Below the pieces are notes generated by a model. The model did no database searches. It was not told the origin of the DNA and saw nothing but the letters and a program-made list of their open reading frames with translations. A stretch of DNA of 43,871 bases from NCBI GenBank assembly GCA_903858935.1, contig CAIOKO010000231.1, positions 1-43,871 of the forward strand, read 5' to 3'. The stretch is from an uncultured Schlesneria sp. GTDB taxonomy: Bacteria > Planctomycetota > Planctomycetia > Planctomycetales > Planctomycetaceae. The first letter of the stretch is position 1; every line of letters starts with the position of its first letter. Shown here in pieces: positions 1-43,871 of the stretch. Made by a program: the position numbers and the translations under genes.

Positions 1-236
1 AAATCAATACCCTTACCTGCTGCGGGGAACCGGCTGTATGTCGATTCGTAATTGAATGCAGCCAACCCCAGTTGCTTCATGTTGTTTTTGCACTGCGTGC
101 GGCGAGCCGCTTCGCGTGCCTGCTGCACGGCTGGAAGCAGCAGCGCAATCAAAACAGCGATGATCGCGATCACCACCAGAAGTTCGATCAGCGTAAATCC
201 ACGTGACCGACGAACAGAAACCAATTTACGATCCAT
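1..236 (-). CDS. DUF1559-type prepilin-like protein, N-terminal part (cut by window edge)
   Basis: Only the first 78 codons are inside the window; the gene runs off the left edge. The protein opens with a short basic leader ([13 protein letters not shown]) followed by the type IV prepilin/pseudopilin signature [20 protein letters not shown], which is both the prepilin peptidase site (cleavage after the Gly, new N-terminal Phe, Glu at +5) and the membrane/assembly helix. It continues [20 protein letters not shown] and then [14 protein letters not shown], the conserved start of the DUF1559 (SBP_bac_10) family that is hugely expanded in planctomycetes. Family members are thought to be exported pseudopilin-like proteins of unknown function. 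The start is the ATG at 236, preceded by GGAGG at good spacing. Family assignment is sure; function is not known. Confidence 0.93.
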
Positions 237-872
237 CTTGAAATCCTCCACCAAACAAAATTCAGGAAACGCTTCAACCGGTGCTCCGCGATCAACAACG
301 ATCACGATAAATACAAGTCGTCACAGTCGAGCCAAGCCTCCAAGTCGGTTAATATACCACCAATTAGATCGGTGATTCAATTCCAGTGCATGACATTTTT
401 TGAAGAAATTGTGAAATTCATAAAAAATGTCTGATTTTTATGTTTTTCGAGCTTGGATTTGAGGTTTTGAAACTGGTTAATATTTACGGATCTGGTGAGT
501 GTTGTTTCGTATCAGTCAAGCGTTTTCAGGTTTAGAATCGAAACTCCGATTCATTAGACGTTCTCGCGCGGTGATTGTCTCGACATAAGAAGTGGTCGCA
601 TCCGAATGGGGCCGCAGCGGCGTGGATCGGCCTGCCTGAACGACAAAAACCGCGTACTTTTGGGTGGTTTAGCCTTCCGGTTTCGACTTCTCAATTGGCT
701 GCTGCCATCAGATTCATATTGCGGCAAAAGTCGCCGATGAATTAAAACCCCGTCGCTGACAGGGCAAGTGTTTTCATCAGCCCCACCAGTCCTTTCAGAC
801 TTCCCTTCGCTCACGACGATTCAATCAACATTTCCTGTTTCATTGACCAGTTGTCGGACTAAACCTGACCGC
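237..872. other. Intergenic region without a supported gene
   Basis: This 636-base stretch separates two divergently transcribed genes. Apart from the candidate promoter at 351-380 and an AT-rich part around 395-480, I see no gene, RNA or strong hairpin in it. The open frames here have no recognisable product or ribosome binding site. Confidence 0.5.
351..380 (-). promoter_or_regulatory. Possible sigma70-type promoter for the DUF1559 gene
   Basis: On the minus strand TTGAAT (380-375) and TATATT (356-351) are separated by 18 bases and lie about 115 bases before the start codon at 236. This is a pattern match only; planctomycete promoters are poorly defined. Confidence 0.25.
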
Positions 873-1364
873 ATGGACTATCACCTTAAACCGCTGGGAA
901 AGACCTGCGCCACGACGGGCAAACCGCTCGCACCGGGGTCGGTGTGTCATTCGGTACTCGTCGAGCGTGACGGAATGCTGATGCGACTCGACTTTTCCGA
1001 CGAAGGATGGACGGGGCCGCCGGCAGGTCATTTTGGTCATTGGACGGTTGAAGTCCCTCCAGCGGCCGATCCGAAAATGACTCGAATTGATCCCGAAATT
1101 GCTCTCAGATACTTCGAGCAACTGAGTGAAGAAGCCAGTCCCGTCCACGAGCAAACCCGATACGCACTCGCACTTGTGCTGCTTCAACAACGGAAATTGA
1201 AGCTCGAAAATGTCCGATTTGAAGATGAAACCGAAATCCTGGAACTCAGCGGCGTTCATGGCGAAGGGAATTTCGAGGTCTTCAATTATCGCCTGAACGA
1301 CGCCGAAACTCAGCGGCTGCAGGCTGAACTGAAAATTCAACTCGCGACGGAGTGGCAGGGATGA
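873..1364 (+). CDS. Conserved hypothetical protein (163 aa)
   Basis: I do not recognise a named family. The protein is soluble, with no signal peptide or membrane segment. Near the N-terminus it has a Cys pair in GKTCATTGKPLAPGSVCHSV (Cys 12 and 24), which could be half of a metal site. The middle contains a helix rich in Glu and Leu (PEIALRYFEQLSEE), then ALALVLLQQRKLKLENV and an acidic, strand-like C-terminal half. The open frame extends back to 768, but the ATG at 873 starts the part that looks folded; there is no clear ribosome binding site, so the start is uncertain. Its stop overlaps the ATG of the following lipoprotein gene (ATGA), so the two are probably translationally coupled. Confidence 0.7.
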   Translation: MDYHLKPLGKTCATTGKPLAPGSVCHSVLVERDGMLMRLDFSDEGWTGPPAGHFGHWTVEVPPAADPKMTRIDPEIALRYFEQLSEEASPVHEQTRYALALVLLQQRKLKLENVRFEDETEILELSGVHGEGNFEVFNYRLNDAETQRLQAELKIQLATEWQG

Positions 1365-2437
1365 CTTCGAATATCTCAGCGTTACCCCGTCATCGATCGC
1401 TACTGCTGGTCTTGCTTTTGGCCGGTTGTCTTTTACCAGGCTGCACAGCCACCCGAGGGATGCTGGCGAGGCGACATCCCGATCCGATGGCGGGTGCTCC
1501 GTGCCTGGAAAACGTGCGAAATCCCCCCTTGGAAGAAGTCGTATCGCATCTGAATCGTAATACGGATCGACTTCAATGCTGGCAGGCAAATCGAGTCGGA
1601 GTCAAATACGACAAATGGACATTCACCGGCATGATCGCCGTCGAAAAAGGACGTCATTTACGTCTGGTTGTGAATTCTCTTCGCGGGAATGAAGTCGATC
1701 TTGGCTCAAACGACGAGCGATTCTGGGTCTGGTGCCGTGACATGGATCCTTCGTTCGTGACTTGTAAGCATGAAAACATGGATGCCGCACGCCATCAAAT
1801 GGGGATCCCCTTTGAGCCTGACTGGCTGATGCAGGCGCTTGGTGTCGAACGCCTTCCAACATCGGGCGTGACAATGGAAACCGATCCAACAAACGAACAG
1901 GCTCGACTCGAAGAAAAAGTCCTTTCAGCACACGGACTTCCGTTAAGGCGAGATATCCTGATCGATCTCAAGCGAGGGATTGTGCTTGAGCACAGTCTAT
2001 ACAGTTACGACGGTGTTCGAATCGCGCGTGCAAAGTTAACCGACCACCGCCTTGATAAGGGCTCGGGCGTGGTGTTGCCGCACAAAGTGGTGCTGGACTG
2101 GCCGCAAAACAAACTGTCATTGACGCTGACGTTAGGCGAAGTACGCATTAATTCAGGGTCAATCGCATCGCGGCTGTGGGAAATGCCGGAATCGTCGAAC
2201 TCACAGGTTGTTGAACTCGATGCCGGTATCAAACCCAAGCCCGTCACAATGGCAATCCGGCCCGAATCGTCGGAACCGTCTGACCCCATCGAGACCGTGC
2301 GATCTCACGATCAGCATAATTTTCTGCGCGATGATGGGGATCAACCGTCATTGCCGGACGAGGAATACGAATTGCCGATCGAGGCTACACCGGGCCGATC
2401 ACGCGTGTCATCGGAAGCCGAAGATTGGGCGAACTAG
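1361..2437 (+). CDS. Lipoprotein with possible LolA/LolB-like domain
   Basis: The protein has 358 residues from the ATG at 1361, which overlaps the stop of the upstream gene by four bases. It begins with a lipoprotein signal: Arg-rich start, hydrophobic run SLLLVLLLAGCLLPGC with two possible lipobox cysteines (LAGC, Cys 23; LPGC, Cys 28). The mature part (PPLEEVVSHLNRN, then WTFTGMIAVEKGRHLRLVV and SNDERFWVWC) has the alternating strands and wording of planctomycete outer-membrane-lipoprotein-sorting-like proteins (LolA/LolB/DUF4292 fold). That fold call is inference from the pattern, not a match I could compute. The tail after about residue 290 is Pro/Asp/Glu-rich and probably disordered. 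A GTG nine bases upstream (1352) is an alternative start. Confidence 0.72.
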   Translation: MTSNISALPRHRSLLLVLLLAGCLLPGCTATRGMLARRHPDPMAGAPCLENVRNPPLEEVVSHLNRNTDRLQCWQANRVGVKYDKWTFTGMIAVEKGRHLRLVVNSLRGNEVDLGSNDERFWVWCRDMDPSFVTCKHENMDAARHQMGIPFEPDWLMQALGVERLPTSGVTMETDPTNEQARLEEKVLSAHGLPLRRDILIDLKRGIVLEHSLYSYDGVRIARAKLTDHRLDKGSGVVLPHKVVLDWPQNKLSLTLTLGEVRINSGSIASRLWEMPESSNSQVVELDAGIKPKPVTMAIRPESSEPSDPIETVRSHDQHNFLRDDGDQPSLPDEEYELPIEATPGRSRVSSEAEDWAN

Positions 2438-2444
2438 GACAATC

Positions 2445-2696
2445 TCACTCATTCTCAGCAGTTGACTCCAGCCAGCCAATCACATCACCGACCTGTACCG
2501 CGCTGTCAACAGGCCTCAAAATCTCGGTCAAACGACCCGTTGTATCAGCGATGATGTCGATCGTGAGGCCGGGAATCAACAGTTCCACGACCAGGTCACC
2601 TGCGATAACCAGATCCCCTTCGTCGATCAGCCAGCCACTGATGCGAACGATTTCGTTGCCGGAGCGCAAGTCGGGGACGGTGATCGGGACTCGCAT
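2445..2696 (-). CDS. Lipoyl/biotinyl-like domain protein lacking the attachment lysine
   Basis: This 83-residue protein is a single biotinyl/lipoyl-attachment fold: VPDL near the start, SGWLIDEGDLVIAGDLVVEL, then GRLTEILRPVDSAVQVGDVIGWLE, the two mirrored half-domains of an E2-type lipoyl domain. In working lipoyl domains the turn after the Glu reads roughly ETDKA with the modified Lys. Here the aligned stretch is ELLIPGLTIDI, so Gly stands where the Lys should be and there is no Lys anywhere in the protein. It therefore cannot carry lipoate or biotin on that site. It is the last gene of a tight minus-strand operon, six bases after mogA/moaB. The role is unknown; a scaffold or binding domain is possible. 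Confidence 0.8.
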   Translation of the reverse strand: MRVPITVPDLRSGNEIVRISGWLIDEGDLVIAGDLVVELLIPGLTIDIIADTTGRLTEILRPVDSAVQVGDVIGWLESTAENE

Positions 2697-2702
2697 TGGG
2701 TC

Positions 2703-3230
2703 TCATTTCTTCGGGCGAAACGCTTTGATTCTGGTTTCGTCCGTCGTCAGATACGGGCCTTCAAGCAGGTCAATACAATAAGGGATCGCAGGGAACACGG
2801 CATCCAGGCACTCTTGAATCGCGCGCGGTTGCCCTGGCAGGTTGACGATCAGTGACCGACCGCAAATCCCCGCCGTTTGACGCGAAAGGATCGCGGTCGG
2901 CACTTTTTCCAGCGAGACCTTTCGCATCAATTCACCGAAACCCGGCATCATTTTCTGGCAGACCGCTTCTGTTGCTTCCGGCGTTACATCTCGCAATGCG
3001 GGACCAGTTCCTCCTGTCGTGATGACTAAGCAACAGTTGTCGACGCCGCATAAATCACGCAATGTTTGTTCGATGACCTGGCGTTCGTCGGGGATCACGC
3101 GAGAAACGGGTTCGAACGGACTTGTCACCACCTGCGTCAGGTAGTCACGAATTGCCGGTCCCCCTCGGTCTTCGTATTCCCCACGACTGGCGCGGTCAGA
3201 CACGGTTACAATTCCAATGCGTATCGTCAT
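2703..3230 (-). CDS. mog: MogA/MoaB-family molybdopterin-binding protein
   Basis: The 175-residue protein belongs to the MogA/MoaB family, which adenylylates molybdopterin before molybdenum insertion in molybdenum cofactor synthesis. Signatures are the start IRIGIVTVSDRASRGEYEDRGGPAI, the loop TTGGTGPALRDVTPEAT and the later NLPGQPRAIQECLDAVFPAI. Length fits a stand-alone MogA (about 180-195 residues). The ATG at 3230 lies two bases after the stop of the TPR gene with no ribosome binding site of its own, which suggests translational coupling. The next gene follows after six bases. MogA and MoaB are hard to separate by sequence alone; the ERGG-like and TGGTG motifs are common to both, so the symbol is provisional. 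A MOSC protein, also linked to this cofactor, lies at 14380. Confidence 0.9.
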   Translation of the reverse strand: MTIRIGIVTVSDRASRGEYEDRGGPAIRDYLTQVVTSPFEPVSRVIPDERQVIEQTLRDLCGVDNCCLVITTGGTGPALRDVTPEATEAVCQKMMPGFGELMRKVSLEKVPTAILSRQTAGICGRSLIVNLPGQPRAIQECLDAVFPAIPYCIDLLEGPYLTTDETRIKAFRPKK

Positions 3231-3232
3231 GA

Positions 3233-4186
3233 TTAGAGATTCACGTCAGGAGCGTTGATCAGTTCTTCATGGGCGCGCAGCTCAAGAAGCTTACGTTTCA
3301 GGCTTTTGCGGTGTTCGATCCACTGGCTGGCAGCTGTTTGATAGACCTCGGCAACATCCACGAGCGGCACATGCGCCTTTGAGCCTTCTGCCATCGTCCT
3401 CTGCAACTCAAGAATCGCGGGCTCAAGCGACTTTTTGAGGAATTCAAGACTCTCTTTTGAGAGTCGCTCGATGTCGTCCGCAAGATGCTTCACCTCTTGC
3501 CGGTCGTCATAGCGCTCAGCGTCTGTCAATTCCCTGGACATTGTTACGGGCGAGGTCACTTGCTGCGACTGGGTCTGGACCAGGGGGCCAAACGGGTTGA
3601 AAACGTTCTTGGGCTGCTTTGAAGCGGCCTCGGCCTTTTGTAGTCCTAGATGAGCCTTTTCGAGATCGGGTTGAAATTCAATTGCCTTCTTAAAGTTCAG
3701 AATCGCCATCGGCATATTGGAGGATTGAACATAAAGATTGGCCAGATTCTGGTAGGCCTCGGCCATTTTGGGGTTCAGCCGGATTGCTTCGCGGTAGGCC
3801 GACATGGCCATCTGGGATTGATTGAGTTTCCGCTGTGCGATCCCCAGGTTGTAATAGGCTTCCGCGCTTCGTTTGTCTTTCGTAATCGCCTTACGCAATA
3901 CTTCCGCGGCCTTAGTGAATTCACCCATGAAATTGTAGATTGCACCAAGATTTGTGAGGTGGCGTGCCTCCAACGGCTGCAGCAACGTCAGCTTGCTGTA
4001 ATGTGCCTGGGCGTTCGGATAGTCTTCTTCGAGAGAGGCAATTGCTGCCAATCCCTGATGGGCATCTGCACAATCAACCTCGGCCGCAATCGCCTTTTCA
4101 TAAAGCTCTTTTGCCTGTTTTACCTGATCCATTTCCAGGCAACTATCCGCGAGTTTGCAAAGGGCATCAACGTTGACTTTGCTCAT
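3233..4186 (-). CDS. Tetratricopeptide repeat protein
   Basis: The protein has 317 residues with no signal peptide, so it is probably cytoplasmic. Residues 1 to about 195 hold five to six TPR units with the usual 34-residue spacing and A-x-x-x-G/A-x-x-Y and P patterns (for example QAKELYEKAIAAEVDCADAH, then AEAYYNLGIAQRKLNQSQMA and AEAYQNLANLYVQ). These form a helical protein-binding surface. After a Gln/Ser/Pro-rich linker, residues 230-317 form a charged, probably coiled-coil region (ERLSKESLEFLKKSLEPAI). Start ATG at 4186 has GAGGTG upstream. It heads the operon with mog and the lipoyl-like gene, but nothing in it points to cofactor synthesis. The partner is unknown. Confidence 0.85.
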   Translation of the reverse strand: MSKVNVDALCKLADSCLEMDQVKQAKELYEKAIAAEVDCADAHQGLAAIASLEEDYPNAQAHYSKLTLLQPLEARHLTNLGAIYNFMGEFTKAAEVLRKAITKDKRSAEAYYNLGIAQRKLNQSQMAMSAYREAIRLNPKMAEAYQNLANLYVQSSNMPMAILNFKKAIEFQPDLEKAHLGLQKAEAASKQPKNVFNPFGPLVQTQSQQVTSPVTMSRELTDAERYDDRQEVKHLADDIERLSKESLEFLKKSLEPAILELQRTMAEGSKAHVPLVDVAEVYQTAASQWIEHRKSLKRKLLELRAHEELINAPDVNL

Positions 4187-4647
4187 CTTGAAGCACCTCG
4201 TGTCATCCGGTCCCTGGTGTTTCGGAATTACCGCTATTGTGATCGCTGCGCCAGAAGCTCATTCGCATCTCAGGCAGCGACTTTCTTGAAAATCAGGTTT
4301 GTCGCTCGGCAACCTGTGCAAGATTTTGATTATAGGGTCGCACGCGATGCCCCGTCAAAACGGGTTTAAGCAAATTCCTTAGAAATACGATCAGCGGATG
4401 CGGATTGCCATCAAGACAATCCGACCGACAGGGTGGTCAACGGGCCTTTGCACCAGCAAAATCCAAGCGTTTAACGTAACGCTGGCGTCTTCGCCTCGCG
4501 TTGACCGAGTTCGGCCTTTTTATTGCCTCAGTTCGGGCTCTGGAAAAGAAACCGTTCGCTCAACTTTGGCTTTTGGTCATTAATTGGACTTATCCCCATT
4601 TCCGAAACCATCAGACTACCACGAAGGACACGAAGAGCACGAAGGAA
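4187..4647. other. Intergenic region without a supported gene
   Basis: About 460 bases upstream of the TPR gene. The only structured element is the left arm of the inverted repeat at 4617-4635. Short open frames here have no family or ribosome binding site that I can recognise. Confidence 0.45.
4617..4635 (+). repeat. Left arm of 19-bp perfect inverted repeat flanking the GxxExxY pseudogene
   Basis: TACCACGAAGGACACGAAG occurs here and, exactly reverse-complemented, at 5022-5040. The arm is followed by a further AGCACGAAGG (4636-4645), so the motif CACGAAGG is repeated in tandem. The arm ends a few bases beyond the stop codon of the pseudogene. Confidence 0.9.
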
Positions 4648-5021
4648 TCAGAGGACGAATCGCTTGATGGCATCTTTCAGCCTGGTGTAATTAAAGTGGA
4701 TAAGTAGCCCGATCTTCACGTCTGCCAGTTTCATGTACGTCAGTCGCTGGGCTTCGTATATTGGCTTGATCGCTTCGACGCTCTTGAGTTCGACGATCAA
4801 CTGGTTTTCTACCAGCATGTCTATTCGAAAACCACAATCGAGGCGGATGTTTTTGTACTGCACCGGTGTAGTGGGTGCTGGAGTTGGAATGCAATTCCGT
4901 TGCGATTCAGCTCATACGCCAAACACTGCTCTTACGCGGATTCCAGCAACCCAGGGCCGAGAAATCGGTGAACTTCGATTGTACAGCCTATCACGCGTTT
5001 GGAAAGTTCGTCAAATTCCAT
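4648..5021 (-). pseudogene. GxxExxY protein gene, broken by a nonsense codon and a 2-base insertion
   Basis: Reading the minus strand from the ATG at 5021 gives MEFDELSKRVIGCTIEVH and then RFLGPGLLESA followed by TAA exactly where the family has Tyr (the GLLESAY = GxxExxY motif), and then EQCLAYELNRNGIAFQLQHPL. The frame is then lost: CACTACACCGG reads as a duplicated AC relative to the expected CACTACCGG, and the other frame continues VQYKNIRLDCGFRIDMLVEN through VELKSVEAI to KRFVL and a stop at 4648. Repairing both lesions gives about 123 residues, the normal family length. GxxExxY proteins have a PD-(D/E)XK-like core (here D..VELK) and unknown function. The intact 71-codon C-terminal frame (4648-4863) may look like a gene but lacks the N-terminal half. 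Confidence 0.88.
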
Positions 5022-5040
5022 CTTCGTGTCCTTCGTGGTA
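5022..5040 (-). repeat. Right arm of 19-bp perfect inverted repeat
   Basis: Exact reverse complement of 4617-4635. On the coding strand of the pseudogene this arm ends directly before the ATG, so it also supplies the purine-rich leader (GAAGGACACGAAG). The repeat pair therefore fits the open reading frame tightly at both ends. Confidence 0.9.
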
Positions 5041-5357
5041 ATTCTCTGCCAATCTCCGCCGCCGAAATGATTATTATCCACGATTGATCGCGGATAATTC
5101 CAAATCATTCGGCATATCCGCGATCGCAGACGGTTTTTCTGGCCATCGCGGAGATCACAATTCTGTCGTTATGGCATTTTGCAAGTGAATTTTGCTGCGA
5201 GCTTGGATGCTTCTGATCACGTACGAAATGGTCGCAAAGGGCCTGCCACCGATGACAGGGCGATGGGCGAATTGCCATTCATCCATCGTTGCGTAAATGC
5301 CGTTATCGTCGAACGCCTTGTCATCCGACATCGGTGGCCAGTACGTTGCCAAGACTT

Positions 5358-5470
5358 AAAGTTCGAGTTGTGCCACTGCATCGGAGACTTATCCGACGCA
5401 ATGCCTTCCCTATTTTCCAGGCAATCGAAGTGCACTGGGTGACCGAAGACGATCATCCGGTGGCACCGAC
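5358..5470 (+). repeat. Dispersed MITE-like repeat, copy 1
   Basis: This roughly 113-base segment resembles 42588-42703 along its length: 21 of 23 bases match at 5378-5400 versus 42610-42632, and 14 of 15 at 5453-5467 versus 42686-42700. The ends carry inverted TGCCAC (5371) and GTGGCA (5460), as expected for a small non-coding hairpin or MITE-like element. No coding capacity is seen. Confidence 0.65.
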
Positions 5471-5507
5471 AATTAGATTGGACATCGGACTAGGTCAAAG
5501 GCCCGTT

Positions 5508-5542
5508 AACCACCTCCGCAGGGGAGGTGGGGTTTCGTTTTG
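5508..5542. terminator. Strong GC-rich hairpin, probable terminator
   Basis: CCACCTCC (5510-5517) pairs with GGAGGTGG (5523-5530) around a five-base loop, flanked by AA/TT-rich sequence, with GGTTTCGTTTTG following on the plus strand. No plus-strand gene ends here. It most likely terminates the minus-strand gene that stops at 5589, or acts in both directions. Confidence 0.5.
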
Positions 5543-5588
5543 TCACGTCAAATTTCTTCAGGGCATTGTCAATATGTGCGCCCCAACA

Positions 5589-6071
5589 TCATTCTTCGTC
5601 GTCAATCCACACGTCGTCCTCATCGTCACATTCGAGGCTCGCCGAAATGGATTCCAACTGAGGCCGCGTCGTTTCCAACTCGTGATCGGTTCCTTGAAAC
5701 ATGACCAGCACCGTCTGATTGCTTGTCTGAAAAGCACGCAGGGTTGCCGAGTTCAACAGGTCGTAGCAGACGAAATCCAGATCGCGACCAAGCGACGGCA
5801 AGCCGCTCAGGCTACCGACGGCGGTCAGAACATCCACCTCTTCATAGTCTTGTTCGAACGCAGCCACGACCGTGTCCAGGACTGCTTCGGGATCGGGGCG
5901 AGATTTAAACAAGACGATGGTCCAGAACGAAGTTCCATAACTCTGCACAGAGATCGTCGTTTCATCGCTGCTCGTTTCTTCGCTCAGCTCCCACGCTGAT
6001 GGAAAACGAAAACGAACTCCGTAGTTGCTGTAATCAGTCAGCGAAGATGGAATTAATCGTGGTTGACACAT
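5589..6071 (-). CDS. Hypothetical protein with PsbP/DcrB-like domain
   Basis: From the first ATG in frame (6071) the product has about 160 residues. It begins MCQPRLIPSS and continues YSNYGVRFRFPSAWELSEE, the opening of PsbP/Mog1/DcrB (DUF1795)-type folds, where a Tyr-Gly-hydrophobic-strand leads to a Pro-x-x-W. A strand TTISVQSYGTSFWTIVLF and helix DPEAVLDTVVAAFEQDYEE follow, and the tail is acidic (CDDEDDVWIDDEE). No signal peptide is present. The frame stays open to a TTG at 6239; that longer form would add a His/Asp cluster (SHHHHDHDHDADG) and has no better ribosome binding site. The fold call is by pattern only and the function is unknown. Confidence 0.7.
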   Translation of the reverse strand: MCQPRLIPSSLTDYSNYGVRFRFPSAWELSEETSSDETTISVQSYGTSFWTIVLFKSRPDPEAVLDTVVAAFEQDYEEVDVLTAVGSLSGLPSLGRDLDFVCYDLLNSATLRAFQTSNQTVLVMFQGTDHELETTRPQLESISASLECDDEDDVWIDDEE

Positions 6072-6379
6072 TCCGTCGGCATCATGATCGTGATCATGGT
6101 GGTGATGTGACTGGGACAAGGGGGGGCTCCACTTTCGTCGTTTATCAGGTTGGAAGTACTGGTACGAATCAAGGGTTGTTCCGACTTCTCGATTCGAGTA
6201 CCTTTGATCCACACTAATGATGAGATTGTCAGGCGGCAAGCGGACTCATGAGAGAATGCGCTACTCGCCTGGAGCAAGTTCGAGGGGCTTGCTGCAGACG
6301 TTCGAATGAATGTGGGTTGCATCCCAACATTCTGAACAATCAACGGCGTCTGGACAGCAAAGAGAATGAGGAGAAGATT
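6072..6379. other. Divergent intergenic region
   Basis: These 308 bases separate a minus-strand gene from the plus-strand ATL gene. The part from 6072 to 6239 is an open extension of the minus-strand gene encoding a His-rich stretch; whether it is translated is unclear. I see no convincing promoter or RNA. Confidence 0.35.
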
Positions 6380-6724
6380 ATGGCATCAGTACGAGCCGAA
6401 GGTGTTGCCGAAGCGCTGTTTGAATTGAAACGCCTGAATAAGCTGGCAACGTTCACTCAAGTCGCGACGCGAGCTGGGTTTAAACCGGGAGCGGGAGGAC
6501 GCACGCTCATGACGTGTCTCGCCGCCGTTCAGCGCGATTGGCCGCATTTGCATTGGTGGCGCGCCATTCCCGATGACGCCATTGTGGCAAAGGAATCAGA
6601 TCACGCCAAAGAGCTGACTTCTGGCGGCTTCGAGATCACGCCGGCCGAAGGTAAAAAGGACATGGTCAAAGTGGTCACACTTGACGAGACGCTCTTCACG
6701 TGGGAAACGCCAATTGTTGCGTAA
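6380..6724 (+). CDS. Alkyltransferase-like (ATL) DNA-repair protein, MGMT DNA-binding domain without catalytic Cys
   Basis: The 114-residue protein matches the DNA-binding domain of O6-alkylguanine-DNA alkyltransferases. It has a helix-turn-helix TFTQVATRAGFKPGAGGRTL in the place of the usual YGxVAxxAGxPxAAR, and HLHWWRAIPDDAIV in the place of the catalytic VPCHRVI loop. Trp replaces the methyl-accepting Cys, which is the hallmark of ATL proteins: they flip and bind alkylated guanines and hand them to nucleotide excision repair but do not transfer the alkyl group. There is no Cys in the active-site position. The ATG at 6380 has an excellent GAGGAGAAG upstream; the longer frame from 6248 is unlikely. 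A terminator follows at 6766. The loop is diverged from E. coli YbaZ (PWxRV), so confidence in function is moderate. Confidence 0.8.
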   Translation: MASVRAEGVAEALFELKRLNKLATFTQVATRAGFKPGAGGRTLMTCLAAVQRDWPHLHWWRAIPDDAIVAKESDHAKELTSGGFEITPAEGKKDMVKVVTLDETLFTWETPIVA

Positions 6725-6765
6725 GATCGCATTCGATATCTCGTGAAATACGATATGAATCTGAT

Positions 6766-6802
6766 AGCCCGACGGCTCGTTCACCGCCGGGCTGTTTGTT
6801 TT
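6766..6802 (+). terminator. Intrinsic terminator after the ATL gene
   Basis: AGCCCG-A-CGG (6766-6775) pairs with CCG-C-CGGGCT (6784-6793), with one A/C mismatch and an eight-base loop, followed directly by GTTTGTTTTG. It lies 41 bases after the ATL stop codon and separates it from the dehydratase gene. Confidence 0.75.
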
Positions 6803-6837
6803 GACGGCCCGATTTTCGACAGGACGCTGGATAATCC

Positions 6838-8889
6838 ATGACCAGTTCACTCGACTCACTACTTGATTCTTCCGATGCGACTTTGTGGGAAGTCGTGACC
6901 AATGGTGCCGGGCCGGAAGGAACTCTTCCCCTGACGGAAGAGATGCTGCTCAATGCCCCCAGTGGCGACTTATTCGGTCTGACACAAAATGCGGGAATGG
7001 GCTGGAATCCATCGCAACTGCTCCGCAAACAGTTTCTGATCCTCAGTACTCAAGGGGGTATTCGAGGTGAAGACGGAAAGCCGATTGCCCTGGGATACCA
7101 TACGGGACATTATGAAGTCGGCCTGTTGATGCGAGCGGCTGCTGAAGAATTAGATCGACTGGAAGCACTTCCGTTTGCGGCCTACGTCAGTGACCCCTGT
7201 GATGGCCGGACGCAGGGAACGGTCGGGATGATGGATAGCCTGGCCTATCGTAATGATGCCGCTGTGGTCCTGAAACGATTGATTCGTTCACTGCCGACGC
7301 GACGCGGAGTCATCGGTGTCGCGACGTGCGATAAAGGTTTACCAGCCATGATGCTGGCCCTGGCCGCACAAAAGAATCTTCCCTGTGTGATTGTTCCTGG
7401 TGGAGTCACTCTTCCACCCGCAACGGGTGAAGATGCGGGGAAAGTCCAAACCATCGGAGCTCGATTTTCTCATGGCGAGATCTCGCTCGAGGAAGCCGCC
7501 GAGGCGGGATGTCGCGCCTGTGGTTCGCCTGGCGGTGGTTGCCAGTTTCTCGGGACCGCCGCCACCTCACAGGTCGTGGCAGAAGCCTTGGGGATGGCGC
7601 TACCTCATTCGGCCCTTTCACCGTCTGGTCAGCCGATCTGGCTGGACATTGCCCGACGCTCGGCACGCGCCGTGGTCGAGATGGAACGACTCGGCAAAAC
7701 CATTCGAGATGTCCTGACGCCAGACGCGCTGCACAATGCGATGGTCGTGCATGCGGCGTGTGGTGGTTCGACGAATCTGCTGCTTCACATTCCCGCGATT
7801 GCATTTGAAGCCAACCTCCCTCGACCAACGGTCGAAGATTGGATTCATCTGAACCGCCAGGTCCCTCGGCTGGTTGATTGCCTTCCGAACGGGCCCGTTG
7901 GCCACCCAACCGTCCGCTTCTTCCTGGCGGGGGGAGTACCTGAATTAATGCTTCATTTACGGACTCTGGGTCTGCTGAAGCTCGACGCGATGACTGTTTC
8001 CGGTCGTTCCGTGGGGGACGTTCTCGAATGGTGGGAACATTCCGAACGACGGGTCCGGTTGCGTGAATTGCTCGTCGCGCGTGACGGAGTCGATCCCGAC
8101 ACGGTGGTGATGTCGCCGAAGGCTGCGCGGGATCGAGGGCTGACAAGTACGGTCACATTCCCGATTGGTAACATTGCCCCCGAAGGATCTGTCATTAAGA
8201 GCACGGCGATCGACAAAAGCGTTGTTGATCCCGACGGAGTCTATCGCAAGACGGGGCCTGCTCGCGTTTTCACTTCTGAGCGAGCGGCGATTGCAGCGGT
8301 TAAAGGTCGCCCTTTGCGACAGCCAAAAGAGTCAAGTCCAGCGGCAAAAGCCGATGTCGCTTCGGTAGGTGCCGACACCGCTCACCTGACGCCGATCAAA
8401 GAAGGTGACATCATTGTGCTGATGTGTCGCGGCCCACTCGGCTGCGGCATGGAAGAAACCTATCAGATCACTTCGGCATTACGATATCTGCCGTTTGGCA
8501 AGCATGTCGCGCTGATTACCGATGCCCGATTTTCAGGTGTTTCGACAGGGGCCTGTATCGGACATATTGGTCCAGAAGCGCTCGACGGAGGCCCGATCGG
8601 AAAGCTGCGAGATGGCGATTTGATTCAGATCGAAATCGATACGCGAAACCTGACGGGGTCTCTGAATTTCATTGGGACTCCCGGTGACGAAGTCACGCCG
8701 GAGCAAGGAGCCAGAATTCTTGCAGACCGTCAACCCGCTCAACCGCTGCATTGCGACCCCAATCTGCCGCCGGAAACTCGTTTGTGGGCTTTGCTGCAAC
8801 GGGCAGGGGGCGGAACCTGGGCCGGTTGCGTTTATGACGTTGATAAGATCGCAGAGGCGCTCGAAGCAGGATTGGCGAAATTGAAATGA
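6838..8889 (+). CDS. yjhG: YjhG/YagF-family dehydratase (probable D-xylonate dehydratase)
   Basis: The 683-residue protein is an IlvD/Edd-family iron-sulfur dehydratase of the YjhG/YagF branch, whose E. coli members dehydrate D-xylonate to 2-keto-3-deoxy-xylonate. Diagnostic stretches are [103 protein letters not shown] and [10 protein letters not shown]-like [19 protein letters not shown]. The cluster-binding cysteines in [12 protein letters not shown] and CGSPGGGCQ are all present. It is about 28 residues longer than the E. coli protein (655), mainly from an insert around residues 487-520 (a Pro/Ala/Ser-rich linker before the C-terminal swivel domain). The stop overlaps the polA start (ATGA). 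No other xylose/xylonate genes are in the window, so the substrate is inferred from the family. Confidence 0.93.
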
Positions 8890-11768
8890 CGGACACAGTC
8901 TACCTGATCGACACGTTTTCGTTGATGTTTCAGGTGTTTCACGGCATTCCTCCCATGACCAGTCCGGCGGGTTTGCCGACGAACGCCGTTTTTGGATTCA
9001 GCCGTGACTTGATCGGACTGCTCAAGGACCACAAACCGACCTGGCTGGTCTGTGCCATGGAATCACCCGGGCCCGGCACGCGAGACGCGATCTATCCGGC
9101 GTACAAGGCCAATCGATCCGAGATGCCCGAGGATCTGCGTCCACAGATTTCCCTGTTAAAAGAAGTGATTCAGGCGTTTGATATTCCGCTGATCGAATCG
9201 GCAGGCTGGGAAGCGGACGACGTCATCGCGACGCTCACCAGGCAGGCGGTAGAACGGGGATTTCATGTCAGAATTGTTACCAGTGACAAGGACGCCAGAC
9301 AGCTGTTAGGACCGCAGGTGCAAATCTATAACCTGCGAAAGAATACCTATCTCGACGAAGCAGGACTATTGCTCGATTGGGGGATTCGTCCTGATCAAGT
9401 CGTCGATTTTCAGTCATTGGTCGGAGACGCTGTCGACAATGTGCCGGGGGTACCACTGGTCGGACCGAAGAAAGCTGCGGCGATGCTGCAGACGTTTGAG
9501 ACGCTGGAAAATGTGCTCGCGAATTCTGATAAGGCAAACGGGGCCAAACTGCGCGAGAACCTGAAGAACTTCAGCGATCAGGCTTATCTGAGCCGCGAAC
9601 TTGTCCGCCTGAACCAGCAGCTTCCGATCGAATTTGACTGGGACGGACATCGCCGTCAACAACCTGATGTCACCGCACTGCAGGAATTGTTTCGCAAATT
9701 TGGATTTCGCCGGCTGATTGAAGACGTACGACAATTCGCACCAGCGGTTCCGGTCGCAACCACAACCACAACCACAACCACGAAGGCTCCGGCAAAAAAG
9801 GGAAAACCAACCTCGAAGGGGCAGCTCTCATTGTTCGACGATGACGAGGGTCTTCCTGAGGAACCGCTGCTCGAAACGGCAGAAACGGCAACTGACGATC
9901 AAGGGGACGCGGCAGGATCAGAAAACGAACCCGATGGAAAATTCCCACCTCGAATTCAACGAGTCTGGGAAGTTGTCGACACACCGGAAAAATTCGCGGG
10001 CTTCATTGAATCGCTCCGAGGGCAAACCCGGTTTTGTCTGGACCTTGAGACAACACATGTTGACTCGATGCGGGCTGCCGTTGTTGGCTGGGCTTTCAGC
10101 TGGCTGGCCGGAACGGGTTATTACCTGCCTGTCAGGGGGCCAGCAGGAAGTACACTTCTCGATCCACAAATGGTCATCGACACCCTTCGTCCAATTCTCG
10201 AAAACCCGTCAGTTCAGATCATCAATCAAAACATCAAGTACGACCTGACCGTCCTGGCTCGAATTCAACTGAAGCCTGATTCAAATCAGTTGGGCCTCGA
10301 CCCGATGGTTGCTGACTACCTGCTCGATGCCGGGGCAAGATCTCACAGCCTTGATGTTTTGATCGGCAAGTATCTGGGGATCGAGTCGATTCCGATTTCC
10401 GCATTGATCGGGACCGGCAAACAACAAAAGAACATGGTTGATATTCCGGTCGAAAAGGTTGCTGAGTATGCGACGGAAGATGCCGACCTTTCGCTTCGAC
10501 TGGCGGATCTGCTCGAAGAGCGACTCAAATTGGAAGGTTTATTCGAGCTCTATTGGAATCTTGAACGTCCGTTGATTCCGATTCTGGCTGAGATGGAACA
10601 AACAGGGATTCGCGTTGATGCCGATGAACTGCGCCGGCAGAGCATTGCGGTGACCGACCGTCTGAATCAGACCATCGCCGAGATCTATGCGATGGCGGGG
10701 CACGAGTTCAACATTGATTCGCCGATTCAGCTTCGCAAAGTCTTGTTCGAAGAACAAATGCTTCCCGTTCGACGAAAGACACAAACGGGTCCCAGTACTG
10801 ATCAGGAAGTGCTGGAAGAACTGGCGTTGATTCATCCGCTCCCCGCGAAGATCACCGAACACCGTCAGTTGTCGAAATTGAAGGGGACTTATCTCGATGC
10901 ACTTCCGGAACTGATTCATCCTGAAACCGGCCGGATTCATTGTTCCTTCAATCAAGTTGTGGCGGCAACAGGACGACTCAGTTCCAGTGATCCAAACCTT
11001 CAGAATATTCCGATCCGAACGAGCGAAGGAAGGCAGATCCGTCGAGCGTTCGTGCCTGGCAACGACGGATGGAAACTGGTCTGTGCCGATTACTCTCAAA
11101 TTGAACTGCGGATTCTCGCACACTTCAGTTCCGACGCGGCGTTGAAAGCCGCGTTTGAACAAGGGATTGATATTCATGCGGCCGTTGCCGCCGACGTTTC
11201 TGGAGTATCTCTGGAGGCTGTCAATTCCGATCAGCGCCGGGTTGCAAAAGCAGTCAACTTCGGGGTGATTTACGGTCAAAGCCCATTCGGACTGGCGGCA
11301 GCACTCGGTATCGATAAAGACGTTGCGACGAAGTTTATTAACGACTATTTCGCAAAATATTCTGGCGTCAACCTGTTCATTGACCAGACTCTGGCCGAAT
11401 GCCGCTCAACGGGATTTGCGAAGACAATTCTCGGTCGTCGTCGAGCGATCGAAGGAATTCGTCCGCAACGTGGTCCAAACTTGAATATGCCCGAGCGAAC
11501 AGCGATCAACACGGTCATTCAGGGTTCTGCCGCCGACCTGATCAAGCAGGCGATGATCAATTTAAACAACAGCCTCAAAGGTCATGGGTATCAGGCAAGA
11601 ATGCTGCTGCAAATTCACGACGAACTCGTCTTCGAAGTTCCCCCGGATGAATTGACTTCGCTGATCGAAGTCGTGCGAAACGAGATGGAGAATGCGATGA
11701 CACTGTCCGTTCCGCTCGTCGTTGACGTCGCGGTGGGGAATAACTGGCTCGACCTCGAATCGGTTTAG
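8886..11768 (+). CDS. polA: DNA polymerase I with 5'-3' and 3'-5' exonuclease domains
   Basis: The 960-residue protein is a full three-domain Pol I. Residues 1-285 are the 5'-3' flap nuclease ([35 protein letters not shown]). A Thr/Lys-rich linker with a (CAACCA)n-coded Thr run follows at about 290-310. The 3'-5' proofreading domain keeps its metal ligands: Asp386 and Glu388 in CLDLETT, Asp453 in NIKYDL, and Tyr528/Asp532 in YATED. The polymerase has motif A DYSQIELR (Asp735), motif [15 protein letters not shown] and motif [12 protein letters not shown] (Asp912), plus [15 protein letters not shown]. The Phe in motif B (KAVNFG) predicts weak ddNTP discrimination. The ATG overlaps the stop of the dehydratase gene by four bases, an unusual coupling for a replication/repair enzyme. 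It acts in Okazaki-fragment processing and excision repair. Confidence 0.98.
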
Positions 11769-11899
11769 CGCGTTTGTCTTAATTTGGGTGTCAGAGGAAA
11801 CAATGACCGGGTCGCGAAGACGAAATAGTCAGGTTCGGTAGCGAATCTTTTTCACAACCGCGTTCCTCGATAACCGCTGTTTTCTCGACATGTCAAAGT

Positions 11900-12817
11900 T
11901 CAAAAATATCCATCGCGCTTTTTCAGCTCCATCGACCCCGCCTCGTCGTGGTCGATGACCCGGCCTTGCCGCTCCGAGTTCGTCGCCACGAGCATTTCTT
12001 CAATGATCTCTGGCAGCGTCGCAGCCGTACTCTCGATCGCGCCGGTCAGCGGGTAGCAGCCCAGTGTGCGAAACCGCACGCGTTTCATCATCGGCTTTTC
12101 GCCTGGCAGCAACCGCATCCGCTCATCGTCCACCATGATCAGCGTTCCATCTCGCTCGACAATCGGGCGAACGTCGGCCAAATAGAGCGGTACAATGGGG
12201 ATGTTTTCCAGATGGATGTATTGCCAGACATCCAGTTCGGTCCAGTTGCTCAGCGGGAATACGCGAATACTTTCACCTTTGTTCAATTTGCTGTTGTAAA
12301 TGTTCCACAACTCCGGCCGCTGATTCTTCGGGTCCCACTGATGCTGGCGATCGCGGAAGCTGTAGACACGTTCTTTCGCACGGCTTTTCTCTTCATCGCG
12401 ACGGGCACCGCCGAACGCAGCGTCAAACTGGTAGTGGTTGAGCGCTTGCTTCAACGCCACGGTTTTCATGATATCTGTGTGAGTCTTTGATCCGTGATCG
12501 AAGGGATTGATGTTTTGAGCCTGTCCTTCGGGGTTGATCCAGACTCTTAAGTCGAGACCCTGTTCGCGACAGAATCGATCGCGGAACTCGTACATCTCGC
12601 GGAACTCCCAGGTCGTATCGACGTGCAGCAGCGGAAAAGGGACACGTCCGGGGTAAAACGCCTTCTGTGCCAGTCGCAGCATCACGGTGGAGTCCTTGCC
12701 GATTGAGTAGAACAGCACCGGGCGTTCGAACTCTGCGGCAACTTCTCGGATGATGTGAATACTCTCGGCCTCAAGTGCTTTCAAGTGGGCCAGTTTGTAA
12801 TTAACGGGATCGCTCAT
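11900..12817 (-). CDS. cysD: Sulfate adenylyltransferase small subunit CysD
   Basis: The 305-residue protein is the PP-loop ATP pyrophosphatase subunit of ATP sulfurylase, which makes adenosine 5'-phosphosulfate from sulfate and ATP, normally together with the GTPase CysN. Signatures are [17 protein letters not shown], the PP-loop [52 protein letters not shown] and [12 protein letters not shown]. Length equals E. coli CysD (302). Start ATG at 12817 has GAGGAGGGG upstream. No cysN, cysC or cysH is next to it; it ends 131 bases before the polA stop (convergent). Upstream it is 17 bases from the DUF6671-like gene and, further, the PII-like gene, so it is the third gene of a likely operon. Confidence 0.96.
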
Positions 12818-12834
12818 TTCCCCTCCTCATCGAT

Positions 12835-13707
12835 TTAAGGGTTGCACCAGGCGCAGTACCGCTGTGAGGCGGATTTCACGCCGTCAGACCGTTCCAGTCG
12901 TTCACTGAATGAACATGAAACGCAACCGTAGATTTCTTCGGAAACAAGTTCCGTCGGAAGATTGCAGTACTCGCACTGTAATCCCTTTTCAAAACGAACA
13001 ATGCCCCATCCCGGCGTATTACAGGATGGGCATTCCGTTGCCAGTCGACGTCCCAGTTTCACGGCGAGTTCTGCAATAACAGCCATGCGGGTTGGGTTCA
13101 TATGGGCTCGCATGTCGGTCTCGACCCAGATCTTTCCGTCTTCCGATTGGTTCACGCATTGGCGGAATGCTTCGTGCAGCTCGACCTCAGATTGAATTCC
13201 CTTGTAGATGACAGTTCGATCGTGCCAGTCATTCGGACGAACGATCAACGCATGAGACGGGAACTGTGACTTTTCGGCAAATCGTTCCAAATCATCAATC
13301 GAAGCAACGGAAGCGGTCCGATAGTTCGTTTTTTCACTGAGCAATGATTCGTGTAAACGAAAGCCCCTGACATGATCGCAGAAATAAAGAATCTCGTAAT
13401 CGCAGGGGAAGAACGGAATGGTCGGATGTGGCCCGAAACTCCCTTCGCTGGCAAGTCCATACATGGTACTCATCAGACCCATGCCCAGTTCACACTTGCG
13501 ACGTACGCATTCTAAAGCGGTCCCCTCACGATCCACCTCACCAGAGAATGTCCCAAGCTGATCCGTGTCAGCTTCACACGTGACGACTTCTGCGGACAAT
13601 ATTTCTTTGAAAGCGGGGTGGATGGCAACGGCTTTATTATGCTTTGTCGTCAAGATGATCCGGCAATTTTCATACGCTGATCGGCACTCGTGAAAAGTCT
13701 GCTGCAT
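12835..13707 (-). CDS. DUF6671-like protein with C-terminal zinc-ribbon cysteines
   Basis: The 290-residue protein starts MQQTFHECRSAYENCRIILT and reads TTKHNKAVAIHPAFKEILSA, EVDREGTALECVRRKCELGM and SEGSFGPHPTIPFFPCDYEI; this combination is what I recall for the DUF6671 family, of unknown function. From about residue 215 it carries four Cys pairs typical of paired zinc ribbons: ECPSCNTPGW, CEYCNLP, CVSCSF and YCAWCNP. The central part has ETDMRAHMNPTRMAVIAELA, with acidic and His residues that could bind metal. ATG at 13707 has GAGG at good spacing. It sits between a PII-like gene and cysD, 17 bases before cysD, so a link to sulfate or anion metabolism can be inferred but is not shown by the sequence. 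Confidence 0.75.
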   Translation of the reverse strand: MQQTFHECRSAYENCRIILTTKHNKAVAIHPAFKEILSAEVVTCEADTDQLGTFSGEVDREGTALECVRRKCELGMGLMSTMYGLASEGSFGPHPTIPFFPCDYEILYFCDHVRGFRLHESLLSEKTNYRTASVASIDDLERFAEKSQFPSHALIVRPNDWHDRTVIYKGIQSEVELHEAFRQCVNQSEDGKIWVETDMRAHMNPTRMAVIAELAVKLGRRLATECPSCNTPGWGIVRFEKGLQCEYCNLPTELVSEEIYGCVSCSFSERLERSDGVKSASQRYCAWCNP

Positions 13708-13764
13708 GCGAAGCCTCAGTGATGACGACCGACTGGGGTCAATAAGCGATACGACAACCTCGAT

Positions 13765-14058
13765 TCAGTGAATGACCCACATGGCGTCAGAAACAAGGCA
13801 CGAACCGCCAAATCGTTTTAAGATGGGGCGCAGCGCTTCGATCAGTTTGTTTAACGAGTCGTCAGCGATCGTAGTCACGATCATCAAGTTTTCGACCTCA
13901 CCCGAAATCGAGTCGAAGGAATACACCTTTTTGTCTCCCTTTCCGAGAACATTTCGCAGCAGGGCATAGCCCGTGATTCCACAAGATTCCAATGCATCAA
14001 GGACCTGTGGAAATTCCTGTTGCCCCGTGATGATCTCGACCCGTTTTACTACTCGCAC
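13765..14058 (-). CDS. PII-like signalling protein
   Basis: The best start is the GTG at 14058, which has AAGGAG eight bases upstream; this gives 97 residues beginning VRVVKRVEIITGQQEFPQVL. The sequence then reads ESCGITGYALLRNVLGKGDK and ends EALRPILKRFGGSCLVSDAM-WVIH. This is the beta-alpha-beta double repeat of PII/PII-like proteins. The T-loop region (GKGDKKVYSFDSISGEVENL) is short and lacks the uridylylated-Tyr context of GlnB/GlnK, so it fits the PII-like (SbtB/CPII-type) branch that binds adenine nucleotides and often regulates bicarbonate or anion transport. No transporter gene is beside it. It is the first gene of the probable operon with the DUF6671-like gene (57 bases away) and cysD. 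The open frame goes back to 14142 but without support. Confidence 0.8.
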   Translation of the reverse strand: MRVVKRVEIITGQQEFPQVLDALESCGITGYALLRNVLGKGDKKVYSFDSISGEVENLMIVTTIADDSLNKLIEALRPILKRFGGSCLVSDAMWVIH

Positions 14059-14379
14059 GAATGTACTCCTTGACAAAATGAGGTCGCGCCGGAAAACAAT
14101 CGAGTCCGTTTGTACCGGCGTACGAAGACGCGACCAAAACACAACGTGATGCGCGATAAGACACGCGACAGTGCCGCGCCACCACTATCCCGGTTAGTTT
14201 TGAAGGAAACCGCTTGAACATCTTTTTACGAAACTTATTTGCGATGCATAATGCGTGAAATATCTTTCGTGTATTTTTAGTCGTGTATCGGCCGTGATGC
14301 AAGGAAATGTCAGAAGAATTTCTGAAAAACTGCGATTTCCATGAAATCGGTAATTCCAACAACTCGCAGCAGACTCTGT

Positions 14380-14886
14380 TTATGCAACCTGTTCCGGCGG
14401 ATTCAGTCTGGCCTGGACCGCGTCGCCGACGTGAATGGTTCCTCCTTCGAGGACTTTTGCCGTGATTCCACCGTGTCCGCGCATGGCGTTGTATCCACCG
14501 GGACCGAGGACCGATTCCATCCGCGAACAAGGCTCGCACGGTCCGCTATATTCGAGTAACACGTCACCCACTTGAAACGACTTCCCCTTCAACGCCAGCA
14601 AGTTGATTCCGGAAACGACCAGGTTTCGACGAACCAGTTCTGGCGGCAGATCCGTGCGATGCAGCATTCCTGCCACTGCAGACAGGTGCTCAAATTGAAT
14701 TAATGTCACCTGGCGTTTGGAGCCATGTCGCCCGCCAAAGCGATGATCGCCGACGATTCCGCGTTCGGCGACGACCTCGGCCTGGTTCACGATCGAGAGG
14801 TCTCCTAACCTTGCGGGACGTAGGCCGATCCATTCGAGTCGGCCTACCTGCGGCAGAATATTGAAGATCGACCCAAGAGTTTGCAC
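14380..14886 (-). CDS. MOSC domain protein
   Basis: The protein consists of a single MOSC domain (molybdenum cofactor sulfurase C-terminal), as in YiiM and YuaD-like proteins. It reads VGRLEWIGLRPARLGDLSIV, GIVGDHRFGGRHGSKRQVTL, LPPELVRRNLVVSGINLLAL, and the conserved cysteine block GPCEPCSRMESVL followed by RGHGGITAKVLEGGTIHVGD. The Cys in EPCSRM is the residue thought to handle persulfide or cofactor sulfur in this family. I chose the GTG at 14886, which has AGGTG eight bases upstream and gives 168 residues; a TTG at 14925 would add 13. Partner enzymes are unknown; the mog gene in the window concerns the same cofactor but lies 11 kb away. Confidence 0.88.
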   Translation of the reverse strand: MQTLGSIFNILPQVGRLEWIGLRPARLGDLSIVNQAEVVAERGIVGDHRFGGRHGSKRQVTLIQFEHLSAVAGMLHRTDLPPELVRRNLVVSGINLLALKGKSFQVGDVLLEYSGPCEPCSRMESVLGPGGYNAMRGHGGITAKVLEGGTIHVGDAVQARLNPPEQVA

Positions 14887-15234
14887 GATGAATACACCTG
14901 TTGAAGCTGCGGGACCATTCGTCAATAAATTAGCAGCACCGCAACGCGATTTCGCCTGCGTCTGGTGTCAAGCTTCGAGATTTGGGTTCTGTGCCACTGC
15001 GTCGCAGTCTTCGGAGAAGCAGTGGCTTGATTAACCCTGAGACTTCGAGATTTTGCCGAGATTCGCTATTCTAAAAGGTCTCTTCAGCGAAGCGATGACA
15101 GGCTGGATGTGGTTTCCTCGTTTTTGCAGGCAGATGTAGCGAACCATTTTTATCCTGTCAGACTTTTGTCTGAGGGTTTGGTGAAATGACAGTGACGCCA
15201 CGCAAATGAATTATTCCAGGGACTGGTTGTTTTA
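14887..15234. other. Divergent intergenic region with two hairpins
   Basis: The region upstream of mutL contains the hairpin element at 14973-15053 and a perfect TCAGAC-TTTT-GTCTGA hairpin at 15158-15173, which lies about 60 bases before the mutL start and could be in its leader. No gene is seen. Confidence 0.45.
14973..15053 (+). repeat. Small hairpin element with TGCCACTGC ends and 11-base direct repeats
   Basis: GCCACTGC (14993-15000) pairs with GCAGTGGC (15019-15026), extended outside by GGGTT (14984-14988) and AACCC (15033-15037). The structure is flanked by the direct repeat CTTCGAGATTT at 14973-14983 and 15043-15053, which could be a target duplication. The inner GTGCCACTGC-TC-GC...CTTCGGAGAA resembles the ends of the repeats at 5358 and 42588, so this may be a short relative. 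Confidence 0.55.
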
Positions 15235-17298
15235 ATGCCACGGATTCAGCAACTTTCGACGAGTGTGATCAATAAGATTGCCGCCGGAGAAGTGATCGAA
15301 CGACCGGCGAGTGTGGTCAAAGAAATGCTGGAAAACAGCGTTGACGCACTGGCGACTCGGATTGAAGTCGATATCGTCGCGGGGGGAAGCGAACTGATCC
15401 GGATCGTGGATGATGGCGAAGGGATTCATCCCGACGACCTGCTGCTTTCTGTCTCGTCACATGCCACCAGCAAAATCCGCGATGCCGACGACCTGTTTGG
15501 TGTCCAGACAATGGGTTTTCGTGGTGAAGCACTCGCGTCGGTCGCCGAGGTCAGCCGCTTGAGAATTCGATCGCGTCAGGCTGATCAACCGCACGGAATG
15601 GAAATTAATGTCAACCTGGGTGATGTCGTCTTGCCCAAGGCTTGCGGATGTCCGCTGGGAACGCAAATTGAGATTCGGAACCTTTTCGAGAATACACCCG
15701 TTCGTCGCAAGTTCCTGAAAACGATGTCGACCGAGTTTGGTCACATCAACGAACAATTTACTCGCGTTGCGTTGGCGAACCCTCGCTTACATATGGTCTT
15801 GCGGCACAACGACAAGGTCGTCGTCGAGCTTCCTGCATCTGACCGGCCTCTCGACCGGCTGAAGCTGTTTTTTGGTGGTGAGGTTGCCGACGAGCTGATC
15901 GCAGTCGAATCAACTCAGGCCGGTGTCCGCATGTGGGGCTATGTCGGGCACCCCAGTCGTTCGAAATCGACCCGCAAGCACCAGTATCTGTTCCTGAATG
16001 GTCGCTGGATCACTGATCGATCGCTGCAGCACGCCTTGACCGAGGCGTATCGGGGCCTGCTGATGGTGGGGCGTCAACCTGTCGCATTCCTCTTTATTGA
16101 GTTGCCGCCTGATCGAGTCGATGTGAACGTTCATCCCACCAAGGTGGAAGTCCGGTTCCAGGACAGTCAGCAGTTGTTTCGTCAGCTTCTTGCGATGATT
16201 CGATCGAAGTTTCTGTCGATGGATTTTCAAAGTGAACTACGATTACCCAATGCGACAGCGGGGGCAGGGCAGGGGATGTTGTCAGGGCTGTCGCAGCCGA
16301 CACCGCGCCCGATCGAGCAGCAGCGTGAACTGACAGAACAGCTTTCGAACTGGATCAATCAACGAATCGGAGACGAGAACCCCATTCCATTGGGGACGGG
16401 ATATTCCAGTCCCTCCGCTTCGCCTAAAACTCAGTCTCAGCAGTCCGGCGTTCCCGATTACAGGTCGTTCGTCGAACCGTGGCGTATCGGCCGTGACACT
16501 TCGGATGACGAATCCTCTAATCGGACTGCAGTTTCGGCCTCCAAGGTCGATGGTGACGACATTTCGATGGCGACGGAAACGACAGTCAACGCTTCGCTTT
16601 ACGCGGATTCGACAGAACCACAAGCGATTAGCGAGGGCGTGGCGGTTGCCGAGGCTTCAACGGCCACGACGTCAATCCCGCCGACTTCCACGAATGCCCC
16701 CGCTTTGGGTGCATCCGTTCGAGCGATGCAGGTTCACGACTGTTATCTGATCGTCGAGACGTCCGAAGGGGTCACGGTCATTGATCAGCATGCATTACAT
16801 GAGCGGATTGTCTACGAGCACCTGCGTGCTCGCGTGCTGGCGGGGGCGGTGGAGTCACAACGTCTGCTGGTACCACAGCAGATCGAGGTCACCTCGAAAG
16901 AGGCGGCCCTGTTGCTGGAGCAAAGCGAATCGCTGCAGAAGGCTGGATTGGGTCTGGAAGACTTTGGAAACGGAACGGTGATCGTCACGGGCTATCCCGC
17001 CATGCTGCGCAAGATGGACCTGCAGGGACTGGTCCGCGACCTGATTGAAAAGCTTGAAGGAGGAGGGACTGTCGGAGTGCAATCGTCGGCGCGGCGCGAT
17101 ATTCTTGACGAATTATTGCATATGATGTCGTGTAAGGCAGCGGTCAAAGCGGGACAGCGACTGTCTCAGGAAGAGATCGAAAGTCTGCTGCTGCAGCGAC
17201 ATCTGGTCGATGACGCTCATCATTGTCCTCACGGACGGCCGACAGCCCTGTCACTCAGTCGGATGGAACTCGATCGACAATTTGGAAGATTGGGATAG
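15235..17298 (+). CDS. mutL: DNA mismatch repair protein MutL with endonuclease motif
   Basis: The 687-residue protein has the N-terminal GHKL ATPase (IAAGEVIERPASVVKEMLENS with the Mg-binding Asn, VDDGEGI, SHATSKI, GFRGEALASV) and the transducer domain (FLNGRWI, VDVNVHPTKVEVRF). A long Ser/Thr/Pro linker spans about residues 345-490. The C-terminal dimerisation domain holds the metal-dependent endonuclease motif DQHALHERIVYE (517-528) and the zinc-site CPHGRP (664-669), together with SCKAAVKAG. So, unlike E. coli MutL, it should nick the daughter strand itself. QRLLVP at 542 fits a beta-clamp-binding motif next to the active site. The start ATG at 15235 agrees with the conserved PRIQQLSTSVINKIAAGE beginning. 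It is followed 71 bases later by the aro fusion gene; no mutS is in the window. Confidence 0.97.
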   Translation: MPRIQQLSTSVINKIAAGEVIERPASVVKEMLENSVDALATRIEVDIVAGGSELIRIVDDGEGIHPDDLLLSVSSHATSKIRDADDLFGVQTMGFRGEALASVAEVSRLRIRSRQADQPHGMEINVNLGDVVLPKACGCPLGTQIEIRNLFENTPVRRKFLKTMSTEFGHINEQFTRVALANPRLHMVLRHNDKVVVELPASDRPLDRLKLFFGGEVADELIAVESTQAGVRMWGYVGHPSRSKSTRKHQYLFLNGRWITDRSLQHALTEAYRGLLMVGRQPVAFLFIELPPDRVDVNVHPTKVEVRFQDSQQLFRQLLAMIRSKFLSMDFQSELRLPNATAGAGQGMLSGLSQPTPRPIEQQRELTEQLSNWINQRIGDENPIPLGTGYSSPSASPKTQSQQSGVPDYRSFVEPWRIGRDTSDDESSNRTAVSASKVDGDDISMATETTVNASLYADSTEPQAISEGVAVAEASTATTSIPPTSTNAPALGASVRAMQVHDCYLIVETSEGVTVIDQHALHERIVYEHLRARVLAGAVESQRLLVPQQIEVTSKEAALLLEQSESLQKAGLGLEDFGNGTVIVTGYPAMLRKMDLQGLVRDLIEKLEGGGTVGVQSSARRDILDELLHMMSCKAAVKAGQRLSQEEIESLLLQRHLVDDAHHCPHGRPTALSLSRMELDRQFGRLG

Positions 17299-17369
17299 GA
17301 ACCTGCTATCGGGTAAACCAATGACTCAGTCACATTTTATCAAAACCACAAACGGGAAATGCTCCTGAC

Positions 17370-18848
17370 ATGATATGCGTTTCGATCGCCCGAACTCGTC
17401 ATCGAATGATGATTGCCGAGCATCAGGCTCTTGCCCAACGGGGGGCCAAGCTGGTTGAACTGCGGATCGACTGGTTATCCAGTAATCCTGATATTCCCCG
17501 ATTATTGAAAGATCGGCCCACCCCCGTGATTCTCACCTGTCGTCGTGCGGCGGATGGCGGAAAGTGGCATGGTACGGAAGAGGAACGACAGCGACTCTTG
17601 CGAACGGCGATCGTGTCGGGTGTGGAATATATCGACCTGGAAGACGACATCGCCAAATCAATCCCGAAATACGGAAAGACCAAACGGATCGTCAGTCATC
17701 ACGACTTCAATGGCACCCCGGATCATCTGGAAGAGATCTGGGCCGAGATGGCGGAGATGAAGCCGGATATCATCAAGCTGGTGACGCTGGCCAGTTCCCC
17801 GAGCGACTGCTTCCGGGTGCTGAGCCTCATCAAGAATGCCAGGATTCCCACGGTTGCCTTCTGCATGAGTGAATTCGGCGCATGGAGTCGGATCGTCTGT
17901 GCCAAGCTCGGTGCCCCTTTTTCCTATGCCGCGTTCAGTCCGGACCGCCAGGTCGCTCCAGGCCAGTTGCCGTTCCAGGATATGCAAGAGATTTACGCGT
18001 ACGATTCCATTAACGCTGACACAAAATTGTTCGGTGTGATTGGCGACCCCATTGGACATAGTCTCAGCCCACTGCTGCACAACAAGATGATGCGGAAGAT
18101 TGGCTTCAACGGAGTTTATGTGCCGATTAGAGTTACGGCAGATCAACTTCCTCGTGCATTGGACGATCTGACGGAGCTGGATTTCTGTGGTCTCAGCGTG
18201 ACGATTCCTCACAAAGAAGCGGTTCTGGCTGCGTATCCCAATTGCGAAGAGGTCGTCAAGCAGATCGGTGCTGCGAATACTCTGGCACGAGATGACAAAA
18301 ACGAATGGCAGACCTCCAACACCGACTATGAGGCGGCATTGGAGAGTGTGAAGCTCGGTCTGAAACCAGGTGAAACACTGGATGGAAAGCGAGTACTGCT
18401 GCTGGGGGCCGGTGGTGCAGCCCGAGCGATCGGAATGGGAATCGTTCGAGCGGGAGGGGCCTTAGCGATCAGCAGCCGAACTTCGGCACGAGCCAAGACA
18501 TTGTCCACAGAGTTGGGTTGTCGGCACGTCACCTGGGAGAACCGAGGTGCCGAATATGCCGATATCCTCATTAACTGCACACCCGTGGGAATGTATCCCA
18601 ATATGGACGACACACCCTTCCAGGATCATTGGCTGCGCGAAGGAATGATCGTCTTCGACACGATCTATACCCCGGAAAACACTCTGCTGATCAAGCAGGC
18701 CCAAGGTCGTGGCTGCACGACGATTACCGGAGTCGAAATGTTTATCCGTCAAGCGGCGGCCCAGTTCGAACGGTTCACAGGCCAATCCGCGTCACTGGAT
18801 GAACTGCGAGACACTTTGAGGCGTGGGATTTCGGCGGCAAGAGGATAA
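17370..18848 (+). CDS. aroDE: Bifunctional 3-dehydroquinate dehydratase (type I) / shikimate dehydrogenase
   Basis: The 492-residue protein fuses two successive shikimate-pathway enzymes. Residues 1-225 are a type I dehydroquinase: VELRIDWL, PVILTCRRAADGGKWHG, EYIDLE, RIVSHHDFNGTP with the catalytic His, IIKLVTLA with the Schiff-base Lys, and a C-terminal FSPDRQVAPGQLPFQDM. Residues 230-492 are shikimate dehydrogenase: FGVIGDPIGHSLSPLLHNKM, GLSVTIPHKEAVL with the catalytic Lys, IGAANTL, NTDYEAAL, the NADP loop LLLGAGGAARAIGMGI, and NCTPVGMYP. Plants and some bacteria have the same order. In E. coli these are separate genes, so the fusion allows direct coupling of the two steps. The ATG at 17370 fits the conserved start MICVSIARTRHRMM. 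Confidence 0.96.
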   Translation: MICVSIARTRHRMMIAEHQALAQRGAKLVELRIDWLSSNPDIPRLLKDRPTPVILTCRRAADGGKWHGTEEERQRLLRTAIVSGVEYIDLEDDIAKSIPKYGKTKRIVSHHDFNGTPDHLEEIWAEMAEMKPDIIKLVTLASSPSDCFRVLSLIKNARIPTVAFCMSEFGAWSRIVCAKLGAPFSYAAFSPDRQVAPGQLPFQDMQEIYAYDSINADTKLFGVIGDPIGHSLSPLLHNKMMRKIGFNGVYVPIRVTADQLPRALDDLTELDFCGLSVTIPHKEAVLAAYPNCEEVVKQIGAANTLARDDKNEWQTSNTDYEAALESVKLGLKPGETLDGKRVLLLGAGGAARAIGMGIVRAGGALAISSRTSARAKTLSTELGCRHVTWENRGAEYADILINCTPVGMYPNMDDTPFQDHWLREGMIVFDTIYTPENTLLIKQAQGRGCTTITGVEMFIRQAAAQFERFTGQSASLDELRDTLRRGISAARG

Positions 18849-19079
18849 GCCATTGAAAATCTGACATTGGAATCAGCATGAAGAAGTCCCTGGGGTCGCT
18901 CAAAAGAGCAATGCCGAATTTCATGGCGCGCTGAAATAGCGATTCAGGTCCGAAAGAGTGTCGGCTGCACGAGTCTTCAACAAAAGCTTGATTCTTTTGT
19001 GCGGGGCATCGGACGCACCATCGTTCCCAGGCAGCCGATATGCTGATGGGTTGAGTCCGTGATTGGAAAGGAGAACAGG

Positions 19080-19817
19080 GTGACTACTGACTACGATCCC
19101 ATCGCTGAGCAATACCAGCGGTCCAAGCAACAACCATGGAGAACGTTCATCGAATGTTACACGTTGTTGGATTTGATTGGCGATTTGGCGGGAATGGCCG
19201 TACTGGATCTAGCGTGTGGCGAAGGTTTTTACACTCGTCTGATTCGCCAACGAGGGGCGGCACGAGTTATGGGGCTGGATTTATCGCAGGGGATGATCGA
19301 CTTGGCCAGAGCTCAGGAAGCTCGACACCAACTTGGCATCGAATACGTCGTGGCAGATGCCAGAAATTTGTCTGAAAAAAATCAATTCGATTTAGCTGTT
19401 GCTGCGTACCTTCTGAACTATGCCAGGACTCCTGAAGAACTTCAGTCAATGTGCAACGGGATCGCTCGTTCGCTTAAGCCGGGAGGTCGATTCGTGGCAG
19501 TGAATTGCAACCCGGCCATGAATTTGTCGACGGCACCTTCCTATCGAAAATACGGGTTCGAGACGAACGTGGTTGGAGACTTTAAAGAGGGAACACCCAT
19601 CACCTGGAAGTTTCACCTGAGCAACGGCCCTTTCGAGATCGAGAATTATCATTTAAATGTCGAGACGCACCAGAAAGCGTTTAAAGAGGCAGGATTCCGG
19701 GAAGTTTGCTGGTACTCTCCGAAAATATCGCCCGAAGGACTTGTGGACAATTCCCCAGATTTCTGGTCGACCATCCTCGAGAAACCACCCATCACGTTCA
19801 TCGAGTGCGTCAAGTAA
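19080..19817 (+). CDS. Class I SAM-dependent methyltransferase (ToxA-like)
   Basis: The 245-residue protein is a Rossmann-fold methyltransferase. Motif I is AVLDLACGEGFYTRLIRQRG, the acidic residue ending strand 2 is in VMGLDLSQGMIDLA, and post motifs EYVVADARNL and FDLAVAAYLLNYARTPEEL follow. The N-terminus TTDYDPIAEQYQRSKQQPWR and the C-terminal part (WKFHLSNGPFEIENYHL, AGFREVCWYSPKISPEG) resemble the toxoflavin synthase ToxA group, but that similarity is shared by many small-molecule methyltransferases, so the substrate is unknown. The GTG at 19080 is the start: AAGGAG lies six bases upstream. An in-frame GTG at 19059 has no such site. The gene is isolated and convergent with the UvsE fusion. 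Confidence 0.87.
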   Translation: MTTDYDPIAEQYQRSKQQPWRTFIECYTLLDLIGDLAGMAVLDLACGEGFYTRLIRQRGAARVMGLDLSQGMIDLARAQEARHQLGIEYVVADARNLSEKNQFDLAVAAYLLNYARTPEELQSMCNGIARSLKPGGRFVAVNCNPAMNLSTAPSYRKYGFETNVVGDFKEGTPITWKFHLSNGPFEIENYHLNVETHQKAFKEAGFREVCWYSPKISPEGLVDNSPDFWSTILEKPPITFIECVK

Positions 19818-19935
19818 GAGGAGTCCGCAAGGCCGTCGCCTCGAGGAACAAACCCCTCGGGGTTGAAACTAATCGAATAATGATCACCAATGTCATCGCC
19901 AAGTTGAGTGTCCTAGCCATGTCTCATGGAAGTCA

Positions 19936-21087
19936 TCATTTAATCGACTGGACCAGCGAGTCTTTCTCTTGCCGTGACAGCCCCTTGATTTCGAGTTCTC
20001 TTTTGAGGGCATGACTGCGGCTTGGCTGTTCTTCGTGATAGACCATGACCACGGGTAAGCGGCTGCGGGTGTAGCGCGATGCCGTTCCGGCATTGTGCTG
20101 CTGCAAACGGCGAGCTAAGTCAACTGTGATTCCCGTATAGAGTGATCCGTCTGCACATCTCAGGAGATAAACGAACCAGGGAGAATCCGTCTCTTCATTT
20201 TTCAGCTCGTCAAGCAGCTTCTTCACCGCTGCTTCTTTTGCTTTGGCCTCGACTTCGACGGTGATTGACTTTCGCCGCCAGCACTTTGGGAAATCCATGA
20301 CATCGATGAAGTCGTGGTGACGTTCCGGCTTTGGCCCTTCCCAGCCTTCGATCGGGCTGGAGATATGGAACATCGGCTCGCGGTTCCAAGTTGCTAGTGC
20401 CTGCTTTGTGGCCTGTTGGATGCTGAGTTCATCGGGATTGCAGCGGTGATGATGCACGTCGTAGACCAGCGGGATCCCCGTCGCCTTGCAGATCGGAAGT
20501 AGATCCTGGGGGGTATAGGTCTTATCATCGTTTTCGACGGTTAATCGGCTTCGGACCCTGTTTGAAAGCCGATCGAGATTGTGTGCGAAATCAGCAAGTG
20601 CCTTCGGTTTGTCGCCATAAGCTCCGCCGCCATGGATATTAATGACGTCAGCGCCGATCCATTCTGCGACTTCCCCCTGATATTCAAGTTCCTGCACCGA
20701 CTTATCCACCACGTCTTCGCGAGGTGAGTTCAGTACGACGAACTGATCAGGGTGAAAGCATGTTCGCAGCTTGTTCTTCCGGGCGAGTTCTCCGCATTCT
20801 TTGAAGCGGCGAATGATTTCATCGCCATCGGGCAAGTCACCGACCTGATACCCACAAACAGGATGTGTCTTGATCGGAAGAATCTGGCTGTTGACGCGGA
20901 AACAGCCAATGTCGTTGTCGGCGCAAAACTGGAGAGAAGCAAACAGCGCATCTGCATTTTCGCTGCAAAGGCGGCTGAGCTTCGCCAGGGCGTCCGGTCG
21001 TTTCATTTTGCTGATAGCCGTCGCGGTTGTGGTGACGAACTTGATAGGCTGGTCACGAAACATGCAGCAGAGGCCGAGGCGGATCAT
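19936..21087 (-). CDS. uvsE: UV damage endonuclease UvsE fused to a GIY-YIG nuclease domain
   Basis: From the ATG at 21087 the protein has 383 residues. Residues 1 to about 280 are UVDE/UvsE, a TIM-barrel endonuclease that cuts 5' of UV photoproducts and some other lesions: MIRLGLCCMFRDQPIKFVTT, RTCFHPDQFVVLNSP, VINIHGGGAYGDK, TVENDDKTYTPQDLLP, and PLVYDVHHHRCNP carry the metal ligands. After a Lys/Glu-rich linker (about 280-303) a complete GIY-YIG (URI-type) domain follows: WFVYLLRCADGSLYTGIT, DLARRLQQHNAG, RYTRSRLPVVMVYHEE and ALKRELEIKGLSRQEK, with the catalytic Tyr pair, Arg and Glu. Both units seem intact. The open frame continues upstream to 21348, but UvsE proteins begin at this Met, and the extension looks non-coding. 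No good ribosome binding site is visible. Confidence 0.9.
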   Translation of the reverse strand: MIRLGLCCMFRDQPIKFVTTTATAISKMKRPDALAKLSRLCSENADALFASLQFCADNDIGCFRVNSQILPIKTHPVCGYQVGDLPDGDEIIRRFKECGELARKNKLRTCFHPDQFVVLNSPREDVVDKSVQELEYQGEVAEWIGADVINIHGGGAYGDKPKALADFAHNLDRLSNRVRSRLTVENDDKTYTPQDLLPICKATGIPLVYDVHHHRCNPDELSIQQATKQALATWNREPMFHISSPIEGWEGPKPERHHDFIDVMDFPKCWRRKSITVEVEAKAKEAAVKKLLDELKNEETDSPWFVYLLRCADGSLYTGITVDLARRLQQHNAGTASRYTRSRLPVVMVYHEEQPSRSHALKRELEIKGLSRQEKDSLVQSIK

Positions 21088-21658
21088 GAAAGTTACCAAT
21101 TCATCCGGGGCATCCCGGCAATGCAAATTCTGGAAAAAACAACTCCGAGACAAAGCACGATGATCCGCCTCAGTTCGGATTGTAGTTTCAGGCGGCAAGA
21201 TTCGCTTTAAAGTCGATATGGCTGACAATCCCGACTTTCCATTGAATTCAGACTTCGACTCGCAGGCACCGGCTTGGGAGCGAAAAACTTCGCAGTCCGT
21301 TTCCTGAATCCCAAACCAGACGACGGAAAGCCAATTTGTTGAGCGCACAGTGCTTTTGAAACAGAAATCGGCGAAAAGGGTACCACAGTTTTTCCGTTTT
21401 CGGTAAGGCCGTACACTTCTAAGGCGTTGTCGAATCGTGAAGCCACCACCATGTCGAAGTCTTTAACGAAGGCAGTGCCTCAGACCAAAGTCGCTGTTCT
21501 TGCTCCGACACGACGATCAGAGTATCGCGCAAATCAGGATTGGTCTTCACAAAAAAAGTGACCTTGAATATAAGCCCGCATTGTGCCGTATTTCTGCTTG
21601 ACGATTTTCCGATTTTTGGGAGTCGTTGCGCCAACTTATTTTTGTCATCGAAACCATT
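21088..21658. other. Divergent intergenic region, uvsE / rsmH
   Basis: 571 bases between two divergent genes. The minus-strand frame open to 21348 lacks homology to UvsE and is not treated as coding. I see no RNA, repeat or clear promoter. Confidence 0.4.
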
Positions 21659-22573
21659 ATGGAGCCTCGTTCGCCTGGTCACGATCCGCGTGCCGTCCAC
21701 GTCCCCGTGTTGATGCGGGAAGTTCTGGGACAGTTAAGGCTCGAACCGGGCATGATTGTTGTCGATGGGACGATCGGGGCCGGAGGACACAGCCGCGAAA
21801 TGCTCAAAGCGATCGGTCAAGACGGACGCCTGATCGGACTCGACCGAGACCCCATGATGCTTGGTCATGCGGCGAAGAGCGTCGTCGGCACCCAAGTCAC
21901 TTTGAGACAATCCAGTTACATCGGGCTTCCAGCGGTCTTGACCGAACTGGGAATTCCGGGGGTAGACCGCATCCTGCTCGATCTCGGGTTATCGTCCGAT
22001 CAGCTTTCCGACGCCTCGCGCGGATTTGGATTCTTGAGTACCGGGCCTCTGGACTTGCGGTTTGATGTCTCAGCGGGTCAGCCTGCAGCGGAAGTCCTTG
22101 CACTGTGGACCGCCGATCAGCTCGAACAGATTTTTCGCGACTTTGGAGAAGAACCGCTGGCCAGGCCGCTTGCCGATTTCATTGTGAAGCGACGAAGTGC
22201 CGATCCAATCCGGACGGGAGCCGATCTGGCAACGACCGTGGCGGAATGTCCGGCGTTCCGCCGTCAGGGGCCAAGCGAGAAAAATCCTGCCACGCGAATT
22301 TTTCAGGCGTTAAGAATTGCCGTCAATCACGAGCTGGATCATGTCCAGCAAGGGATTTCGACGAGCTGTTATCAATCACTGAAACCAGGGGGACTTTTGG
22401 CGGTGATTACATTTCATTCGCTGGAAGATCGACTGGTGAAGAACGAATTTCGTCGCACGGAACGTTGGGAAAATCGGACTGCAAAGCCGATTGTTGCAAC
22501 GCCCCAGGAACAGCGGTTCAATCCGCGAAGTCGGTCTGCCAAACTGCGGGTGGCCATGAAGAAAGTCGTTTGA
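21659..22573 (+). CDS. rsmH: 16S rRNA (cytosine-1402-N4)-methyltransferase RsmH
   Basis: The 304-residue protein (MraW) methylates N4 of C1402 in the ribosomal P site. Signatures: HVPVLMREVLGQL, the SAM site VVDGTIGAGGHSREML, LIGLDRDPMML, GVDRILLDLGLSSDQL, RGFGFLSTGPLDLRFD, NPATRIFQALRIAVNHELD, GGLLAVITFHSLEDRLVKNE and PRSRSAKLRV. Length is typical (about 310). The ATG at 21659 is placed from the conserved HVPVL spacing. It is the first gene of the remnant division cluster: LysM protein, ftsL-like, ftsI follow on the same strand. mraZ, which usually precedes it, is absent. Confidence 0.97.
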   Translation: MEPRSPGHDPRAVHVPVLMREVLGQLRLEPGMIVVDGTIGAGGHSREMLKAIGQDGRLIGLDRDPMMLGHAAKSVVGTQVTLRQSSYIGLPAVLTELGIPGVDRILLDLGLSSDQLSDASRGFGFLSTGPLDLRFDVSAGQPAAEVLALWTADQLEQIFRDFGEEPLARPLADFIVKRRSADPIRTGADLATTVAECPAFRRQGPSEKNPATRIFQALRIAVNHELDHVQQGISTSCYQSLKPGGLLAVITFHSLEDRLVKNEFRRTERWENRTAKPIVATPQEQRFNPRSRSAKLRVAMKKVV

Positions 22574-22657
22574 TTCGTTCACACCGGTAACTCGTGAATC
22601 ACGGATTGCCGTTGAATACTTAGTACTGATCAATGCACTCGGGGAAGGAACCTCAAA

Positions 22658-24070
22658 ATGACACGCGAAACCAAAGTCGGCCTGCTCATGGTCGCCCTGC
22701 TGGTCGGCGTGTTCGGATTTCTCGTCTATCAGCGAATCCATCGACCGACGGAAGGTCTGGCAGAGCAGGATTCTTCTGAAATCCGCACCAACAATTCTGA
22801 CGATGTCATCCCAAAAGGGGACGAAAACGAATTTGCGTCGTTTGATCGACCCGATCGAACCGGAAGAAGCCAACCTGCGGCGCCGATGCAGTTACCGGAC
22901 GTTGATTTTGCGACCCCCGTTTCGGAAGCGAACGACCGCGTCTCGGAGCAAACGACGAATCAATGGAAGTCGAAGTCGAAATCGAATGCTGTCGCCAGGT
23001 CGGATGACCATGACTTTGATCAGCTCGACAAGAAAACCAGTCTGAAGAAACCCATTCAGCGCGAGCGGCCTGTCGAACCGGCGGAAGATTCATTTGACGA
23101 CTTTATGGCAGAAAAACGAGCAAATCGAGAGGTCATTCAGATCGCGGCAACCACTGAGTCCGATCCGTTCGCAAATGAAGCCGAGACGAGCCAGGAGAAT
23201 CGAGTTCCAGACCCTGATCGACGACAAAAGCCACTGGCGATGCCGACAGAACTCGACGATGTCCCGGCACCAGAATCCGATTCATCCGGCTTTGATGTCG
23301 CGCCTGTCGAACGGGTCGCTCCTGCTAAAGAGCCACGTAGAATGGATGCGGCTTTCGATACGGAAAACGACAGGGGCCGACGAGGTCAGGATTCGAGAAG
23401 TACACGCAGCAGTCGACCAACTCGCATCCAGCAGGCGAGTGATTTAGACAACGGACTCGAACCTGCACCTCGCGACGAGCGACGGGCGGCACCAGTCACG
23501 TTTGAAGACAGGAGTTTCTCACCAGAATCATCGCCGCGATCCGGGGGGACCGTTAGCGGACCGAGTTATGTCATTGAACCGAGCGATAATTTCTGGACAA
23601 TTTCACGCAAACGATATGGAGCTGGGCGCTATTACATGGCTCTGGCGAAGCATAATCAGCAAATCATTTCGGATCCAAAGCGAATGAAGCCTGGAGTGGC
23701 GATCGCGACTCCAGACGTTTCTGTGTTGGAGCAACAGTATCCTGATCTGATTCCCAAAGCGGCCCCGGCGGAACCTGTGGCTCCTGTCGCGACCACACAA
23801 GTTCGACAAACTCGCAAATCGGAAGACTCGGGTCCGGCAGGATTTTTCGTTTCTAACGATGGTACGCCGATGTACCGGGTTTCTGGTCAGGACACGCTTT
23901 CGGACATTGCCAAGTCACATTTAGGCCGTTCTTCCCGTTGGGTCCAGATTCTCGAAATGAACCGTAAAGTTCTTCGAGACGGAAATGAACTCAAGGTTGG
24001 CACGGTCTTGCGACTTCCTCCTGATGCCAGCCGAGTTCAGGTTGTGGGGACCGCTCGCGAACTCCGATAA
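22658..24070 (+). CDS. Membrane-anchored protein with two LysM domains
   Basis: The 470-residue protein starts with a single N-terminal membrane anchor (VGLLMVALLVGVFGFLVYQR, residues 7-26), followed by a long, charged, probably unstructured region rich in Asp, Glu, Ser, Pro and Arg (30-300). Two LysM-type units come at the end: residues 304-357 (YVIEPSDNFWTISRKRYGAG) and 405-456 (MYRVSGQDTLSDIAKSHLGR), each with the N-terminal YxV and W/L-x-x-I-A/S pattern. LysM domains bind N-acetylglucosamine in peptidoglycan, so the protein probably links envelope and periplasm. It sits between rsmH and the ftsL-like gene, a place normally without an insertion, which suggests a division or wall role. A hairpin follows its stop. 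Confidence 0.88.
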   Translation: MTRETKVGLLMVALLVGVFGFLVYQRIHRPTEGLAEQDSSEIRTNNSDDVIPKGDENEFASFDRPDRTGRSQPAAPMQLPDVDFATPVSEANDRVSEQTTNQWKSKSKSNAVARSDDHDFDQLDKKTSLKKPIQRERPVEPAEDSFDDFMAEKRANREVIQIAATTESDPFANEAETSQENRVPDPDRRQKPLAMPTELDDVPAPESDSSGFDVAPVERVAPAKEPRRMDAAFDTENDRGRRGQDSRSTRSSRPTRIQQASDLDNGLEPAPRDERRAAPVTFEDRSFSPESSPRSGGTVSGPSYVIEPSDNFWTISRKRYGAGRYYMALAKHNQQIISDPKRMKPGVAIATPDVSVLEQQYPDLIPKAAPAEPVAPVATTQVRQTRKSEDSGPAGFFVSNDGTPMYRVSGQDTLSDIAKSHLGRSSRWVQILEMNRKVLRDGNELKVGTVLRLPPDASRVQVVGTARELR

Positions 24071-24105
24071 CGAATCTGGTGCCGAAGGCGCCGGGATTCG
24101 TTTCC
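24071..24105 (+). terminator. Hairpin just after the LysM gene
   Basis: CGAATC-T-GGTGCC-GAA-GGCGCC-GG-GATTCG (24071-24100) folds with a GAA loop and one internal bulge, and is followed by TTTCC. It starts right after the stop codon. The T-run is short, so it may only weaken read-through into ftsL. Confidence 0.45.
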
Positions 24106-24206
24106 AAGGGGTAAGTCGCCACAAGCGGTTTGACAGGAGCTTCGCTCTATGAACCTGAGGAACTTTGCCGACAATTTCAACGTCAAGTTCCGCAAAAGGT
24201 TGAACG

Positions 24207-24512
24207 ATGTTTTTTCGGTTCGGATCAGTGCTCAGTCTGATTGTACTGGTTGCGCTGACCGGAACGGCGATTGAGAAGCAGATCCTGCAGTTGAAACGTG
24301 CGATCACTCATCAGCAATACCGTCTGGACGTGTTGCTGGATTCGCACGTCCGATTGAGATTGGAAGCACAACGCCTTGGTACGCCCGCCAGCCTGCTCGG
24401 ACCGCTCGAGCGTGGTGAACTTCCTTTGGAACGACCCAAAAAGCCGCATCGAACTGACCAACGACGAACGATTTCGAACGAACAGAGACAGCCATCGGGA
24501 ATACCTGGCTGA
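24207..24512 (+). CDS. ftsL: FtsL-like cell-division protein
   Basis: The 101-residue protein has the FtsL layout: a short start, one membrane segment (LSLIVLVALTGTAIE) and a leucine-zipper-like coiled coil (KQILQLKRAITHQQYRLDVL, then SHVRLRLEAQRLGTPASLLG) with the RLRLEAQRL-x-TP motif typical of FtsL. It lies directly between rsmH/LysM and ftsI, the canonical ftsL place; FtsL binds FtsB and the FtsWI synthase. Sequence identity in this family is very low, so position and topology carry the call. The last 25 residues are basic and polar. The stop is one base before the ftsI ATG, implying translational coupling. The start ATG has AAGG upstream. Confidence 0.75.
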   Translation: MFFRFGSVLSLIVLVALTGTAIEKQILQLKRAITHQQYRLDVLLDSHVRLRLEAQRLGTPASLLGPLERGELPLERPKKPHRTDQRRTISNEQRQPSGIPG

Positions 24513-24513
24513 G

Positions 24514-26271
24514 ATGTCAAATACTCAAAACACTCGTGAACCAGTCCAGTATCCAGTCCGGGCGCGTCTGGTCGTTACCATCATTGGTTTAGGTTGGCTT
24601 GTGCTGTCAGCTCGACTGATCCAGCTTCAATGGGTCCAGCAGGAAAAATTTGCGGGTAAAGCAGAAAAGCAGCGGGAGTTTGTTGAAGAAACGCCGGCCA
24701 GGCCAGGTGACATTCTTGATCGGCAGGGTCGGTTACTTGCCACGACCCTGGCCACTCGAAGTCTTTATGTTGTCCCGGCGAAGATTTCTGACCCGCGTCA
24801 GGTTGCTGATGCCTTGTCGAGTGTACTCGGCTTAAGTTCTGACGGCCTGACGGAGAAGATCGCTGGCAATTCGCAACGACAATTCCTCTGGATCAAGCGG
24901 CGTCTGACGGAAGCAGAGATTACAGCTGTCAGACAGCTGGCGCTTCCGAAAGTGATGTGGGGGTTTCGGGACGAATACCGACGAGAGTACCCTCAAGGAG
25001 TGGTCGCGGCTCAAGTGATTGGTTTGCGCGATATTGACGGAGTTGGCAGGGGGGGGATTGAGGAGCGTTTTGATTCGGTGTTACGGGGCCAGAACGGCAA
25101 GCGTTACGTCGCACGCGACTCTCGCGGCCATGTGATTGAAATCCTTGATAAAGATCATCAAGCGCCGGTCGCTGGCCAAAACGTCCGTTTGACTCTGGAT
25201 GTCGTCGTCCAGCTATATGCCGAACGCGAACTTGATCAGGTCATGAAAGAATGGCAACCGGAAAGCTGTTCTGCGATTGTCATCGATCCGACAAATGGCG
25301 ACATCCTGGCGATGGCAACCCGTCCGACGTTTGATCCCAATCGCCCACAAGAGGCCTCGCCGGATTCCTGGAAGAACCGTGCGATCGCGGATATTTACGA
25401 ACCTGGTTCGACTTTCAAGCCTATGATCGTCAGTTACGGACTCGATCAAGGAGTCCTGCAACGTGACGAAAACTTTCACTGTCAGAACGGCGAGTACCGG
25501 ATGGGTCGACGGGTGCTGCACGACCACCATCGTTATGGGTTGCTCAGCTTGACTGACGTTCTGGTGAAGTCGAGCAATATCGGAATGGCGAAGATTGGCG
25601 AACGAATGGGGAATGAACAGCTGGAGAAAGCGGCCACGCTGTTTGGCTTTGGACGTAAAACAGGAATCGAATTACCAGGTGAGCTCCCCGGCATCTTACG
25701 ACCTCTTAAAAAATGGACCAGCTACTCGACCGGATCGATTCCGATGGGGCACGAGATTGCGACGACCCCCTTACAACTGATTACCGCGCATGCGGCGCTG
25801 GCGAACGGTGGTGAACTGGTCCGTCCACGAATCGTACTACAGGATCAGCAGGATTCGATTTCCGCCGTGTCCCGGATGACGATATCCACCGTTTCGCGAG
25901 AGACCGCACGATGGATCATTGAACATCCGATGCAAGAGGTTGTGGAAAGAGGAACCGGTAAAAAAGCAAGAATTCCCGGATATCACGTATTTGGAAAGAC
26001 CGGTACGGCCCAATGCCTGTCTGCGGATGGAGGCTATGTTCACGGCAAATATATCAGTTCGTTCGTCTGTGGTGCCCCGGCTGAATCACCGCGTCTGTTG
26101 ACGTTGGTTGTCGTCAATCAATCATCCGTCGGGGGTGAAACATTTGGAGGCAAGGTCGCGGCACCGGCAGCGGCGAACATCTTGCGTCAGGGGTTGGTGT
26201 ACCTCCGGATCTCGCCTGATGACCAGCTGATTCGAGCTGCCGCGAATTGGAAGGACGACGAATTCGAATAA
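24514..26271 (+). CDS. ftsI: Penicillin-binding protein FtsI/PBP3-type transpeptidase
   Basis: The 585-residue class B penicillin-binding protein has a single N-terminal membrane segment (LVVTIIGLGWLVLSARLIQL), a dimerisation domain (RPGDILDRQGRLLATTLATR, DEYRREYPQGVVAAQVIG, GIEERFDSVLRGQNG) and the transpeptidase domain. Catalytic motifs are SxxK = STFK (Ser299, Lys302), SSN (353-355) and KTG (495-497). No PASTA domains follow, so it is of the FtsI rather than SpoVD type. It makes septal peptide cross-links. The ATG at 24514 follows the ftsL stop by one base. No murE, mraY or ftsW follows: the cluster ends here. An intact transpeptidase agrees with planctomycetes having peptidoglycan although they lack FtsZ. 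Confidence 0.95.
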   Translation: MSNTQNTREPVQYPVRARLVVTIIGLGWLVLSARLIQLQWVQQEKFAGKAEKQREFVEETPARPGDILDRQGRLLATTLATRSLYVVPAKISDPRQVADALSSVLGLSSDGLTEKIAGNSQRQFLWIKRRLTEAEITAVRQLALPKVMWGFRDEYRREYPQGVVAAQVIGLRDIDGVGRGGIEERFDSVLRGQNGKRYVARDSRGHVIEILDKDHQAPVAGQNVRLTLDVVVQLYAERELDQVMKEWQPESCSAIVIDPTNGDILAMATRPTFDPNRPQEASPDSWKNRAIADIYEPGSTFKPMIVSYGLDQGVLQRDENFHCQNGEYRMGRRVLHDHHRYGLLSLTDVLVKSSNIGMAKIGERMGNEQLEKAATLFGFGRKTGIELPGELPGILRPLKKWTSYSTGSIPMGHEIATTPLQLITAHAALANGGELVRPRIVLQDQQDSISAVSRMTISTVSRETARWIIEHPMQEVVERGTGKKARIPGYHVFGKTGTAQCLSADGGYVHGKYISSFVCGAPAESPRLLTLVVVNQSSVGGETFGGKVAAPAAANILRQGLVYLRISPDDQLIRAAANWKDDEFE

Positions 26272-26613
26272 CCGTGCGCGTCCTGTCGTTAAGACTGGTG
26301 TTCGGCGATTCGCAACAGGGGGGGCTGACACCCACGACGTGACCCATAAGTCAAAAGGGTCTGGAACACAATCTGCGGATTCCGCCATGACAAAGTGTTC
26401 AAATCGCAAATCGATATTCGAGTTCAATCGTTATTTCAGGACGAGTTCCTTATATTGCCATCCATAATGAATCCCATTGCAGATCGGCTGGATAAGCGAG
26501 TGCAAAGGATCGATGTGGCGTAACGGACTTTTCGCGGATCGATTTCGAGATCGTCTTTGATCGGGAATCGCAGAACCCGTTGAAACAGTCGCATTCGGAA
26601 ATTGCAGGAAGAT
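26272..26613. other. Intergenic region after ftsI
   Basis: 342 bases without a gene. I see no clear hairpin, RNA or repeat here. Confidence 0.4.
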
Positions 26614-27639
26614 ATGTCACGCGACCCGCTGTTCAAGCTTAGTGAAGCAGGTCTGTTTTGCCCTCGCGGAGCCTTTTATGTCGATCCCTGGGGGGCCGTT
26701 TCGACAGCAGTCATCACGCACGCGCATGCCGATCACGCGGTGAAAGGTTCTCGTCGGTATTTCACGGCTGAACCTGGTCGACGCGTGTTATGGTCGCGAA
26801 TGGGGCAACATGCGAAAATCGAGCCTCTGGCATTCGGTCAGTCCGTCGATTTGAACGGCGTAAAGGTTTCGCTTCATCCGGCAGGCCATATACTCGGGTC
26901 GGCACAGGTCCGGGCCGAATACAAGGGCGAAGTCTGGGTGATTTCAGGGGATTATAAGGTCGCCCCGGATGCCACTTGTGCGGCGTTTGAGCCGGTCCGC
27001 TGTCACACGTTTGTGACGGAGTCCACTTTTGCGCAGCCGATTTTTCAATGGGAACCTCAGCAGGCGACTTTTGCGAAAATCCACGACTGGTGGAGAAGCA
27101 ATCAGGCGCTCAATCGTGCCAGTTTTCTATATAGCTATGCACTTGGAAAATCGCAGCGATTACTCGCGGGTGTTGATCCATCGATTGGGCCGATTTTCGT
27201 TCATCGCGATATTGAAACGGTGAACGAGCTTTACCGTCAAAGCGGAGTGACGCTTCCCAAAACGAGGGTTCCGAACGCAGGAATGACCATTGAGGAATGG
27301 GGACATTCTCTGATCTTGCAACCACCGTCAGCACGCTGGGCTCAGGGTTTTCCGCATTTGGGCCACTTTGCCAGTGCGTTTGTTTCAGGGTGGATGATGT
27401 TGCCGCAAGGAAGCCAGTCACGACGGGTTCAAGAGGGATTTCCGCTTTCCGATCACGCAGACCACAAAGAGCTGCTTTCCGCGATTACCGCGACTGGAGC
27501 GGAACGTATCATGGTGACACATGGGTATATCGACGAATTTGTCATCGAGTTGAAGTCACTTGGTTTCGACGCTGTTCCGATGAGGACACCTCGTTGCCGG
27601 AAACCTCCCAGGGTAACAGAACAGCCGGCCGTCGTCTGA
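26614..27639 (+). CDS. MBL-fold DNA exonuclease, ligase-associated type
   Basis: The 341-residue protein is a metallo-beta-lactamase/beta-CASP-like nuclease. It has THAHADHAVKG (HxHxDH), PAGHILGSAQV, VISGDYKVAPD and, near the C-terminus, FPLSDHADHKEL and VTHGYIDEFV. The order and length fit the 'ligase-associated DNA exonuclease' family (TIGR04122), which lies next to an ATP-dependent DNA ligase in many bacteria and also resembles mRNA 3'-end processing factors. No ligase gene is next to it here. I start at the ATG 26614 with AGGAAG just upstream, instead of a TTG at 26602. DNA repair is likely; RNA processing remains possible. Confidence 0.9.
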   Translation: MSRDPLFKLSEAGLFCPRGAFYVDPWGAVSTAVITHAHADHAVKGSRRYFTAEPGRRVLWSRMGQHAKIEPLAFGQSVDLNGVKVSLHPAGHILGSAQVRAEYKGEVWVISGDYKVAPDATCAAFEPVRCHTFVTESTFAQPIFQWEPQQATFAKIHDWWRSNQALNRASFLYSYALGKSQRLLAGVDPSIGPIFVHRDIETVNELYRQSGVTLPKTRVPNAGMTIEEWGHSLILQPPSARWAQGFPHLGHFASAFVSGWMMLPQGSQSRRVQEGFPLSDHADHKELLSAITATGAERIMVTHGYIDEFVIELKSLGFDAVPMRTPRCRKPPRVTEQPAVV

Positions 27640-28077
27640 ACGAGTTACGACGAATCGGAGATCAAACGAGGTGATTTGCGAAACTACTCAAGTACTGATT
27701 TCCGATCCAAATGGCAATGATTCCGATTGTATGGATCGCACGATCAACCAGATGAAGGCCCCGGGAAAATCGACCGAAGTCGTCAGATTCTGATGACAGC
27801 TTGTTCTGGAAAACCGATCATCCCGACAGAAAACGGATTCCTCCCGCTTCGCCGCTTGACAACGTCTGAAAACTCGACTAATGGTTCTGTCGCTTTGGCT
27901 TCAGTAAGGGAAAAGTGGGAAGCTCAAGGTGGTCAGAATTGTGACCGAAGTAATTCGTCCGAAAAATTGTGACGGACGAAATAAAGTAGGTTGCCTTCGA
28001 CGTTTTTGCATTTAAGATCTCTCGTCCGTTTTCAATTTTTTGAGTCCCGTAAGTACGAGTATTTGAGGTTTGCTCCG
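27640..28077. other. Intergenic region
   Basis: 438 bases before the acidic-protein gene. The short open frames lack family features. No RNA or repeat recognised. Confidence 0.4.
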
Positions 28078-28416
28078 ATGACCAGAGTCTTGCTCGAAGT
28101 AGAACATGCACTGGCCGCTTGGCTCCCTGACACGCCCGAGGGGCTCTTCCCAGGGTCTTCTACGGACGTTGTTGTTGCACCAAGCATGGCTGATGACGAC
28201 GATGCCGCGCCCGCCGACGACGAAGATGGCTTCGGCGACGACGACGAATTCGAAGACGACGATGATGAGCTCGATGAGCTTGATGATGAAGATGAACTCG
28301 ACGACGAATTCGATGAATTCGATGACGAAGACGAATTTGAAGATGATGACGAATTCGATGATGACGACGATGATGACGACGACGAAGATGAAGACGATGA
28401 TGACGACGATTATTAA
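28078..28416 (+). CDS. Small protein with extremely acidic C-terminal tail
   Basis: The 112-residue protein has a short ordinary start (MTRVLLEVEHALAAWLPDTP, up to about residue 37) and then a tail of about 75 residues made almost only of Asp and Glu, interrupted by Phe or Leu every three to seven residues (DDEFEDDDDELDELDDEDEL and similar), ending DDY. Predicted isoelectric point is extremely low. The start ATG at 28078 has GAGG about ten bases upstream, and the codons GAC/GAT/GAA/GAG vary freely, so this is protein-level selection. Such tails occur in histone or DNA-binding-protein chaperones, DNA mimics and calcium binders; none can be assigned here. Stop TAA at 28414. Confidence 0.8.
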   Translation: MTRVLLEVEHALAAWLPDTPEGLFPGSSTDVVVAPSMADDDDAAPADDEDGFGDDDEFEDDDDELDELDDEDELDDEFDEFDDEDEFEDDDEFDDDDDDDDDEDEDDDDDDY

Positions 28417-28481
28417 TCCTCTGTTTCGTCGGCTTTTTGTTTCGCCGAACTGATGTTCAATGGTAAAACAACAGATCGTAG

Positions 28482-28510
28482 CACCGGTCGGCATGGCTTG
28501 CTGACCGGTG
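28482..28510 (+). terminator. Hairpin between the acidic-protein gene and the phosphorylase gene
   Basis: CACCGGTC (28482-28489) pairs perfectly with GACCGGTG (28503-28510) around a 13-base loop. There is no immediate T-run, so it is a terminator candidate or an mRNA-stability element. Confidence 0.4.
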
Positions 28511-28581
28511 TTCGCGTTCCTGAAGCCTTTGATTTGCTGTTTTTCTGAGATGCGTCTGCACAACTTGTCGAAGAGGTCTCA

Positions 28582-29403
28582 ATGCAGAATCTGTTGGTCC
28601 AAATTGAGGATGCGGTCAAGCATGTCCGCCAGTTCTGGCAAGGGACTCCCAAGGTTGGGTTGATTTTAGGGACGGGATTAGGTGGTCTTGCTGAGCAGAT
28701 TGATCAGCAGGCAAGTATCCCCTACGGTGAAATTCCGCATTTCCCGGTATCAACGGCACCGTCTCATGCCGGACGCCTTGTTTGTGGACTGCTTCGTGGA
28801 ATACCGATCATCGCCATGGAGGGCCGGTTCCACTATTACGAAGGCTATGATCTGAAACAGGTGACATTTCCAGTTCGCGTGATGCGGGCCTTGGGTGCCG
28901 AAGTTTTGCTCGTGACAAACGCCGCCGGAGGAATCAATCCGCAGCTGGATCTGGCCGACCTGGTGGTGATCGAAGATCACATCAATCTCCTGCCCGATAA
29001 TCCACTGCGTGGTGTGAATGATGATCGGTTGGGACCGCGTTGGCCCGACTTGTGCGAGCCCTATTCAAGGGCGCTGATCCAGGTCGCTCGTACGACGGCA
29101 CTTTCAGTTGGTATCCACCTTCACAAGGGTGTTTTTGTTGCTGTTTCGGGTCCGAACCTCGAAACCCGGGCCGAATATCGAATGTTGAAGCAGATGGGTG
29201 CCGACGTCGTTGGGATGTCGACTGTTCCAGAAGTTCTGGTGGCAATACACGGCGGAATGAAAGTTCTTGGATTTTCTGTCGTGACTGACATTTGCCTGCC
29301 GGATCATCTCGAACCAGTAGAAGTCCCCAAAATTCTGGCGAATGCGGCAAAAGGTGGCGAAAAACTGGCCAAACTGATCCCATTGATCATCGAACAGCTT
29401 TAG
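28582..29403 (+). CDS. punA: Purine nucleoside phosphorylase, trimeric type
   Basis: The 273-residue protein is a trimeric (class I, PNP/MTAP) phosphorylase that splits inosine and guanosine to base and ribose 1-phosphate. Signatures: [17 protein letters not shown], the phosphate-binding [86 protein letters not shown] and VVTDICLPD. Asn in TDICLPD-type versus TNxAxG-type loops separates specificities: here Asp-Ile-Cys, so purine choice is not certain. Start ATG at 28582 has AAGAGG upstream. The gene ends 20 bases before zwf, an operon that joins nucleoside salvage and pentose metabolism. Confidence 0.95.
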
Positions 29404-29423
29404 GAAGCGAAAGGTCCACAGTA

Positions 29424-30989
29424 ATGTCCGAATCGACTTCAACTGACTCGACGAGGGCTTCCGAAATCCGGCCTCGGCCAGAGACGGCGAGTGTCATCAT
29501 TTTTGGTGCTTCGGGTGACCTCACTGCGCGAAAGCTGATGCCGGCATTATTCGACCTCTGGAATGACGGATACCTGTCAGACCAGGCTCCAATCATCGGG
29601 GTTGCTCGCCGTGAAAAGACCGACGAAAGTTTCCGTCAGGAGATTTTCGAAGCGATGAAGGGCCAATTTCGCGATGGCGTGATTTCGCCCGATCAGTGGG
29701 AACGCTTTTCCCGAAGACTGTTTTATCGACAGTTGGATATTGCCATGCCCGATGGCTACCCGGGCTTCAAGCAACAGCTGGAATCGATTGAGCATCAGCA
29801 GGGGACCGGTCACAATCGAATCGTCTATATGGCAACTTCGCCGGACCTGTTTCTTCCCGCGATCGAACACCTTGGCTTCGCCAACATGATCCCTGATCAT
29901 GATGAGCCACAGTGGCTGAGAGTTGTCTTCGAGAAGCCGTTTGGCCACGATTTGCAATCGTCTCGGGAATTGAGTGACAACCTTCGGCGACTGCTGCGGG
30001 AAGATCAGATTTACCGAATTGACCATTATCTCGGAAAAGAAACAGTCCAGAATATTTTGCTGTTTCGGTTTGGGAATTCGATTTTCGAACCTCTTTTGAA
30101 TCGAAATCACGTTGACCATGTTCAGATCACCGTCGCGGAATCGCAAGGTCTCGAAAGGGGCAGGGGAGGTTATTACGATCACTCCGGTGCCATGCGCGAT
30201 GTTTTACAGAACCATGTGCTTCAGTTGCTTTGCTTAATAGCGATGGAACCACCAGCACTGTTCAACTCAAATGATTTGCATGAAGAAAAACTCAAGGTCC
30301 TGAAGACTCTCAGCGGTGGAAACCCAGGCGGGATTGCGAATTGGGTCGTTTCGGGACAATACGGTGCCGGCACTGTCGACGGTAATCCAGCCATCAGCTA
30401 TGTCAGCGAAGATCGGATTCCTCAGGATTCGAGAACTGACACGTACGTTGCCATGAAGGTCAAAATCAATAACTGGCGCTGGGAAGGAGTGCCGTTTTAC
30501 TTGCGAACCGGAAAGCGAATGAAATCGCGCGTCTCTGAGATTGCAATTCAATTCAAGTTGCCGCCGTTGAATTTGTTCAATACGGTTGAATGTGACGGCA
30601 ATATGTGTGAGCTGGTCGGAGCCAGACCAAATAAGCTGGTCTTTCGAATTCAGCCTAGCGAGTCGATCAAGCTTTCATTTTCGACGAAGCGTCCCGGAAT
30701 GCAGTATCAAATCCATCCGGTGACGATGGACTTCGACTACAAGACATTCACTCAGCCACTTCCAGAAGCCTATGAACGGCTGCTACTGGAAGTTCTTCGC
30801 GGTGATTCGACACTATTCATGAGAAGCGACGAGCTCGATGCCGCCTGGCAGTTTGTAACACCGATTCTCGACTTCTGGAGTCAATCAGAGACGGTCCCGG
30901 AACCGTATCCCAGCGGCAGTTGGGGGCCTGTTGCAGCGGACGATCTTCTGCGGAACGATGGGCGGAGCTGGAGATCCCCGACGGTCTAG
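29424..30989 (+). CDS. zwf: Glucose-6-phosphate 1-dehydrogenase
   Basis: The 521-residue protein is a complete Zwf. It has the dinucleotide site ASVIIFGASGDLTARKLMPA, VVFEKPFGHDL, the substrate-binding and catalytic RIDHYLGKETVQN, LFRFGNSIFEPLLNRNHVDH and YFxRTGKRM as PFYLRTGKRMKSR. It oxidises glucose 6-phosphate to 6-phosphogluconolactone and makes NADPH at the start of the pentose phosphate pathway. The ATG at 29424 sits 20 bases after the stop of punA; the frame opens further back but the conserved domain starts here. The first 22 residues are Ser/Thr-rich. It is followed by a hairpin; no pgl or gnd gene is adjacent. Confidence 0.97.
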   Translation: MSESTSTDSTRASEIRPRPETASVIIFGASGDLTARKLMPALFDLWNDGYLSDQAPIIGVARREKTDESFRQEIFEAMKGQFRDGVISPDQWERFSRRLFYRQLDIAMPDGYPGFKQQLESIEHQQGTGHNRIVYMATSPDLFLPAIEHLGFANMIPDHDEPQWLRVVFEKPFGHDLQSSRELSDNLRRLLREDQIYRIDHYLGKETVQNILLFRFGNSIFEPLLNRNHVDHVQITVAESQGLERGRGGYYDHSGAMRDVLQNHVLQLLCLIAMEPPALFNSNDLHEEKLKVLKTLSGGNPGGIANWVVSGQYGAGTVDGNPAISYVSEDRIPQDSRTDTYVAMKVKINNWRWEGVPFYLRTGKRMKSRVSEIAIQFKLPPLNLFNTVECDGNMCELVGARPNKLVFRIQPSESIKLSFSTKRPGMQYQIHPVTMDFDYKTFTQPLPEAYERLLLEVLRGDSTLFMRSDELDAAWQFVTPILDFWSQSETVPEPYPSGSWGPVAADDLLRNDGRSWRSPTV

Positions 30990-31023
30990 GTCCAATTCAT
31001 GCAGAATTGTTAACTCAATGAAA

Positions 31024-31052
31024 GAGCCGGGCGTTCGATGAACGTCCGGCTC
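31024..31052. terminator. Hairpin between convergent zwf and the secreted-protein gene
   Basis: GAGCCGGGCGTTC (31024-31036) pairs with GAACGTCCGGCTC (31040-31052) around GAT, with one G-T pair. There is no long T-run on the plus strand; on the minus strand TTTCATT follows. It probably stops both convergent genes. Confidence 0.6.
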
Positions 31053-31111
31053 AAATTGAACTTGCCATTATGCAAAGTTGCGTCCAGGATCGGATTCCTG
31101 GATGGAATGAA

Positions 31112-31699
31112 TCAAGGAGAGTTTGGCAGCTTGTTTTCGAGAGAATTGACCTTCGACAGGGTCAAAGCACTCAATACGACCGCTGCAATGACACCCGCAG
31201 TCAACAGGCAGATTGTCGGATCAAGGCTACGCCACCCACACCAGCCACCTGGAGGGCATTCATCGCAGTTGGCATACTGGCCGCGGGCGCCATTATGCCC
31301 CAGAACGATCAATGCGTTCTTTCGAGCAGATGGTGGTGCCGTCTTTTCGCTCCAGACCCGAAAATGACCTTCGGTCGTTCCAGAACTCACCTGGTAAGTA
31401 CCGGGTTTCAAGTTCTTAACCGAAAACATGCCTTCTTTGTCGGTTTGACTGCGAGCCACTTCGGTGGTTCCCTGACGTACGACCACATCAGCGTTTTCAA
31501 CGACCGCTCCGGTGTGATCGACGATGCGCCCGGCAAACAGACCGTTTGCTGACTGTGAAACGTCCGCCGCAATCATTGAAACCGCAGCGCGACTTCCCTT
31601 TTGGCTTGAGTCTGCTGCTTGAACAACGTTAATTGGAGTAACAACTCCCAACGTAGCGAGAACGACCGCAACTCCGCGAACCAGCTTCAAAACAGGCAT
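31112..31699 (-). CDS. Secreted protein with carboxypeptidase-regulatory-like domain and C-terminal membrane anchor
   Basis: The 195-residue protein starts at the ATG 31699, which has AAGGAGG six bases upstream. Residues 1-28 are a Sec signal peptide (LKLVRGVAVVLATLGVVTP...VQA-A). Residues about 55-120 form a CarboxypepD_reg-like/Cna-B-like beta sandwich (FAGRIVDHTGAVVENADVVV, SQTDKEGMFSVKNLKPGTYQ). A Cys-rich, Gly/Trp-rich loop follows (CDECPPGGWCGW, then a Cys in DPTIC), and one hydrophobic helix (LLTAGVIAAVVLSALTL) near the C-terminus can anchor it. A polar tail ends it. Function is unknown; planctomycetes encode many such small surface sandwiches. It is divergent from folP. Confidence 0.82.
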   Translation of the reverse strand: MPVLKLVRGVAVVLATLGVVTPINVVQAADSSQKGSRAAVSMIAADVSQSANGLFAGRIVDHTGAVVENADVVVRQGTTEVARSQTDKEGMFSVKNLKPGTYQVSSGTTEGHFRVWSEKTAPPSARKNALIVLGHNGARGQYANCDECPPGGWCGWRSLDPTICLLTAGVIAAVVLSALTLSKVNSLENKLPNSP

Positions 31700-32172
31700 A
31701 ATTCCTCCTTGATTTTCCAACATGTCTTACCGTGCCCGATTGAACCGACCCACCAGCCGGGCGATGTTCGACCAAAACGATTTTGCAAGAATTTCAGATT
31801 CGTTTACGGGAATTTCTTGGTCCCGATGCTCAATTTATCGGCCCTTAAAATCCTTAAACGCAGTATCTTGAGAATAGTTGGTAAACTTCACCTAAACTAC
31901 CCAAACCTCCATCGGGGTGCGTTGAGTGTGGAAAAGGAGAAAAACGTCTGTTAGTGAAGGGCTAATAATCTACGGACGATGAATGCGGCCCAGAATAGCG
32001 GCTAGAATGCTGCTGTAATCAGTTTCGAAATCGGACTCGAACGCAATGAGACACCATAGCAGCGTCACGAAGCAGCATCACCAGGATTCCGTTGTGACTT
32101 CTGGAGACATTATCGAGCGATTGAAGCGATCATTCAGGCGATTTTTGAAGTACGTTTGAAGGCCTCTGTAGC
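31700..32172. other. Divergent intergenic region before folP
   Basis: 473 bases upstream of both the secreted-protein gene (minus) and folP (plus). No gene, RNA or repeat was recognised; promoters for both genes should lie here. Confidence 0.4.
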
Positions 32173-33033
32173 ATGAAGAATTCTGAAATTGGACGACGTT
32201 GGACATTCTCTGGTTTTGATCGCGAACTTGGCGAACGTCCAATGATCATGGGAATTCTCAATACAACCCCAGACAGCTTCTCGGATGGCGGTAAATACAT
32301 GGCGGTCGATTTAGCCGTCGAACACGGACTTCGACTGGCTGCTGAAGGTGCGGATATCCTGGATATTGGCGGCGAGTCAACTCGCCCTGGTTCCCAGCCG
32401 GTTTCTGTTGACGAAGAACTGCGACGTGTCATACCTGTGATCGAGCGGCTTAAGGAAAAGATCGAGATTCCGCTTTCAATCGATACATCAAAGTCAGAAG
32501 TTGCGAAGCAGGCTCTCAGATTCGGGGCACAGATCGTGAACGATATTTCCGGCCTTCGATTTGATCCTCAGATGATCGAAGTATGCTGCGAAACCTCGTG
32601 TGGAGTAATCTGTATGCATATCCAGGGAACACCACAGACGATGCAAAACGACCCTCATTATGACAACGTCGTCGATGATTTGTGCGAAGATTTTACCGCG
32701 CGACTAATTTCGCTGGAACGGGCAGGTCTACCCAGGGAACGAATTGTTATTGACCCGGGAATTGGATTTGGAAAAACGGCTGATCACAACCTGGAAATCC
32801 TCTCGAACATCGCACGATTTCGGGAGTTGGGGCGCCCGGTTTTAATTGGTCATTCTCGCAAACGGTTTTTGCAAAAAGTCCTTAAGCAAACCCTGGACGA
32901 ACGACTGTTTGGCACCGTGGGTGTGTCGATCAGCATGGCACAACAGCATGTCGATATTTTGCGAGTTCACGACGTTGCTGCCAACCGTGATGCGATCACG
33001 GCATGGCAAGCAACCCAACCGACACGTCGTTGA
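32173..33033 (+). CDS. folP: Dihydropteroate synthase
   Basis: The 286-residue TIM-barrel enzyme condenses p-aminobenzoate with dihydropterin pyrophosphate in folate synthesis, the target of sulfonamides. Signatures: PMIMGILNTTPDSFSDGGKY, ADILDIGGESTRPGSQPV, PLSIDTSKSEVAKQAL, IVNDISGLRFD, CMHIQGTPQTMQNDPHY, IVIDPGIGFGKTADHNL and LIGHSRKRF. Length is usual (about 280). No obvious ribosome binding site, but the ATG at 32173 fits the family start. Its stop is seven bases from the stop of the convergent giant surface-protein gene, with no terminator in between. folC and a beta-RFAP synthase are 5-10 kb away. Confidence 0.96.
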   Translation: MKNSEIGRRWTFSGFDRELGERPMIMGILNTTPDSFSDGGKYMAVDLAVEHGLRLAAEGADILDIGGESTRPGSQPVSVDEELRRVIPVIERLKEKIEIPLSIDTSKSEVAKQALRFGAQIVNDISGLRFDPQMIEVCCETSCGVICMHIQGTPQTMQNDPHYDNVVDDLCEDFTARLISLERAGLPRERIVIDPGIGFGKTADHNLEILSNIARFRELGRPVLIGHSRKRFLQKVLKQTLDERLFGTVGVSISMAQQHVDILRVHDVAANRDAITAWQATQPTRR

Positions 33034-33040
33034 GAACCCG

Positions 33041-36000
33041 CTACTTCACGACAACGGTGCTCGAAACCACGTTACTTACAATGACACCATCAGAGACCTG
33101 ATAACTGACGGTACGGCTGAACAACGATGGAGTCGCACTGATATTTGAATACGTCACGAGCCGCAGCGCTGCCTGGAAGTTGGCTACCGTCGCAAGCGCC
33201 CCGGCTGACGTCAGCGTCAGTACACCCGTCGCACTATTGTAGCTGCCGGTGATGTTTCCAGTGGAGGCATTACCGACGAAGCCCAAAACGTCTTCCAATG
33301 GGAAGAACGAATACGACAACTTCACGGTTGCAGACGATAGTGAGAAATTGTTGGCGTCAGTGACTGTGATGATGGAATTGACCACTGTCGGAGCTTGCAA
33401 GGCCGTGTAAGTGATCGTTGTATTTCCACCAGCAAGCGAGGGAGCGAAATTGATTCCAACTGACGTGGAAAGGTTATTGCTCGTTGCGAAGCTGTCATAA
33501 ACCTGGAAGTTGATCGTCCGTGGGGTCAACGTCGGTGTGGCGCTGGAATTCAAGTATGCGACAGATCTGAGAGCCGTCTGGAACTGGGCAACTGTCGCCG
33601 TCGAATTCAGTGACGTCAGCGTCAGAATTCCCTTGGTCGAATCAAAGCTGCTCTTGATATTGCCCGTCAAGGACGAAGGGACGAAACCGAGTGCATCCTG
33701 GGTGGGGTCGAAATTGGCGATCGTAATTGTCGCGGATGTCATGGTCAGATGACCGGGATCGGTGACGGTGATGGCCGGATTCACTGCGACAGCACTCTGT
33801 CCCACCGTAAAGACAGGCGAACTTGTACCGCTCAGAATTGGGGGATTAACGATTGGCGTATTGTAGACATCCGCTGAGGTCAGGTCTTTGAATTCAGCAG
33901 GTTGTCCCCAAAGCCAATTCGATTCTGGCTTTCCGCCGGTGATCGCGTTCACTGCCGCGTCGCTACGAACGGTCACGTCAGCGACGAGGCGATTCCCCTG
34001 GGACAGCCCACCTCCCGTACGCAGGTTTTGAACCCGTGTTGCGAATGGAGTTGGCGACTGCCATTCGTCGATGATCGCAGTTAATGCGACAAGATTGTTG
34101 TCGTAGTTCGTAAAGCCGCCGATGATGAGATCTTGGCCAGAATTACCAACAGCCTTACCCTTACTGTCTACGGCACCCGATATTCCCGTGAGGACGTCAG
34201 AACCTAGCCCACCGATAATCAGATTTTGTCCGGTTCCCGAACCGGCGACGATCGTGTCCGCCGCAGTTCCTCCAATCAGAGCATTACCCTGGTAATTGCC
34301 GGTCAATGTGTTGATTCCATTCCCGCCGTGAACATCCTTGATATTGAGGAAGCTTCCCACATTTGTGGCGATTCCCGCTGCGAGATTCACAGTGACCTGT
34401 GTGGCAAACGCAGAGTAATCCAGCCAGTTATCTGCACCGCTTTTTCCATCGATCTTGCCGGTAATCAAACCATTCTGAAACATTCGGAAGACATTATTAA
34501 CGAACAAACCGGTATTAGGATCTTTGTCGCCACTGGTCAGGCAATTGACTCCCGTGAAATTGAAGGTTCCATTGACATTGCCTGTATTTCGATCAGTGAT
34601 GTTCCAGATTGTCTGCGAACTTGGTGAACTCTGAACACTCGCCCCGACGAGCGTGCTTCCGTAGGTCGATCCGATCAAATTCGTAATATTCTTGTATCCT
34701 CCGGTGCCACTTGCCGGGGTCAGTTTTGTAGTGCTGTCCGGCTGCAGTCCGACGGTGATTGTTGTCCTGCTTTGGGAGTAGTCGAGGGTGTTTGTTCCCG
34801 ATCCCCCATTAATCACTCCGGCAACGCTTGCAACTCCGGCGCCAGGAATGAAATGGAACGTATCATTCAAGCCGCCACCGTTGAGGTTTTGAAACGAACT
34901 GAAGTAAATCGCATTATTAAGATTGCCGCTGTCGACTCCCGTAATATTCCAGTCGGTGTTCACATTCTGCCCATACAACGTATTAAGTGTTGATGATGAG
35001 GGCTTGCTGCCGACAAAGTTTTGAATATTGGAGAATCCACGGAAAATCAAACTTGCGGAATTTGCGATCAAATTGACACTGACAGCATCAGTCCGCTGGG
35101 AGTAATCGATCGTGTTAAACCCAAGTCCGCCATTGATGGACCCCGCGACGAGCCAAGGCGTCACACCTGGTGTCGTGGGCGTTGCCGCGAGCTTAAATGC
35201 GTCACTACCTGTGCCACCTACCAGATTCTCGTAGCCCGCGAAACTCAATGGTGAATTGCCGTTAACAATTCCCACACTTCCTTCATTGAGGGCCGTAATG
35301 TTCCAGATATTATTGCCATTGCTGCCAATGAGGGTATCGTCATTCGCGCTACTGCCGACCACGGCGCTGATCTGGCTGAAAGTTCCGCCGATTGCGGTCG
35401 AAGTGCTGGTTTGAAGATTCGTAACAACCCCGGCACTTCTCTGGGAATAAACAAGCGTATTGACGTTACCAGGACCTGGATTACTTCCGCCGATGATGTT
35501 CCCGGATACAAACCCGGACGCCCCGAACAGGAACGAATTACTTTGAGGTCCACCGGTCAGGTTCTTGATACCAGAAAAGTAAAACTGACCGTTGATATTG
35601 CCTGCGTTTCCTGAGGTGATATACCAGTTATTCAATACGTTATTGTCACCGATCAACGTGTCTGTCGTATCAGAACTTCCGTAGACGTCCGAAATTCGAG
35701 AGAAACCAGATCCCACTGCGGTCGCAGAATTTGTGGCCAGGTTAACGACCACGCCAGCGGTGCGAAGGGAATAGTCAAGTGCATCGATCCCACCACCGCC
35801 GTCAATTTTGCCAGAAACAAATCCGGCAGGACCGAATTGAAATGAGTCGTTGAAAGTTCCGCCCGTCAGATTTTGCACGTTTGTGAACGTATTCCCGTTC
35901 AACGTCCCCGAATTCGGCCCTGTGATCTGCCAAAGATTAGTAGAGTTCGGAGAAATCAGCGTATTGACTCCGCTACCACCGAAAACGCCAAGTGAGGTTC

Positions 36001-36322
36001 CAGGAAGAATTCCCTGGATGCACACTTGATCGTCGCCGGTACCGCCAAAAAAGTAGATGCCGTCAACGGGCTTCGATGGTCCGAATGACGTCACCGTGCC
36101 GTTTTCCGTAACGCTGACTCCGCTCGAATTCTGGCTGATAGTGACGTTATCTGGTGTTGCCGAACCGTCGATTCTGACGGTCGTTCCGATTAAAACGACA
36201 GATAGCATTCGACGAAATTCTAATACTTCGGCACGCTCAAGCCCGCGACGACGACGAGGTCGAAATTTCTTGCTGCCGGAATTTTGCCATTCGCGAAACA
36301 GGTCGAGCATACCCATTTTCAT
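33041..36322 (-). CDS. Giant repeat-containing surface protein
   Basis: From the ATG at 36322 the product has 1,093 residues. The N-terminus RRRRGLERAEVLEFRRMLSV is a basic run plus an LExRxxLS motif, like the LEPRxLL N-terminal signature of planctomycete extracellular proteins. Residues about 60-740 hold around six units of about 100 residues. Each reads roughly W-x-ITG-x-N-x-G-x(L/I)NG, then F-x-NLTGG-x-N-D-x-F-x-F, G-x(V/I)-G-x-I-x-GG, LDYS-x-R and V-x-VNL, and ends TLxG-x-N, suggesting a beta-helix or beta-solenoid; RTX-like GG-x-G-x-D motifs occur (GGTGDDQV, GGLGSDVL). The C-terminal part has two cadherin/VCBS-like units of about 110 residues (ITVTDPGHLTMTSATITIAN, ITVTDANNFSLSSATVKLSY). 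A longer TTG start at 36382 is less likely. It is an adhesin or envelope protein by inference. Confidence 0.88.
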   Translation of the reverse strand: MKMGMLDLFREWQNSGSKKFRPRRRRGLERAEVLEFRRMLSVVLIGTTVRIDGSATPDNVTISQNSSGVSVTENGTVTSFGPSKPVDGIYFFGGTGDDQVCIQGILPGTSLGVFGGSGVNTLISPNSTNLWQITGPNSGTLNGNTFTNVQNLTGGTFNDSFQFGPAGFVSGKIDGGGGIDALDYSLRTAGVVVNLATNSATAVGSGFSRISDVYGSSDTTDTLIGDNNVLNNWYITSGNAGNINGQFYFSGIKNLTGGPQSNSFLFGASGFVSGNIIGGSNPGPGNVNTLVYSQRSAGVVTNLQTSTSTAIGGTFSQISAVVGSSANDDTLIGSNGNNIWNITALNEGSVGIVNGNSPLSFAGYENLVGGTGSDAFKLAATPTTPGVTPWLVAGSINGGLGFNTIDYSQRTDAVSVNLIANSASLIFRGFSNIQNFVGSKPSSSTLNTLYGQNVNTDWNITGVDSGNLNNAIYFSSFQNLNGGGLNDTFHFIPGAGVASVAGVINGGSGTNTLDYSQSRTTITVGLQPDSTTKLTPASGTGGYKNITNLIGSTYGSTLVGASVQSSPSSQTIWNITDRNTGNVNGTFNFTGVNCLTSGDKDPNTGLFVNNVFRMFQNGLITGKIDGKSGADNWLDYSAFATQVTVNLAAGIATNVGSFLNIKDVHGGNGINTLTGNYQGNALIGGTAADTIVAGSGTGQNLIIGGLGSDVLTGISGAVDSKGKAVGNSGQDLIIGGFTNYDNNLVALTAIIDEWQSPTPFATRVQNLRTGGGLSQGNRLVADVTVRSDAAVNAITGGKPESNWLWGQPAEFKDLTSADVYNTPIVNPPILSGTSSPVFTVGQSAVAVNPAITVTDPGHLTMTSATITIANFDPTQDALGFVPSSLTGNIKSSFDSTKGILTLTSLNSTATVAQFQTALRSVAYLNSSATPTLTPRTINFQVYDSFATSNNLSTSVGINFAPSLAGGNTTITYTALQAPTVVNSIITVTDANNFSLSSATVKLSYSFFPLEDVLGFVGNASTGNITGSYNSATGVLTLTSAGALATVANFQAALRLVTYSNISATPSLFSRTVSYQVSDGVIVSNVVSSTVVVK

Positions 36323-36442
36323 CTTTCTGTGGTGTGCGTCCAAGGACTTAACACAGCAGCCACGGATATTGGGGATCTTCAAAACCCAATCACACGCTCT
36401 TGCTGATCTTTTTTTGTGTCGTCGATTCGCAGGTCAGACGGA

Positions 36443-36458
36443 ATTGACAACGGTCAAT
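36443..36458. promoter_or_regulatory. Operator-like dyad ATTGAC-N4-GTCAAT
   Basis: Perfect six-base arms, ATTGAC (36443-36448) and GTCAAT (36453-36458), around AACG. It lies about 120 bases before the start of the giant surface protein. The regulator is unknown. Confidence 0.35.
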
Positions 36459-36845
36459 ATCAATCATGTCGTGCGACGAAGGTGGAAATCCAAAGCGAAT
36501 CTGTGGCATGCGTTGCACGTAGAATTTATTGAGAAAAGCTCAACTTACTCAAAACAAACAGTTTGAACAGCTTTGGCCATCTGAGCCGGTTGCGTGTGAT
36601 GAATCGTGAAACGATGACAAACTCAATTTCACGTTCGAGAGCTTCTTCCGGACGTACAACAAGTCGCAGACCGGTCATTCTACTTGGACCACGAAGCTGC
36701 TGATGAATTTTTCAAGAACGCTGATTCCGTTTTGATCGGCAAAATCAGCCGATTTGCCGGTTGGATTTAGGGGTTTAGAAAATTTGGGTAGACATTTGGG
36801 TAATTTAACTCTTCCCATTCTGCCGGATTTTTCTTTTCTGCGAAA

Positions 36846-36863
36846 TTTGACACAAGTTTGACA
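36846..36863 (+). promoter_or_regulatory. Tandem TTTGACA repeats upstream of the desaturase gene
   Basis: TTTGACA at 36846-36852 and 36857-36863, one helical turn apart (11 bases), about 150 bases before the desaturase ATG. They may be a regulator site or -35-like elements; no matching -10 box was found 17 bases downstream. Confidence 0.3.
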
Positions 36864-37015
36864 GAGACGTGACGGAAGGCTGACACACGATTTCCGATGT
36901 TGAAATAGAATCTCCAACGAAATAGGGCATCGAGCGGCGGTTTGAGGCTGATCGTTGCTTGGCGAACGGATTCGCTTTAAGCGAGATTAATGAACTACAG
37001 TCACTGGAATTCACT

Positions 37016-38011
37016 ATGTCCATCGTTTCTCCCAAGCGTGCTACATCGGAAAAGCATCGAGCGCAACGTCCGTTAAGCGAAGCGCTTCCAAAGCACGGCG
37101 AACTCGGCGAATCAGCCCGTGCCTCGACCGTTCCAGTCGCCTCGGAACCGCCAGTCTGGGAGCCGTGGCTTCCTGAGAAGATGAGTTGGGCTCGAGTTGA
37201 CTGGGTTGTTGTTGCCTGGATGGTTGGCATGCATGCAGGTGCGATTGCTGCTCCATTCTTTTTCAACTGGCAGTCACTGGCGACCTGTGTCGTGCTACAT
37301 TGGTTCACTGCAAGTATCGGGATTTGCCTGGGCTACCATCGCTTCCTGTCGCACAAATCCTTCAAGCTTGTCAGTCCGGTACGATTCATTACTCTCATGG
37401 CTGGTTCGCTTTCTGGTGAAGGCTCACCACTTGCCTGGACTGCAACGCATCGTCTGCACCATCAACGTTCTGACTTGCCAGGCGATCCGCATTCCCCATT
37501 GGTGAGTGCTCTCTGGTCGCATTTAACCTGGCTATTCCTGCGACGAACTCCGACCGAGCAACAAACGCTTTATAAGAAGTATACGCCAGATTTGATGAAC
37601 GATCCGATGTTGCAATTTTTCGAGAAGACCTATTTCCTTTGGCTGGTCGCTTCGGGCGTTGCCCTCTGGATGGTTGGCGGCTTGCCGATGCTGCTCTGGG
37701 GACTTTGTTTCCGGATGGTGATGGTTTACCACGGAACCTGGTTTGTAAACTCCGCAACACATCTCTGGGGTTATCGCAACTACGATGTGCGGGATGAAAG
37801 CCGCAATTTGTGGTGGGTGGCGATCTGGGCCTACGGTGAAGGTTGGCACAACAATCATCATGCTCACCCACACGTCGCCCCTGCGGGACACAAATGGTGG
37901 GAACTCGATCCGACCTGGTGGTCAATCAAGACACTACGGCTGTTCGGGCTGGCCTATGACGTTGATGATCGAATTCCTACGACGCGAGAACCTGCTGCGG
38001 CGGATGCCTGA
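37016..38011 (+). CDS. Membrane fatty-acid (acyl-CoA/lipid) desaturase
   Basis: The 331-residue di-iron membrane enzyme belongs to the delta-9 acyl-CoA desaturase family. The three His boxes are HRFLSH (108-113), HRLHH (145-149) and HNNHH (278-282). Four hydrophobic segments fit the usual two pairs of helices (for example VVVAWMVGMHAGAIAAPFFF, FLWLVASGVALWMVGGLPML). The first 55 residues are polar, Ser/Ala/Arg-rich and without homology. It introduces a double bond to keep membranes fluid in the cold. The ATG at 37016 is the start; the frame to 36959 opens with a TTG. The 3' end overlaps the 3' end of folC, which lies on the opposite strand, by 58 bases. Confidence 0.93.
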   Translation: MSIVSPKRATSEKHRAQRPLSEALPKHGELGESARASTVPVASEPPVWEPWLPEKMSWARVDWVVVAWMVGMHAGAIAAPFFFNWQSLATCVVLHWFTASIGICLGYHRFLSHKSFKLVSPVRFITLMAGSLSGEGSPLAWTATHRLHHQRSDLPGDPHSPLVSALWSHLTWLFLRRTPTEQQTLYKKYTPDLMNDPMLQFFEKTYFLWLVASGVALWMVGGLPMLLWGLCFRMVMVYHGTWFVNSATHLWGYRNYDVRDESRNLWWVAIWAYGEGWHNNHHAHPHVAPAGHKWWELDPTWWSIKTLRLFGLAYDVDDRIPTTREPAAADA

Positions 38012-39360
38012 TTCGCCTCACTGATGATGGTGTCTCTCAATTCAGCAGCAAGAAAAAACGAGCCCGTTATGACGATCATATCGTCGCACGAGGCAATCCG
38101 TTTTGCGAGATTCCATGCGGAACTCGGGCTTGCTGCGAAATGAGTCTGCCGACCGCTGATCGATTCGACGAGACTGCCGAGATCGTCCAGATCGACGCCT
38201 CTCGGGTTGTTCAGATAACGAGTCAGAATCACGGTGTCGAAATTTGGCAGCAATTGTCGAAGGATTCCAGCGACATCTTTGTCCTTGGTTGCGGCGAAGA
38301 TGAGAATTCTTCTTTGCCGTATTCGATCTTCATTCAGCGAGGCGACGAGGGCTCGCGCCGATTCCCAATTATGTGCGGCATCGATAATGACCGTCGGGTG
38401 TTTTGAGACGACTTCGACTCGTGCGGGCCATGCCACACTCCTCAGTCCCTCTCGCACGTCATCATCAGTGATTTTCCATTTTTGTTGACGAAGTTCTTCA
38501 ATGACCGCCAGCGCCAACATGGTATTGGACGCCTGGTGCAGTCCTCGCAAAACAACCGGCACTTGTGACCAGAATGTCGTTGATGTTTTTGCCTCGATTT
38601 CAACGTTGCCCTCTTCATCCGTCCGTCGGTTCAGCAATTGGAAATCGCGATGGACCTGCTTGAGAGGAGCGTTTCGCTCAGAACAGATGTTTTCGATGAG
38701 ATTGAGTGCATCAACGTGAGTCACACCAGAGATGACGGGGACCTGTGGTTTGATAATCCCCGCTTTCTCGTAGGCAATCTGGTGTACCGTACTGCCGAGG
38801 ACATGAGTATGGTCTCGACTGATATTTGTGATCACCGTGACCAGGGGACGACACAAGTTCGTTGAATCGAGTCTTCCGCCGAGACCAACTTCAAGTACCG
38901 CAATGTCGACATTCTGTTCGATGAAATGCTGCCATGCCAGCGCCGTTGCGAGTTCGAAATATGTCGGTTGCATGCGGCCGGGGAGATTGTCCATCTCGGC
39001 AATGATCGGCATCAATCCGTTGAGCAGACTGACAAGTTCAGGCTTCGTCGGTTGAATTCCACCGATTGTGATTCGCTCTTCGAATTCGGTGATGTGGGGA
39101 GAAATATAGAGTCCACATCGATATCCAGATCGGGAAAGAATCGACGACAACATCGAACACGTGGAACCTTTGCCCTTCGTACCAGCAACATGAACGACCG
39201 GAATTCGTTCGTGCGGGTTGCCCATCAACTCGAGTAGTCGCCGCATCCGATCCAGCTTAAAATCACTTGTCGAATACGACTCGGTGTTGATCCGCTCGTA
39301 ATTGATTCGCCCGAACAGAAAGTCAATCGCCTGTTCGTATGTCTTAAGCCGATCTGACAT
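37954..39360 (-). CDS. folC: Folylpolyglutamate / dihydrofolate synthase FolC
   Basis: The 468-residue Mur-ligase-family enzyme adds glutamates to folates (and in many bacteria makes dihydrofolate). It has YEQAIDFLFGRINYERIN, KLDRMRRLLELMGNP, the P-loop VVHVAGTKGKGSTCSMLSSI, SPHITEFEERI, EVGLGGRLDSTN, ITNISRDHTHVLGSTVHQIA, EKAGIIKPQVP, VIIDAAHNWESARAL and FAATKDKDVAGIL. The ATG at 39360 is the best start; the family begins about here. The stop TAG at 37954 is inside the convergent desaturase gene, so the two genes share 58 bases. Last residues (SRVVGIRSSTS) are variable in the family, so the overlap is real but not functionally constrained. Confidence 0.95.
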   Translation of the reverse strand: MSDRLKTYEQAIDFLFGRINYERINTESYSTSDFKLDRMRRLLELMGNPHERIPVVHVAGTKGKGSTCSMLSSILSRSGYRCGLYISPHITEFEERITIGGIQPTKPELVSLLNGLMPIIAEMDNLPGRMQPTYFELATALAWQHFIEQNVDIAVLEVGLGGRLDSTNLCRPLVTVITNISRDHTHVLGSTVHQIAYEKAGIIKPQVPVISGVTHVDALNLIENICSERNAPLKQVHRDFQLLNRRTDEEGNVEIEAKTSTTFWSQVPVVLRGLHQASNTMLALAVIEELRQQKWKITDDDVREGLRSVAWPARVEVVSKHPTVIIDAAHNWESARALVASLNEDRIRQRRILIFAATKDKDVAGILRQLLPNFDTVILTRYLNNPRGVDLDDLGSLVESISGRQTHFAASPSSAWNLAKRIASCDDMIVITGSFFLAAELRDTIISEANQASAAAGSRVVGIRSSTS

Positions 39361-39444
39361 CTGTGATTCCAAGGCAGTCTCCCGGAAATCTGAGAATCTC
39401 TGAGAGAGCAATTATCTTTCTCTATTCAACAAACTCACCGAGAT

Positions 39445-40248
39445 TTATTGACCCGTTTTGCGTCGGGGGCGAAAAAATCTCGTCGATTCCTTCACGACTC
39501 GGCGCCGCGACGTAATCCGGACAAGCAAGGTCAGAAAGAAGTTCTTCCAACCAGGTATCACGCACTGTTGTCGTCGGGCGAGTGCATTCAACGCCAACTT
39601 GACAACAGGTTCAACGGCAAGCGATGAGTGTTTTTGCAACCATCCCGGTGCGCCCGCAATATCGAAAAAACTCGTTCGAGTGACCCCCGGGCAGACCGCC
39701 GTTACTGTAATGCCACGATCATAGAGCTCACAGTGCAAAGCTTCGCTCAAGTGAAGAACGAATGCTTTACTTGCCGCATACACCCCCATGTAAGCAACGG
39801 GCTGAAACGCCGATAACGAAGAGACGTTCAGGATGGCACCATGCCCTCGTTCCAGCATTCCCGGCAAAATCCGGTACGTCAATTCTGTTAGTGCCGAGAT
39901 ATTCAATCGGATGAGCTGCAGCAGTCGATCAATGTCCGCGCTATCGACCTCACCAACGACTCCAAATCCAGCGTTATTGACAAGCAATTCAATTGAGATC
40001 CCTTTGGCAGAGATTTCATCGAGGATTCGTCGTGGTTCGACCGGATCAGAGAGGTCTGCCAGGATGATTTCGCAACGAGTTCCGTGCTTCGTATGCAATT
40101 CGTGAGCCAGTTCGGTCATCAAATCGCCGCGCCGAGCGACCAGCACCAGATGCATCCCTCGTGACGCAAGTTGGCGCGAGAACTCCGCACCCAAGCCTGC
40201 CGAGGCTCCGGTGACGAGTGCCCACTGATCCGCCAATCGCTTCCACAC
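39445..40248 (-). CDS. Short-chain dehydrogenase/reductase family protein
   Basis: The 267-residue protein is a classical SDR: ADQWALVTGASAGLGAEFSR is the TGxxxGxG cofactor loop, VLVARRGD suggests NADP preference, NNAGFGVVGEVD is the NNAG motif, and the catalytic Ser-Tyr-Lys are in LNVSSLSAFQPVAYMGVYAASKAF (Ser, then Y-x-x-x-K). The C-terminal part with HSSLAVEPVVKLALNAL and a basic ending (RITSRRRVVKESTRFFRPRR) resembles the membrane-peripheral SDR group around YqjQ/DltE. Substrate unknown. No in-frame ATG exists near the start; the GTG at 40248 with GGGA upstream is my choice, a TTG at 40284 the alternative. Confidence 0.85.
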   Translation of the reverse strand: MWKRLADQWALVTGASAGLGAEFSRQLASRGMHLVLVARRGDLMTELAHELHTKHGTRCEIILADLSDPVEPRRILDEISAKGISIELLVNNAGFGVVGEVDSADIDRLLQLIRLNISALTELTYRILPGMLERGHGAILNVSSLSAFQPVAYMGVYAASKAFVLHLSEALHCELYDRGITVTAVCPGVTRTSFFDIAGAPGWLQKHSSLAVEPVVKLALNALARRQQCVIPGWKNFFLTLLVRITSRRRVVKESTRFFRPRRKTGQ

Positions 40249-40663
40249 GCTATGTTTCCCGCATCTTGCGCTGCCTGCGAGCAACTACGACGAACTCAAC
40301 AAAGGCAAATAACCAACATACCATGTTCATCACAAACGTCCTGTCTGCGATTTCATCAAATTCAACCGTGTTTACTTGTTTTGACCAAGAATACCGTCGT
40401 TTACCGACGCCGCTCGATTTACGGTTTTGACAATTGATCGAATTATGGATACACGACCCGATAAAAGAATGCGAACTTTCAAACCAAACCCGAATTGAAC
40501 CAGCACTTCAGGTCATCAAAAACACCCAATTTCACGATACACTGAATTCACTGCTCCGAGATGCTAACACAATCAACCTTTCCAAAAAAGTCAGCCCGCT
40601 AAGGGAGAACGACTCGACAATGTCGTGACATCGACCTGCATTTCCCGTTATGGAACCCCACAC
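40249..40663. other. Divergent intergenic region
   Basis: 415 bases between the SDR gene and the phosphatase gene. No gene, RNA, hairpin or repeat was recognised. Confidence 0.35.
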
Positions 40664-41284
40664 ATGAATGATACGGCCACGACCATGAAGCGACCGGCTG
40701 TTTTTCTCGACCGCGATGGAACCGTGAATGTCGAAGTTCATTATTTGTCACAGCCAGAGCAGATCGAGTTGCTTCCCACCGTTTCGGAGACGATTTCCCT
40801 GCTCAATTCTCGTGGCATTCCAGTCGTGATCGTGACTAACCAGGCCGGTATCGCCCGCGGCTATTTTCCGGAACACCGCCTCATCGCGATTCACGATCAT
40901 TTACGCCGGATACTGGCAGAAAAAAACGCCCGGATCGATGGAATTTATTATTGTCCACATCATCCCATCGCCGGTTTGGGCGAGTATCGGAAGGTCTGTG
41001 ACTGTCGCAAACCAATGCCTGGAATGCTGACGCGGGCTGCGAGTGAACTCGCCATAGACCTGGCCGGTTCCTTGTTGATCGGCGACCGGGAAAGTGATCT
41101 GCAAGCTGGCGCAAATGCCGGATGTCAGACGGCGCTTGTCACGACGGGCTATGGAATAGAAACCAGTGCTGCGATCGATCTGAAATCCGTCGGAGGAATC
41201 GGCATCTTTCCGACTGTTGCCGATGCCGTCACGGAATGGTTGAATCAATCGAACGACGAAACAAACTTGATGCCATCACGTTGA
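40664..41284 (+). CDS. gmhB: HAD phosphatase, GmhB-like (heptose 1,7-bisphosphatase family)
   Basis: The 206-residue protein is a HAD phosphatase of the HisB-N/GmhB group. Motif I is FLDRDGTVNVEVHYL, motif II IVTNQAGIARGYF, then the zinc loop Cys-Pro-His-His (YYCPHHP) with VCDCRKPMPGML, and motif III/IV LLIGDRESDLQAGANAG. GmhB removes the 7-phosphate from D-glycero-manno-heptose 1,7-bisphosphate in lipopolysaccharide or S-layer glycan synthesis. The paired zinc Cys residues support GmhB over plain HisB-N. No other heptose genes are adjacent, so the substrate is inferred. I chose the ATG at 40664; the ATG at 40685 and a GTG at 40625 are alternatives. Confidence 0.87.
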   Translation: MNDTATTMKRPAVFLDRDGTVNVEVHYLSQPEQIELLPTVSETISLLNSRGIPVVIVTNQAGIARGYFPEHRLIAIHDHLRRILAEKNARIDGIYYCPHHPIAGLGEYRKVCDCRKPMPGMLTRAASELAIDLAGSLLIGDRESDLQAGANAGCQTALVTTGYGIETSAAIDLKSVGGIGIFPTVADAVTEWLNQSNDETNLMPSR

Positions 41285-41344
41285 CGCGTTCGCAGAGGGC
41301 GACAATGCTATGCCAAAGATGTTAGATTCCCTCCCAGAGCAACC

Positions 41345-42391
41345 ATGACAAACGTTTCTATTACGACCGGTGCCCGACTCCATTTCGGCCCCCTTGATGT
41401 TTCGGCACCTGCGGGAGGTCGATTTGGTGGAGTCGGCGTGATGATCGATCATCCGCGAACCGTGATTGCGGCCACGAATGCGCCTGTTGACCTGGTTCGA
41501 GGTGATGATTCGACGACGAAACGCGTCATGGAATTTCTGCAACGCATTCGGAAGGCAATCCCCGATCAATATCGAGTTCCCTGCGAAATCGATGTTAAAG
41601 AAACAATTCCCGCTCATTATGGATTTGGATCGGGGACGCAATTGGGACTCGCAGTTGCCCTCGCAATGTCAATTGTTGCCAAAGAACCAACTCCTTTTCT
41701 TGAAGAACTTGATGTTGTCTGTGGCGCCAATGTTTCTTCAGTGCACAGGGCAGAAGCACCGGGCAAACCACTTGTGGCGGCTCTCGAAGTCCTGGCCCAT
41801 CGAGTAGGACGGGGATTGAGGTCCGCGATCGGGCTCCACGGATTTCAACAAGGTGGATTTCTGGTTGATGGCGGCAGGCCCGAATCAAACAAGCTGGGAA
41901 CGCTCGTGACACGGGTAGAATTTCCCAGCGACTGGCGTTTCGTGCTGGCATCACCTCAACAGGCGATCGGACTTTCTGGAGACGCAGAGCAGTCTGCCTT
42001 CGCCAGGCAGACGGCAATGCCCAGACAACTGACGGGCGAACTCTGTCGGATCGTGCTCATGGAATGGCTTCCTTCGGTGATTGAGGCCGACTTTGCCCGA
42101 TGCGGTGACTCAATGTTCGAATACGGCAATGCGGTCGGAGAATTCTTTTCGCCGACTCAGGGTGGCGTCTTCGCTCATCCTCGTATGGCCGAATGGGCCG
42201 AGAAAGTCCGACAGCGCGGAATTCGTGGCGTGGCCCAGACCTCGTGGGGGCCAACTCTCGCCGCACTCTGCTCAAGTGACGCGATGGCCAGACAATTGCA
42301 CAGCGATTTTACCAAAGATTCGGCGTGGAACGATTGCTCGTTCCATGTCGTGTCCCCCTTAAATCGTGGGGCGGCGATTCATCGCGTCTAA
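41345..42391 (+). CDS. Beta-ribofuranosylaminobenzene 5'-phosphate synthase homologue
   Basis: The 348-residue GHMP-superfamily protein matches beta-RFAP synthase (archaeal MptG), the first committed enzyme of tetrahydromethanopterin synthesis, which couples p-hydroxy- or p-aminobenzoate to PRPP. Seen: ITTGARLHFGPLDV, GGRFGGVGVMIDHP, the Pro-x-HYGFGSGTQLGLAVALAM glycine-rich loop, SVHRAEA-like GANVSSVHRAEAPGK, IGLHGFQQGGFLVDGG, WRFVLASP and GVAQTSWGPTLAAL. Planctomycetes and methylotrophs use methanopterin-linked C1 enzymes for formaldehyde oxidation, so this fits. Start ATG 41345 follows AGAGCAACC with no strong ribosome binding site. It is 60 bases after the GmhB-like gene and may be co-transcribed. 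No other methanopterin gene is in view. Confidence 0.9.
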   Translation: MTNVSITTGARLHFGPLDVSAPAGGRFGGVGVMIDHPRTVIAATNAPVDLVRGDDSTTKRVMEFLQRIRKAIPDQYRVPCEIDVKETIPAHYGFGSGTQLGLAVALAMSIVAKEPTPFLEELDVVCGANVSSVHRAEAPGKPLVAALEVLAHRVGRGLRSAIGLHGFQQGGFLVDGGRPESNKLGTLVTRVEFPSDWRFVLASPQQAIGLSGDAEQSAFARQTAMPRQLTGELCRIVLMEWLPSVIEADFARCGDSMFEYGNAVGEFFSPTQGGVFAHPRMAEWAEKVRQRGIRGVAQTSWGPTLAALCSSDAMARQLHSDFTKDSAWNDCSFHVVSPLNRGAAIHRV

Positions 42392-42722
42392 AGATGTCAT
42401 CCTCTGGCATCCATCACCGCCAGCTTGCGTCATCGTTCGCGGGGCAGACTGACTTCCAGGCACTACGAATGACGGCGAGATCCGTTAAGCGAATCGGCTC
42501 AGGATCATCGACCCTCCCCCAATCAAAATGGGTCTGTCTCCCGGCTTTCCCCTGGAACGATCAACAGATCGCGAGTTGTCTCCCCAGGAAGTTCAGGTTG
42601 TGTCCCACCGCATCGGAGCCTTCTCCGACGCAGTCACTTCGCTTTGCTTCGAGGGATTCAAGGACCACTGGATGATCGACGTGGGTCATCCAGTGGCACC
42701 CGAGTTTTTGAGGTCAGGCAAC
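42392..42722. other. Intergenic region with dispersed repeat copy 2
   Basis: 331 bases between convergent genes. The right half is filled by the repeat at 42588-42703; in the left half I see no gene or clear hairpin. Confidence 0.4.
42588..42703 (+). repeat. Dispersed MITE-like repeat, copy 2
   Basis: About 115 bases resembling 5358-5470: GCATCGGAG-CTT-TCCGACGCA is shared at 42610-42632 (21 of 23 bases) and TCATCCAGTGGCACC at 42686-42700 (14 of 15). The element lies between two convergent genes. No coding capacity is seen. Confidence 0.65.
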
Positions 42723-43871
42723 TCAATAGCCCACGTTGACATCACGAGTGAGGATGTTGCTATCGTAAATTCCGAAGTTGGCTCCATCAGTGACCTGGAA
42801 GGAAATTGTCCTTGTCGCAGTGCTCGGCAATTTTCCTGTGTAACTGAATTTGATGGATCTTAACGCCGCCTGGTAGTTCGCTACGGTATCCGTTCCGGTC
42901 AGTACGAGTCGTCCTGTGGCCGCGAAGTATGTCCCCGTGATGTTGGCTGTGTTAATAAATGTGAGGACGTCCTTGCCTATGGAGTAATTGTTCGTGATCT
43001 GTATTACGGCACCTGAAATCGTAGCCGTACTCGGATTGTAAACAATCAGCGAATTCGTGACGTTCAGCGCGGGGCCGCTTGCACTGTATGACAGTGGATT
43101 CGATTCAATATTCGATAGGAATGGGACGCCATTCTGTGTCGTAAAAGTAATGCTACGAGCAGCAATGTTGCTCTGATGGACTCCTAGAAATACCTGGAAA
43201 TTGGCAATTCGAGTGACACTTGGCGGATTCAGGGATGTCGTGGTGTAAGTGACTGACTGCAGAAGGTTCTGGTAAGTGCTCAACGATCCGGGCCCGGTAA
43301 ACGCCAGGATTCCACTGACGGAATTGTATGTACCACTGATCCCGGGGGCGCTTGTAAATTGCAGCAAATCCCCAACCTGTACATTCAGAAGCTGGACCGT
43401 TGCACCCGTCAGTGTCGGGTTATACGAACCCGTCACTTGAAGTGAGGCCGTAATCTGTTGCGGTCCGTTTCCGAAGACATAGGCGAGCGCGTTGGTCTCA
43501 ATTGAGTTTAACAGCGGAACTGGACTGATCAAAATATTCCGTGTGACGACGTTACTGGATGACTGGCTGTCACTCACCTGGAAGCTGATGACTTTTGTCG
43601 TTTGAACCGGATTACCGTTCAGTCCGTTGTATGTGATCGAACGAATCGCATTCTGGTAGTTTGCGACACTATCCGTACCACTCAACGACAGGATTCCAGT
43701 CTTCGCATCCCATGTTCCCAGGATCTTCGCAGTGTTCGTGAACTTCAGGAAGTCCTGTCCGGAAATGTAGTTTGCGAAGATCTGGATCGTTGCACCCGTC
43801 AGATTGGCATTCGAAATATCGGCGGCTTGAATCGAAGAAGTGATCAAAACAGCCGGATCATTCTGCGTGTA
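42723..43871 (-). CDS. Repeat-containing surface protein, C-terminal part (cut by window edge)
   Basis: The reading frame enters from the right edge (first codons YTQNDPAVLITSSI, internal, not a start) and stops at 42723. About 382 residues are seen, made of three to four cadherin/VCBS-like units of about 110 residues, each with a start like IxIxNxxLTGATIQIxxNY, a middle ISGTYNSVSGILAFTGPGSL with YQNLLQSVTYTT, and an end SVTRIANFQVxxGxxxSNxxxRxI. The same unit type is present at the C-terminus of the protein at 33041-36322, so the two proteins are related. It lacks a C-terminal membrane anchor or sorting signal: the last residues are SNILTRDVNVGY. It probably is a very large secreted or surface adhesin. 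Confidence 0.85.
   Translation of the reverse strand, partial: YTQNDPAVLITSSIQAADISNANLTGATIQIFANYISGQDFLKFTNTAKILGTWDAKTGILSLSGTDSVANYQNAIRSITYNGLNGNPVQTTKVISFQVSDSQSSSNVVTRNILISPVPLLNSIETNALAYVFGNGPQQITASLQVTGSYNPTLTGATVQLLNVQVGDLLQFTSAPGISGTYNSVSGILAFTGPGSLSTYQNLLQSVTYTTTSLNPPSVTRIANFQVFLGVHQSNIAARSITFTTQNGVPFLSNIESNPLSYSASGPALNVTNSLIVYNPSTATISGAVIQITNNYSIGKDVLTFINTANITGTYFAATGRLVLTGTDTVANYQAALRSIKFSYTGKLPSTATRTISFQVTDGANFGIYDSNILTRDVNVGY

Follow-up and report, generated by a model that had tools for sequence, protein, structure and literature searches.

The nick made by a UV damage endonuclease (UVDE, UvsE) leaves the lesion attached at the 5' end, and in fungi a flap nuclease acts after UVDE. 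To our knowledge, it is not settled which bacterial enzyme removes the lesion after the UVDE nick. As described in PMC8307549, UVDE enzymes introduce a nick on the 5' side of both CPD and 6-4 photoproducts, and they also cleave AP sites. Since disruption of the UVDE gene of Sulfolobus acidocaldarius left UV survival unchanged, as stated in PMC3139894, membership of PF03851 is no proof of a UV role. Joining an enzyme that nicks at damage to a GIY-YIG nuclease has a precedent in the 2006 survey of GIY-YIG proteins (PMC1564403), which describes two proteins with an EndoIII-GIY-YIG fusion, for which two-sided cleavage at damage or the making of a gap was proposed, as well as the fusion of a plant MutS homologue (CHM) with a GIY-YIG domain. 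The text of this survey contains no UVDE, UV damage, UPF0213, YhbQ, YazA or any word beginning with planctomyc-. A description of a UVDE-GIY-YIG fusion was also not found in the titles and abstract openings of the literature searched, outside which most subscription journals lie, and domain databases may well contain the architecture as an automatic entry.

The fusion gene analysed here is located in a window of 43,871 nucleotides, the whole stretch of DNA from an uncultured Schlesneria sp. that was examined, and occupies positions 19936..21087 of the minus strand, where a stop-free translation and full-length relatives support a product of 383 amino acids plus stop. The preliminary description had claimed, without naming a strand, a single uninterrupted frame encoding a complete UVDE-type nuclease and an intact GIY-YIG domain, and this was borne out: the minus-strand frame consists of 383 codons without an internal stop and is closed by a stop codon, no frameshift or stop interrupts the junction, and other genomes show the same junction. 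Read on the plus strand, this interval contains many stops and is not open. The frame runs on upstream of 21087 to a length of 508 amino acids from stop to stop; because similarity in complete relatives begins at residue 1 or 2, the start at 21087 is likely the true one. The UvdE (PF03851) TIM-barrel nuclease domain spans residues 16-269 (20281..21042, minus strand) and was identified by Pfam (E 2.2e-64; 217.8 bits, cut-off 24), by NCBIfam and by its solved relatives, namely the UV endonuclease chains 3tc3 and 2j6v with its variants. It is followed by a GIY-YIG (PF01541) domain at residues 304-373 (19969..20178, minus strand), assigned by Pfam (E 1.9e-17; 63.7 bits, cut-off 22.6) and, with respect to its UPF0213 type, by its solved relatives. 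The only other Pfam match in the protein, AP_endonuc_2, was weaker. Among the NCBIfam models, the score for the uvde equivalog TIGR00629 (192.7 bits) lies above the cut-off of 124.45, whereas that for NF002640 (174.2 bits) lies below the cut-off of 456. An assembly or sequencing artefact is ruled out by the recurrence of the conserved fusion across many genomes; the fusion encoded in the window is real and conserved; it joins nuclease types that are both known, and the sources searched do not describe it.

The junction (residues 281-303; 20179..20247, minus strand) was delimited by alignments and comprises the presumed UVDE C-terminal helix region and a short variable linker. The helix region is common to UVDE-only relatives, which terminate shortly after a stretch of the VEVEAKAKE-AVLKL type, and in the fusions the GIY-YIG domain is found closely behind this stretch, which probably represents the last UVDE helix. 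From L295 to W304, the linker comprises 3 residues in ten of the 27 distinct fusions, 5 residues in two, 8 in ten and 9 in five, and the joining position common to the fusions would fit one origin.

Both active sites were compared in an alignment of 28 fusions, 27 of them distinct (L050 and L098 are identical), with identities to the window protein from 91% down to 65%. The window protein and all 28 fusions retain Y317 (codon 20137..20139), R327 (20107..20109) and E364 (19996..19998, all on the minus strand), which we take to be the second motif Tyr, the catalytic Arg and the metal-binding Glu of GIY-YIG, in agreement with the domain having been described as intact; Y307, G319 and H331 are identical throughout as well. 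In the UVDE half, the presumed metal-ligand positions, for which we took those of the Thermus structure aligned to the fusion, are equally conserved: H75, H112, H152, E185, D210, H213 and H241 are identical in 28/28 sequences and E280 in 27/28, the exception being a Lys in L036. When 12 sequences including outside references were considered, H112, H152, E185, D210, H213 and E280 were present in all 12, H241 in 11 and H75 in nine.

The residues that presumably contact the lesion in the Thermus enzyme are Y6, Q104 and Y105. At the corresponding positions, all 28 fusions keep the Gln, while Y6 is replaced by Leu and Y105 by Phe; the Thermus N10 loop was left out of the scoring, as it does not align to F10. 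Phe at the Y105 position is also found in four of six outside UVDE references. The N-terminal aromatic position is occupied by Tyr in five and Phe in one of these references, and because this Tyr/Phe is Leu in the fusion clade, the lesion preference may differ from that of other UVDEs. Position M239 is Met in 19, Leu in eight and Val in one of the 28 fusions; the aligned residue is Lys in Thermus and two other outside references (3/6 without Lys) and Met in the Sulfolobus enzyme.

The preliminary description had compared the GIY-YIG half with the N-terminal domain of UvrC, and this analogy has to be given up. The closest natural solved matches are the UPF0213 proteins 1zg2 (E 6.1e-17) and 1ywl (E 2.9e-16), the two remaining, weaker ones being designed proteins (E 1.7e-5 and 7.6e-5), and comparison with the genome's own UvrC gave a BLAST E of only 0.10, which together rule out a GIY-YIG domain of the UvrC type. 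The fusion protein did not match the UvrC/Cho family models of NCBIfam, and Pfam found in it neither UVR and RNase H domains nor the Endonuclease III domain that defines the COG1833-EndoIII fusion. The Slx1 cluster is marked by the absence of a C-terminal Asn, according to PMC1564403. In the window protein no Asn follows E364, and one is present in two of the 27 distinct fusions, so that it is not a conserved residue. As judged by sequence, the GIY-YIG half is of the small UPF0213 (Slx1-lineage) type and not of the UvrC/Cho type. Given that no biochemical activity of any UPF0213/COG2827 protein was found in the literature searched, incision on the 3' side has no direct family precedent. Since the domain groups with the Slx1 lineage instead of UvrC/Cho, the statement that it cuts 3' of damage is an extrapolation.

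A search of planctomycetes for the combined architecture identified an intact fusion, defined as one stop-free match with a query start ≤3 and end ≥379, in 24 of 170 genomes of Planctomycetaceae (25 genes, hand count). Fusions are also present in another family of the class (G040 and G389) and in Roseimaritima sediminicola JC651 (Pirellulaceae), the protein of which (L053) shares 64-65% identity with that of the window. Within the genus of the window's genome, eight of 15 genomes carry the intact fusion (hand count) and 12 any UVDE. UVDE-only genes are commoner, with 39 near-full-length matches in the 170 family genomes (hand count; query start ≤3, end 291-314; four have internal stops, one of these three) versus the 25 fused genes. 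In a 392-genome draw of the phylum, a near-full-length UVDE of the clade (query start ≤3, end ≥291) was found in 24 genomes, with five fused (hand count). Among the 67 loci listed in a contig scan, 22 are fused over most of the query (query start ≤60, end ≥355), with L054 excluded, the alignment of which runs through stops and lacks GIY-YIG; L059 and L067 are further fused loci with a late query start. Four loci in records titled Candidatus Kuenenia stuttgartiensis (L033, L040, L041, L059) contain fusions 76-82% identical to that of the window, and the names of these MAGs may be wrong.

Nei-Gojobori dN/dS ratios range from 0.038 to 0.103 in the UVDE part (nine of ten pairs, one saturated) and from 0.098 to 0.224 in the GIY part (eight of ten pairs, two saturated). 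Because these ratios are low in each part, both halves are kept by purifying selection, and together with the catalytic residues they rule out a dead GIY-YIG domain. The distances of the two halves correlate (Mantel r 0.62), with none of 5000 permutations reaching a value as high, for 28 rows and also for the 27 distinct ones. In the UVDE tree, fused and UVDE-only rows interleave, with 15 state changes over 82 rows (L118-L122, L021, L117, L078 and L013 were left out as divergent, long or degraded); a 91-row tree, in which L054 was counted as fused, has 13 changes, of which the starred branches alone force at least four. A single clade of all 29 fused rows in the UVDE tree was rejected (p-AU 0.0064). 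For the GIY tree of 62 rows, a clade of the fused domains plus six rows was not rejected (p-AU 0.46), a weak result from about 84 columns; eight long rows were left out here, and L036 and five rows with UVDE-tail or linker-like stretches were counted as fused. The data are most simply explained by a single fusion event, after which the GIY half was lost several times and genes were exchanged. Repeated gain of the GIY half is also possible, as change counts cannot separate gain from loss.

From the sequence reading, the fusion gene lies between a gene for a SAM-dependent methyltransferase, which is also backed by a family profile match, and rsmH, downstream of mutL and aroDE; the copy in G005 is likewise surrounded by mutL, aroDE, rsmH and the two genes that follow. 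In the genome of the window, UvrA and UvrB score above their cut-offs, and a photolyase is encoded as well. Its UvrC is encoded by a frame of 449 amino acids (L134:2098-3444, equivalent to G000:C103) with GIY-YIG, UVR and RNase H domains in Pfam and a TIGR00194 score of 419.3 against a cut-off of 285.45 bits; a C-terminal helix-hairpin-helix gave no Pfam match in it at the threshold used. With this score, the idea that the fusion exists because UvrC is incomplete was rejected, and canonical nucleotide excision repair (NER) looks present. Across the 15 genomes of the genus, UvrA was above cut-off in all, UvrB and photolyase in 13 each, and GIY-YIG matches in UvrC-sized frames (449-504 amino acids) in all 15, with only that of the window's genome being family-identified. 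With UvrA, UvrB, UvrC and a photolyase in the genome, the fusion supplements NER and photoreactivation and does not replace them. As a separate observation, the UvrA matches at G000:C32:58335-64700 fill an open frame of 2552 amino acids with two successive UvrA units, and frames of 1853-2632 amino acids with UvrA matches occur in 14 of the 15 genomes.

Control by the SOS response was ruled out, as LexA-type boxes were not above chance upstream of the gene: four patterns gave 0, 1, 0 and 0 matches in 87 upstream regions versus 0.5, 0.7, 0.3 and 0.1 in mononucleotide shuffles. In PMC1839093, an SOS box is reported for a single COG2827 gene of Caulobacter, which served to connect COG2827 genes with repair. 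An anti-phage role was likewise rejected, PADLOC models giving 0 families at E 0.001. A query coverage of 80% was reached in none of 134 matching phage and none of 92 matching plasmid records, and none of the best 80 of 399 relatives from viral contigs matched past query residue 312. Ten of the 134 phage records match at 60-80% identity, above the UVDE matches listed, and these may be GIY-YIG matches. An IMG/VR contig of 67.7 kb carries a UVDE match (L170:4001-4885) that is 82% identical to the window protein over residues 1-295 and is either a phage gene or part of a misfiled planctomycete contig.

The best explanation of the architecture is that a UvsE/UVDE enzyme probably gained a planctomycete GIY-YIG domain of the UPF0213 (Slx1-lineage) type at its C-terminus and kept it in some of the planctomycetes. 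The simplest role for a nuclease fused in cis is that of a partner in removing the lesion, and the fusion names a candidate for this step after the UVDE nick. The architecture, the intact active-site residues, the purifying selection and the correlated evolution of the halves speak in favour of this reading; the greater number of UVDE-only genes, the interleaving of fused and unfused states, the frequent broken copies and the non-UvrC type of the domain count against it. We consider it close to an even call, and a little below it, that the protein is a conserved accessory two-nuclease enzyme, the halves of which cooperate in a broad sense at the same lesion. According to what is known of its family, the UVDE domain would find the lesion, a photoproduct or possibly an AP site, and nick immediately on its 5' side. 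A second cut of the damaged strand, 3' of the lesion, would then come from the GIY-YIG domain on its linker of 3-9 residues, releasing the lesion in a short fragment or flap, and filling and sealing would close the gap; we infer the second cut as well as its position and its timing before or after repair synthesis. That a single polypeptide performs ATP-independent dual incision with no need for UvrA, UvrB or an additional flap nuclease, as a planctomycete invention with an origin independent of UvrABC and of eukaryotic NER, is a narrower proposal and distinctly unlikely. Because the domain is of the Slx1-lineage kind, flap or branch cleavage following strand displacement comes close in likelihood to a direct 3' incision. 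By guilt of fusion, the protein also provides a lead linking UPF0213/COG2827 proteins to damage repair.

The alternative that survives best has the two activities act in sequence: UVDE would nick, a polymerase would displace the strand and the GIY-YIG domain, as a bacterial structure-specific nuclease resembling Slx1, would trim the flap carrying the lesion, taking the place of the fungal flap nuclease instead of making a direct dual incision. The UPF0213 type of the domain, which the absent C-terminal Asn places with prokaryotic Slx1 by the criterion of PMC1564403, and the reported cleavage of branched DNA by eukaryotic Slx1 together with Slx4 are consistent with such a sequence, as are the many UVDE-only relatives, which would be predicted if the second step can also be taken over by a different nuclease. 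However, the literature searched yielded no UPF0213 activity reports and the RING finger of eukaryotic Slx1 has no Pfam match in the window protein, and we regard this course as possible but rather doubtful.

It is unlikely, in our estimate, that the GIY-YIG domain works on its own on branched or single-stranded DNA and gains from the fusion nothing but co-expression or co-localisation. GIY-YIG matches outside UVDE in many planctomycete genomes, the many UVDEs that lack the domain and the frequent switches between fused and unfused states would agree with an independent nuclease, although purifying selection, the correlated evolution inside the fusion and the short linkers speak against it. 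Its use elsewhere is also illustrated by genus g42, placed near Gimesia in the UVDE tree, in which the same domain type follows DUF6933 (PF22016), as checked by Pfam in L135 and L136 (genomes G280 and G291), with similar frames in L137, L138 and L140. Four of the five genomes with these frames have an unfused UVDE, and G280 has the UVDE fusion.

Broken copies are frequent, and some are rearranged. In G005, the fused gene (L144:2671-3948) is accompanied, in the aroDE-rsmH block, by a GIY-YIG-only frame of 132 amino acids (5331-5726) about 1.4 kb away towards rsmH, the upstream stretch of which resembles the UVDE-GIY junction; its GIY domain is 87% identical to that of the window and the fused copy of G005 82%, so that the pair looks like a duplication with one copy lacking the UVDE half. 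Similar remnants, in which a stretch resembling a UVDE tail or linker precedes a GIY-YIG gene, were found in G006, G028 and G034, a second, interrupted copy is present in G007, and in L078 a deletion runs through the GIY half. These remnants and the deletion in L078, the two unrelated partners UVDE and DUF6933 (Pfam-checked in two proteins) and the recent insertion of such a domain into HsdR, perhaps functionally unimportant according to PMC1564403, would suit a promiscuous, near-neutral C-terminal add-on that is soon lost and does not cooperate with its partner, but with dN/dS of about 0.1-0.2 in the GIY half and catalytic residues identical in 28/28 fusions down to 65% identity this is very improbable.

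In comparison with known systems, the fusion shares with UVDE/UvsE (PF03851, TIGR00629; 2j6v, 3tc3) the complete domain, a score above the equivalog cut-off and the presumed metal-ligand residues, and differs by the C-terminal GIY-YIG domain and the N-terminal Leu in place of Tyr/Phe; in contrast to the Thermus enzyme, it also lacks the Lys at the M239-aligned position. With UPF0213/COG2827 (1zg2, 1ywl), on the prokaryotic Slx1 side, it has in common the whole domain, the catalytic residues and, in the window protein, the lack of an Asn after the Glu. While UPF0213/COG2827 members are stand-alone proteins of about 100 residues, the domain here forms the C-terminal part of a damage endonuclease. 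The plant CHM fusion likewise carries a Slx1-type GIY-YIG at the C-terminus of a DNA maintenance protein, but its partner is a MutS homologue and not a damage endonuclease. The EndoIII-GIY-YIG proteins (COG1833; MJ0613, MMP0538) resemble the fusion in joining a damage-nicking enzyme to a GIY-YIG nuclease; however, they are archaeal, with another damage enzyme and another GIY-YIG family that has a semi-conserved Cys/His extension. In UvrC, both cuts reside in one protein, as proposed for the fusion, and a GIY-YIG cut 3' of the lesion, established for UvrC/Cho, is only proposed here. Whereas UvrC needs UvrA and UvrB and makes its 5' cut with an RNase H domain, the fusion has no UVR or RNase H match, and if its one chain makes both cuts, it would represent an excision nuclease far simpler than UvrABC.
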